Origin: Warburgia ugandensis
Taxonomy: Eukaryota > Streptophyta > Magnoliopsida > Canellales > Canellaceae
Direction: 5' to 3'
Length of the DNA stretch: 64,000 nt
Assembly (NCBI GenBank): GCA_035236585.1
Contig: CP141132.1
Coordinates: 39,249,880-39,313,879 of the forward strand
The translations under genes were made by a program, and so were the position numbers. The notes beneath the pieces were generated by a model. The model was not told the DNA's origin, made no database searches, and saw only the letters and a list, made by a program, of their open reading frames with translations. This document shows positions 1-64,000 of the stretch, one piece after another (position 1 is the stretch's first letter; each line of letters opens with the position of its first letter).

Positions 1-1008
1 ATGTGAAACTCGGTTACTAAATAATGACACTTTGTACTGATCAAAAGAAAAGATTTGAATGACTAAATGTGTGCTTGAAATTGTTAATGTTGCACTAGTG
101 GTAAGATCCAAACAAGAGAGTATGGACGGCCCTTTTGGACTCAAACTTATATGTACACCTAGTTGATATTGAAGCACTTAGAACATGATTGCTCTTTGAC
201 TACTTATAGATGTGAGAAGAGTTTGTATATCTAACATTTATAACATTTAAAGATTCCAAATAGCATCAAATAATGCATTAAATGTTAATAATAAAAAAAT
301 TAAGGATAATTTAGATGGTCAAGAATATTTAAAGTCATTCAAAGAAGAAGATCACACACACTCACATCAACATAACAAACAAAACAAAAGCTAGTTACTA
401 ATCTAGGCAAATGATGCATTCAAATGAAGATTGGAAATATGCTCTCCAAAAGAATTACATGATATATAAGAACATATGAAACATGAAAGAGACTAAAGAT
501 ATGATCTTTGATTATGCATAAAAATGAAAAATAAACCAAGACAAGAATGATTAAGCTATATTAGAGGCAAAAAATGGTAGAAGCTTTTCTATAGATTTTT
601 AAAGGGCTAGAATAGATTTAGAATGCAAACAATAACTTGAATCAGAAACATGCTCTAGACTAAAACTTAGAATAGATTTAAGCTAGACATGCATTAACCA
701 TAAGAAAAAAGACTAAATCAACATGCAAATGGATCAAAAATGTTCATTGAATATGAATTAATCATGGAATGAAACAAATTCTAGGGAAACATGAGAATGA
801 TTTTACTATAAACTAGCTATTACATTGGAATGATAAGAGACACGAGATATTAGGAACATGAAACTCACTAAAAATTTAAGTGCAATGAATGCTAGAATTG
901 GAAATTTAATTAGAGACTTGATAATTAAAAATTGACGACTAATGATTTGAAACATGCAAGTTAATGAAAAACTATTCTAAGTAGCATTATAAGACACTTA
1001 AAAGGAGG

Positions 1009-1011
<3 letters not shown>
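1..1011. other. Anonymous AT-rich intergenic DNA
   Basis: No reading frame of useful length and no recognisable transposon domain on either strand. The stretch is AT-rich with many short A and T runs. It is probably decayed repeat DNA, but I could not tie it to a family. Confidence 0.5.

Positions 1012-1102
<91 letters not shown>
1012..1102. repeat. (GA)n microsatellite
   Basis: About 90 bases of almost perfect GA dinucleotide repeat, entered through a short GGGA-rich lead and ending at GAATC. Purine/pyrimidine asymmetry is complete, so length polymorphism is expected. Confidence 0.97.
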
Positions 1103-1104
<2 letters not shown>

Positions 1105-2162
1105 CTTTTCAGTTTGTTTTCAAAAGAAGTTGTTTCTCATCAAATGTGATAAAAACAAAAATTTTCTTCCTTTACTTTATCTAAATGAAAAGAAAACATG
1201 TAAAAAATTAGTTAGTCTTCTAGTTTAGGTGAAGTCATTACATACATCATGCTAGACCCTTCCGTTAAAATCTTTTTACTCTTAAAATAGCTCTTTCAAA
1301 GAAAAGACCATGGGAATGGGTCTCTCTTTCCAAACCTATTATTAGAAAATGTAAATTCAAGTAAATGAGAAAAGTTATATGGAGCTCTAAAGGATCTACT
1401 TAGAAAGTTAACATTTTCCATCCTTGAACTTCAACTTTATAAAAACAAATCAACCAAGCTAGAACCCTAAAAATACAAAATTTTCTATGTGAATCCTAGG
1501 ATACTATCCCATGATTCAAAGAGATAGACCAAAAAACATAAAAAAAATAAATTTAAATTTAAATTTAAAAAAACTATCTTGTGAAATTATCTTGTAGAAA
1601 ACAAACCCTTTCTTCTAGGGTTAAGAACCCCCCCTTGCCATCAAGGAAAACAAAGAAATTTAGCTAATGCTCTATATTTTAAAAAGAAAAGGGAATTTTT
1701 ATGACCAATTTAGAAAATACAATAGGAATTCCATTAGAAAAGCCATCTAGAAATTCCACTAGTAAGGAATTCTAATTAGAAATTCTATTTTATCTTTAAA
1801 TATAAGAAAGATGGTGAAAATTTGAGTAAAAAGAGGTTTTCTCTTCTAGGAGTGAACATTGAATTCCTTGATATACTCATTTCAATATCATCTATGGAAT
1901 TCAATTCTTATGCCTAATGTAATTTTTGAATTAGGATTCTTGCTTAAGAAATACCTCTATAAATTTTACTAGAGCCTCCCTCAAATTAAGATCATAATCC
2001 TTAATCTACATGCAAGCAAAAACCAAAAACTAATTAAAAGATGGAATGAGAGAATGATGACAAAATAAAAATAAAATGCTAAAAGAAACCCAGGACAAGA
2101 TTTTCTACTCTATTCCCTCCATTTCTATCCTTGAAATGAATAACTCCATTTGACGTAGCCAT

Positions 2163-2230
2163 GTTTAAGAACAAAAGATGGGTGTGTGAATAAGGAATTA
2201 CGTTTAAGAACAAAAGATGGGTGTGTATAT
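2163..2230 (+). repeat. Two close copies of a ~25-bp motif (third copy at 3023-3046)
   Basis: The motif GTTTAAGAACAAAAGATGGG is followed by TGTGTG or a variant. It occurs at about 2163 and 2202, and again near 3023 inside a different context. The first two copies are 39 bases apart, suggesting a local duplication; the third is about 0.8 kb away. Confidence 0.7.
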
Positions 2231-2399
2231 AATGAATACCTGCATTTCACGATAGCACTTTTATGTTGTGCTTTGAACTTCGAAATTACTTGAAATTTAT
2301 TGCTTTCAATTATAAATGCATCCCATTTGAACTCCTCTTAGCTTTTAATTGCATGTTTTATTTGTATTTGTAGTCCATATTTGGAGGTTGCCCTTCATT

Positions 2400-2560
2400 G
2401 ATAAGTTTAATTGCATGCTATGTAAGGTTTTGGTTTCATTTCTTAAAGTTGTTGCATCTTCACAATAGTACTTTAGTTAGTCTCTAGGATTAGTTTTTAG
2501 TAAGCTTAACGAAGCAGGTTTATAGTTTCATGCATCCTTTATCTAATTTTCTTTCAGTTT
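2400..2560 (+). repeat. Diverged duplication, partner at about 3945-4130
   Basis: Both segments share, in the same order, a TGCATGCTAT start, GTTTCATTT, TTAAAGTTGTT, CATCTTCA, an AGTTAGT element and a TTTCATGCAT end. Spacing is similar but many bases differ. This looks like two arms of one old repeat family in direct orientation, possibly very decayed LTR ends, though no boundaries or target duplications can be seen. Confidence 0.5.
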
Positions 2561-4560
2561 GATGGATAGAGATAGAGTCTCCTTTATTATTGTTTGACTT
2601 AAACTATGTTTATCAGGGACATCTCATTCGCATACGTAAAATGTGTAAGTGGAAAAAATAGAGGAGACTCTGTTGGATTTTTGGTAGAAATGTAGCACTT
2701 ATTTCTCTTAAAATCTTGATTTTTAGAAAAGAAACATGACTTTCGGGATTTTTAAACATAGGTTACTATTCAACTGAACTACTGATTTAGGCATCAAGAA
2801 TGAACCATACATTAAAAACTTGTAGCCCTCTCTCTCAGCTAAGTAGTGTAGACAGGTTAAGAGAATTTGTAAAATTGGACTAGTATATTCATAATATTTT
2901 CATGTTGTAATGCTATCACATTCGATTATCTTCATTGAATATGTGTTTAAATTTTTTCTTATGAATGTATAAGAAATTCCATTTAATAAATTGAGAATTA
3001 ATAAGTCTATTTCACTTAATCGTGTTTAAGAACAAAAGATGGGTGCATGTATGTGCCTGAGGACAAGTGGTAACTAAGTTCTCAAGAATATAGAGGGACT
3101 AAAATTGAAGCAAATACATGCTTGTTTTTGCAAAAAACTGATGCACTTTCAAGTATGAAAAATGAGTAAACAATGATGAATGTATATGCTAGAAAGTGGA
3201 GACTTTAATGCTAGTTGCTTTGAGTTTAAATCAAGAGCATGGTAAGCTATATTTCAAAAGGGTAAAATACTTGCAATGTTAGCAAAGTGAAGTACTATCT
3301 TAGAGCAGAAATTTCCTAAAAGAAAAAAGAAATTTGATGCTTAGGATCATGCTCCATTTGGGTGGTGTTTGGCCATGACAAAAATGCAAACAATGTTGAC
3401 TAGAACCTAGCTAACTAAGTAATACAAATCCTAAGGAAAAGTGACCTAAAGGTAACTTCATGAGGAGATTTTACACACTTAGGCTAAAAGCATTATGCGC
3501 TAAAGAAATGACTGATGCAATACTACACCCAAGGGAATATAAATCCAAATAGAAGGCATGTTATACTTGGCCTAGAGTAGATTAGAAGCATTAGCCAATC
3601 TAACTAAAACTCCCAAAACTGATCTATACTCCTACATGCTTGATCACTTTCATAAGAATGACTTATAATGCATATTTAGAAATGGGCATGAACAAGATTC
3701 AACAAGATGTACATGCAAGTTTGCTAGTGAATGATTTAGGAGGTATCTAAGATTGTTGAATGGTAGTAGTTGCTTACATAAAGCTAAATTATTTCAGTCA
3801 TGTTTATATGAGTGCAAATGAATGTGTATATACATGTGCTATGTAATGGCTAGAATCATGCAAGTTAACATTGCTTTACTTATATTCTAAGTAAATGTGA
3901 ATGTGTGGTAGAATATGAATGATTATTGCAATGGGTAAGGCTTGTTGTAAATTGCATGCTATAGGTTTAGGTTTCATTTTTTAAAGTTGTTACATCTTCA
4001 GAATAGTTTAGTTAGTTTATAGATTTAGTTTTAGGAAAGTTTAAGTTTAGAAATATCTATACACTAGAAAGTTCTATTTTCATGCATGTTTTATTTTATT
4101 TGCTTTTTAGTTTGTTTGCCACATATGTCATGTTAGTTTGTTTTCTTTAAATAAATTACATGGCCTTTTTTTAATGTCATTTGTTCTAATATCGTTGTGC
4201 TCTTCTTTGTAGTAACTATGGAATGAGAAGAACATAAAAATGAAGAATGTGGCCAAAGTGGAGAGTTAGAATAAGTTTGTAGAGTATGGTATGAATGGGC
4301 TAATCTAACCAAGACTATACAACCACTGAAACTCACTTGGAAGGATGTCAAGGTATAGAAAATAGTTAATTACCCTATTTCACCACTAATTAAACTTATA
4401 ATATCACAATTAATATTTTTTTATTCTTTTTGTTGTCCTTGTTGCACAGTGCCCTAAACAATAGTCTGATTGGGAGTGCAGGTACTATATCTTTGGATAT
4501 GGTAACTTTTAAAGTTGTTTAGGTAAACAATTTTAAAAATCAAGAACCTTTGAAGTCGCT

Positions 4561-4747
4561 TAAACAAATGACTTCTAAAGTCACAAATTTTGAATTTGCT
4601 TCGCTTAAATGACTTCAAAAGTCCAACACTTTTGAAGTCATTTATCCCTAAACAACTTCAAAAGTCCAACACTTTTGAATCCGCTAAGACTAAGCGACAT
4701 AAAAAGTCTAACACTTTTGAAGTTTCTTAGCCTAAACGACTTCAAAA
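4561..4747. repeat. Minisatellite of ~43-bp units that are each a hairpin
   Basis: Four units and part of a fifth begin at about 4561, 4605, 4649, 4691 and 4733, a period of 42-44 bases. The best unit contains GACTTCAAAAGT, a 5-base spacer and ACTTTTGAAGTC, a 12-bp perfect stem. Other units keep the same arms with mismatches. Units are joined by TAAAC/TAAGC-like linkers. The array is thus both a direct repeat and a series of palindromes. Confidence 0.85.
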
Positions 4748-5404
4748 TTTTTTCTTTTTTTACATCGGAGCACTACTACCCATATACATTGAATAACAAA
4801 CATCCACTACAACATTTACATCTATCTTAATACACCTAATACTTCAAACAATCTTTTTAAAATAACAAAACAACATCCACTGCAACATTCATCCACATCT
4901 TTCTTGATACAACCGATACTTCTTACAATATAACACCTAATACATTCACTCCCATAATGGGTACAAAATATCCAAATTCATCATTATCCATTCACATCTA
5001 TCTTGAAAATATTTTATAAAAGAAACCACAACACATGCATTCTCTATAACATCCACATTCACATCATTTTGTAAATCCATACACATTAGCATTTACTTTC
5101 ACACTCTAAGTAAACCTCTCATTCACCATCTCATAAAAGTTATATAATTGAATGAATATATTGAAAACCAACACTACATATTCACTTCATCTACAAGCTC
5201 CAAATTAACTTCATTCATACTCATTTATTCCCACACTCCAAGTTTCCACTCATTCATTTCTTAAAATATATATATACCAAAGAAAATAATAAAAACTAAA
5301 AGAACACACACAACTAAATGAAAAAAATACTTTATTATGTATTTCACATTCATGTAGTTACTCCAAGTGATCTAATTAAAACTCATTACATACTCAACCC
5401 ATTC
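4748..5404. other. Anonymous AT-rich DNA
   Basis: Rich in ACATTCACATC- and CATCCACT-type short words with loose internal similarity, but no clear period, coding frame or transposon boundary. I see nothing else supportable here. Confidence 0.45.
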
Positions 5405-5720
5405 AATTACTGCTCCCATATACATAATTATGTCAATATAGTCCCCAGAACCCCTTTCTTGCACAACACCCTCTATATTAACTCTTAAGAACCCTATCAT
5501 AAGCTTTTTCCAGCTCAATAAAGACCATGAAGGTCCCTCCTCCTCTTCCTATATTTCTCTATCAATTATCTTAGTAAAAAAAGAAAATAGATTCCATGGT
5601 AGGCCTCCTAGGCATGAAATCAAATTGATTCTCTAATACACTTGTCTCATGCTATAGCCTCTTCTCAATCACTCTTTTAAAAAGTTTCATAGTGTGGCTA
5701 ACAAGTTTGATCCCTGAATA
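5405..5720 (-). mobile_element. 5'- and 3'-truncated RTE-type LINE fragment (reverse transcriptase region)
   Basis: Read on the minus strand this ~0.3-kb segment matches the reverse transcriptase of the LINE at 40528-52783. Peptide motifs seen are FMPRRPTMES (FMPGRSTMEA in related elements), then [11 protein letters not shown] (RT block A with its aspartate), then YIDII. Upstream on the minus strand the nucleotides also match the SHTMKL-coding stretch of the larger LINE. Only part of RT is present: no endonuclease, no catalytic YADD block and no 3' tail. It abuts Athila-like internal sequence at about 5720. Dead fragment. Confidence 0.85.
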
Positions 5721-5957
5721 GAAGAAAATTCTCAAAGATAAATTTAGGATCTGCCTTTCTTGAATTTTGTGGGTAAATTTCTCTACAAACCCTCATGAAG
5801 CTTAACTCTTCCACTAGGGATAACATAGTGGTTAAGGGCTAATTGCATATGCTGAGTGCAATCGTGAGTACCTATGAAAATGGCAATTTGTATCACTTAC
5901 AATAAAATGAATTTTTTCATGTTTTGCTTAGGACTAGCAAAATGCTGGTTGGGTGTG
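5721..5957 (+). mobile_element. Athila-like Ty3/Gypsy fossil: 3' end of internal region
   Basis: Matches the stretch just before the LTR at 33700-33985 and, inverted, 57398-57600: shared words include AAACCCTCA, GCTTAACTC, CCACTAGGG, GTGAGTACCTA, and GGTTGGG directly before the LTR. Non-coding. Fossil. Confidence 0.7.
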
Positions 5958-8561
5958 TGTTAAATATCCATTTGTGTATAAATTACCCTCATTTCACATT
6001 ATAATTTATATATTTTTATGGAATTATTTAAAAATTTATTTGAAAATATATCATAATTTTTTTTTATTATCAAACAATAATTTGGAGAATTTTTAGAGTA
6101 AGATGAAGATTCGAGGTAAGTATGTGCAAAATCACACGTTGTATAGTACTAATTAGAAATTTTTCTATATTTGATCAATCTTCCAGATCATCGACCAAGT
6201 TTATATTGAAATAGAAGTGAACTATCAATTCAAGATGAATTGGAAGATCCAGATTGAATCAAGGCAAAATGGCTCAATTTCTAACATTTTTTAATTACAT
6301 ATGGTTTAAGGATTCTAAGATTGGTGGCAAATTAAAGAAAATCAATTGTGAACAAGTGATCTAACTTTAAAAGGTCAAGATATCTCTAAAAAATGTATTG
6401 CAAAGTGTCATTTTCAGAATTATTGGTCATGGGTGTAAAGGTATCATCTTGGATTGAATTATATTCTATGAGAGATGAAAGATCAGATGGGTAAGATAGC
6501 ATTGAATAGACATTGATCGATAAATCTTAACCAATGGACAGCCTTGATCTAAAACATTCAAAAGATTTCTTTAGTATAATAAATTTGAGTATGGCCTACA
6601 ATATGAATGGTTTGGATGATCAACTAATTGCCTGAGCTTGCAAGATTGCCAACACAATGAGTCCTCAGTAGCTAACAGTCATTCTTGATCTTGGAAATGT
6701 GGGCTGCATAAAACTCATCTCAAAGAGAAGGAGACATTGAGAAATTGGAAGTTTCCTAAGTTAGGAAACCAAGCACGTTAGAAACTCAATTTGGTTTTGA
6801 ATTTCTTGGGGAGAAAGAGAAATTATATGAGAAAACTACCAAAAAAAGTGAAGAAAACTAACCTCTTATTCATATATAAGTATTAGATTGAAAAAGGGTT
6901 GAAAAAATATTCAAATTTTGGAGAAAAATAGAGCAAAAGGAAGAAGATCAATAGTGTGCACTGTTGATGGATCGGGGTATTTATTTGTGATTTTATGATT
7001 TGCTACTCGACAAAAATCTTCAAGGTTGATTTCATTAGATGGAAGATACTAAAGATAAGAAGACTCGTATTATTGTTATTTATTTATTTGCATTTAAGAA
7101 GGCATCAAACAAAGAGCTCAAAGTTGGAACCCTATCATTGTTTGTATGAATAGAAACTGTGTTTTACTTCCAACTACTACTATCACTCACCTAGTTTCCT
7201 TTTTCACTTTATATCTCTTTCAATTCATCTCTATTTTTTATGTTGAACTAATGGATCTTAAATGAAGATGAACAAGGAATCCAGAGTGACTATTATTTTT
7301 AGGATTAAGGTTTAAATTTGAACAGAAATTTTTCTAGTTTTTACACTACTAGTATCACTCACCTATTTATAAGGGGCAGAATACATTACTTCATTTCTTG
7401 TTACTCTTTTTAGAGCAATTACGTGAAAATTTGTGGTTATCCCTTAATAAGTGAAACATAAAGGATAACTATGATTGACCTCATAATTTAATGAATTTGG
7501 TGTTTTCAGTAATTTTTAATATTAAAGAAAAAAAATTTTAAAATTGTTTTGTTTATGATTTTACTTCTTTTTTGTATGATATATTCTTGGGCATACTTTA
7601 TGTTATTAAATTTCTATTTTGATTCATGTTTAATTTTTAGAAATTATTTTTCCTTATCAGTTAGAAAATTTATTTTCTAGTTTTTTGTTAATTTTTCACA
7701 ATTTTTAGAATAAATTTAGAAATCATGATAAGTTAGTTTTCTTTCTCCTATAATTGGATTGATCTTATTTTTAGGTTAGAAACATCATTTATAGAATTTT
7801 TTAATATTTTAATTGTCTTAGAAAATTAATTTTAGAAATTAAATTAATTTACAAAAGATAATTTCATCCTCAGTACAATTATTTAATTATGTGCTTTTAC
7901 TTTTCACAATAGATGCTAGGAATTGGTTTTTGATCCATTATACTTAGGTATTACATAGAATACTTTGATTTTAATAAATTATCTAAGTTTCTAAAGTTCA
8001 ATATTTTTATACTAATTTTTCAAAGAAAACTTTTTTTGAGTTGGTAATTATATTTTCAATTCAAATCTTGAGTTATAAAAGAAAATAATAAGTGTTTTTA
8101 CTAATTTAAAATAGGTGATCTTTAATCCTAGTAATATAAGTTTAGATTAAAAATTCATTCAAACTCATCCATTAAATTGGAAAATTATCATCTTTCTTTA
8201 ATTTTTCATTAGTTTTAAGATAATTAGTCCAGATCAACTCTGGTGTTTTAATTTCATACTATATCCTCCATATAGATTCAGCACTACATAATATTACAAC
8301 TCACTACCATGCACTTACAAGAAAGCAAAAAAAAAGTTTTCGCCAAGTGATCTTTAATACTAGTAATTCAAATTTAGATTAAAAATTCATTCAATCTCAT
8401 TCATTAAATAGAAAAACTATCACCTTTCTTTTATTTTTCATTAGTTTTATGATAATTAGTCTAAATAAACTTTAGTGCTTTAATTCTGTACTATATCCTC
8501 CTTGTGAATTTGATTATGTATAACATTAAAACTAACTACTGTGCACTTGCAAGAAAAATCA
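5958..8561 (+). mobile_element. Athila-like Ty3/Gypsy LTR
   Basis: Starts with TGTTAAATATCC, the diverged form of the family start TGATAAGTGTTCAA, right after the family's internal 3' end. It ends with GTGCACTTGCAAGAAAAATCA just before a primer-binding-site-like sequence. Length about 2.6 kb, similar to the LTR at 33986-36780. No open frame of note. The last ~230 bases are tandemly duplicated. It is old: similarity to other LTRs in the window is confined to the ends. Confidence 0.65.
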
Positions 8562-8583
8562 AACAAGTTTTTGGCATCGTTGA
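8112..8583 (+). repeat. ~230-bp tandem duplication of the LTR 3' end
   Basis: Two copies, about 8112-8342 and 8343-8583, share GTGATCTTTAAT, TTTAGATTAAAAATTCATTC, a CTATATCCTCC word and a GCACTTRCAAGAAA end followed by an AAGTTTT word. The copies differ at many positions, so the duplication is old. A third, separate copy of the same LTR end lies at 16216-16404. Confidence 0.85.
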
Positions 8584-8589
8584 TGGGGA
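8572..8589 (+). promoter_or_regulatory. tRNA-Asp-type primer binding site
   Basis: TGGCATCGTTGATGGGGA follows AACAAGTTTT and resembles the primer site TGGCGCCGTTGCCGGGGA used by Athila-type elements. The match is imperfect, as expected of a fossil. Confidence 0.6.
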
Positions 8590-9104
8590 GCTGAGAGTGT
8601 GGCCAAAGCACCATCAAATTAGATTAATTTTTTTATTTCATTTTCTTAGTAGACTTATAGTGAGGATTACTTGTATTTGAACATTAATTGAAATTAATAG
8701 GGATGTAGTAACACAAGTCAAGGGCATAACCACCATTCTCTACAAGTTGAGGTAGTTTATAAATGGTTTATCCCTGTATGAGAAGATCTAAATCCATGAT
8801 CCCACTATTAGGTCTATCTCAATCCTTTCTTTACTTAACTTTAGGCTGCATTGTTAACTTACTCTTGCATATTAGTTTGTTAGCACAATGCATGTAGATA
8901 GCATCCATCATTAATTGTTGCATACTTTTCTAGAGTTTCTATATGGTTTTATTATTTTTCATTGCATACATTAGACACATTTACTTGCTTTAAGGTGATA
9001 TATATGTAGACCCAACTACCACGGTAAATGGAAATTGAATAATAAGGGCACCATACTCTACTACACAAAGGACTTTTAAAGTTTATTAAAAGTGATAATA
9101 GAAG
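8584..9104 (+). mobile_element. Athila-like element: 5' leader remnant
   Basis: Non-coding stretch directly downstream of the primer site. It has no gag frame and stops where the satellite array begins. A word like GTAGACCCAACTACCACGG is present but not assigned. Fossil. Confidence 0.5.
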
Positions 9105-10610
9105 TTGCTTAATATAGCTGGAATGATATAGGGACATGCATACAATTTATCTTTTAATATAGCTAGAATGTGAAATTGCTCTTTCTTATGTAAAATTAGA
9201 TATTTTGTTTATTTTTTACATTCATACCCTAGACTTTCAAAAGAGTAGAATTAAGCCAAATTAGTGGTAATTAAGTGATTTTTAAGACTAAAATATTAAA
9301 AATATAGAGATGTGTATACAATTTATCTTTTAATATAGTTGGAATGTAAAATTACTCTTTCATTATAAAAATAGATATTTTGTTCATTTTTGAATTTGTA
9401 CCCTAGACATTCAAAACACTAGAATTAAGCCAAATTAGTGATAATTATGTAATTTCTAAGACAAAAATATTCAAAATATAAGAATCCATTTAAAATTTAT
9501 CTTTTAATATAGTTGAAATGTGAAATTGCTCTCTCTTGTTTAAAATTAGATATTTTGTTCATTTTTGAATTTGTATCCTAGACTTTCAAAATAGTAGTAC
9601 TAAGCCAAATTAGTGATAATTAGGTTATTTCTAAGAAAATCTTTTACAATATAGGGACATGCATACAATTAATCTTTTAATTTAGCTAAAATGTGAAATT
9701 ACTCTTTCTTATGTAAAATTAGATATTATGTTTATTTTTTACATTCATACCTTATATTTTCAAAAGGGTAGAGTTAAGACAAATAAGTGATAATTAAGTG
9801 AATTCTAAGACTAAAATATTAAAAATATATGGAGGTGTATACAATTTATCTTTTCATATAGTTGGAATGTAAAATTGTTTTTTCTTTTATAAAATTAGAT
9901 ATTTTGTTCATTTTTGAATTTGTACCCTAGACATTCAAAATATTAGAATTAAGCCAGATTAGTGATAATTATGTAATTTCTAAGAAAAAAATATTCAAAA
10001 TATAAGAATACATTTAAAATTTATCTTCTAATATAGTCGGAATGTGAAATTTCTCTTTCTTGTTTAAAATTAGATATTTTGTTCAATTGTGCATTTGTAT
10101 CTAGACCTTCCAAATAGTAGAATTATTCCAAATTAGTGATAATCTAGTAATTTCTAAGACTACAATATTAAAAAATTGGGTATATGTATGCAATTTATCT
10201 TTTAGCATCATTGGCATGTGAAATTGCTCTTTCTCTTGCAAAATTAGTTATTTTGTATATTTTTCCTTTTTAATATGTACCTTCAAAATAGTAGAAATAA
10301 GCCAAATTAGTGAAATTAAGTGATTTATAAAACTAAAATATTCAAAATATGTGAATGTGAGTACAATTTATCTTTTAATATATTTAGAATGTGAAATTGC
10401 TTTTTTGTATAAAATTAGATATTTTGTGCATTTATTCATTTGTAGCCATGACCTTCAAAATAGTAAAATTACGTCAAATTAGTGATAATTAAGTGATTTT
10501 TAAGTCTAAAATATTCAAAATATAGGGATATATATGCACTTTATCTTTTAATATAGATGGAATACGAAATTACTCTTTCTTGTGTAAAATTAGATATTTT
10601 GTATATTTTT
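9105..10610. repeat. ~175-bp satellite array, left part
   Basis: Monomers recur every 172-176 bases; the anchor word CTTTTAATAT (or variant) lies at 9151, 9327, 9501, 9674, 9850, 10025, 10199, 10372 and 10545. Shared core words are GAATGTGAAATTGCTCTTTC, AAAATTAGATATTTTGT, AAGCCAAATTAGTGATAATT and GATTTCTAAGACTAAAATAT. Monomers are not equivalent: types can be told apart and come in the order A-B-C-A-B-C-D-E-F. The first two A-B-C triplets are themselves a ~523-bp duplication. The left edge is a cut monomer. Length and AT content are typical of plant nucleosome-sized satellites. Confidence 0.95.
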
Positions 10611-13100
10611 TGTGACGACCCGGGTTTCATATGATGCAAATTTCATAAAAAGGCGAGATCTCTTGCTTTAGAAATATGAAATGCATGAAAATCTTTTGTT
10701 TTGGAAAGCAATCTTTCATATAAAATCCCGAGTATCAAAACACATTTTCAAATCATTAGCCATGGCATAGTTTTAAATCAACTCTATTCCCAAGAAAGTG
10801 TTAGTCACAGCCCCAGCTACAGAGAGTAACTACAATTAAGTAACACATTAAAAGATAAGGTAGGGGTTTACTTACTTGTACTTAATTTGGATGTTCTCTG
10901 TCACAGGTGTATCCTGTCCTTGAGTGTGTACTTGTATCTGAAAAATATTAAGGATTGGGTGAGTATACATTATACTCAGTAGGAGTCTATCACTACTAGT
11001 TTTATAATGCATGCTATGTTTTAAACCATATGTTCTTTAAACCATGTGCATGTTTGGACACTCATGTTCAATATCGATATTAAAAGCCATTGTCAAAATA
11101 GAATATTGACGACTTAAAGAATCGCATAATCCAAGTCAAAAGTAACATATATATCATAAACATATACTATGATATGCATAAGATGCTCAACTGAATCCAA
11201 CTCATGGATCTATGGTCGACCATACTCATGTCATGCCATATGCATGCAAGTAAATCCTCAAAAACATAGGGCACACTATGCCCAGGACCTCAGCGCCGTG
11301 TGGTCCCCGGGTACCTAGGGACTCTCTGTCATAGCCTCCACGGGGCATATGACACTTCGACGGGTGTCGTGACACCTTCAGTGGTAGTCCTCATTTACCA
11401 CAGCAATCGAAGTGAGGACAAGCCTTTTTGGCATGGTACCCTTTCCACCTATAGTGGTAGAGGCTAGGAGGCCACCTCGAACTTCTCAGCATAGCACTCA
11501 CGAGCTTACTAGCCCAAATCATATACTATCAAGCAGGCAAGAACCTTTTTCTCAAAACATATCTATGCATGTAACACATGTCTTGGCAATATATGCGCAA
11601 TGTATTTTTCATATGCATGCTAAGTTCATTTATGAAATCAATTCATGCTAAACAAGTCATGTGCATAAGGATGTAACATAAGTTTATATGATATATGCAT
11701 AAAGATAGGACATGTAACATAAAAACTTAAAACATGCATTAGAAAAGCAACCATGACTCAAAACATGCATTCTCAAAGCATCATGGGTTCTTTTTAAAAG
11801 TCTAGTAGCGATAGGACACCTACCTCATTTGATCGTGCTAGTCCCCTTGTCCTCGTACGTTCCTGGACATGGTTTAGGGGAAAAAGGTTAGCTTGGCCTA
11901 TTTCTATAGGTTCTAGAATAGTTTACCTCACTACTTAGGCATTAAGGGTTCATTCCCATGCCTAAGGGCCTCCTAAGGTCCCTAACTAGGCCTTGGTATA
12001 ATTAGGTTTGCAAAGGTTTAGTGGCCCCGCTCCACTATCATGGTTTAAGGGTCATGCCAGCCTTGATAGGGGCTTGATTAGGTATTTTATGGTTCGGGTG
12101 TGTCCGCGTGGCGCCTCAATCGGATTCCTAGAACTCAAGTTATGGGTATTTTAGTGTTAAGAATACATAGAAGGCCCAAAATGGGCCCTGCGTCACCGCT
12201 CCCGGCATGCACCTGCATCCCGATCGAGCGGCGCACACCCCACAGGGCGTCTATCGACACACCGGGCCTCCGCCCTGTTCTCGTTTGCGAGCGCGTCCAC
12301 GAACGCACCTGTCGGTTTCCCTTTAACACACTGGGTGCGTTTTGGTTCTGTGGTGACCTGGGTGTCCTCGAGACGCCGTGGTTCGACCCTGTTGAACCAG
12401 AACGCCCCAGGCAGCTGCCCTGTGTCTGTTGTAGCTCCTTAGAGCCCTATTTTCCATGGTTTCTCATGCAAAAACTTAAGGACATTCAACCTAAGACTGA
12501 GGGGGAGATGGGTTTGGAGTGGTTTAAGGCGTACCTGGTTTGTGGTTGGGTATTTTTCACAGTTTCTCCTCTTGCCTGCAACTCCAAGACTAGTTTTTCC
12601 TAGGGTTTTGGGCTGCCATTGAAGGCACCCAAGAGCTCTATTTATAGAGCTTAAGGAAGGTTCTGGAGGGGGGTTTCCACCGCCATGGAATGGCGGTGGA
12701 GAAACCTCCAGAATGGCAGTGGTTTCCCCCCTGCACATCAACATTTTAGAATCTCAGTGATGTAATATGTTTGGGAAGAAGGGGGTGCTCATATCAAAAC
12801 GGGTCCCTGTTTTCTCAGGCCAATTCATTTTAAATTTAATTACAATTTTGCCCTTGAACTTCAAAGGGTCATAACTTGCTCATTTTAACTCTGTTTTGGG
12901 TGATTCTAGTCTTGTTGGATTCCTTTTTCTGAGATGCACCAAGGGTACCATTCTAAGGACCAAATTTTTGGGTCTAGTCAGGGTGAACAGTGAAATGACC
13001 ACAGGGTGAACAGTGAAATGACCAAAATACCCTTATTTGAAAAAGTGAACTTTTCATTACCAACATGGGATTTCAAGGTTACAAAAATGGAGTCATTACA
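10611..13100 (-). mobile_element. Tekay/Del-like chromovirus solo LTR inserted in the satellite
   Basis: Read on the minus strand it starts TGTAATGACTCC and ends CCCGGGTCGTCACA, the same termini as the LTRs at 43445-46133 and 49523-52228. Total 2490 bp. It is flanked by TTTTT at 10606-10610 and 13101-13105, a 5-bp target duplication, though T runs make this weaker. It shares with the other LTRs a palindromic TATA region, the GGGTGCCT...AATGGCAGCCC stretch and the GTGAGTATA...ACTCAG stretch near its 3' end. It carries no internal region, so it is a solo LTR left by recombination. It is clearly diverged from the 43-52 kb pair. Small open frames inside are chance. Confidence 0.92.
12633..12651 (-). 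promoter_or_regulatory. LTR TATA region in a palindrome
   Basis: The minus strand reads GCTCTATAAATAGAGCTC, a TATA box inside a near-perfect palindrome. The same block sits at 43858-43874 and 49898-49914 in the related LTRs, so it is conserved between copies. Confidence 0.7.
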
Positions 13101-13105
13101 TTTTT

Positions 13106-15177
13106 TGCATTTCTACCCTAGACTTTTGCAATAGAAAAATTAAGCCAAATTAGTGATAACAAAGTGATTTCTAAGACTAAAATATTCAAAATATAGGGAT
13201 GTGTATACAATTTATCTTTCAATATAGTTGGAATGTGAAATTGCTCTTTGTTGTGTAAAATTAGATATTTTGTACAATTTTTGCATTTGTACACAAGACT
13301 TTCAAAACAGAGAAATTAAGCCAAATTGGTGATAATTAAGCCATTTTTAAGACTAAATTATTCAAAATATAGGATGTGTATACAATTTTTCTTTCAATAT
13401 AGTTTGAATGTGAAAATACTTTCTTATGTAAAATTAGATATTTTGTGCATTTTAGCATTTTTTCCCCTAGACTTTTGAAATAGTATAATTAAGCCAAATT
13501 AGTCATAATTAAGTGATTTCTAAGACTATAATATCCAAAATATAGGGATATGTATACAATTTATCTTTTAATATAGTTAGAATGTAAAATTGCTCTTTCT
13601 TTTATAAAATTAGGTATTTTGTTCATTTTTGAATTTGTGCCCCAAACATTCGAAACATTAGAATTAAGCCAGATTGGTGATAATTATGTAATTTCTAAGA
13701 CAAAAATATTCAAAACATAAGAATAGATTTACAATTTAGCTTTTAATATAGTTAGAATGTGAAGTTACTCTTTCTTGTTTAAAAATAGATATTTTGTGCA
13801 TTTTTGCATTTGTACATGGACTTTCCAAATAGTAGAATTATTCCTAACTAGTGATAATTTAGTAATTTCTAAGACTAAAATATTAAAATTTTGGGGATAT
13901 GTATGCAATTTATCATTTAATATCATTAGAATGTGAAATTGCTCTTTCTCTTGCAAAATTAGTTATTTTGTATGTTTTTACTTTTGTGATGTGAACCTTC
14001 GAAACAGTAGAAATAAGCCAAATTAGTGAAATTAAGTGATTTCTAAAACTAAAATATTCAAAATATGTGGATGTGAATACATTTTATCTTTTAACACATT
14101 TGGAATGTGAAATTACTTTTTCTTATATAAAATTAGATATTTTGTGCATTTATTCATTTGTACCCATGCCTTCAAAATAGTAGACTTAAGCCAAATTAGT
14201 GATAATCAAGTGATTTCTAAGACAAACATTTCAAATATATGGATATATATGCAGTTTATCTTTTAATATAGATGGAATATGAAATTTCTCTTTCTTGTGT
14301 AAAATTAGATATTTTGCGCATTTTTGCATTTGTACTTTATACTTTTGAAATTGTAGAAGTAAGCCAAATTAGTGATAATTAAGTGATTTCTAAGACTAAA
14401 ATATTCAAAATATATGGATGTGTATACAATTGATCTTTCAATATAGTTGGAATGTGAAATTATTCTTTTTTGTGTAAAATTAGATATTTTGTACATTTTT
14501 AGCTTTTGTACGCAGGACTTTCGAAACAATAGAATTAAGCCAAATTGGTGATAATTAAGTCATTTTTAAGACAAAAATATTCAAAATATAGGATGTGTAT
14601 ACAATTTATATTTTAATACATTTTGAATGTGAAATTACTCTTTCTTATAAAAATTAGATATTTTGTGCATTTTTGCATTTCCCCCCTAGACTTTCAAAAT
14701 AGTATAATTAAGCCAAATTAGTCATAATTAAGTGATTTCTAAGACTATAATATTCAAAATATAGGGATTTGTATACAATATCTCTTTTAATACAGTTGCA
14801 ATGTAAAATTGCTCTTCCTTGTCTAAAATTAGATATTTTGTGCATTTTTGCATTTGTATCCTAGACTTTTAAAATAGTACAACTAAACCAAATTAGTGAT
14901 AATTAGGTGATTTCTAAGAAAAATATTTGAAATATAGGGACATGCATACAATTTATCTTTTAATATAGCTAGAATGTGAAATTGCTCTTTCTTGTGTAAA
15001 ATTAGATATTTTGTTCATTTTTTACATTCATACCCTAGGCTTTTAAAACAGTAGAATTTATTCAAATTAGTGATAATTTAGTAATTTTAGAGACTAAAAT
15101 ATTCAAAATTTAGGGATATTTGTATAATTTATCTTTTAATGTTGTTGGAATGTGAAATTGGTCTTTCTTTTGTAAAA
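13106..15177. repeat. ~175-bp satellite array, right part, with higher-order repeat
   Basis: Anchors at 13216, 13391, 13565, 13740, 13914, 14088, 14260, 14435, about 14609, 14784, 14957 and 15133. After removal of the solo LTR and one 5-bp duplication (2495 bases), the 10545-13216 gap becomes 176, one monomer. Monomer types continue F-G-H, then B-C-D-E-F-G-H again, then C-like and A-like units. Diagnostic words include GCAAAATTAGTTATTTTGT for D, CATTTATTCATTTGTA for E, CCAAATTGGTGATAATTAAG for G and AGTCATAATTAAGTG for H. B-to-B spacing is ~1220 bases, a 7-monomer higher-order unit. The array ends abruptly against Athila-like sequence. Confidence 0.95.
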
Positions 15178-16215
15178 TCTACATATACAAGAGATCTTAC
15201 TTTTTAAGTAGACTACAAATCTTAAAATCCACTTAAAATATGTTTTAACCTCAATCCTCACTAATAAACATACAATCACAAATGAAACTCTCAGAAAAAG
15301 GTAAAACATAACTCTCTTTAATATGTGAGTAGAATCAGTATGACCAAAATATCTGACATATACTAATGAAAGAATGGGAATTACTAAGGAACTATTTTTA
15401 TTAATCTCTTTAGAAAGGATGCCATCATCAAGAAATTTAGGAATACTACTACTCAATTTCTATATGTTCATATCCTCATCAAGACATTATTCCTCATAGA
15501 ATCTATATGTTTTCAACTAGGACAATATGTAGGCTTAGGATAGGGTTATGAAAAGAAAGGGTATATCGGATATTTAAAATTCTTCAAAAATAAGTTCAAG
15601 TCTTCTACTACAAAGTTGACACTTCTTCTTTATTTATAATAAAATGAACATTCTTTTTCCATTTTTTATTTTTTTTGTCAGAACTTTTCTTTTCATGATG
15701 TTCACTTTCACTCTTATATTACAACTAAAAAGTATTTCTTCATTTATCTATAACTTATTTCATGAAGAAAATAGGTAAGGGGTATTTTATATTGGGTTTA
15801 TATGGTAAATGTAATTTGATTTAAAAAAGAAATGACCTATATATAAAAAGGCTCAAAGGGGCTAATTAGGAAAAATAATAAGCTAAATATGGAAATGAAA
15901 GATTGGACTTATGAAAATCTACTTCTCACCATTGCATATGAACTATCTTAAAATATCTCAAAAGATTTTCAATATAGCTCAATTTTTAATTAAAATAGTT
16001 GTTTCTGCATAAATAAAGGAAAATAAATACAAAAAGACTAGAATTCTACACCCCCACCTCAGTGAAATATTGTCCTTAATGTTTAAAAAGTAGGATGATA
16101 ATAATGCATTGAGAATGAAATAAGTGGGAGATGTAAAAAAAAAGAAAAAAAAAAGGAAACTTATGAGAAACAATGGTATAGAAATATTACAGATGAAAAT
16201 GGTGTAGAACAACAA
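15178..16215 (-). mobile_element. Athila-like element: 3' non-coding internal region
   Basis: Similar to 25050-26450 and, more distantly, 57720-58960, all in the same orientation: shared words ATCTACATATA, AAATATGTTTTRACCT, GAAACTCTCAGA, TGTAGGCTTAGGATAGGGT and a C-rich run (G-rich on the coding strand) next to a TTGTCCTYAATGTTTAAAAAG word near 16047-16090. That G-rich tract after the integrase is a family hallmark. Fossil, no coding capacity. Confidence 0.75.
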
Positions 16216-16404
16216 ATCCATTCAATCTCATGTATTAACTTAGAAAATATCTTTTTAAAATTTTCATTAATCTTAGGATAATTAGTATGCTGAACTTTGG
16301 TGCTTTAATTTCATACTATATCCTTGTGGATTTAACCCTACGTAACATTACAACTAACTACTTTGCATTTGTAGAAAAACTCAAACAAGTTTTTGGCATA
16401 TAGA
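16216..16404 (+). mobile_element. Opposite-strand Athila-like LTR-end scrap
   Basis: ~190 bases matching the tandem LTR ends at 8112-8583: TTCAATCTCAT, GGTGCTTTAATTTCATACTA, ACATTACAACTAACTACT and AAACAAGTTTTTGGCAT. It is on the plus strand while the flanking element is on the minus strand. Confidence 0.75.
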
Positions 16405-18265
16405 TGTAATTTTATATTTCAGAATGACAAAAGAAGATGACACTATTTTGTTCTATTTTAGGTACACATCTCCTAATAATTTGATCTGGGCAATGCTTAA
16501 ATGAGTAAGGATCATCCCGAAAGTAATGCTTTACATTGGAGAAAAATATTTGCTTTGCTTGCTTACCCCAATGTTTGAGAATCTTCCCTATGACTAAATA
16601 ATATGAAATATTAGCAAAATAATGAGGATGGGAGACATGAAAAAGTTGGTCATTAGAGAATGTATCCTAATTTGGCAACACATCTAAAGGTTTTGTTAGG
16701 ACAAGTCTAGAAAGATGGTCAGCTACTACATTTTCTACTCCTTTGTTATCTTTAATTTCAAAGTCAAATTCTTGGAGTAGAATAATCGATCTAAGTAGTC
16801 TTAGTTTATCATTCTTCTTAGAAAGAAGGTACTTAAGTACAGAATGATAAGTGATTATGACTATCTTAGAATCAACCAATTAGGACCTGAAATTATCTAA
16901 GGTAAAGACAACTGAGTTTCTTTTCCATGGTGGAATAGTTCAATTATGTACTATTAAGTGTCCTAATAGTGTAGTAGATAACATAAGGTTTTTTATCCTT
17001 TCTTTGTATTAATATAGCTCCTATAGCATAATTGCTAGCATTACACATGATTCCAAAAGGTAGACTCCATTTAGGTTGCTGCATGATAGATTAGTAGTTA
17101 ACTTGTCTTTTAGCTTGTAAAAGCTTCTTGACAATAATTAGTCCACTCAAGGGGTATCCTATGTAAGGAGGTGACATAAAGGTCTAGATATAAAACTAAA
17201 ATCTTTAATAATCCTCCTATAGAAACCTGCACAACCTAAAAATAAGCGGATATCTTTAATTTACTTAGGGATAGGTAGAAATCAATCTTTGCTTTACCTA
17301 CCTCTATACCTTTACATGAAACAGTATGGCCAAGTATAATTTCCTTATGAACCATAAAATGATATTTTTCCCAATTTAGCACTAAGTTCTTCTATTCAAA
17401 ATGATCCAAGACTATTCTTAAATTTTCAAGACATGTCAAATGAATCACCAAAAACAGAAAAGTCATCCATAATGACCTCTAAAATTGCTTACCATATCAC
17501 TCAAAATACTTAGCATGCATCTTAGAAAAGTGGCAAGAGCATGACAATTTAAATGGCATCCTTTTGTAAGCAAAGCTGCCAAAAGGACATGTAAAGGTGG
17601 TCTTTCTATAATCCTTGGGTGCAATTTCCATCTAATTGTATCTGGCATGATCATATAGAAAATGATAATACTAATGTCTTGCAACCCTTTCTAGCATATG
17701 AACAACAAAGGGTAAAGGAAAATGATCCTTCCCAATGTCAGCATTTAACATTCTATAGTCAATGCATTAAGCTAACCTATGATAAGTTTAGTAGGAATTA
17801 TTTCATTGTTAGCATTAGTGATCACTATCATTCTAGACTTGTTTTGAACAACTTGTGTTGGACTCCCCACTTTGCTATCTCTTATTGAAAATATAATAGC
17901 CACATCAAGCAATTTAAGGGCTTTTGCTAACCACTTCTTTCATAGTAAGGTTCAATCTTTATTGCAATTGAGGACATGGTTTGGCATCATCCTCCAAATA
18001 AATCCTATGAGTATAGATTAAATGGTCCATCCTATAGCACCTTTGTATTCCTTTAATATATCTATTAATTGCACCTTTTGGGATGCTTCAAATTGGGAAG
18101 AAATTAGATCTCCTTGATATGCATACTTTAAATCTAATTTTGCAACTGTAGTAATTATAGATACATATCCAAAGGGTAGATTATATACTTTCATTTATAC
18201 TTATGTTCTCTTCATGAACTTGATTGTAGCACTAACATTTTCTGATGCTTCTTCTAATCCTATGT
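16405..18265 (-). mobile_element. Athila-like Ty3/Gypsy pol remnant (RT, RNase H, start of integrase)
   Basis: On the minus strand 16667-16879 encodes [31 protein letters not shown] and [11 protein letters not shown], the RNase H end typical of Athila/Tat pol. Upstream, 16880-18265 shows scattered RT-type residues; downstream, 16440-16640 has CPDQIIRRCVP-like residues of the integrase start. The coding region is broken in many places. No gag, protease or integrase core is attached, and no LTR is visible. Family by motif; fossil. Confidence 0.8.
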
Positions 18266-20417
18266 AGAGCTAATCTGTAAAAATAAGGTATTTGGGTGAG
18301 TATTCTTCATACTCAGTAAGTGATCTGATACCACTATTTTGAAAACACGACATGCCACAAAAAGAAAATTGCATGATGTTTTACATGGAAAGCCTCACAT
18401 TCGGCGATCTGCCTACTTGGAACTCAAGGTTTTGTTCCCACTACAGGTTGCCTCATTCAGTGATCTACCCACTTGGAACTCAAGGTTTTGTTCCCACCAC
18501 AAGCTTCCTCATTCGCGCGATCTGCCCACTTAGAACTCAAGGTTTTGTTCCCACCTCAGGCTACCTCATTTGGTGATCTACCCACTTGGAACTCAAGGTT
18601 TTGTTCCCATCACAAGTTACCTCAGTTGACGATCTACCTGCTTAGCACAGTGCCCACCAGGCTCATTAGCCCAAAAAATATAAATACATGTAATCCAAAT
18701 TGCAATCATCATAAATCATGTAATTTATGTAATGCACTTCAAAACATGTGAGCAATGCATTCATAAAATTAGTTTAATGCAAGCAGTTGCATGCAAGATC
18801 ATAAGGAAAATCTGCATACTCATTATGAGAATATCATATCGCAAAAAGCATACTAAACACTGTCAACAGGATTAAATAAATCAATTAGAGTTTGGAGATG
18901 ATTTGAAAACTTAGCAGTATCAGACTACCTACGTCGATGTCATCACTTAACTCGCGTCCCTCTTCCATGCAAGTCCTAGAATACCTTAATCAAGTCCTAA
19001 ATGTTATTTGGACATACAAATCCAAGTATTATTTCCTATTCTTTATACATTATCAAGTAGATTCACAGATCAACGGCTAGATCTATACTATGGTTATAGA
19101 TCTCTAATTCGTGGGTTTCTAATGGTTGATCTATATGATTTAGGTTTGATCTAAGTATATTGATCTCCTAACATACCTAATGGATCAATCTATGAGAATT
19201 GATTATCTTTGATCTCATAGATCTATGAGATTTTTATGGTTTTTAGACTATGGTCACATGAAATAGTCCAATGATCCTAAATTTTATAGTATCATTAGGT
19301 CCACATCATTAATACGAATGCAACCGTTCTTTCGGATCGTTGATCGGAGTTATATAGCCTCCTTAATTAGATTTTTAGTGTCGTGCATCAATGGGCAAAC
19401 CAGATTGGTCCACGTAGGGCTGTGCATCTTGGTTCCCAAGACGCATGTGCATCCTAGTCGAACTGAGACTGCACTTGCACATGTGTGCATGCCCGAACGA
19501 CACTCCAGGGAGTGCTTCCCAGACGGCATCACGCGGGGGCATCTTTGGTGCACATCATGGTCAACTGGGATGGGGAGGCCCGATCTGGACCGTCCAACCC
19601 TCCCAACCCCAGATCAATGCCCAGGATGTCCCGATGCCCAAACTGACCTAGGTTTTCAGGGGTTTTGGGTCCCATGAACGCATTGGACCACTCAGATCTC
19701 TCATCTGAGCTACCTAGGTGGTGGATCAGAGGCAGATCCATCCGTACTAGTTTCACCACCGATCTACCGCCCTGTGAGACCAGATCCAATCAGGATCTAG
19801 GGGAAAAGGGAGAGGGAAGAGAGAGGAGTAGAGTGGGGAGGTAGATTGTACCTGGGGATCCCTCGATGTTACACGATGAAGGCCTTGAACATGGCTGTAA
19901 TTTGAGGGAAAGAAAATGCATTTTTGGAAGAGGGGGTGGAGGGGATTTATAAAGGGAAGAAGGCAGTGCTGTCCCATGGCAGTGCTACCATTTTTTCAAC
20001 GCTGCACTGCAATGGCAGTGCTGTGCACTGACTGGCTGGAGGAAGAAGACGACAATGGAGGGGGGGTGTCGTTATCAAAACGACCCCCTGCATTTTCCAT
20101 TTGTCTTGTTTTTAAATAACATTTACCAAATCGCCTTCCATCTTCAACGACCCATAACTTGGTCATAAGAACTCCATTTTCAGCGTTCTTTAAGGCGTTG
20201 GATTTCATTTTGAGCTTAGAATCTAATGATGTGGATATTTATCACAATTTCCATTATTTCATAGGTTAATTAAAATAAAACAGCCAACCACCTATTAAGA
20301 TGATTAAATATCTATTGATCTTCAAAATTTTCCAAAATAAACAAGCTATAACTAATTAGCAGATTGATCGTGGTTCTAAAAGTGATACAACAAGATTGAA
20401 AATTTTGAGTCATTACA
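18266..20417 (-). mobile_element. Chromovirus-type LTR, 3' end missing
   Basis: The minus strand starts at 20417 with TGTAATGACTCAAAA and continues through blocks that parallel the solo LTR at 10611-13100: an ATGACCAAGTTATGGGTCG word, a GC-rich block near 19440-19660, and GTGAGTAT...ACTCAG at about 18295-18325. The expected CCCGGGTCGTCACA terminus is absent; homology stops near 18266 against Athila pol. Open frames over 19318-19790 lie in the GC-rich block and have no recognised domain. Old and truncated. Confidence 0.7.
18384..18650. repeat. 56-57-bp minisatellite inside the LTR, ~4.5 units
   Basis: The word GATCT(G/A)CC(C/T)ACTT recurs at 18406, 18462, 18519, 18575 and 18631. Each unit carries GGAACTCAAGGTTTTGTTCCCA followed by a variable CCTCATT-type end. 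This explains the look-alike open frames of 64-92 residues here, which repeat the same peptide and are not genes. Confidence 0.93.
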
Positions 20418-21067
20418 GCTATTCAGTTGGTCACCAGAGAAGATGGAGGGGAAAGAGGGGTGGAAGGGACACAGAAGACTAGGGACTGGCAATCGCCACC
20501 TGGCTATCCCGTGCTGCGTTGGAGGTGAAAATAGGCATGGGAAGCAGGTGACGTTTAGTGAGGTAGAGAAGGAGTCTAGGTAGAAGAGGGAGCAAGGAGA
20601 GTTTTAACACTGGTGATATAGAAATCCCACTAATAATGAGTGATAGTAGTATGTTCCATCATGCCACCATTGGCCCTGATGGCTTGCACCACTAGTAGGG
20701 AAGAAGGAGGAGCATGCAAGGGTGGCAATGCATGGAAAGTTTGTCATAGGTGGTGTCATTGTCAAAAGAAGCCCCTCTATTTATGCATTTTTTTGTTTTA
20801 AAAAATATTAATTGGCCCATTTATGAAATTACTAAAATGGCTCTATATTTAAAACTCCTATAACTTACTCATCTGAACTCCATTTTCAGCATTCTTAATG
20901 TCATTGGGTTAATTTTTCTAAGTACAATCCAATTATTAAGGTATTGACACTTTATTTGCCTTCTATAACAAGCTCATTTATTGAAAATTCAAAACTAAAA
21001 TTCTATTTTATCCTTTCTTTGCAATTAAAATTACATAAAATAAGCTTTAAAAATTAGGGTTATTATA
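20418..21067 (-). mobile_element. Second chromovirus-type LTR segment with upstream polypurine tract
   Basis: The minus strand at 21082-21062 reads a purine-rich tract (CCTTTAAGGGGGAAAGGA) followed by TATAATAACCCTAA, an LTR start. The next 650 bases hold an AACTCCATTTTCAGC word in the + orientation like that at 20170-20190, so this is another copy of the same LTR type, cut by the LTR that begins at 20417. Fossil. Confidence 0.6.
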
Positions 21068-23298
21068 TCCTTTCCCCCTTAAAGGAATTTTCTTCCCAAA
21101 AAATTATTTCTATGTCATTTCTCAAATAGTTATGCATATGTCTTTCTTACTTTATCATCAATTTCAATTTTCAACTTTCAATTAAATGATTTTAAAACAA
21201 AAGTTCCACCTAAGAGATCTTACTTGTGCTTTCATTCTATTTCAAATATTGTAACTCCTTCAATTAAGATTGCCCTTGAGAAATCATGATTTTCAACTCT
21301 AACATTTTTATTTTATTTTAATAATAATTATTTTTTACATTTGTTGACAATACAATTTTCGATTTATTCCAATACTAACTTTCACTTTATACATGGGACT
21401 CGATTCCTCAACTAGAACTTGTGTCTCAACATTACCTATTTGTATGTAAAGAGTTTTCAATGATGGATGTTACTGCTAGGTTTGTAGTGAGTACTTTACC
21501 TCGTTACCACTTTATGTATATCATGCTTCTTCTTTCTACCTCTTGGAAGCATGTTTTCTCTTTTCTTGTCCTATATTAGGACATCCTTCAATCGTTTATC
21601 TTAGAATTGTGGACAACCATTAAACCTCAATTATCAAGAGGTAGCATAAGTATTAGTGCAATATTCCTTCAATTTCAAAAGCTTGCCTCTCATGTGTCAC
21701 CTCATACCTGTCTTATATCCTTAGTTGTTATCTTAATTAATGGTAAGGTAATAATCATTCAATACACTACTATAGTATCTAGTAAGGTTTAGAAAATTTT
21801 GAAATTCTGTCACTATTTTTGAAGTTTTCTTACTTCACTTTTGGCTTAGCTATCATTGGATCTAACATGATTATCAATTTAACAAGTTTGTTAAGAAATG
21901 GTTGGAGTTCATGCGACCTATAAATTCAGTTGGAATATTTGTCAACCTAAATGACATTATTCTAAAGTAACGATGCTTAATCCATTTCTAAAAATGACCT
22001 TGAGGTATTTCCTTTTCTAATCCTCATGTAAGACACCAAGACCTCAAGTTGATCCTTGAGAAGACTCCAGTTGGTGAAGATTGATTGGATGAGTTACTTA
22101 TCTTGAATATACACTTCTTATTATTCATTATAAGTCCATTCAAACACTTAACAGTAATGTAAGGTATTATCAACTCATCAACGTATTAATAAGAATAACT
22201 AATGTCTCTTGGGAAAAATCATGGCCCTAATGAATCCAGTTTCAACAATTCATCTCCTTGTTTTCTTAAGGTTTTTCAATTAGGTGAGCATCCTCTGTTG
22301 AGAAATTTTTGGAGTAAAACTAGTTAGAGTTTAATTCCTAGTTTAAAATTATTTTTTCATGATAATTCTAAAAATTCTTTAAAACACACTATCTACTCTT
22401 AGTTTTAGCATTCTAGAGCTTTCAAAATCTACTTTAATGACCTATTTCACTTCCTCTAGATCCTTTAATAATAAGAATAACTAACTTGATCTTGTTTAAT
22501 ATTTCAATTTGACTAGTTCATTTTTCAATTTAGCAAAACAATTTAAGATCCTTCATCTTCGATGTCTGGGTTTCATATATGCCTATCTTCCTTATCTATG
22601 TTAAATACACTCTCTTTTTGCTCCAACTATTGTATGTCCACCAAATATGATTACTTACATCTTATGTTTCCTCAAAATAAAATCATTCTTCTTCATGCAC
22701 TTATATTAATCTCTTCCATTAAATTGTCCTATCTAATAGACACTATTCTTATACTTTTGATTTGAAAATATTATGAATTGAATACTTTCATATAGCATTA
22801 CACTTCTCTAATAACAATAACCAAATATTCAAATGTAAGAATGTCTACTAAGTCTTTATAAAATCTCAAGAAATTCATTAATCTTATTCTATTACCTCCA
22901 CACTACAGTTATCTAGCTAATGAACTCATTCATAATTAGATTAAAATTCTTGGTTAATTTTTCTTAATAATTCAAATATTTCCATCTAGAGTAGCTTTAG
23001 AATGTTCTAATATTTTCATCAAATCCTTATAATATGTCCCACTTATCTTAACTACATAAATTCTTATTTACTATATTTTTTACTAATCTATTATATTATA
23101 CTAAGGTTGTTATTGTAAGAGATCAATTACTTCTCACTAAGCTCCATGTTATTCATCAAAGATTGAGCTAGGTTCTCTAGGATTATCAGTTTAATAGATT
23201 AGTATAAGTCAGAATTAGTATGATCTTATATTCTCATTCTTTATGCTTAGAATTATATTAATCTCATAGGATTATTATTATTATCATTACTATACTTG
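21068..23298 (-). mobile_element. Decayed chromovirus interior with RT traces
   Basis: Between about 21850 and 22150 the minus strand shows RT-like residues, including a VFSRINLRS stretch (FSKIDLRSGYHQ in intact relatives) and an MSFRLTN stretch (MPFGLTNAPA in relatives). The order and orientation agree with the polypurine tract and LTR below. The coding region is heavily broken; gag and integrase were not recognised. 22200-23298 is AT-rich with nothing else supportable. Confidence 0.65.
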
Positions 23299-24827
23299 GA
23301 TTACTCAGATTCCCAAAAATCTTAAATATTTGGACTAAATGGTAATTTTGGGTTTTTGATGATCTAGATCACTTTTTGGATCTCAAATTAAAGATGAAAG
23401 ACATTAATTAAGCTAAGGGATGTCCTAAGAATGAAATATGAAATTTAATTGAAAATCCTTTTAGAAATAGAGGAGAAACAGGGAAATATTTTTGGTTAAG
23501 GCTAACCCATTGATTAGGTAAGCCTTAATTAATCTGCCTTAGATTGAGCAATTCCTAGATAAGTAGAATGAAGATAAAGTAAAACTGGAGTAGAATAGGG
23601 ACACAGAGGGAATTAAAATGGAGACATATTAGGAATTTAAGAAAAGTGGCATGGGTAAAAATAGAATTAACAGAAAAAAGCTTAAAACATAAAAAAAAAA
23701 AAAAAAGAGGAAAGGAAACCTAATGGAGAAGAGGGAAGCCAGAGTTGGAGGAGAAGGTGGGGGCCTGGAAGAGGAGATTGTTGATAGAGAATTAGGGGTC
23801 GATTGGTGATGTATGCGAGAGTAGAGTAGTGGAGCAACTGATTGTTAGTGATGGAGAGGGGGCATAATCTAGCACCACCTAGTGATGGGTGTCAGATTTA
23901 GGCAGAGCTAAGACAGAGAAGGGTGCTGGGAAAACAGAGAGGGAGGTAAGTTGGAAAGAGATGAGAGAGATGGGGACGGAGGAGAATCCAGCAGGTGCTT
24001 GCCGGTGACAGAGAAGAAGGGGTCATGACAGACAAAGGAGGGCAGTCTAACCATGACAGATAGAAGTGATGGGCCTGTAGAAGGGAGGACCCTAAAGAGT
24101 GTGTGTATGAGAGAGTGAAGAGGGATGATTAGAGTGGGTGCTGGCTGGTCTGATGGAGTAGAGAGAGGAAGATTAGTTAGTGCAAGTGACTAAGGCAAGG
24201 TAGAGGAATGAGAGAGAGAGAGCCAAAAGACAGGAGAAGAATAGGGAGACTAGAGAGAGGGGGGAACTAGGAGAAGGAGAGGAGAGGGAAGAAGAGGGGC
24301 TAATAAAGATGGGTGATGGTTTGTCAGTGTTGGGCCATGATAGACAGAGTGGAGGAGAAGAGAATGAAAGAAAGATAAGGGAGAAAGAGGAAAGGTGGGA
24401 AAGATAAGGGAAGTGAAAGTGAAGAGGGAGAGAGAAGAGGAGAAAGGGGAAAGGGGGTGACTTCCTCCTATGGTCCAGCCAAGGAGGGGTGTTGATGAGA
24501 GTAGAAGAAGAGGAACATAGGGGAATATAAGAGGAGAGTGGGTAGATGGAAACCCCTTTCCTTCTAAATTTGGTTCACCCGCTTGCTTTGGAAACTTCTC
24601 CACCTTAGAAACAAGTGCAGCTTTCCTTCTACATGCTTTTCTTTAAAACAAAGATTCCTTTGATTAGCTCTAATGATCATCTGACTATTAAATTTTACAA
24701 TTTAACATTTAGATGATTAATTGGATCTAAAATCAAAATCAAGCTAAAAATTGCAAAATTGATAGGTTAGATGATCTAATTGAATGTAAAAATTAGGGGT
24801 ATTTTGACCAAAATTGAACACTTAACA
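23299..24827 (-). mobile_element. 3' LTR of the 23.3-32.1 kb element (lower end truncated)
   Basis: Starts on the minus strand at 24827 with TGTTAAGTGTTCAATTTTGG and matches the 5' LTR copy from 32057 down to about 31278. It holds an extra purine-rich segment (23690-24600) absent from the partner. The matching end at 23299 is not a TG/CA terminus, so the lower part is lost or too diverged. Confidence 0.75.
23690..24600. repeat. ~0.9-kb purine-rich (GA-rich plus strand) segment
   Basis: Plus strand is strongly G+A-rich with runs such as GAGAGAGAGAG, AGGAGAAAGGGGAAAGGGGG and many GGAGAAG words. It lies within one LTR copy and is missing from the other at the A-rich stretch near 31660-31700. 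The 117-residue minus-strand open frame at 24250-24603 is a low-complexity S/P/L product of this bias and is not taken as a gene. Confidence 0.8.
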
Positions 24828-26980
24828 CACCCTCCAACCAGCATTTTGCTAGTCCTAAGAAAAACACTCAAAAAACCAAATCACAAAATTTTAAAAATTA
24901 TTTTCAAGTCAACTCCACTTTTTCCTCAGAGAATTATCTTTAAATCTCTTAACTTTAGCATACTAGTAAAAATGACTGAAGAATTCAAAACCCTTCCCAT
25001 ATGCTACAGATATTTCAATTAAGCTCAGATCTCGGAGTGAGTGTGCGTGTACAATCTACATATAGAATAATCTTTATCTTTAAGTAGGCTTCTACTTTTG
25101 AACTCCATCTGAAATATGTTTTGACCTGAATCCTCTCTAATGACATGCACTCAGAAATAAAATCTCTCAGATTGCGGGTTCAAATCATATCACTTTTTTA
25201 AATATGTGAACAAAGTCAATAAAAACAAATTTGTCTCACATATACTCATGAAGAATGGGAGCTATTAATGAATTTTATTTGTGGATCCCTTTAAAATGGG
25301 TACCATTACCTTTAAACTTTTGGAAATACTACTCTTTAAATCTTATCCATTCATATCCTCATTAAGACTATATTTCTCCTAGAATCACTAGGTTTTTAAC
25401 TGAGATGAAATGTAGGCTTAGGATAGGGTACCAAAGAAAGGGTTTAAGGGTATTCAAAGTTTCTTTAAAAATAAGTTGGGGTCTTCTGCTAAAGTTGAAA
25501 ATTCTTTCTTTGCTTTGCTTACACTAAAGTGATTATTTCTTTTTCCCACTTTTCTTTGCATTATTCAAACTCTTTTTTTTTTTTCATTTCTTTTTCTTTG
25601 TATTTCCCACTTTTGAATCACTTTGAAGAATATTTCTTTTCTTGGTATTCACTTTTCTACTTTCATTGCAACTGAAAAGTATTTCCTCATACATCTCTAA
25701 CTTATTTTTCAAATAAAATAGGTAATGGATAATTTATACTGGGTTAATATGGGTAAAGGTAATTTCGGTAACAAAAGAAATGCATATATAAAAGGCTCAA
25801 GTTGGCTAACTAGTGGTAAAGAATACTTTTGGTAAGGCTTTATGTCTCTAGGTTAATAACAAGGATGGCCTAAATTATTTTCTATATTTCCTATAATCTA
25901 TCAGATTCAATGAACTTTTAGAATTTTAAAGTTGATACTCTAATAATTTAGGTAATTAGCCAAATTTAAGAGTTAGTGGGATCAATTTTCTTTAATCATG
26001 CTAAAGAAAATTTAGAACATTTATAACCTCTCAAAAAGAACGAATCACTCTAAAACTCACTTAAATTATAGGTCTCCACTAAATTTCTTCAGGATCTCTA
26101 AGTTATAGCTGCTTATCAATCTAGACTAGTTATGTGGAACTGCATGTATAGATGTGATCTGAGACTTTACTTTCAGGGAATATTTTAGAAAATGAGTAAA
26201 ATGATGAATTAATCACGTTCAATTCAAATTAATAAGCTAAAGTTATTTAGATTATACTTCAAAAAATCCAATTCTCATCATAATGTAGGAGGATCCAAAT
26301 TTTTTCCCAAAATTCTCTCCCTCTCTCTCTTGAAAAATCAAGGAAATCACCTAAAACCTAAAAAAAAAGAACTAGAATTTGCTAGAATTCTCCAGCCCCC
26401 CCCCCCAACTTGACAAAAACATTGATCTCAATGTTTAAAAAGTAGGACCTAAAATGAATTTGGGTGATGTAGAAAAAAATGAAATTTTCTAAAAAACTCT
26501 AGGTTTCCTTCCAATGAGCTCTAAGCTTAACGTCTTCAACTAGATCTATCATTATGTACCCTAATCTAGACCTAATTGGTACTAAGTTTTCCTAATCCTA
26601 GCAATGAAATGGCAAGATTTCTCACACCACTTCAAATTCCTGTGGTAGTTAATATTTCTCCTCCACCATGAAATTCTTGGTGGTGGTAGGACTATGACAT
26701 AATAGACTACCATTATTGTAAATTCAGTATGACCACTTTGACGATCTCCCATCTTCAAAATTTCATAGTAATTAGTATAATTCCTCCACCTTGAAAATTT
26801 AGGTGGAGGTATTATTGTGATAATGTGAGCTACCATGAATTTGAATTTTGTTGAACCATATGGAAGTGGCTGGCCCTTTTCTTAACCAAATTTAAGGATA
26901 ATAATGACCATCATATTCCATGTATTTTCATCTATTTCCCTTACATTATCTTGAAATTGGGGTATAAGCTGACTCTGCCG
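24828..26980 (-). mobile_element. 3' internal region of the 23.3-32.1 kb element
   Basis: Non-coding for most of its length and matching 15178-16100 and 57398-58960 in the same orientation. It includes an 11-base C run at 26396-26406 (G run on the coding strand) beside ACATTGATCTCAATGTTTAAA, the family's G-rich tract. Beyond it, near 26500-26560, a short DVKL-type residue run marks the usual end of the pol frame in this family. Confidence 0.7.
26582..26836 (-). pseudogene. 84-residue open frame with a duplicated PPP-S-WR motif, in the place of pol
   Basis: The single open frame reads PPPKFSRWRNYTNYYEILK and later PPPRISWWRRNINYHRNLK, two copies of a ~38-residue unit; the DNA shows the same ~115-bp direct duplication. 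It lies between the protease-linker and the end-of-pol DVKL signal, where integrase would be expected. I recognise no domain in it and it is not like the integrase at 59479-60093. It may be a captured or drifted piece of an Athila-like element, or chance coding in repeat DNA. Function unknown. Confidence 0.4.
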
Positions 26981-29830
26981 ATCCTAAAAAGTTTGTTCTT
27001 ATATTAGAGGAGGGAACATGGTTTTGCTTAAACCTTGAGTATCTTCTAATGTGTACCCTAGAGTTGGTTAATGTAGGGCCAGTACATCAATTGATGCTTT
27101 CTCTTCCTGTTCTATAAATTCATGTAAGATTTCAGATGAGCCTAAATTCTTATCTAATGGTTGTTCAAATAAGGTCTGTAGGTCCCAATCAGGTACATCT
27201 TCTACAATACAAGGCTCAATTGGAATATTAGGCTCTATATGGGGTTCTACTTATGATGGAAGGGGAGTGGACTCACTCGATGGAAGTTCCTCGAACTGAG
27301 GTTTCCACTTTTCTATATCCATGATAGGAATAGAATCAAGGAGGGCATTAACTTCCTTTATTAATGCATCCTCATTAAACTCATTAAAATGGGCCAAACA
27401 TGCCTTAAGTGGGTTCGACAAGGAAGATGAATGAAAGTGATGTTGCACAACTAAATTGATCATGTTGACACTGTGCAAGTCATTATTGGGTTCACTAGGT
27501 TGCTTACTAATGTTCAAGTTGTTTAGCTCTAATGTTATATTACCAAAGAATAGTTTCAAGACACCATTTCTACAGGTAATTAAGGCATTGGATGTAGCCA
27601 AAAATGGTCGTCCTAGGATGACGGGTATTCCATTCTTCTCATTCACCACCAGTTGTGTATCCAGAACTAAAAAATCTAGAGGGAAGCAAAATTTTTTTAC
27701 TTGGACTAACACATCTTCTATTACCCCTTTGGGTATTTTCATAGAATGATCAACTAATTGGAGTGTAGTAGATGTAGGTTTCAGTTCACCTAGGCCTAGC
27801 TATTCATATATCGAGTATGATAATAGGCTCACACTAGATCCTAAATTAAATAAGGCTTAGTTAATCTTGTGGTTGCCAATAATGCAAGTAAGAGTAGGTC
27901 AATTGAGATCTTTATATTTTGGTGGTCTATAAATAATAGAACTAACTTGTTTAGTCAGAAATGCCTTGTTTTGAACATTTAGTTTTCTTTTTATGGTGGA
28001 TAAGTCTTTTAAGAATTTGGAATATGATGGGATTAATTTTATTGCATCTAAGATCAATGTGTTGATCATGACTTGCTTGAAAATTTTTAAAATCTCATCA
28101 TTAGAGGTAGATTTTGGAGCTTCATGCAACCTGTAAGGAAATGGAGCAGGTATTGGACATGGGTTAATAGGTAAAGTGAGAGATCCTTCTGTTTAGAGTT
28201 TTCTAAAACCTTAGTGGATTTTCCTACCTCTTTAGCCTTTTGGGGCTCATCTTTCTCAATTCTTTTTCCACTCCTAAGAATGGTGATAGCCTTAGTCTGT
28301 CCCATGGTAGAGGTACATGTTTCATTAGATGCATTAGTGCTCACCACATGCACTCCCTTAAGGTTTGCTTGTGGTTGAGTTGAAAACTTTCCTTTTTCCA
28401 TACTTTGCATCCATTGACTCATCATGTTCTTTATTTCATTAATAGATTAGTTGGTTTGTTTCAATTGGACTTCTAATTGAGAAATTTTCCTCTCCTGGTT
28501 TTGAATGATTTGATTATTATTATCCTTTTGGGAGGGGTTAAGTAAAGTCCAGAAGAAGGGGATTGATCAGTTTGGTAGGGTAGGGTTATAAGTCTCTGAA
28601 TATGGGGACAAAGGTCTTTTATACGTGTTGAGGGAATTAGCCTGATCATGAAGTGCTTCTTGGATTGCTAGAATAGTAGGACATTCCTGAGTAAGATGGG
28701 TGGTACTCTCATAGATACTACACACTCATTCTTCCTTATTCGACTTTTTCTTTACCATTTCTATGGTTTCGACTTTTCTTGCTAGGGATGCTACTCTGGC
28801 ATTGATTTCATCTCTTTCAAACATGGTGTACATGCCTCCCCTAGTATGGGTGGTAGTGGGCTTATGTCCATATATATGCTCTATTCTTTTTGAGTTGGCC
28901 CAAGTCTGTGCACTTTTAGCTAGCCATTCCAAATACTCCCCATCATTTGATCATTTGTTCAAAAAGTTACCATTGCACATCATCTCTACAAACTGGTGAA
29001 TGTGAAAATTTAGTCCTTCGTAAAAGAGGCTGATGATGCACCATGGTTCATAGCCATGATGTGGACAGGTGAGTAAAAGATCATTGAACCATTCTCAGCA
29101 TTGATAGAATGACTTTTTATCCTTTTGGGTAAAGTGCGTTATCTTATGGCAAAGTGTATTTGTTTTATGGGTAGGAAAAAACTTTTTTGAGAATTCCCTA
29201 GTCATTTCATCCCAAGTTCTTATGGAACCGACTGGCAGTGCATTAAACCATATTTTTTGCTTTTTCCTTTAAAGAGAAAGGAAAAAGCTTAAGCCTAACA
29301 GTATCAAGACCTACATTTTGTGTTCTTTGGGTACTACATACCTCATAAAATTCTTTAAGGTGCAAGTAAGGACTCTCATTGTCTAAACCATGGAATTTGG
29401 GCAGTAATTAGATTACTCTTGTTTTTAATTCTAATGCACTAGCATTCTAAGTAAGAATGACACAAGATGGAGTATTTGTGCGTGTAGGTTGAAGGTAATG
29501 TTTTAAAGTTCTTCCATGAAAGTTTTGATAGCCATCATTATTATTCCCATGTTCACTCTGTTGGTCCCACTCCCTATTGTTATTTCTTCTCTAATCTCTA
29601 TTTGGTTAATGATTATTCCTCCTTGGTGGATGTTGATATTCATCATCTACTAAGGGTGGTGGGTCCTCATTTATGATGACTAGAGGTCCTTGACTACCAT
29701 GGGGTGAATTACCCATTGATCAATGATTAGTCATTGATATGGCTTGATCTAGTTGTATGTCTTTTTGATCGTACTTGACTAACCTGCCGATTTTGTCATA
29801 TCTCCAAAAGTGCATACATTGGAAGCTTCT
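26981..29830 (-). mobile_element. Athila-like gag and protease remnants
   Basis: Minus-strand pieces in order: gag-like ARVASLARKVETIEM at 28726-28932, ITILRSGKRIEKDEP at 28087-28425 (the gag/protease linker), and at 27251-27742 the protease and following linker with FPLDFLVLDTQ, GIPVILGRPFLATSNALITC, NGVLKLFFGNITLELN and IMDIEKWKPQFEELP. These are hallmarks of Athila/Tat polyproteins. The reading frame is broken in several places. The protease piece at 163 residues is the longest clean stretch. Confidence 0.85.
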
Positions 29831-30944
29831 TTTTTTGGTCTTTTTTTTTTTTAGTTAGGCACACTAACCTAAATGATGCAACCTAACTTCTAGAATGATG
29901 CACAAACAAAGGGCACAATCAAATAATCCCTAGGCTAATAAGCAGCAATATTTTGACTTTCTTGAATTTGGTGGGGACAATGCTTTTAGATTAGCCTAAT
30001 CTAGGGCTCCTCCTCTCTTTCAGATTTGACTATTGCTTACTAGTTAGGCTCTGCACTAAGGTGGTTAATACAATCCTCATGTAAAGTGTGGAAAAATCAT
30101 TTGAATTTTAAGACACCCACTATATCCACAGTGCTCAAAAGCCATTGGAGTGACAATAGTTCACATCCTATTAAGAGGGTCCTACAAGCATGTGATGGCC
30201 CTATTGGTCTCTTCTAATTGATTTTAAGTTAATTTGAATGGTAAGGTTGCCTACTTGTGGTGATTATTCTAGGTGAGCCAAGAAGTGGTGATGAAATCTA
30301 TCCTTGATCTTGTGGAGTTGAGTGCCCTTACTAATTAATTTTTACACTCCATGGCATTTTGATCAACACAAAAATCACCTTAAAGCAATAAACATGCCCC
30401 ATGATTGCAATTAAAAGCAATAAACTAATGAAAACCCTAAAATGCAACAATTATAAAATATGCTTTCTATATGCTATTATAGGAAATAAAAAGAGTGAGG
30501 GAGACTTACAATGGGGTTTCCGATGAAGATCAAGTGTTGGCAACCTTATCCAACACTTCCCCTATTTTATGCAACCCTTTTAAAATTGGAATTAAAAATT
30601 GCAAGTTACAATGGTCCTCACTACAAAATTCACTCAAAAGAAACGAAAAATCCTGCTTTAGGAAAGAAGGAAAATTTCTATTTATTTGATGAAGATCCAC
30701 TTGCCAATTTCATCCACTTTCTAATTTCCAAAAAAAGAAGAATAGAAATAAGTACCCAATTCAAGAAATAGAGTGATTATGAACTAAGAAAATATAAAAA
30801 ATACACATTAAATTCATAAAATTCTAAAATAATGTAATTCCTAAAAAAAATTATTTTTCTAATTTTTTGAATTTTTTTATTTTTAATTAAATTTTATGAA
30901 AACTCTATTGCAAGTACTCTGCAATGGCACGAAAAACTTGTTGA
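29831..30944 (-). mobile_element. 5' leader of the 23.3-32.1 kb element
   Basis: Non-coding between primer site and gag. The part at 30005-30370 is similar to 53605-54010 (words TTGACYAWTGCTTACYAGTTA, GTGGTTAATACAAYCCTCATGTAA, CCATTGGRGTG), so the same leader also survives as a scrap in the 53-kb region. Confidence 0.65.
30917..30932 (-). promoter_or_regulatory. tRNA-Asp-type primer binding site (diverged)
   Basis: Minus strand reads CAACAAGTTTTTCGTGCCATTGCAG across this point, the family's CAAGTTTTTGGCGCCGTTGCC signal in decayed form, directly below an LTR end containing GCACTTGTAGTA. Confidence 0.6.
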
Positions 30945-32057
30945 TTTGTTTTACTACAAGTGCATAGGCTATTATAGTGTAACTTATGCAAGTACGGGTT
31001 ACTCCCACGAGGACTCAACTTAAAAAGTGGGAGTTTAAATAAAATCTAATTATTAAAAATTAAAAAGAAATTACTAGAAATGAAATAAACATTTAGATCT
31101 ATTCAACTACTAAAAATTATAGAATTTTTATTTCCAGAATAAAGAAAATTATACTAAATAACAAGAAAAATCTACTTCCCTAGCTTAATCACTATCAATA
31201 TCTTCAAATCTAGTTTTCTTGGAGTTGATCATCCTTTATCAATGTTTTTAGCATGCCTTTGATTAAAGATTCAATGGTTGGATTACTTAGATTCCCAAAA
31301 ATCTTAAATATTTAGACTAAATGGTGATTTTGGGTTTTGGATGGTCTAGATCACTTTCTGGATTTGAGATTAATGATCAAAGGCATTAATTAAGCTATGG
31401 GATGTCTTAAGAATGAAATTTGAAATTTAATTGAAAATCTGATAAGAAACAGAGAAATATTTTTGGTTAAGGCTAACCCGTTGATTAGGTTAAGCCTTAA
31501 TTAATCTAGTTTGGATTGATAATTTTTGGATAAGCAGAATGAAGATAAAGTAAAGCTGGAATAGAATAGGGACACAGAGGGAATTAAAATGGGGATATAT
31601 CAGGAATTTAAGAAAAGTGGCATGGGTAAAAATGAAATTAATAGAAAAATGTTTAAAACGTAAAAAAAAGAAAAAAAGAAAAAAAGAAAGAAAGGAAACT
31701 GACATAATTTGGCTCATGTGCAACTTTCCTTTAAAACAAAGTTTCCTTTAAGAAATCATTCTATATGCACCATTAATCTTTGATGGGTGATCTACAATGT
31801 TCACTTTTGATCTAAGCCTTCCAAGCCTATTTTAGTTGACCTGCAAAATAAAAGACCATATTAGAGTCATCTAAACTGTACATTATACCTTTGATTAGAT
31901 TTGATGATCATCTGATCATTAAATTTTACAATTTAACATTTAGATGATTAATTGGATCTAAAGTTAAAATCAAGCTAAAAATTGCAAATTTGATTGGTTA
32001 GATGATCTAATTGAATGCTAAATTAGGAGTATTTTGACCATAATTGAACACTTAACA
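30945..32057 (-). mobile_element. 5' LTR of the 23.3-32.1 kb element
   Basis: Begins on the minus strand at 32057 with TGTTAAGTGTTCAATTATGG and ends by about 30945 just before the primer site. About 1.1 kb, shorter than the LTRs at 5958 and 33986, with no equivalent of the purine-rich block found in its partner. Confidence 0.75.
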
Positions 32058-32290
32058 CTTCTTAAACCCTTAAGTAATTTAGACTTGATTTTGATAGGGT
32101 TCACATCTTCCAATGCCTAAATATTTGTTAAATCCGAAAGTATCACTTTCCCATTCAATGGACTTTTCTATACTAATCATCTCTTTCAATAAATTTTGAC
32201 AATTTGTTCTCAATTATTTTAATCTACATGATTTTTTGGAAATGTGGGACTAGCTGTGGAAGAATAAACCTTACTTCTAATACCAAACTT
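32058..32290 (-). mobile_element. Chromovirus primer site and leader scrap
   Basis: On the minus strand at 32276-32288 TTTGGTATTAGAA follows directly after an LTR-like end (CCTAGGTCATTAAAG), a decayed tRNA-Met primer site (TGGTATCAGAGCC). The rest is anonymous. Confidence 0.55.
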
Positions 32291-32538
32291 TAATGACCTA
32301 GGTTTTCATAAGCATTTTTAATTGCAAAGCCAATTTCACATGTGGGATTGATATCTGTTTCAAAACAAATTTGTAAAACTAATGTAGTAGAAGAATCTTT
32401 TCTTTTAAATTTATTTTTGAAAACCTTGAGTGTCATTTACTTCCAAGAAACAAGATAACTAAAAAATCCATCTATCCTTTTTTCAATAAAATTAAAATGA
32501 GAATGCAATCATCCTAGATCTAGGCATTCATAGATTCT
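32291..32538 (-). mobile_element. Chromovirus LTR 3'-end scrap
   Basis: Matches the inverted 3' end of the LTR at 45950-46133: TGACCTAGGTTTTCATAAGCA, TTGAAAACCTTGAGTGTCATTT and a WTTTCTTTTAAATTTATTTTTGAAAA region. Cut at 32539 where an Athila-like LTR begins. Confidence 0.6.
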
Positions 32539-33400
32539 TGATACGTGTTCAATTTTGTATAAAAAGTACCCAATTAGTGGCCCACGTGTTACAACTTATA
32601 GTGTTAAGTTAGGGTTTTTAGTCAAAAAATTTTAACACTTGCATTTCTAACCTAATGATTCAAAATTTTGATATTTTGCAGGTTTAGAACTTAATCTAGG
32701 TAAATAAGTGAATCATCGTAATTTTCTACATTTTAGATAAATTTTACTCTTTTTGTAGGAAGTGAGAAGATGATCCAGTGGCCTATATTATCCTTAGCTG
32801 AGTTTTTATGCAAATAACTATGTAGTTTACTCACTGATAGTGTGGGAGTAGAGCCCTTGGAAGATAATAGAAGAAAGAAAAGGTAATTAAAATGATCCAA
32901 GCAAAAATCCATGCATTTGCATCACCTTTACATGGGAGCCATTCTAGCCATTAAAGCTATGAGAAATAGTTATAAGCCATACAAGCTACTCAAGCCTTGA
33001 GCCCAACCATTGAAGCCACTTAAACCATCAAAGTTAGCCATCGAGCCAATGAAGAGTGCTGCATGGAGTCACATGATTGTAGCATCAATTCAAAAAACTT
33101 TCCTTTGTTAAAAGTTTGATTTTTAATGGATTTCGAGAGATTAATGTAAGAGGTAAGATGAACATGCATTAAGAGACCCATAAAGAGAGAAAAATCCACA
33201 TTCTTGATCCATTTCCTAACACTAATCCAACCATCCTACTTGGTTTCCACATTTTTAAGTGAAAGAGGCAGCAATCATCTAAGAGGAGGATGTGCCTCAC
33301 ACCCCTCCCCTTGCTTAGTTGGCTAAATCAAGTGGTTCACTAATCAGGAAACCATAGATCTAAGTCAATTCAAGCACATCAAAATTCTAGGCGAACAATT
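32539..33400 (+). mobile_element. Partial Athila-like LTR
   Basis: Starts TGATACGTGTTCAATTTTGT and is collinear with the LTR at 33986 (AACCTAATGATTCAAAA, GTGAGAAGATGATCCA, AAGCCATACAAGCTACTCAAGCC, GTTGGCTAAATCAAGTGGTT). It stops about 0.86 kb in and changes to internal 3'-end sequence. Confidence 0.8.
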
Positions 33401-33985
33401 TTTAATGGACTTGGTAATAGCTTCTATTCTAAAGGATCATATTCTTTATCTCATAAGTGCTTAAAAAGTTATGTGAACCATTAGCATCTTTGGAGTCAAT
33501 CACATAGTAAGTGAAAATTTGTTTGACCCCTTTTCTCTAAGAGCTTTAATTCTAAGTGTATACTTGTGAGAATTTGAGGTCAATACATCTTTTCAATGGA
33601 GCAACAAGCATATCTATTTAGAAATTTAGACTTATGCACCTATACACATACTACACTTCAAGATTAAATTGGAATAAAATGACTTTGGCATATGGGTAAC
33701 TTATAGAAATTTTCATTCATTTTCATTAAGTTGGTAAACAAAGAAGAGTATTAATGGATGAGAATTCTCTAAGATAAAATAAAAGACTTAATCTTATGAA
33801 TTTTGTAAGTATATTTAATGCAAACCCTCACAAGGCTTAACTCGTCCACTAGGGGTAACCAAAAGGTTTTAAGGGCTTGCTGCATATGCTAAATGCAACC
33901 ATGAGTACCTACGAATATGGAAACCATTTTTTTATGATTTTTTGCATGTTTTTCTTTGAACTATCAAAATGTTGGTTGGGAGGTG
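33401..33985 (+). mobile_element. Athila-like element: 3' end of internal region
   Basis: Matches inverted 57398-57850: GAGGTCAATACATCTTTTCA, AACTCGTCCACTAGGGGTAAC, GTGAGTACCTACGA. Together with the partial LTR before it and the LTR after it, this is an element from which nearly all of the interior is gone. Confidence 0.75.
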
Positions 33986-36780
33986 TGATAAGTGTTCAAT
34001 TTTGTATAAAAAGAACCCAATTAGTAGCCCATGTGTTATAACTTAGAGTGTTAAATTGTGATTTTTAGATGAAATTTTGTAACAAATTCATTTCTAACCT
34101 AATGATTCAAAAATTTTGATATTTGCATGTTCAGAAGCTAATCTAGACTAGGTATGTGAATCATCATAATTTTCTAGATTTAATTAGTGTTTTTACTCTT
34201 TTTGTAGAAAGTGAGAAGATGATCCAACGGCCTATATTGTCCTTCGTAGAGATTTTTGTGGGTGTAGCTATGCAGTTATCTTGCTGAGGGTTGCAGGGGG
34301 TGGCACGCCCTTGGCCAGGGCTATGTGGGTGGGCTCCTAAAAGAAATTGAAAGAAAAAAGGTGAATAAAATAATCCATGCATTTTCACCACCTTTCTGTG
34401 GGAGCCATTCAAACCTCCTAAGCCATGAAAAAGGGTTATAAGCCATACAAGCTACTCAAGCCTTGAATCCAATCATTGAAGCCACGTAAGCCATCAAGCC
34501 AAGGAGGAGTATTACATGGAGCCACACAATTGAAGCATCATCAATTCAAGCAACTTTCCTATATTAAATGTGTGACTTTTAAGGGATTTTGTAAGATAAT
34601 GTAGAAGCTAATATGATCATGCTTTGAGGGACCCATAAAGACAGAAAATTAAACATTCCTAATCCATTTCCTAACTCTAAAGCACTCATCCAACAGGAGG
34701 ATGCCCCCTGCTTAGTTGGCTACATCAAGTGGTTTCCTAATTAAGAAACTATAGATCTAAGTCCATTCAAGAACATCCAAACCCTAGGTTTAACCCTAAA
34801 CTTTTCATCTTTATTTCCTCCCCACATTTTATCTACATTCAAACTCCACTCCATTAGGAGGTTGGAAGCCCACTTTCCCTCCATGAAAAAGGATGCCTCC
34901 TCCCCTTTCTAATTAGGAAACCAGCCAGCCCATCATGATTCTCTCTCTCTCTGTCTCTTATGTCATCTTTATGACATCATTCCTACATAAATTTTCTCCT
35001 CCAAACCATTGTCATTCAATACCCTAACCCTAGAGACACTTTCCTCATGGATTAACCCTTTTCTAAGTTAGGAACCCACTCATCTATATATACCCTCATG
35101 GTCCATACCAATTTTCCAAGTAGAGGTGGGTGAGACACCTTGAAATCAAGCTCTCCTTTGGTATTATTTGCTGCTGGACTTTGGATTTCTTATAATCTCT
35201 TATTTCTTGGTTTTCTAGTTATTCTCTTCGTTATTTGTTCTCTAATTCAAGTTAATAGTTTGCTTGCTCTGGTCTAGTCTTCAATCCTTTAGTTTGACTT
35301 ATTTTGCTTTCTAGTTTTGCACCATTCATTCCATCTAGCTTTCCCTTTCTTCCTTACCTCAATTACACTTATTTTTCTTTTTTATCCCCTAAATATTTAG
35401 CTATTCTTGGAGGGTGAGAGTCAAGATAAGATCTAGCTTAGAACTTGGAATTACTATCTTCAAATTGACGGGTTTTTTTCCCCCATTTGTTAGCCCTTAG
35501 TTTTAGGCTAATTTCCTTGCCTTAGTTCACCCACCTAGTCTTCTTGTCTCTTGAATTTCTTCATCAGTAAGGTAACATGACATGCATTAAGGGACCTATA
35601 AAGAGTGAAAAACCCACATTCTTAATCCATTTCTGAACCGTAATCCTCCAAGCCTACTAGGGTACCATGTTTTTAAGTGAAGGAGGGGCAACCGTCCAAG
35701 AGGAGGACGCCTCCTATTTAGTTGGCTAAATCAAGTGGTTTCTTAATTAGTAAACCATAAGTCCATTCAAGCACATTAAAACCCTAGATTTAAACCTAAA
35801 ATTTCCACCCTTATTCCCTCCCCACATTTTACCCATTTTTCTACATTCAAATTCCAATCAATTAGGAGTGTGAAAGGCCACTTTCCCTCAATGGAAAAGG
35901 ATTCCTCCCCTCCTTTCTAATTAGGAAACCAGCAAGCCCATCATGATTATTTCTCTTATGTCATCTTTATGACATCATTCTTACTTAAATTTCCTCCGCC
36001 AAACCATCCTCATTCAATACCCAAACCCTACTTATTTGCTTCCAAACTTTGGATTTCTTAGATTCTTCTCTTCCTTTAGTTTTCTAGTTAGTCTTGGTTA
36101 TTTGCTCTCTAGTTCAGGTTAGTAGTTTGCTTGCTTTGGTTTAGTTTTTGTTGCTTTGGTTTCACTTATTTTACTTTGTAGTTTTGCACCATTCTTTCCA
36201 TCTAGCTTTCCATTTCTTCTTTACCTCAATTCCACTTATTTTTCTTTGTTATTCCCTCAATATTTAACTATTTTCTTTGAATTCCTCTCTTTAAATTCAT
36301 GTTTTTTTTCCTTCTGGTAGCTATTAGTTTTAGATCAATTTCCTTACCCTAGTTCACCCACTTAATCTTCTTTTATCTTGAATTTATTCATGTGTTTTCT
36401 TTGCATGCCGTCGTACTTTAGTTTATGAGCTTTATGCTTAGGAATTGGACACAATTTCCTAATTTTCAATGTGTATTATGTTCCAAACTTTGATTGTAAT
36501 TTGGAAATGAATCAATAATGTTTCTTGAGGTTTCTTTTTATGGATTGTTTATTTGATCAAAGTACATTAGATCTGAGTTGTTTCTTTGCATAAAATTTAT
36601 AGTTTCAATAGCTTTATAGTGCAAGATCCATTGAATTTCTTATGTACCAAAATCTAGAATTTTTATCTCCTTAACTTTGTGCTTTGTTTCCAACCATCAA
36701 AACAGCTTATTCCCTAGAATATTTAGAAACCTATTTACCTTTTTTAAGTTGTTTATTAGATTCATATCTTTTCTTTTTTT
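33986..36780 (+). mobile_element. Athila-like Ty3/Gypsy LTR with internal duplication
   Basis: Starts TGATAAGTGTTCAATTTTGT directly after the internal 3' end. A TATA-like CTATATATACC lies at about 35092-35102. A ~0.9-kb section is present twice (separate entry). The LTR's expected GCACTTG end is missing; the sequence breaks in a T run near 36771-36785 against an LTR in the other orientation. No coding frame. Confidence 0.75.
34612..36390 (+). repeat. ~0.9-kb tandem duplication within the LTR
   Basis: 34612-35570 and 35575-36390 share, in order, GGGACCYATAAAGA, GTTGGCTAMATCAAGTGGTT, CTCCCCACATTTTA, TTATGTCATCTTTATGACATC, ACTTTGGATTTCTTA, AGTTTTGCACCATTC and TTCACCCACYTA. The second copy lacks the stretch with the TATA-like box. 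Confidence 0.88.
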
Positions 36781-39134
36781 TTTAATTAAAACTCACAAGT
36801 GCATGAATCATTTGCATTATAGAACATTAGTGAGGTCGATTCCACGAAGACTGAACTATTGTGAAGCTAGTGGTCTTTGGTTTAAACTATCTAAGCTAGC
36901 CAAAATTCAAGCGACTTTTGTCCTAAACTAAGAACTGAAATTAAAACATAAACTTGGAAACTAAGTAAAAACAAGAAATGGAAACTAAGCAAAAACAAGA
37001 AATGGAAACTAAGCAAAAGCAAGAAATATGCTAAATGGAAAAATTTCCTAAAACATTCACTTTCTTAAATTAAAATTTTCAAAATTTATGAATTTCCTAA
37101 TTAAAAACTTTCCTAAAGTAAAAATTTTCTAAAATGTAATTTATCAACTTTCCTAAATATGAAATTAACAACTAGTCTATGGAAGCATGCATTAACAAAC
37201 TACTTTTCCAATCAAACTAATTACAATGCAAACTACTCAATATATAACTACAACAAACAAGTGGATTAAAGTAAGGATTACTACTAACAGACAATGAAAG
37301 TAAAACTACCCAAGTGTCATGCATGTAACCATGGAATGGTATGCAAGATTCATTGGATATAAGTAGATCAAAGCAAATCTATTGAAAACCTATGCGTGCA
37401 ATTCTACTCAAGTATTAGAGGAGCACTCTAACAATCTAAATATATAGCCTCTTGAAAAATCAAGCGACTATGAATTGAATGGTGCTGGAAATTAACATAA
37501 ACAATGCATGAAAAGAAGTTCCAGCAGTAAGGTAATTGAAAATTTTAATGAATAGCACATGTAGAACATGGATTTAATCACTCCTAATGCATTCAAACAT
37601 TCAAGAACAAGTTTAATTAACTTGTGGTCATAAGCATGGATTGAAAATTCCAACTACTCTTATTGAATCACATCCAAAAGGTCATCAACATAATATTCCA
37701 TTCATCTAGTCCAAAGCTGAAATTTAAATGTTAGTGCAATGATGTTCCCTTAATCTCAATCACTCCTTAATTACAAGCCGAGGTTTTTCTTTTTCAATTG
37801 TTCCAACATTCACTCATGAACAAGTATGCTTGAAAACAAAGGAAAAACCTATGCAAAACTAAGGCAACAATCCAATGGAACTTAAGTGACCAAAGCTAGA
37901 AAATAAAGAGGGCTGAAAGAGAAATGAAAGTTAATGGGGAAAAACTAGATTCAAAATGGCTTCTCTTGGCTGTCACTCCGAGGGAAAACCAGCCTTGAAT
38001 CTTAGTTTAAAATCAAGGAAAGATAAAGGAAAAACAAAGCAAAAGATGACATTACTAACACTAAGATCAAATAAGAGAAGGAGGGGAATGAACCAACCAT
38101 GGAAGGACAATCAAATGGCCCAAAACCAAGTATGGAATAGCTTGAACAAGCACTTCCCACCTTAGGAAAATAGTAGCTTCACATAAACAATAGAAATCTA
38201 AAGGAAAAGACACTAAACTAATACCCTAGGAAGAGGACATCTCATTCCCAATGAGGGTGGCATCTTTTTCCTATTGAAAAGGTCTCCTTTGCTTAAGTTT
38301 GGCTGGATTTTAATAAGACTTCTCCTGTTTTTTCTAGGGCACCTAATACTAAGGTGGGGTTTGGATGGAAGTAGGTTAAATTGTATGGCTAGGATGGGGG
38401 AAAAAGGGTAGATATCCAATAGCAAAGTTGGTGGGAGGAGGGTAGTCTTAAGGAAGGGGAGTAGGTGGGAGACGCCTACTTTTTAGGAAGGGATGTCTTC
38501 CCCTTTCTCAAAGTCATTGAATGCCTTCCAAAGAGGAACGTGGTGATGAATAAAGTGGGAATAATATGGGAGGAGTTAGATGAAGATATTTGATTGGTTA
38601 AATGGTTTCCTAAGAGGAGGAAGGAGTGAGAGTTTTGGATATTCGTAGTGCATCTTAAGGGTGAGGTGGAAATTAAGGAAAATGTGGGAAAAGATGAGGA
38701 AAACTCTACAAATTGGTTGATCTTATCCCATTGGTGTGCATGCTCTCTTATTTTAATAGATTGTTCCTTAATTATCTTTAGAATAACACATGGATAACTC
38801 TCTTGAATCTCCTCTAATTCGAGCCTTTCATTTAGCTTAGCTTGATGGCTTAGATGGCTGCTTTGAAGGCTTCATTGGCTAAGCTCATGGATGGCTTAGG
38901 AAGCTTCCTTGTCTTGACTTCTTGTCTTCATTCCTTGGTTTGTGTGACTTAAATGGTTGGCTTGAATTTCTTAGCTTGCCACCTTCTTTCATGGCTTCCA
39001 TGGCTAAGGTGACTTATGTGGCTTCAATGCAAAAGTAGTGGGAATTCATGGGTTATTTCATGGGGCCACTTTGGCCATCTTTAGCTCCTTTAATCACATA
39101 CATTACTGGTCCATAAGATGATCTTGGCCATTGG
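36781..39134 (-). mobile_element. Athila-like LTR fragment in opposite orientation
   Basis: Enters with CTCACAAGTGCATGAATCA, the inverse of the family's LTR end (GCACTTG...), followed by a CCACGAAGACTGAA stretch like CCACGAGGACTCAA at 31009. On the minus strand the upper part has the family's AAGCCA-rich stretch, as at 32990-33050. It is cut at 39134 before a family start is reached. Open frames here (for example 37956-38165) have no recognisable domain. Confidence 0.6.
36956..37027. repeat. 24-bp tandem repeat, three units
   Basis: Unit GGAAACTAAGYAAAARCAAGAAAT repeats three times with two substitutions, then decays. Sits inside the inverted LTR fragment. Confidence 0.95.
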
Positions 39135-40512
39135 TGTGGCGACCCGGGTTTTTGAAATACATTTTTGTTATTTATTTTCAAATGGTGGTTGACCAATTTT
39201 GCAAACATTTTGAAAACTTAAGCAACATAAATTTTTTTCTTTGAAATTCTTTTTAGAAAACCCGAATGCCACATTTCACTCACATATACATACATAATTT
39301 TGTATACAATAGATGTTTCCAAAGAAACTCATTTTATTAAAATTGTAGGATCAGTCCAGTGGTTCACATACACAGCCCCTTTATTATATCCTATGTCCAA
39401 AATATAAAAATCAAAATACAATCCATTCCTTTCAACAATAGTACATAGTCTTGATCAATAGAATGGTCCTCATCTTCCAATGTTGCAAGGCTCCATTCTT
39501 TTCTTTCTGTATCTGAGATATTGTAAACATTCAAACATTTATAATATCTTAGCAAACTATGCTTGGTAGGGGATTCAAGAACATATGGAATTGTATAATT
39601 CAAAAGTACAGTATTCATAATCATCATATTCCATATGAATCATATAATTCAATTTTCATGAACCATGCCATATATGATCATTCTATCATATAATTTATCA
39701 TGTAACATCTACTATGATAATGCCAAACCACTCACCATTATATCGTATGTATATATATATATATATACGGTCAAAAATCATGAAAAATAGTCAATATCTC
39801 AAACATAAATAATCATACTTAGATATACTCAGTTGACAAATCAACTAGACTTTTGCTAGGAAAATACTCCCTCATTAGGGCAGTATTAGCATCTCACTAT
39901 GCAAAATACTCAAGGGACTACCATGTTGCAGTTTAATTCGTACTAGCACGCTCAAATAATTGCCCTATTCACTACTGATACCACAGTTGGGGAGACAAGA
40001 CTTTCATAGTGGGGCCTTTCCATAATTTTCCCACCCAACTTTTAACCTCCCTTTGGGCAAGGTATCATAATATCATCAAATTTCAAGAAGCAAGTGGCCA
40101 AACCCTCATAACTTCGCTAGCATAGTATCCCCAGGCCTATGCCTATTTAAAACAAAACCACAAGCCTCCATGCTTGCATCTAAAATACTTCTTATACATC
40201 TCAGACAATTTGTTTATTTATATTATCATCCTAGTATCCAATATCCTCATACTGAGGATATATTTTCATTTCTAGATTTAGGGATCCTCATCTACAATAA
40301 ATGATACACATGTTCATATAAGTTTAGGGATTAATCATTTATACTAAATTTAGTATTCATATACCAAATGTTATTAAGTGTAAGGATACTCATTTGATAC
40401 AAATAATATCCATTATTATTATGTTCTTATTTAAGGTTAGGGGTAAATCATAAATGATACCCTGGCATTCATTATGCATTCCATCTAATTTCAACAGTTA
40501 TTTCTATCTCAT
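39135..40512 (-). mobile_element. Chromovirus-type LTR, 3' part, target of the LINE
   Basis: Starts TGTGGCGACCCGGGTTTT, the inverse of a ...CCCGGGTCGTCACA-type LTR end. Continues AT-rich to the LINE target duplication and resumes at 52799. No coding frame. The family assignment rests mainly on this terminus and on the block order. Confidence 0.6.
39747..39768. repeat. (AT)n microsatellite
   Basis: About 22 bases of alternating AT flanked by GT and ACGG. Confidence 0.95.
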
Positions 40513-40527
40513 ATACATGAATTATGA
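40513..40527 (+). repeat. LINE target-site duplication, left copy
   Basis: ATACATGAATTATGA here and ATACACGAATTATGA at 52784-52798 differ at one base of 15. They bracket the LINE start and its GAT tail exactly, which supports insertion by target-primed reverse transcription. Confidence 0.88.
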
Positions 40528-41105
40528 ACTCTGCCAATGCCAGTTCCAAGCCCGGATGAAAAAGGAGGGTCTTGTGTTAGGTGCCAACCGACAAGGGAGA
40601 AGTTGAAGATAATTTTGTTATTTATTTCCTTCTTGTAAATGAATATACATTCATATATTAGTTTGCAAGGAAGAAATGAAAATCATCTCCAGCTTCTTAA
40701 AATATGGCAACCCTTGAGTTAGGTGCTAGCTGGCAAGGGAGAAGCTGAAGATGATTTTGTTATTTCTCTCCTACTATAAGGATGAAATGAAAATAATCTT
40801 CAGCATCTTAAAACTATAGCAACCCTAATATGACATGAATCAAAAACTAACATTCCCTCAAGCTAGGGCATTCCTCATAAGCGACACATTGCATTAGATC
40901 CTGAGTGTGGTGAAAAATGGGCAAGGGTTGCTAGGGCATTCTCGCAGAAGCAACGTGCTACATCAAATGCCAGGTGTAGTGATAAATGGGAAAGCACTGC
41001 TAAAGCATCCCCTTGGTAGCGACGCACTACAATAGAACCTAGGTGCAGTGAAAAGTGGACATGGGTTCATGCCATGGAGATCGAGAAGGGCACTGGTAAA
41101 TAGGA
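40528..41105 (+). promoter_or_regulatory. LINE 5' UTR with internal repeats
   Basis: Begins ACTCTGCCAATGCCAGTTCC, followed by a CCCGGATGAAAAAGGAGGGT word common at RTE starts in plants. It has a ~47-bp repeat at 40575 and 40719 (TTAGGTGC...AGGGAGAAG.TGAAGAT) and three ~68-bp units starting at 40862, 40930 and 40999 (GCTAGGGCATTC...). LINE promoters are internal, so these repeats are candidates for promoter elements; that role is inferred. Confidence 0.7.
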
Positions 41106-41119
41106 TATCCCCAGAACAT

Positions 41120-41930
41120 AAGATTCGTATTGCCACATGGAATATGGGTACATTGACAGGTAAGAATTTGGAGTTAGTAGACACGATGAAACGTAGGAGA
41201 GTCAACATTGCTTGTATGTAAGAAACCAAGTGGAAAGGGCCTAAAGCTAGAGAAATCAATGGGTATAAATTGTGGTATATAGGAAAGGATAATAACAGAA
41301 ATGACGTAGGAATAATAGTGGATAAAGAATTAAAGGATAAAGTTGTAGACATTAAAAGAATTAGTGATAGAATTATAATAATAAAACTTGTTCTAGGAGA
41401 GCAGATCATAAATGTTATAAGTGCATATGCACCACAAGTAGGGTTAGAAGATATAATGAAGAGACAGTTTTGGAAAGATATGGAGAGTGTCATCCAAGAA
41501 ATTCCCAACACTGAGGGGATATTTATAAGAGTAGACTTAAATGGCCATATAGGAAAAGAAAAGGAAGGATATGATAGAATACACGGAGGGTATGGGATTG
41601 GTGAATGAAATGAAATGGGGGAAACAATCCTCGATTTTACTTTGTCATATAACCTAGCCATTGCAAATACACTCTTTAAGAAGAGGATGAACACTTAATA
41701 ACCTTTAAAAGTGGACTTCATAAAAGCCAAATAGACTTCTTTCTATTTAGGAATATTGAACGATCAATGTGTAAGGATTGTAAGGTGATATCTGGTGAGA
41801 GTTTAACCTCACAACGTAGGTTATTGGTCATGGATATCCATTCAAAAGATGGAGGAAAAGAAACAGACTTAATAAGCATCCAAAAACTAAATGGTGGAAC
41901 TTAGAAGGAGAGATAATAACCTCATTCAAA
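41120..41930 (+). pseudogene. LINE endonuclease (exonuclease-endonuclease-phosphatase fold) domain, broken
   Basis: The reading begins KIRIATWNMGTLTGK, the N-terminal TWN block of LINE endonucleases that nick target DNA. It continues with ETKW (metal-binding glutamate block), INVISAYAPQVG and VDLNGHIG (the D-x-N catalytic block, GDFNGH in relatives). An in-frame TAA lies at 41219-41221 and a TGA at 41606-41608. Past about 41690 the match moves to another frame, with HLITFKSGLHKSQIDFFL, the closing QIDF block. The longest clean piece is 41270-41608 (112 residues). No start codon is needed to explain the fragment; the original start must be upstream of 41120. Confidence 0.9.
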
Positions 41931-41936
41931 AATAAG

Positions 41937-42713
41937 TTGATGGTAGAAGGAAATTGGAACTATGAAACAGAAATAAATACCATGTGGACTAATATGGTTG
42001 AGTCCATTAAGAAAGTGGCAAAAGATATCTTAGGGGTATCTAAAGGTAAAAGGCTATTAGTAAAGGAAACATGGTGGTGGAGTGAAATAGTGCAAAAAGT
42101 TATTAAAGAAAAATGTATGTGTTTTAAAGCCTCGCAGAAGACTAGAAATAATGAAAACTAAGAACAATATAAGAATGCTAAAAAGGTTGCTAAGAGAATA
42201 GTAAGTGAGGCTAAACTTAAGGCATATGATGAGCTATATAATAGACTAGGAACAAGGGAAGGTGAGAAAGATGTGTTTAAAATTGCAAGAGCGAGAGAAC
42301 AGAAGGGTAAGGACTTAGATCATGTTAGGTGCATTAGAAGTGATGATCAAAGGGTGTTAGTCAAAGATAATGAGATTAAACAAAGGTGGGAGACATACTT
42401 TAAAAAATTGTTAAATTACAATGGCTCTGAGAATATAGGGACTGAAAATACTATAAATCTAAATAACACTGGATATTATAGATATGAACATAGGATTAGA
42501 ATACCTGAAGTGAAAGAGGCCTTGAAAAAGATGAAATCAGGAAAGGCCATGGGGCCCGATGGTATACCAATAGAGGTTTGTAAGCATATGGTAGATATTG
42601 GGGTAGTTTTGCTGACCAAGTTGTTTAACAAGATTATAAAATCAAAGAAAATGCCTGATGAGTGGAGGAAAAGCTCTATTGTACCAATTTATAAGAATAA
42701 AGGAAGCAGATAG
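41937..42713 (+). pseudogene. LINE linker and start of reverse transcriptase, broken
   Basis: 41937-42161 (74 residues) corresponds to the spacer between endonuclease and RT, with KETWWWSEIVQKVIKEK. A stop ends it at 42159-42161. 42273-42713 (146 residues) enters RT with ALKKMKSGKAMGPDGIPIEV (GPDGIP block) and ends with MPDEWRKSSIVPIYKNKG before a TAG. The two pieces together keep the order expected of an RTE protein; only a short gap and stops separate them. Confidence 0.9.
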
Positions 42714-42828
42714 AGCTACACTAATTATCGAGGGATCAAAATTATGAGCCACACTATGAAACTTTTTGAAAGATTGATTGAGAAGAGGTTATGGCATGAG
42801 ACAAGTGTAGGAGAATCTATTTGGTTTT

Positions 42829-43444
42829 ATGCCTAGGAGCTCTACCATGGAAGCTATTTTCTTGCTAAGACAGCTGGTAGAGAAATATAGGGAGAGAAGA
42901 AAAGACCTCCACATGGTCTTTATTGACTTAGAAAAAGCTTATGATAGAGTCCCTAAAGAGTTAATATGGAGGGTGTTGGGCAATAAGGGGGTATCACGGG
43001 GGTATATAGACATAATTAAAGATATGTATGAGGGAGCAGTAACAAATGTTAAGACCGCTAGTCGTTAGACCAGTGATTTTCCTGTCACTATAGGATTGCA
43101 CCAAGGATCGACATTGAGTCCATACCTTTTCATGTTGGTTATGGACGAGTTAACAAAACATTTGCATGAAGAGATTCCTTAGTGCATGATATTTCCAGAT
43201 GATAGTCTTAATTGGTGAGACAAGGGATGGTGTAAACACAAAGATAGAGTTATGGAGAGAAGCATTAGAATCTAAAGGATTTAAAATCAGCAGAACTAAG
43301 AGAGAATATATGGAATGCAATTTTAGCAAGAAGAGCAAGAGTGGAACACCAGTCAAGATTGATAACCAAGAAGTTCTTGTAAAAGACCACTTTCGGTACT
43401 TATGATCAGTGATTCATGAGAGTGGAGAAATTGGGAGGGAGGTT
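42829..43444 (+). pseudogene. LINE reverse transcriptase core, broken
   Basis: 42829-43068 reads [20 protein letters not shown] and [20 protein letters not shown], the RT block with the first catalytic aspartate. After a TAG at 43066-43068 the same frame continues with IGLHQGSTLSPYLF and, at 43192-43203, FPDD in place of the catalytic FADD/YADD. A further TAG lies at 43180-43182. 43199-43405 (68 residues) overlaps in another frame with an IGETRDGVN start. The core therefore carries stops, a frame change and a proline next to the catalytic pair, and cannot be functional. Confidence 0.9.
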
Positions 43445-43857
43445 TGTAATGACCCCAATTTTTGTAATATTAAAAGCCCATAAAAAGTTCAGTTTTAAAG
43501 ATAAGGGCATTTAGGTCATTTCACTAGTCGCCTTGACTAAACCCAGGAATTTGGTCCTAAAATTAGTGCCATTAGATGCATCTCAGAAAAAGGAATCCAA
43601 CGAGACCAAAATCACCCAAAACGGAGTTAAAATGAGCAAGATATGGCCCTTTGAAGTTCAGGGGCAAAACTGTAAATTTCACAAAACGACTTAACTTGAA
43701 AAAACACAGGTGCCCATTTTGATACGGGCACCCCATCGTCTTCAACCTCCTAGAGGTTTCTGGAACGGCAGTGTTTCAAGGAGAAACCACCGCCCTTCTA
43801 AAGGATTCCCCACCACCATTCAAAGGCGGTTAGAAACCCTCCAAAACCCTCTTTAAA

Positions 43858-43874
43858 AGCTCTATAAATAGAGC
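43858..43874 (+). promoter_or_regulatory. LTR TATA region in a palindrome
   Basis: GCTCTATAAATAGAGCT. Conserved in the partner LTR at 49898-49914 and in the solo LTR at 12633-12651. Likely LTR promoter core; transcription start not determinable from sequence. Confidence 0.75.
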
Positions 43875-45473
43875 TCTTGGGTGCCTCTAATGGCAGCCCA
43901 AAACATGGGAGAAAATCCGTTGAGGAGCAGCGACCTAGAGGGGAAAATGTGGAGAGAAAACCACCCACGAAGCAGGTACGCACAAAAAAAACCCCAAACC
44001 CATCTCCACCATAGTCCCAAGAACGATTTCCCTAGGTTTTTTCATGAAAAACCATGGAGAATAGGCCTCCAGGAGAGCCACAAAGACCCCTAGGACGTCC
44101 CCAGGCCGCACTGGTTCGACAGGGTCGAACCAGGGTGACCTGAGGATGACCCAGGTCACTAACAGGCGGGACGATCCAATAGGACCGTCCCACGTCGATG
44201 CAGGTCGTCGCCGTTTGAAAAAAGATGCGCCTGCTGAGGCGCGCGCCGCAGACGCGTAGCACACTAGCGAAGTGTCTTTTTTTGGTTATTTGAGAATGTT
44301 GGGCGCACGTCGCAGACGCGCAGCGCCCTAGCATTCCTCCTTTTTTGTCTTTAAGACTCTATGTACATACAGAATTAAAATGCTTATAACTTGAGATCTA
44401 GAGCTCCGATTGAGGTGCCGCAAAAGGCGTTGTGTCCATATCGACGACACGGATACATCAAAACCATAAAATCTCTGATGAAGGCCCAATAAAAGGTGGG
44501 AATTACCCTTAGAATAGGATGGTGGCGCGTGACCACTAGAACTTTGGAAAACTGAGAATACCAAGGCCAAATTAGGACCTTGGGACACCCATAGGCATAG
44601 GGATGGACCCCTAATGCCTAAGTAATGAGACCCAACTACTCTAAACCCATCAAAGATAGGTTAAACTAACCTTGAGTCCCCAAACCATGTTCAGGAGCAT
44701 ATGAGGACAAGAGGATTAATGCGACCTAGTCAGGTAGGTGCTCTATCACTACTAGATTCTTTTAAAAGAACTATTGTTATTCTGAGAATATATGTTTTGG
44801 ATATATGACTTGATTTGCATGAATTAATTCAGCATTCATGATAAATGATTTGTACATAGCCATGTTTGAAATGATTGCATATACATTATGCACAGATATG
44901 TGTTGCAAACAAGTGCATGCATTGCATGATTTAAGTACTTGCAAAGATTGAATGTCCTTGAGGGTTGCCGAAAGACGCTGTAGTGCCGAGAGCCGGGCAG
45001 TTGTGAGGGACCCAAAAGAGGACAAGTTTTAACAAAAGGTTTTGACTTATCTTATGTGATTTGGGCAAGTAAGCCCGTGGGTGCTATGCCGAGGGGTCTG
45101 GGTTGGCCACCCGGCCTCTACCACTAATAGGTGGATGGGTACCACGCCCAAAAAGAGGCAAGTCCCTACGTCGACTGCATGTGGTACAGGGGGCTACCAC
45201 TGGTGTCACGGCACTGGGTCGGCGTGTCATAGGCCCCGTCGAGGCTATGACCATGTGTCCTCAGGTACCCGGGGACCACACGGCGAGGAGGCCGTGGGCA
45301 TAGTGGACCCTATGGTTTGATGTGCGTTGCATATAGCATGATATGAGGTTGGTCGACCATACCAAACTAGAGATCCATGAGTTGGACTCAATGAGGCATC
45401 TATTGCATATCATGATGTCATCATATATATGATACTTTCACTTTTGGATTATGTGATCTTTTAAGTTATAAAA

Positions 45474-45607
45474 ATTTCAGTTGATTATGGATTCTTATAC
45501 TGATGTTGAACTCGTGTATTCAAACATACGCATATTTTGAATTTCAGTTGACTATGGATTCTTATACTGATATTGAACTCGAGTATTCAAACATACGCAT
45601 GTTTTGA
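45474..45607 (+). repeat. 67-bp tandem duplication in LTR (also 51571-51704)
   Basis: Two units starting ATTTCAGTTGA and ending in an ACATACGCAT.TTTTGA word. Present in both LTRs of the element but only as a single, diverged unit in the solo LTR, so it arose in the lineage of this element. Confidence 0.9.
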
Positions 45608-46133
45608 ATGAGCATATGATTTTGAAACATCTCATGCATTTATAAAACTAGTAGTGATAGGCCCTACTGAGTATATTATATACTCACCCAATCCTCAACA
45701 TTTTTCAGATATCAGTAAGCACTCAAGGACAGGATATGCCCGTATATATATATCATGGTTCGGGACAACTCCACTCCCAAAGAGGACATCTATGTTAGTG
45801 CTATGAGCAAGTGAATCCAAAAGGAAACAAATACACATGTAAGTAAACTCTCAACCCTTTGGACATGTGTTTGTACTTAGTTACAGTTGGGCTGTGCATT
45901 GTGACTGGAAAGACCTGGGGAAAAACAATTATGATTTTTGCAGTTTTTCAAAAACTACCTTAGTTGTTGTGAAAGCAAATGACACTCGGGGTTTTCAAAA
46001 ATGAGTTTAGAAATAAAAGGTTTTCCACTGCATTGCATGGTTTTTATAAAATGGTTTTCAAATAGGGATGCATCCCGCATTAGGAAAATAGACATTGCAT
46101 TTAAAAATGCATGAGAAAACCCGGGTCGTCACA

Positions 46134-46149
46134 ATTGGTATCAGAGCCC
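46134..46149 (+). promoter_or_regulatory. Primer binding site (tRNA-iMet type)
   Basis: ATTGGTATCAGAGCCC directly follows the LTR end. TGGTATCAGAGCC is the standard primer site of plant chromoviruses and Copia elements. Confidence 0.93.
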
Positions 46150-49100
46150 AGGTTTTATCCTTTCACAGCCAGTCCAGCATGTCCAAGGGTCATGAACAAT
46201 AGAGAAAATCAAGAATAAGTAGTATAAAAGGAGTAGTAGAGATGACTACTTCTATTTGAGGATTATAATATTAATGCTCAAGGCATTTCACCATAAACAC
46301 ATAGGTGAAAAAGGAGATAGTCCTAGCAAATACTTAGATATTTGATTGATTAAATCCTATCAAAATCATGAGAAATAAGGATTGTTGTGCAGTGGTGCAA
46401 AGATGAAATCTCATATAAGGATCAGATTATGATAAGAATGAATGAATGAAGATGATTAATGGACTTGTTAATAGATAGTGTTGACCTGCAATAAAGTAAT
46501 CTTATCAAGGGTGAGGAAATCAAAGAACCTAGATGGCTATCTTACCATCATAAAGAATACCAGTATATGAGTACACTATCACAAGGGATATGATATGAGT
46601 ATGATAAGAGATATAAAAGAAAGACTTTGAGGAGATTTTGATGATAATAGGGATAAGCATACAAGATGATACTAAGGGGAAACTGTGACTTGTACTAGAT
46701 CACAAAGGTATGAAGCTTGAAAGATTTAGCTCAATTTTGGATACCTTAATTGAAGTCTGATGAAGAGTAAAGTGCTATCGAATAATAACTACTTGAGTAT
46801 TATGGAACAAATCCAGAGATGCATACAAGTGACATATTATGTGATAGGGAAATGAATTCAACTGAGTGATCAAAAGATTTTGATGATAATACTAAGGATG
46901 ATAATAGATCGATCCTTACATGAACTTGTATAAGAAGTATAACACGATCAAAACATCAATGCAATTATTAAGACATTGTATGAATTTTATTGAGCCTATA
47001 GGCAATTGAGGATTTCAATGATCTTAAGACAGTTTAGAATTTCTGAGAAGCATTCAGTTTATCATATATGAATAGATGAAGTATCAAATATATGCAACAA
47101 CGCATATAGAGACATTGATCCAAGTAGACCAAATGGATATTGAAGAAAAGAGAGAAAGAGATAGAGATGTGACCATAAGTATTCGATGAATATTGAATAA
47201 TCAAAAGAAGAAGATCATGACTCTATGAAGATACATACATCTCGAATCCTATAGGAGGGAAGATCAAACAAATGCAAAGGAATAATAGTAGGTGAGTTGA
47301 TGATCTTATTGAAAAAGAGTATAAAAGAGAGAAAGCATATGGGGATTAAGATTTTGAGTAAAAGTATCGAATTTCAAGAGATTATGCTACAAGAAAGTTT
47401 CGACAAGGAATAGTAACCAACTAGAAGTTAAAATTCTACAAATGGTTTGATATCAATTAGATTCTTATCAGATCCATTAGCTTATGGGGAGCACCAATGG
47501 ATATAATCCACAAAAAGAAAATTTTGGTGATATCTCACCTTGCCACTACATGAGTAAATAAAGTCATATTGAAAAAGGAATTAGGCCAGGACAGTGACTT
47601 GTCCTCAGCAAGAAGGGTACCATCAAGGATCAAATTGAGGTCTCGCCATCATATATTGGAAGACCAAATATCTTAAGACCATCATTGAGTGTTGTTGACT
47701 AAATAAAGGCATCCCACCCTAATTAATCAGGTATGTTAATATCTATGAGTTAGTAGTAGTAGTTATATACTTAGAAAGATGTTATAAGTCTTTAGACCTG
47801 AATACTTGATAGGCTAAGTCATTTGAGGGTATAAGGCCAGTTGATTAGGCCACATCATGAAGTTGATTAGACCATATCATGGAGGAGCTACAAGTACAAT
47901 AAATACAGTAACAACTGAGATAGGAGCAAAAATAAGAAGTGATCTAAACCAAGGTGAAAGGTTTTTCAAACCTTAGTGGCTACCATGACAAGGTAAAGAA
48001 ATTACTTTAGGTCTGAAAACTACTACAGACTTGGATTGAAAGAAAGATAAGTACCGATCACTCTAGAGGCCCTTGAGCTTATAACGCATCTGGGAAGAGA
48101 TCAATAAGTAATCGAATAAAGTCTTTCTATGTCTAAGGAAATGTTTATGCTCATCTGAGTCTTGTTGAACTTGTTGGGTTAACAACTTCAGTACAATTTG
48201 ATATAATTGCTATTGGGGGAGAAGTATGGCTATGAGATGGCACTTGAAAGATAAAATAAGGGGGCACTTGAAAGATAAAAGTTGGGGAATTGAGAAAATC
48301 ACTACTTATGATGATACCTCCTGACAATACAAACTGCATGGTTGATGATAAAGCCTTAATAAAAGATTGGGCAATATATTGACATAAGGAATGAAAAGAG
48401 AAAAGTTGAGGAGGCTAGCACACTATAAGGTGAAGATGTGATGTTACTTGCCTTTAGACAAAAAGTTAGTTGTTATAAGCATATACCAAGTACGAAAAAT
48501 TAATTGAAGGAATTTCCTAAGGACTAACCCTACTGGATTGAGTATAGAACTTTTGGATTGAAAAAGTTACTAAGAAAATCATCAAGCAAAGAAAGGACAA
48601 AGAGGATGATGACAAAGGATTCAACCATGACCTAGTAAGGGTATACGGTGATGAATAAGAGACTCTTTGCTTTGCATAAATAGGAACATTATTAACACTC
48701 CTAATAACAAGTTGATGTGAATAGTGAGATAGGCCTCTAGAAGAGAACAATGGACCATGATATATTTGACATGAGTATGCATAAACTCTTCAAGAAGAAA
48801 AAGCATTTGATGACTTCAGCATCTATGAAACTTGATGAACAGTTTGAATGTCCTAATCGTAATATGAGGTAGTATTAGTGATGGAAGATGGTACTAATTG
48901 GCTTTCATGATTTCATTTTGAATATAACCTTGAGTCACATATGGAAAACAACAGACAGTTGAAATTCGAAGTTAATCAAGGGTTTCGCTATATAACACAT
49001 GATACCATATCAGTTATTGAAGTATCTTGGAGACAAGGGCAAGAAGCAAAGTTAGACACAATAGAAAGAAGGTAACTTTTTGGACTTGTGGATAATAAAA

Positions 49101-49505
49101 GAGATCACTAGATGAAAAAGGATTATCCTATGATATTCAAAATAGGAGAAATAAGATAATATGATCTTGAAAGAAGTATATGCATGAGCAAAGAAGCATG
49201 ATCTTACGAGGAGACTATCTTATACATGATAAGATAAGTATAGGAATCTAAGGACTTCAAGATAGATGAAGTACCGCTAGGAAACAGTATTGATAAATTG
49301 ACACGTACGAGAGTATGGCACTGCATCAGAGTACGCAGCGAAAACAGGCCCTTATGGGTGAGGCCTTATAGGAGGAACAATGGAAATAATAAATTGAGGA
49401 TAAACCTAGAAATTGCTTCCTAAAGGGAAATGCATTTACCAAGAAATCATCTGAGAGACAAATACCTGGAAGATGATAATTTATGGAATTTCGAGGACGA
49501 AATTC
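46150..49505 (+). mobile_element. Non-coding interior of the LARD-like element
   Basis: Purine-rich on the plus strand with many GATGA and AGAAAG words, and no open frame that resembles gag or pol. Words such as ATCAAGTAG and GAAGATCAT recur loosely. The 49440-49505 part keeps the conserved TTCGAGGACGAAATTCT end. It may be a replacement of the coding region or extreme decay; near-identical LTRs argue against decay. Confidence 0.8.
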
Positions 49506-49522
49506 TTTTAAGGGGGTAATAA
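49506..49522 (+). promoter_or_regulatory. Polypurine tract
   Basis: TTTTAAGGGGGTAATAA directly before the 3' LTR, the plus-strand priming site of Ty3/Gypsy elements. Confidence 0.85.
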
Positions 49523-52228
49523 TGTAATGACCCCAATTTTTGCAATATTAAAAGCCCATAAAAAGTTCAGTTTTAAAGATAAGGGCATTTTGGTCATTTC
49601 ACTAGAGCCATTAGATGCATCTCGGAAAAAGGAATCCAACGAGACCAAAATCACCCAAAACGGAGTTAAAATGAGCAAGATATGGCCCTTTGAAGTTCAG
49701 GGGCAAAACTATAAATTTCACAAAACGACTTAGCTTGAAAAAACACAGGTGCCCGTTTTGATACGGGCACCCCATCGTCTTCAACCTCCTAGAGGTTTCT
49801 GGAATGGCGTTGTTTTAAGGAGAAACCACCGCCATTCTAGAGGATTCCCCACCACCATTCAAAGGCGGTTAGAAACCCTCCAGCACCCTCTTTAAAAGCT
49901 CTATAAATAGAGTTCTTGGGTGCCTCTAATGGCAGCCCAAAACATGGGAGAAAACCCGTTGAGGAGCAACGACCTAGAGGGGAAAACGTGGAGAGAAAAC
50001 CACCCACGAAGCAGGTACGCACAAAAAAAAACCCCAAACCCATCTCCACCATAGTCCCAGGAATGATTTCCCTAGGTTTTTTCATGAAAAACCATGGAGA
50101 ATAGGCCTCCAGGAGAGCCACAAAGACCCTTGGGATGTCCCTAGGCAGCACTGGTTCGACAGGGTTGAACCAGGGTGACCTGAGGATGACCCAGGTCACT
50201 AACAGGCGGGACGATCCAATAGGACCGTCCCACGTCGATGCAGGTCGATGCCGTTTGAAAAAAACCAAACGGACGCGCCCGCTAAAGAGAAGGACGTGCG
50301 GAGTTGTAGAGCGCGTCTGCAGATGCGCCCGCTGAGGCGCACGCCGCAGACATGGAACGCACTAGCGAAGCGTCATTTTTTGGTTATTTGAGAATGCTGG
50401 GCGCACGTCGTAGATGCGCAGCGCCCTAGCATTCCTCCTTTTTGGTCTTTAAGACTCTATGTACATACAAAATTAAAATGCTTATAACTTGAGATCTAAA
50501 GCTCCGATTGAGCCGCCGCAAAAGGCGTTGTGTCCGTATCGACGACACGGACACATCCAAACTATAAAATCTCTAATCAAGGCCCAATAAAAGGTGGGCA
50601 TGACCCTTAGAATAGGATGGTGGCGCGTGACCATTAGAACTTTGGAAAACTGAGAATACCAAGGCCAAATTAGGACCTTGGGACACCCATAGGCATAGGG
50701 ATGGACCCCTAATGCCTAAGTAATGAGATCCAACTGCTCTAAACCCATCAAAGATAGGTTAACTAACCTTGAGTCCCCAAATCATGTTCAGGAGCTTACG
50801 AGGACAAGAGGATTAACGCGACCTAGTCAGGTAGGTGCTCTATCACTACTAGATTCTTTTAAAAGAACTATTGTTATTCTGAGAACATATGTTTTGGATA
50901 TATGACTTGATTTGCATGAATTAATTCAGCATTCATGATAAATGATTTGTACATAGCCATGTTTGAAATGATTGCATATACATTATGCACAGATATGTGT
51001 TGCAAACAAGTGCATGCATTGCATGATTTAAGTACTTGCAAAGATTGAATGTCCTTGAGGGTTGCCAAAAGACGCTGGAGTGCCGAGGGCCAGGCAGTTG
51101 TGAGGGACCCAAAAGAGGACAAGTTTTAACAAAAGGTTTTGACTCATCTTATGTGATTTGGGCAAGTAAGCCCGTGGGTGCTATGCCGAGGGGTCTGGAT
51201 AGGCCACCCGGCCTCTACCACTAATAGGTGGATGGGTACCACGCCCAAAAAGAGGCAAGTCCCTACGTCGACTGCATGTGGTATAGGGGGCTACCACTGG
51301 TGTCACGGCACTGGGTCGGCGTGTCATAGGCCCCATGGAGGCTATGACCATGTGTCCTCAGGTACCCGGGGACCACACGGCGAGGAGGCCGTGGGCATAG
51401 TGGACCCTATGGTTTGATGTGCATTGCATATAGCATGATATGAGGTTGGTCGACCATACCAAACTAGAGATCCATGAGTTGGACTCCATGAGGCATCTAT
51501 TGCCTATCATGATGTCATCATACATATGATACTTTCACTTTTGGATTATGTGATCTTTTAAGTTATAAGAATTTCAGTTGATTATGGATTCTTATACTGA
51601 TGTTGAACTCGAGTATTCAAACATACGCATATTTTGAATTTCAGTTGACTATGGATTCTTATACTGATATTGAACTCGAATATTCAAACATACGCATGTT
51701 TTGAATGAGCATATGATTTTGAAACATCTCATGCATTTATAAAACTAGTAGTGATAGGCCCTACTGAGTATATTATATACTCACCCAATCCTCAACATTT
51801 TTCAGATATCAGTAAGCACTCAAGGACAGGATACGCCCGTATATATATCATGGTTCGGGACAACTCCACTCCCAAAGAGGACATCTATGTTAGTGCTATG
51901 AGCAAGTGAATCCAAAAGGAAACAAATACACATGTAAGTAAACTCTCAACCCTTTGGACATGTGTTTGTACTTAGTTACAGTTGGGCTGTGCATTGTGAC
52001 TGGAAAGACCTGGGGAAAAACAATTATGATTTCTGCAGTTTTTCAAAAACTACCTTAATTGTTGTGAAAGCAAATGACACTCGGGGTTTTCAAAAATGAG
52101 TTTAGAAATAAAAGGTTTTCCACTGCATTGCATGGTTTTTATAAAATAGTTTTCAAATAGGGATGCATCCCGCCTTAGGAAAATAGACATTGCATTTAAA
52201 AATGCATGAGAAAACCCGGGTCGTCACA
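49523..52228 (+). mobile_element. 3' LTR of the LARD-like element
   Basis: Near-identical to 43445-46133 with matching termini, TATA region (49898-49914) and 67-bp duplication (51571-51704). The GC-rich block at about 50200-50425 is longer than in the 5' copy. It is followed immediately by the second AGGTT target copy and then LINE sequence. Confidence 0.95.
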
Positions 52229-52746
52229 AGGTTACCCAGAGAATCTAAGAGGGTTGGAACAAATGGAGAAGTGTATTCAGAGTTTTGTATGATTGGCGAG
52301 TGCCCCTCAAACTAGAAGAAAATTTTTATAGGATGGACATAAGGGCAGCCATGCTTTATGGATCAAAATGTTGGGTAGTTAAGGAATATCATGCTCATAG
52401 GATGAGCATTGCAAAAATGAGGATGTTGAGATGGATGAGTGGTAAGACAAGAAAGGATAAAATTAGGAATGAAATTTTTAGAGGAAATCTAGGGGTAGCA
52501 CCAATAGGTAACAAGATGAGGGAGATTAGACTTAGATTATTTAGACATATCCAAAGGATACTGAAAATGGCACTGGCTAGAAGGAGTGAGGCAATGCAAG
52601 TAGAAGATTTTAAAAGGACAAGGGGAAGGCCCAAAAGAACGTGGATAGAAGTGGCGAGGAAAGATTTAAAAACTTTAGGACTGAATGAAGCCATGGTACT
52701 TAATAGAGAGGAATGGAGGAATAAGATTCATGTGGCCGACCCCTAA
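52229..52746 (+). pseudogene. LINE C-terminal domain
   Basis: 52285-52746 (153 residues) reads AMLYGSKCWVVKEYHAHRMS, MRMLRWMSGKTRKDKIRNE, IGNKMREIRLRLF and GRPKRTWIEVARKDLKTLGL, ending NKIHVADP. This is the standard C-terminus of plant RTE-type LINE proteins (LYGAECW, RMLRWM, GRPKKTW, IHVADP). The C-terminal part is clean; one stop (TAA) lies shortly after the junction, before 52285. The first residues after the AGGTT join continue the frame left at 43444. Confidence 0.92.
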
Positions 52747-52783
52747 TTGTGATAAGGTCTTGATGATGATGATGATGATGATG
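52747..52783 (+). repeat. LINE 3' UTR and (GAT)n tail
   Basis: A short UTR (TTGTGATAAGGTCTT) after the last codon is followed by about eight GAT repeats and then the target duplication. Trinucleotide tails are typical of RTE elements, in place of poly(A). Confidence 0.93.
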
Positions 52784-52798
52784 ATACACGAATTATGA
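52784..52798 (+). repeat. LINE target-site duplication, right copy
   Basis: ATACACGAATTATGA, one mismatch from the left copy at 40513-40527. Confidence 0.88.
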
Positions 52799-53589
52799 TT
52801 CAAATGTAACTAAGCATATTATCATCCTTAAGCATTATAATGTCTATGTATAACAACAATTCCACAAACCATAGGTCTTGTATTCTTAAAGTTCCACCTA
52901 CCTTCATGTAGTGATTCATCCCTTCAGATCTTCCATGATTGATGTATGTAATCTATAAATACATACATACTGTCATTATCTATACAATTTTGGATAATCT
53001 CCTATCTATATTCCTTATCTAATCTTGTCCTTTGATATAAAGGATCTAGATCTATCTTGTGTTCCTATAATTCATACAATCTATCTTCCTCAGATAGTGC
53101 TTATCCTATTAATTAATAGATCTGATGGTTAGAATGATCTTCTAATCTTTTAGATCTAAGTATTTTCTATCTCTAAATCTTTGTATGTCCATCTCTTTGA
53201 TCTTGATCTTCCATAGATCATTTGATCAACAATTTATACTTGTTGATAAAGATCAAGGGCTTAGATCTTCTATCATCTAGTTCTTCTTTTATGTAAGTTC
53301 AGTTATTTGATCATCCTTAAGGAGGATGATCCTGGTTTTCTTCCTTGAATCATATTTGATTAAGGGTTTGGATTATCTAATCTAATAATCTAGATTTGAT
53401 CTACAACATATGTACTAATAGACATGCATACCAAGTACAATACATTATTATGACTTTTATTGTTCTTGATCATTTAAGATCTCCTTATGGATCTTGTTTG
53501 ATCTTGATTATCTTACTTACCATTTTTTTTTATTAAGATTAGATATTTTACTAACCTTTTATGATCTTATTATTATTATTCAACTAGTC
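52799..53589 (-). mobile_element. Chromovirus LTR-like sequence, continuation beyond the LINE
   Basis: Continues the sequence broken at 40512. Contains CACCTACCTTCATG, like CACCTACCTCATT at 11818 in the solo LTR, then GATCT-rich DNA like 19060-19240 in the LTR at 18266-20417. No coding frame. Placement by shared order only. Confidence 0.5.
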
Positions 53590-54010
53590 AATGTTTTACT
53601 AGTTGAAGATACATTATTTCATCCTAAGTTTAGATTGCTCCTCCTTATGTCAAAATTGACCAATGCTTACCAGTTAAAGTCTGTTCAAAGAGTGGTTAAT
53701 ACAACCCTCATGTAAGGAGGCATTTAAACCTCAACTTAAGTCGATGGGAGGTGAGGGAAAAGGACTTGGCTCTTGTATATAACCATAATGTTCAGAGTCC
53801 ATTGGGGTGGCAATAGCTCAACCTTTAACAAGGTTCCCATGAGCATTTTAACCATAAGTACTCTTTCTACTTGATTTTAATTAAATCCATGAACATTTAA
53901 AATGTCATTAATGGGGTTTATTATTCTCCTAATTTGGGCAAAGGATTTGATAATCGATAAATTGTCCTACTAACTATAGCCCTTAACTATGCTTAAGTCC
54001 ATGTCCTTTG
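53590..54010 (-). mobile_element. Athila-like leader scrap
   Basis: Similar to 30005-30370: words TTGACCAATGCTTACCAGTTA, GTGGTTAATACAACCCTCATG, and GTCCATTGGGGTGGCAATAG. Non-coding fossil. Confidence 0.7.
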
Positions 54011-54029
54011 TTTATTATAAATGTCCATT

Positions 54030-54050
54030 TATATATATATATATATATAT
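54030..54050. repeat. (AT)n microsatellite
   Basis: About 21 bases of alternating AT. Confidence 0.95.
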
Positions 54051-57000
54051 CATTAATTACAATTTCCATGCTTTTACATAATATGAACATTAAAGCATAA
54101 ATAAATAAATAAGTAAATCTACAATGTAATAAAAGACATTTACAAAAACATTAAAAATTCAAATAAACACATTTAACATATCATCATGATCCAATGATCA
54201 TCTTTCATCCTATTTAGGATTTAGGATTTAGATCTTGATCTTTTATTTTTATCAGATCTACTCATTTTCTCAAAGTGATCTCATCACTAGATCATTGATA
54301 TCATCTTATCACATGATCTAATCCTTCTTGATCTAATCAATCAAGAAGGTCTTAAGCCATTTTAGTTAATTGAAGGGCATAGATCTTAATCTATCCCAAA
54401 TTATCATCATCAAGCCACTCATTTCCTATGAATTTATCATAAGATCATCATCCTCACTTATTCATAGTTACTGATCATCGTTGATCAATCTGATCAAGGA
54501 GATTAGTATGTATTTTTAAGGACTTAGTTACTTTTAATGGTCAAGATCTTAAGATATGCCAATTAAACTATATCCAACCCATTTATTTAAGTTATTTTGT
54601 CATTATATAATCATCCAAATTGATTTGAATGTTCTGATCATCCCAGATCTTGTAGATCAAGGATGTTAGTACCTTTATCTCCTTAAAAACAGAAAATTTC
54701 ATGAATTGAATTTATTATTTTATTAGTTTAGTAGATTTTGATCATCAATAGGAATTTAACCCAACTTTTTTATCTCAATTTGGAGTCAAATTGAGATCAG
54801 AATTTGGATTTTAAGATTTCAGCCAGCTTTAACGACAAATATTGATGTTTACTGTTTGTGTTCAATTAATCAATCTAAGTATCCAGAATTTTTATTGTGA
54901 TCATGGTACTTCATTTTTTGGGACATCCTGAATCCATCCATCGGTTCAGATCCATATTTTAAGATCACATTGATCATGATCCAAGGTTGTTACTACAAAT
55001 TTTAGCAAATAATTTACATAAATACAATTAAAAACATAAATATCATGAGATTCTAAATAACATAAAAATTCATCAATGTTTTTAGATTTAAATTTTGACT
55101 TAAAATAAGATCTAAATCATACTTTTAAGATTTCAAACATTTTTAATGGTCCAGATTGATCTAATCTGAAATAGCCTAATTCTTTGATCCAAATGTCCAA
55201 AAATTTTACTGTAATTATTGTTCCTAGGGTTTTTGATGTCCTAGATCTACCTATCAAATTAGATGTACATTTTAAGATCATCTTAGGAATGATCCAAAAT
55301 TGTTACAATGGATTTTGGCAATTATCTCACATAAATACAATTAGAAACATAGATCTCATGATTCCAATAGATTTTAAATAACATAAGGAATTCATCAATT
55401 TTTCAAATCTAAAATTAGAACTAAAATGAGCTCTTAATTGAAGCAACAAGATTTCAGTTCAATAGATGGATGGTTGAGATCATTCCAATAGAAAACAACA
55501 AAATTGGAAGTGGCTTGCGCTTGTTACCTCCTTTTACAGGTGGTCTGAGAGAGGTGATCGGCTATGGGCAAGACGATCCAAATCTAGACCATCGGATCAC
55601 CCATTGCCGAAACTCTTTCATTGGTGAAAACCAATGGCTCAAATTTCATCCCTTGGGGTTTTTGGGGCCCAAGAATCCATCCAACGGCTCAGAAGTTGCA
55701 TTTGAGTAGTTCATGGAGGGGGATCTAGACCCTGTTGCCGGATCCATCATTCTTGACTGATCAACGGTTGTGGAGGTCACCTAAAGGCCGGAGATCAATA
55801 GTACAGTACCAGAATGATCGGAGGAGGGGGTTTAGGCTTACTTGGGCTAGTCTGGTGAAGAGAAGTTCAACGAAGAGAGAGATAACACCAAAAAATCAAG
55901 ATAATAGGAAATAACCTAAACGCCGAAAAAATACATGCAGTCCTTGATTTCTTCGGTGCAGTTGTTGTAGAAGGAGGGAAACCATGGGGGAAACACATAC
56001 CACCCCATTATAAAGATATATAGTGGTGTAAGATCACCTTTTAATGGCTAGATTGGCTAGAATAACTTGAAAATTTCACCAGAGACGGTACCCTAGCCAT
56101 GCTTGACTTTCATTTTGAGTTTTTTGGTGATCCAACTGGTGGATCATCATTGAACCTTAGGGCTTTTGTAGATTAGCCCTGTCCGACCTGATTTGATGGT
56201 TAATATTTGGAACTGAGGTCTGGAATGCCATGGCTAATTGAATTAGGGTTTCCTAGGAGAAAACCCTAGCTGATTTGGGATGACACATCCATGGACGCCC
56301 CCAATGCAGACACGGGGTCGTTTGCTTGGGTGCGTCTGGGGACACAACCCCAGAGAAAGAGAGATAAAGGAAAATTTTGGGGAAGATAGGGGAGGATTTT
56401 GGAGCTGGGATTTCAGGGGACTCTAGGGCACCTTGTGGTGGATTTTTAGGAAATTTTTTATGAAATTTTATGGCCTATTTATAAGTATTTTTGAATTTTT
56501 CATGATTACATGTCATAATTATGTTTCATTTCTTTTTGTTATTAAATTGTCATTGGATTCCCATTACCATCACCTTGTCCACTACCAGATGGTAGTGGTT
56601 TGACTCATGATGGTGGTCTTCTAGACCATTGGTCCACCTTGTGGGCCCCACATAGTTGTGAAAAGACTGTTTTGCCCTTTTAATTCTAAAAATAGAGAAA
56701 AATAGGGTTTATCCCTATGAACTCGAAATTGAGCGTACTTAGTGTCATTTCAATCAATTTTTGAGTACATTCCAAATTTTGATGTCTTAGGTTTCAGTTA
56801 TGAGTAAAATTACCATTTTACCCTTTTATTCATAAAAAAAGAGAAAAATAAGAAATTTTCATTTGGACTCAGAATTTGACATACTTATATTCATTCTTAT
56901 CGATTTTTGGAGTACATTACAAATATCCAAGTTTTAAATCTTGATTTTATTTTTATAAAAATAAATTTTCCTAAAACTCAAAGTTCCAGCTCCACTTTTA

Positions 57001-57099
57001 GAATTTTAACTTTTAATTTTTAATAATTTAATTATATTCATAAAAAATTAAGTATATTACATTTGGTTTATGTTCAAGTGATAAATTTGAGGCTTTGAC
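54051..57099 (-). mobile_element. GATCT-rich chromovirus LTR-like sequence
   Basis: Long non-coding stretch with recurring GATC and AGATCT words. The 55540-55800 part parallels 19560-19760 (CCGATC-type words, a GGTTTTTGGGGCCCAAGAATCC block like GGTTTTGGGTCCCATGAACGC, and a GGATCTA/GGATCAGA follow-on). A TGTAATATACTT word on the minus strand near 57060 could be the LTR start. Total length exceeds one LTR, so more than one piece is probably present. No gene found; the 79-residue frame at 55470 lies in the LTR-like block. Confidence 0.45.
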
Positions 57100-57397
57100 T
57101 CTATTTTTTTATCTTAATCTTCAATTTCAACCCTATCAATCTCAATCGTCGGATCACCATCTTTCTTCTTATAAAAAGTGAAAATTTCTAATTAAATCTT
57201 AGAAAAACATGACCAATCACATACCTACCTTGGACTAGCTTCTAAACTAACAAAATAACAAACTTTTTGGTTATTAGGTAAAAATGCAAGTGTTGAGAAT
57301 TTGGTCTAAAAACCCTAATTTGGCCCTATAAGTTGTAACACATGGGCCCTAATTGGGTGGTTTTGATGCAAAATTAAATACTTATCACACCCACCAA
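57100..57397 (-). mobile_element. Start of an Athila-like 3' LTR
   Basis: Begins on the minus strand at 57397 with TGATAAGTATTTAATTTTGC. It is collinear with 33986-34230 inverted (CCCAATTAG, CCCATGTGTTA, a GGTATGTGAT word, AAGATGGTGATCC like AAGATGATCC). Match is lost at about 57100, so only the first ~300 bases are recognised. Confidence 0.75.
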
Positions 57398-58970
57398 CTA
57401 TCATTTTTCTAGTCCCAAGTAAAATAATAAAAAATTTACTTTTCAAAAACTGATAGAAGGTGCCACTTTCATATGTACTCACAAATGCATTTTGCACATG
57501 CAATGTACCCTTGAACCCCAGGTTACCCCTAGCGGACGAGTTAGGCCTCATGATGGTTTGGAGTGAATATACCCACAAAATTCTCTAAGATTGAGTTCCC
57601 TATTTTATCTCAAAGATTCCTCATTCATTAGCACTCTACTAGTTTTTCACAACTTATTAGAGAGGATTGATAATTTTATAAATCATGCACATACTAAAGA
57701 CATTTCATTCCAGTTATTTCTCGAAGTGCATGTGTGTGTATAGCCACATATGTCCTGACTTCTAATTGGATATGCTTAAATTCCACTGAAAATATGTCTT
57801 GACCTCAAATCCTTTCAGGTGTACTCTTAGAAATGAAACTCTCAGATAAGGGTTAAAACATATTTCTCTCATTACGTGATTGAATCCAAGACAAAGGGAA
57901 GTGATCCCTAAGAGTTGATGTTATTACCAAGATTATTAGAGGCAATGTACCTTAATTCCTTCTTTTTATCTACTCTTTAAGGATATGTTCCACCTAAGAT
58001 CCACATGTTTATAGATTGGATGAAACGTTGGTCCAGGTAGGCTTCTAAAAAGAAGTGTATAAGGATTTCAAGGGTTCAAAATTGAGTAGAGGTCTTCAAT
58101 GAATATTTGTTAGGACAACTTTTCATTTAGTTATAGTTGAAGTGAATATTTCTCCTCTTTTTCTATTTAAGATACTCCTTTCTTTTCAATTTTCTTTACT
58201 CTTCGTTTTCTTTTGACTTCTTTGAAAGAAAGACTTTTGATGTTTCTCACTTCCTTGACTTTTTATCCTTTTTGAACTTTTTCTACTAACTCTACTGATT
58301 TTGAAAATGAGTAAGGTTATTTATTTTATTGGTTTTTTTTAATTAAGGTAAGCGAGGTTCAAAAACCAAGGCTTTAATAATAGGCTCAAAGGGCTAACTA
58401 GTGGTAGATATATTGGTTAGGCTTCATGTATCAAGGATGACCTCTATCAATTCTTGAGTTTCTTAAAGCCTATCAGATTCAATAAATTTTATGGAAATAA
58501 AACTATTACTCCTATTTATTCTTGATAATTAACCAAAACAAGGATAACAGGATCACACTAAGTTATATACGCTGAAGAAAACTTTGGAATTACTTATAAC
58601 TCTTTAAAGGAAGATAGTCTCTAAACTCACTGGGTCATAGACCTCCATTGATTTTCCTTAGGGTTTCTAAGTCATACCTCTCTATTAGTCCTAACTATGT
58701 GCTATGTATAAATGGTTTTTGATAATTAACTTTCATAAAATGCTTCAACATATAAATAGTATGCAAAACTAGTCATATACACTTTCATGAAGAGGTGAAA
58801 ATAGTAGAATTACTATATTCTCAGCATCCAGTTCTCATCACAGTACAAGAACTCTTCTAAAATTCTCTTTTTTCTTTTCTTTTTAGTAAAAATCTTAAGA
58901 AAATTCAAAATCCCTATTTGCATCTACACCTCCCCAACCTAAATGAAACATTGTCCTCAATGTTTGAAAA
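57398..58970 (-). mobile_element. 3' non-coding region of the right-hand Athila-like element
   Basis: Collinear with 24828-26450 and 15178-16100: ATGTCTTGACCTCAAATCC, GAAACTCTCAGATAAGGGTT, GGGCTAACTAGTGGTA and CACCTCCCC next to ACATTGTCCTCAATGTTTGA. No open frame. Confidence 0.8.
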
Positions 58971-59199
58971 CATAGGATCTTATAGGGAAAGATGTAGAAG
59001 ATGGAGATTTTTTTGAATAAAACACATGGGTGCCTCTTAAGGAACACTAAGTTTTACATCTTGAGTTAGACATAATGATGAGTGCAATGATGGTACACTA
59101 CAAGGGTTCCTAGAGTGGTAATCTAAGGTGGGTCATGATATTGAGGTGCCTCTAACAGTATCTCATCAATCTCAGGAGTGGGCATCTGTAGGAAAGGTT

Positions 59200-60400
59200 T
59201 TAACCTTTGGTCATTGACTTTTTGGATTTCTCCATCCTTCTCAATCTTGATAGCCCATTAGGATAGACAGTGCATACTATATAAGGTTCTATCCATCTGG
59301 ATGTAAGTTTTTCTGGGAATAGATGCAATCTAAAGCTATACAATAAGACCTTTTATCCAATTGTGAAGTACTTCCTTAAGATTTGGCGATCATGTGCAAC
59401 CTTCATTAGGTGTTTGTATAATAGTGCAAATTCATATGCATCTTTCCTCAATTCTTCCAACTCATTGAGTTGGAGATTTTAATATGTCCCAGCAGAATCT
59501 AAGTCAAAGTTGAGTCTTTTGATAGCTGAATATACCTTGCGTTCCAACTCTACTAGTAAGTAGCATGCCTTTCCATATACCAAGCAGTAGGGTGACATTC
59601 CTATAGGAGTCTCATATGCTGTACGATAAACCCATAAAGCATCATTTAGTCTCATAGACAAGTTTTCCTACTTGGATTGACTATCTTTTCAGGAATCTAC
59701 TTAATTTACCTATTGGATCCCTCCACTTGTCTGAGGGTGGTATGGGATAGCTATTCTATGATTGACACCATACTTTTTCATGAAATTTTCAAACACTTTA
59801 TTACAAAAGTATTTTCCCCCATCACTTATGATGGCTCTAGGAGTACCAAACCATGCAAAAACATTTTCTTTTAAGAACTTTACTACGACCTTTTGGTCAT
59901 TGGTTTTACAAGATATAGCCTCCACCCACTTCAACACGTAGTCCACTCCCACTAGGATGTAAAAATTCCTAAAAGAATTAAGAAAGGGTCCCATGAAATA
60001 TATAGCCCAAACATTTAATGGTTTTACTACAAGGATTAGGTTTAAGGGCATCATGTGTCTCCTTCCTAGACTACCTAATCTTTCACATTTCACACATGCT
60101 CTGTAGAAAGTAGATGAATCCCTAAATATGGTATGCTAATAAAAACCATACTGCAAAATTTTTTGTGTTGTCATTTTTGAACTAAAATGGCTCCCACATG
60201 CACGATCATGACAAAAGGAGATGATTTTATTATGCTCACTATTGGGAATGAATCTCCTCATCACCTAATCGAGACAATACTTGAATAAGTATGGTCCATC
60301 CTAAGTGAAATATCTAGCCTCAGTCAAAAATCTCTTTTTTTCTTGTTTGGTCTAATAATTAGGCATTTGTCCTATAATAAGATAACTAACAATATCACCG
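59200..60400 (-). mobile_element. Athila-like integrase remnant
   Basis: 59710-60093 (127 residues) reads FLNSFRNFYILVGVDYVLKW, ENVFAWFGTPRAIISDGGKYF and NHRIAIPYHPQTSGG, the integrase core of Ty3/Gypsy pol. 59479-59661 reads LNDALWVYRTAYETPIGMSP and LVYGKACYLLVELERKVYSA, its C-terminal part. The zinc-finger end lies at about 60150-60250. Broken; normal order relative to RNase H. Confidence 0.88.
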
Positions 60401-61897
60401 CACCAAGGCAAATGAGAAATATGCAACAACTATTCGTCTAGGAAGGATTCAGTTATAGGCATGTGATCACTAGTATGGTCCATCACTAATCTGGATAAGT
60501 GATTTGCTACAACATTTTTGGCACCTTTATTGTCTTGAATTTCTAAGTCAACTTAGGTTTTGTATCCTTTTTGAAAAGGAGGTACTTTAAAGTAATGTGA
60601 TCTAAGTAAACTATAATTTTAGACCCTAATAGATAAAATCTAAATTTATCCACAGCAAACATTATAGCTAACAACTCTTTCTTAGTGGTTGAGTAATTGA
60701 GTTACATATCATTTTGTGTTTTACTAGCATAATATATTACATAGGGAAGTTTATTAATGCGCTGCTCCAAAACAGCTACAATGGCATAATCTGATGCATC
60801 ACACATTGTCTCGAAACATGCATTCCAGTTTGGTGGTCAGATAATGGGTACAGAAGTCAACTCGGCCTTGAGTCACTCAAATGCCTTTTTACAATCATCA
60901 TAAAATTCGAAAATGGCCTCCTATGTAAGAAAATTACATAAGGGCTTGGCAATTTTGCTAAAATCCTTGATGAAGCATTAAAAAAAGCAAGCATGTCCTA
61001 AAAAGGAGTAGATTTCTTTCACCATCCTTGGTGGAGAAAGGTTGGCTATCAAATCTACTTTTCCTTATCAACTTCTATCCCATTGGGTGATATTATGTGG
61101 ACTAAAACTATCCCACTCTGTACCATAAAATGGAACTTTTCCTAGTTTAAAACAAGATATTTCTCCAATGCCTTACTAGAACTAACTTCAAGTGGTGCAG
61201 GCACTCATCAAATGATGAGCCAAGATTGAGAAGTCATCCACAAACACCTCAAAGAAACCTTTCTACCATATCAGAGAAAATGCTCAAAATACACCTTTGA
61301 AATATAGCTGGAGCATTACAAAGCCCCAAAGGCATGCATTGGTAGGAGAAGGTTCCAAAAGCGTAGAGGAAGGTGGTCTTCTCCTGATCCTTTGGTGCTA
61401 TAGGAATCTAGTTGTAATCAAAATATCCATCCAGGAAACAATAATAGCTATATCTGATCTACCTCTCTAGCATTTGGTCAATGAAGGGTAGACGAAAATG
61501 ATCTTTCCTCACAACCATGTTGAATTTATGTTAGTCAATGCAAACTCTTTAGCCAATGATCATGCAGGTGGGTACTAATTCATTATCCTCATTTTTTACT
61601 ATCATGACCTTGGATTTCTTAAGTACAACCTAAATGAAGTTGACCCAAGTATTGTCAAAGATAGGATATATAACACCAACATCTAATAGCTTTAGGACCA
61701 TCTTTGACCACACCCTTCGTGTGGGGGGTCAGTCATCTTTGGGTTTCCCTAGAAGGTTTTGCATTTTCTTCTAGGTGTATCCTATGCATGCATATGTAGT
61801 CTTATGTCTGCTATTGTCCACCCTATAGTAGTTTTATGTTCATTAAGAACATCTAAAAGCTTACCTTCTTGTTCATTATCTAAATCTGATGCTATTA
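60401..61897 (-). mobile_element. Athila-like RT and RNase H remnant
   Basis: Minus-strand translation shows RNase H-end residues near 60480-60560 and RT-type stretches across 60900-61700, in broken pieces. Position between linker and integrase fits Athila/Tat pol. No long open frame remains. Confidence 0.7.
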
Positions 61898-62185
61898 TCA
61901 TAGAAAAGTTTTCATCTGAGCTAGGTATGAATATTTCAAGTTGTTAGGCAATGGTTTTAGGTCTAGAGATGTTGGTTGCTCTATCGAGGGTGTGGGGACA
62001 GATTCAGAAGGTGGAAGTCGTTCCACATAAGGACCCCACTTGGAGGTATCCATGATTGGAGTAGCCTTCAAAAGGTTGTTTACCTCCTCAATAGACTTGT
62101 CTATATCAAATTCTCTATTAAAGTGCATAAGACAAGCCTCTAGTGGGTCAAAGATGGATAATGGTGGATGAATGTTATTAATTAG
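61898..62185 (-). mobile_element. Athila-like protease-to-RT linker remnant
   Basis: The minus-strand frame carries LEACLMHFNREFDIDKSIEE, LLKATPIMDTSKWGPYVERL and PTSLDLKPLPNNLKYSYLA, matching the linker at 27251-27742 (ACLAHFNEFNEDALIKEVN, IMDIEKW) and the start of RT. It runs directly into the fold-back element at 62186. Confidence 0.85.
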
Positions 62186-63073
62186 TGTAACAACTCGAGG
62201 GCCTCGCACACAACTATATTGTCTGCTCTGGAGACTGGGGCCTCTAACACCCAGGCCCCGCACAATTTTGTTCTTCCCCCGTGGGGGAAAAGGCCTGGTT
62301 TGTATAGAAAGTCCTCTAAACCTTTATCAACAGCCCAGTAACTCTCCCCTTAGCAATGTGGGACTAACTCTCAGTGCCTCACCTTACCTAGAAGCCTGCC
62401 AGCCTCAGTGACTGTGCCTTTTGGCCTACCCTCATCAGTCAAGGCTAGCCACACTGTAATGACCCGAGGGTCCCACACACAACCATATTGTCTGCCTTGG
62501 CAATGAGGGCGGGCCAAAAGGGGCAGTTGCTGAGGCTGGCAGGCTTCTAGGCAAGGTGAGGCACTGAGAGTTAGTCCCACATCGCTAAGGGGAGAGTTAT
62601 TAGGCTATTCATAAAGGTTCAGAGGACTTTCCATACAACTAAGCCCCAGTCTCTAGAGCAGACAATATGGTTGTGTGTGGGGCCCTCGAATTATTATAGT
62701 GGTATTAGAGCCAACCCCTGACCTAGTGGGGGTGGCTAATCACACGTGGGTGCTCGCATGTGACACGCGAGGTCGCGTGTCCCCTAAGGGAGAGAGGGCT
62801 AGCCTTAGTCGATGAGGGCAGGCTGATGAGGGCGGGCCAAAAGGCGTGGTCACTGAGGCTGGCAGGCTTCTAGGCAAGGTAAGGCGCTGAGATTAGTCCC
62901 ACATTGCTAAGGGGAGAGTTACTGGGCTGTTAATAAGGGTTTAGAGGACTTTCCATACAACCAAGCCTTTTCCCCTACGGGGGAAGAACAAAACTATGCG
63001 GGAGCTAGGTGTTATGGGGCCCAGTCTCCAGAGGGGACAATATGGTTGTGTGTGGGGCCCTCGGGTTGTTACA
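62186..63073 (+). mobile_element. Fold-back TRIM-like element with 5-bp target duplication
   Basis: 888 bp, much more GC-rich than its surroundings. Starts TGTAACAACTCGAGGG, ends CCCTCGGGTTGTTACA, flanked by ATTAG at 62181-62185 and 63074-63078. The left arm 62186-62454 is an inverted copy of 62798-63073. Between them 62455-62698 is a ~244-bp unit that starts TGTAATGACCCGAGGGTCCC and ends GGGCCCTCGAATTATTATA, so it is palindromic at its own ends; TGGTATTAGAGCC, a tRNA-Met-type primer site, follows at once. TAGTCCCACAT.GCTAAGGGG recurs in all three segments. No coding capacity. Minus-strand frames here are non-coding. Confidence 0.88.
62701..62713 (+). promoter_or_regulatory. Primer-binding-site-like sequence in the fold-back element
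   Basis: GGTATTAGAGCC (preceded by GT at 62699-62700) is one base from the TGGTATCAGAGCC primer site and lies immediately after the TTATTATA end of the 244-bp unit. Confidence 0.7.
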
Positions 63074-63078
63074 ATTAG

Positions 63079-63500
63079 ACTCTCGATCAAATTGACATCA
63101 CAAGAATCATCAAGGTCTAAATATTGTTGATCAGCATTAAAGACATTTAGCTTAACTTTCATGTTGCCAAATGACAATTTCATTACACCATTCCTACAAT
63201 TAATAATGGCATTAGACATCACCAAGAATGGACATCCAACTATGACTAGAATCTGACTGTCGGGATTAGATATAGGTTGGGTGTCTAGTACAATGAAATC
63301 AATTGGGTAATAGAACTGGTCCACCTATATCAAGACATCTTCAACCAAATCACATGGTATCTTGATAGATCTATCTACTAATTGTAGCATGAAAGTGTTT
63401 AGTTTTAACCCACTATGTCTTAGTTGCTCATACACAGAGTATGGCACAAGTTAACATTCGCTCCTAGATCAAGTAATGCCCTATCTTTGACATGAACTCC
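63079..63500 (-). mobile_element. Athila-like protease remnant
   Basis: The minus-strand frame shows FYYPIDFIVLDTQP, ILVIVGCPFLVMSNAIINC and NGVMKLSFGNMKVKLNVF, equivalent to the protease stretch at 27251-27742. The fold-back element sits just downstream. Broken fossil. Confidence 0.88.
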
Positions 63501-64000
63501 AATAACTTAAGAAATGGTAGGACACTCTAAGTCTCTAAATTTTGGTCGAGTCTTGTGTTGAATCATAGAGCTTAGCTGCTCAGTGAGGAAACCTTTCTTT
63601 TTCTTGTGTAGAGCTCTTTCAAAAACTTGGCATAGGCGGGTATGTCATTAATGACACTAAGCAATGGAATATTGATTTAGACATGTTTAAATACCTGTGT
63701 TAACTCTTTGAAGTTTGTTCCCTTTCTAGCCTTATTCAGTAACTAAGGAAAAGTTGCTTTATGCACATAGGGAGCCTCCATTGCAGTTTTCTTAGCCTGC
63801 CTGACTTTGTTATCAATCCGACAACCGCTCCTATGGGTGGTTATAGACTTAATATGCTCATGAGGCTTCTGATTTTGAGAAGATGACTCTATTTCAAATT
63901 GACCCTTAACGTTGGGGATGGGTTGACTAGAGAATTGACACTTTCTTATATTGTACAATTCAGTTGACAATTGGCTCACCTGCATATCTAATCTAGATAC
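63501..64000 (-). mobile_element. Athila-like gag-end/linker remnant
   Basis: 63743-63985 reads QFSSQPIPNVKGQFEIESSS and ITTHRSGCRIDNK, the SQPxPNPKGQ...TLRSG region between gag and protease in Athila/Tat elements. The element continues past the window edge. Confidence 0.82.

Follow-up and report, generated by a model that had tools for sequence, protein, structure and literature searches.

Primate alpha satellite forms higher-order repeat (HOR) arrays that are flanked by older layers, and the CEN178 satellite of Arabidopsis is arranged mostly in short local HORs; the birth of a new HOR and the displacement of an old one are usually deduced from end states. The satellite family of Warburgia ugandensis described here resembles alpha satellite in its AT-rich monomers of ~171-175 bp, in having older diverged layers beside young ones, and in that the monomers of its young arrays are ~20-24% diverged on average within one unit while the units are 97-99% alike, a likeness of organisation and not of compared sequence. 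It differs from alpha satellite in that the assembled young arrays span tens of kb and in that one unit on C4 contains an inverted block. With CEN178 it shares monomer length, head-to-tail arrays and local HORs, whereas it stands apart in its regular units, which hold 8 to 17 monomers.

For plant centromere satellites (CentBd/CentBs of Brachypodium, PCEN of Papaver and the satellites of Salicaceae), passages of three reports describe HORs, layers and retroelement invasion and, among them, the mapping of CENH3 in Brachypodium (PMC10910784, PMC11406182, PMC12046899). Because layered expansion and plant HORs are already published in those passages, the kind of organisation reported here is known. 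The W. ugandensis family shares with these systems satellite arrays, HORs, layers and retroelement invasion, the likeness being drawn at that level rather than between monomers; it is unlike them, as far as the same passages extend, in that successive units on C7 can be matched to one another by monomer type, with intermediates between them, and in being known from sequence alone.

The satellite array and its monomer order

The window, the whole 64,000-nucleotide stretch that was analysed, spans positions 39,249,880-39,313,879 of C7 (CP141132.1; 82.8 Mb) in an assembly of 14 contigs and 1.12 Gb, and its array lies mid-chromosome, within a 2-Mb stretch (37.9-39.9 Mb) rich in such arrays. TRF reports a period of 174-175 at window positions 9126-10610 and 13102-15186, and decomposition without the intervening 10611-13101 yields 21 monomers, namely one 108-base partial and 20 whole monomers of 171-180 bp, ~3.6 kb in total, all on one strand, head-to-tail, of nucleosome length and with a mean identity of ~81%. 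Typing gives, on the + strand, a partial D followed by I-H-D-I-H-F-E-K in the left part (9126..10610) and A-C-B(/I)-H-F-E-K-A-C-B-D-G in the right part (13102..15186); the typing of both parts was repeated with the window excluded from clustering. An earlier note on this DNA had counted about 21 monomers at a spacing of 172-176 bases over 9105-15177: the number stands, with whole-monomer lengths of 171-180 bp, while the array runs on to about 15186 and the first 21 bases (9105-9125) are marginal. The suggestion that it might be the edge of a larger array fails within the window, where a profile of the satellite found no further copy elsewhere in the 64 kb, so that the array is an isolated island and not the border of a continuous one. 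The monomer had not been recognised, and a search of literature text with six of its 15-18-mers, a scope outside which repeat libraries lie, likewise returned no description of the family; Rfam gave no match to the window. A 225-232-bp tandem pair lies left of the array (8115-8571), with a 77-78% relative on the right (16214-16399).

Monomers seven positions apart are on average 85.8% identical (n=13), and the other 14 of the lags 1-15 tested give 79.5-82.4%. The signal is carried by a single run of seven consecutive pairs, each of them 88-91% identical against a background of ~80%, in which 9911-13625 is matched to 13626-14844; when the order of the 20 monomers was shuffled 10,000 times, seven successive pairs all at ≥88% never arose (0 of 10,000), and 8 of the shuffles reached the best-lag mean. 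Both copies of this seven-monomer block read H-F-E-K-A-C-B on the + strand, the first (9911..13625) with an LTR-like insert inside it and the second (13626..14844) 1,219 bp long. Upstream, at 9126..10085 (+), pair identities and typing identify a duplicated triplet of ~523 bp, D-I-H, which is the 10-mer order described below without G; within it, monomer 1 matches monomer 4 at 89% identity and monomer 2 matches monomer 5 at 94%. The order of seven types reported earlier to occur twice at a ~1220-base offset (B-C-D-E-F-G-H in the letters of that time) and the duplicated triplet before it (A-B-C) are thereby borne out, and position-specific monomer clusters are found both in the typing and in the lag-7 run. 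With only two occurrences, 9-12% diverged from each other, the 7-mer is a duplicated block and not a homogenised higher-order array; its pair identities of 88-91% lie below a unit homogenisation of >95%.

Four other C7 arrays (37.904, 38.23, 38.26 and 39.894-39.908 Mb), clustered with the window excluded, contain 11 types with at least four members. The top successors on the 37.904 and 39.894 Mb arrays close ten types into one cycle, D-G-I-H-F-E-K-A-C-B, whose letters are taken from a typing that included the window, the window-free clustering having had other letters. The window reads D-I-H-D-I-H-F-E-K-A-C-B-H-F-E-K-A-C-B-D-G and obeys the cycle in 16 of 20 steps, as well as which none of 20,000 shuffles performed (mean 2.0, best 10), and its 7-mer is the cycle minus D-G-I. 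Since the 10-type cycle emerges with the window left out, the 7-mer is rejected as the base unit; what remains of the earlier interpretation is a higher-order satellite of nucleosome-length monomers, with a 10-monomer order in place of the 7-mer as the full account. With C7:39.904 Mb the window shares a collinear run of eight consecutive monomers (91% identity), and with C7:37.904 Mb one of six (90%). When the best match that each of the 20 monomers has in six other arrays is set against its best within the window, the outside one is better for 13 (3 ties, 4 worse), a comparison in which the ~11 times larger outside set favours outside best matches. The 7-mer appears to be a deletion derivative of a 10-monomer order that is also found in other C7 arrays. 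At the D-G-I deletion join, a monomer at 13450..13625 (+), compared half by half with the type consensuses, has B as its nearest type over the first half (96%) and I over the second (95%, vs 93% for B); it may, with modest support, be a B/I hybrid, the consensuses in that comparison including window monomers. Where the types are divided depends on the cut-off used in clustering: at the looser value of 0.16, types I and A are no longer separate. The profile that cut monomers in all arrays was built from window monomers, and the 10-mer consensuses used in trees and typing include them; the window-free clustering and its consensuses are the only ones that exclude them.

Between types K and A the array is interrupted by a solo-LTR-like insert of 2,491 bp (TGTGACG...ATTACA; +), which its flanks place at 10611..13101, correcting the 10611-13105 given earlier. 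The TTTTT present on both sides is low-complexity and therefore weak as a target-site duplication. Three other loci match the insert over query positions 1-2490, and its LTR family has at least 79 matches, widely dispersed on 10 chromosomes (C1, C2, C3, C5-C11), with 39 of 13,592 first-look candidates scored. A centromere-confined retroelement is not supported as the source of the insert, the LTR matches listed reaching far outside the satellite places. Around the array, inspection of the ORFs by eye revealed the remains of retroelements; a Pfam search of three window ORFs (42162-42713 among them) gave no match. A LINE-like element, also recognised by eye, extends over 41222-52746 with ORFs at 41222-42713 and 52249-52746; an LTR element interrupts it, the repeats of which (43445-46134 and 49523-52229) are 93.3% alike.

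Trimer, 8-mer and 4-mer arrays on C7

C7 carries trimer arrays (~515 bp) at 38.23, 38.26 and 39.894 Mb, whose order, A-C-B, is a run of three neighbouring 10-mer types. By mean identity to the trimer types, an 8-mer reads A-C-B-A-C-B-A-B, its position 7 being weakly type A (84.1 vs 82.2% for C), and a 4-mer at C7:39.608 Mb is nearest to trimer types A-C-B-A. The 8-mer array occupies ~24 kb at C7:38.139-38.163 Mb, its continuity between sampled pieces being that of regularly spaced matches; this length is short for a centromere core, and the assembly may have collapsed the array. Its left edge is abrupt at about 38,139,001, and on its right side sequence at 96-100% of the consensus gives way to copies at 90-94% and then to mostly trimer types (C7:38.1627-38.167 Mb). 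A young core grading into older diverged layers is seen on this right side only; symmetric layers around one core were considered and are not supported by the array positions.

In the consensus tree, A, C and B each have a single clade that unites the trimer type with the 8-mer positions (UFBoot 75, 97 and 99), and the 10-mer type is sister to each of those clades (UFBoot 76, 100 and 99). Position 3 of the 8-mer, and positions 4 and 7, fall outside the trimer consensus of their type, so that descent from these very trimer arrays is unsupported there. In the monomer trees, the trimer-array monomers of types A (29/29) and C (25/25) lie in clades free of 10-mer-array monomers, and for both types the clade of all 10-mer-array monomers encloses the trimer-array ones; the outgroup of the type-A tree is not monophyletic, with 5 of 9 sequences in the rooting clade and 2 inside the trimer clade. 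The type-B tree does not resolve, 9 of its 11 10-mer-array monomers lying inside the trimer clade. Within-type identity is similar in the 10-mer arrays (86.4-90.9%) and the trimer arrays (87.7-88.8%), and identity therefore gives no order for the two layers. The trees suggest that the 10-mer came before the trimer, an order supported for types A and C and left unresolved by type B.

Intermediates are present on C7 as well. The stretch between K and D-G at 39.894-39.908 Mb holds an expanded A-C-B run that shows irregularities, and trimer sequence contains an 8-mer-like run at 39.748 Mb and another, in inverted orientation, at 38.814 Mb. The 8-mer-like runs match at 88% over the full 1,374 bases, other registers giving 79-82%; as 2 of 1,191 first-look candidates were scored, the 8-mer-run matches number at least 15.

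Homogenised units and chromosomal distribution

Six sampled arrays are built of multi-monomer units that are 97.2-99.4% alike between adjacent copies, gaps not counted: 1,808 bp or 11 monomers at C4:19.09 Mb (98.1-99.3%, 4 comparisons); 2,905 bp at C4:19.062 Mb (98.8-99.0%, 2 comparisons); 2,716 bp or 16 monomers at C3:54.634 Mb (97.2-97.5%, 2 comparisons); 1,374 bp or 8 monomers at C7:38.146 Mb (97.2-99.0%, 6 comparisons); 2,261 bp at C10:34.558 Mb (99.25%, 1 comparison); and 683 bp or 4 monomers at C7:39.608 Mb (98.97 and 99.41%, 2 comparisons). At C10:32.75-32.79 Mb, the spacing of matches points to another unit, of ~5.06 kb. The start of C4 carries a 6-mer of ~1,057 bp at lower identity, and the arrays sampled at C1, C2, C3:22.1, C13 and C14 show weak periodicity at most; in these, in the C4 start and in the other C7 arrays sampled, homogenisation stays at or below 95%. 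The window array belongs with this diverged kind, and the layers on C7 differ in homogeneity. The 2,905-bp unit (C4:19,062,000-19,071,999) consists of 8 forward and then 9 reverse monomer matches, an HOR with an inverted block. One 31-mer variant recurs at ~2.9-kb spacing (or double) in C4:19.06-19.09 and 75.13-75.15 Mb; because C4 also starts inside satellite, mis-scaffolding of C4 is possible.

A genome search for a 31-base core of the monomer, allowing up to 3 mismatches, gives 4,017 occurrences, and 0 for the reversed control; a second stretch of 39 bases occurs 1,031 times, with 0 for the control. Among the matches listed (100 of 4,017 for the 31-base core), the family is on at least 13 of the 14 chromosomes, with none on C8, at the following places in Mb: C1 50.3; C2 51.2-52.3; C3 21.7-24.1 and 54.5-54.7; C4 0-0.2, 16.7, 19.06-19.11, 75.1-75.9 and 84.0; C5 67.5-68.2; C6 47.2 and 80.9 (one match each); C7 37.9-39.9; C9 47.6; C10 32.7-32.8, 34.5-34.6 and 36.2; C11 34.3-34.4 and 41.1; C12 38.6-38.7; C13 13.4-14.5; and C14 20.9-21.0. 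Eight of the 13 chromosomes have one stretch of ~2 Mb or less, which on four of them (C1, C2, C7 and C12) lies at 0.4-0.6 of chromosome length, and five (C3, C4, C6, C10 and C11) have more than one place, all among the matches listed. This distribution and the array pattern indicate that the family is probably (peri)centromeric. A further difference from alpha satellite concerns the CENP-B box, which has 0 matches in nine family loci of 10 kb located outside the window. On C7, the satellite matches at 37.898-37.918 Mb recur at 37.959-37.979 Mb with an offset of ~61.2-61.5 kb, which suggests a segmental duplication.

Proposed serial replacement and alternative readings

We consider it likely that the window array is a remnant left on C7 by an old HOR generation, in a satellite family that is probably (peri)centromeric and has undergone serial replacement there. 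The C7 family would once have been a 10-monomer HOR, D-G-I-H-F-E-K-A-C-B, of which the three consecutive monomers A-C-B would later have been amplified into the ~515-bp trimer HOR; runs of the trimer array would then have seeded at least two young HORs, the 8-mer (1,374 bp) and the 4-mer (683 bp). The old layer, no longer homogenised, would have lost monomers, as in the window 7-mer without D-G-I, and would have been split by a retroelement. Serial replacement is the most parsimonious scheme, its general step being the amplification of a short run of an existing array, with the older array diverging and being broken by insertions. We read the window as the oldest layer visible on C7, and infer unequal exchange as the mechanism; any kinetochore function of the family would be putative. 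More tentatively, and as a reading somewhat less likely than not, the centromere arrays of this plant may in general evolve by serial replacement of alpha-satellite-like HORs, each HOR seeded by consecutive monomers of its predecessor, C7 keeping three generations (10-mer, trimer and 8-mer/4-mer) with intermediates, the window the oldest among them, and C4 carrying a unit with an inverted block. Because a parent order, the sub-run amplified from it, a single run resembling a template and the homogenised end product all lie within 2 Mb of C7, the succession is testable base by base, and a plant whose multi-kb HORs hold 8 to 17 monomers would permit a comparison of plant with primate centromere evolution.

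A heterochromatic satellite lacking a kinetochore role, with HORs arising from unequal exchange alone in pericentromeric or interstitial blocks like those of Salicaceae, is an unlikely explanation, though one with some weight. Passages of PMC12046899 describe non-centromeric Salicaceae arrays that have HORs and no CENH3 peak, so that a centromeric pattern is not proof, and the presence of the family at more than one place on 5 of 13 chromosomes would fit such blocks; against this, 8 of the 13 have a single stretch of ~2 Mb or less, near mid-chromosome in 4 of the 8 (all these counts being among the matches listed), and young HORs beside older layers are the pattern of active centromere arrays in other species.

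That the window array is itself part of the active C7 centromere is very improbable. Its position inside 37.9-39.9 Mb, between two young C7 HORs, would suit an active array, but it measures only ~3.6 kb, with ~81% monomer identity and block copies at 88-91%, and has no other copy in 64 kb, while C7 holds homogenised arrays of the same family. Plain local duplication, with the 7-mer a one-off in a small array that has no wider order, deserves still less credence: the block does occur only twice in the window, yet the same type order recurs in arrays at distances of 0.6 and 1.35 Mb, and 0 of 20,000 shuffles kept to it as well as the window does, and the distant arrays would have to have been transposed from the window, although the collinear copies are 9-10% diverged. 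A subtelomeric satellite moved inward by fusion is scarcely credible, for although contig C4 begins with satellite, BLAST at 1e-5 detected none in the first 3 kb of each of the other 13 contigs or in 10 kb at the C7 end, and the 31-mer variant at both C4:19.06 and 75.13 Mb, with its ~2.9-kb spacing, may reflect mis-scaffolding of C4.

Eight of the 14 contig starts, and the C7 end, carry CCACAGA/CCCTGAA-like repeats, and three starts carry TTTTAAT-like ones; each piece, in those 11 starts and the C7 end, has 0-3 copies of TTTAGGG or its complement. Passages of PMC9414165, in which the words CCACAGA/CCCTGAA themselves do not appear, describe nanopore miscalling of telomeres in A. thaliana too, and the odd contig-end repeats of W. 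ugandensis are probably telomeres miscalled in the same way.
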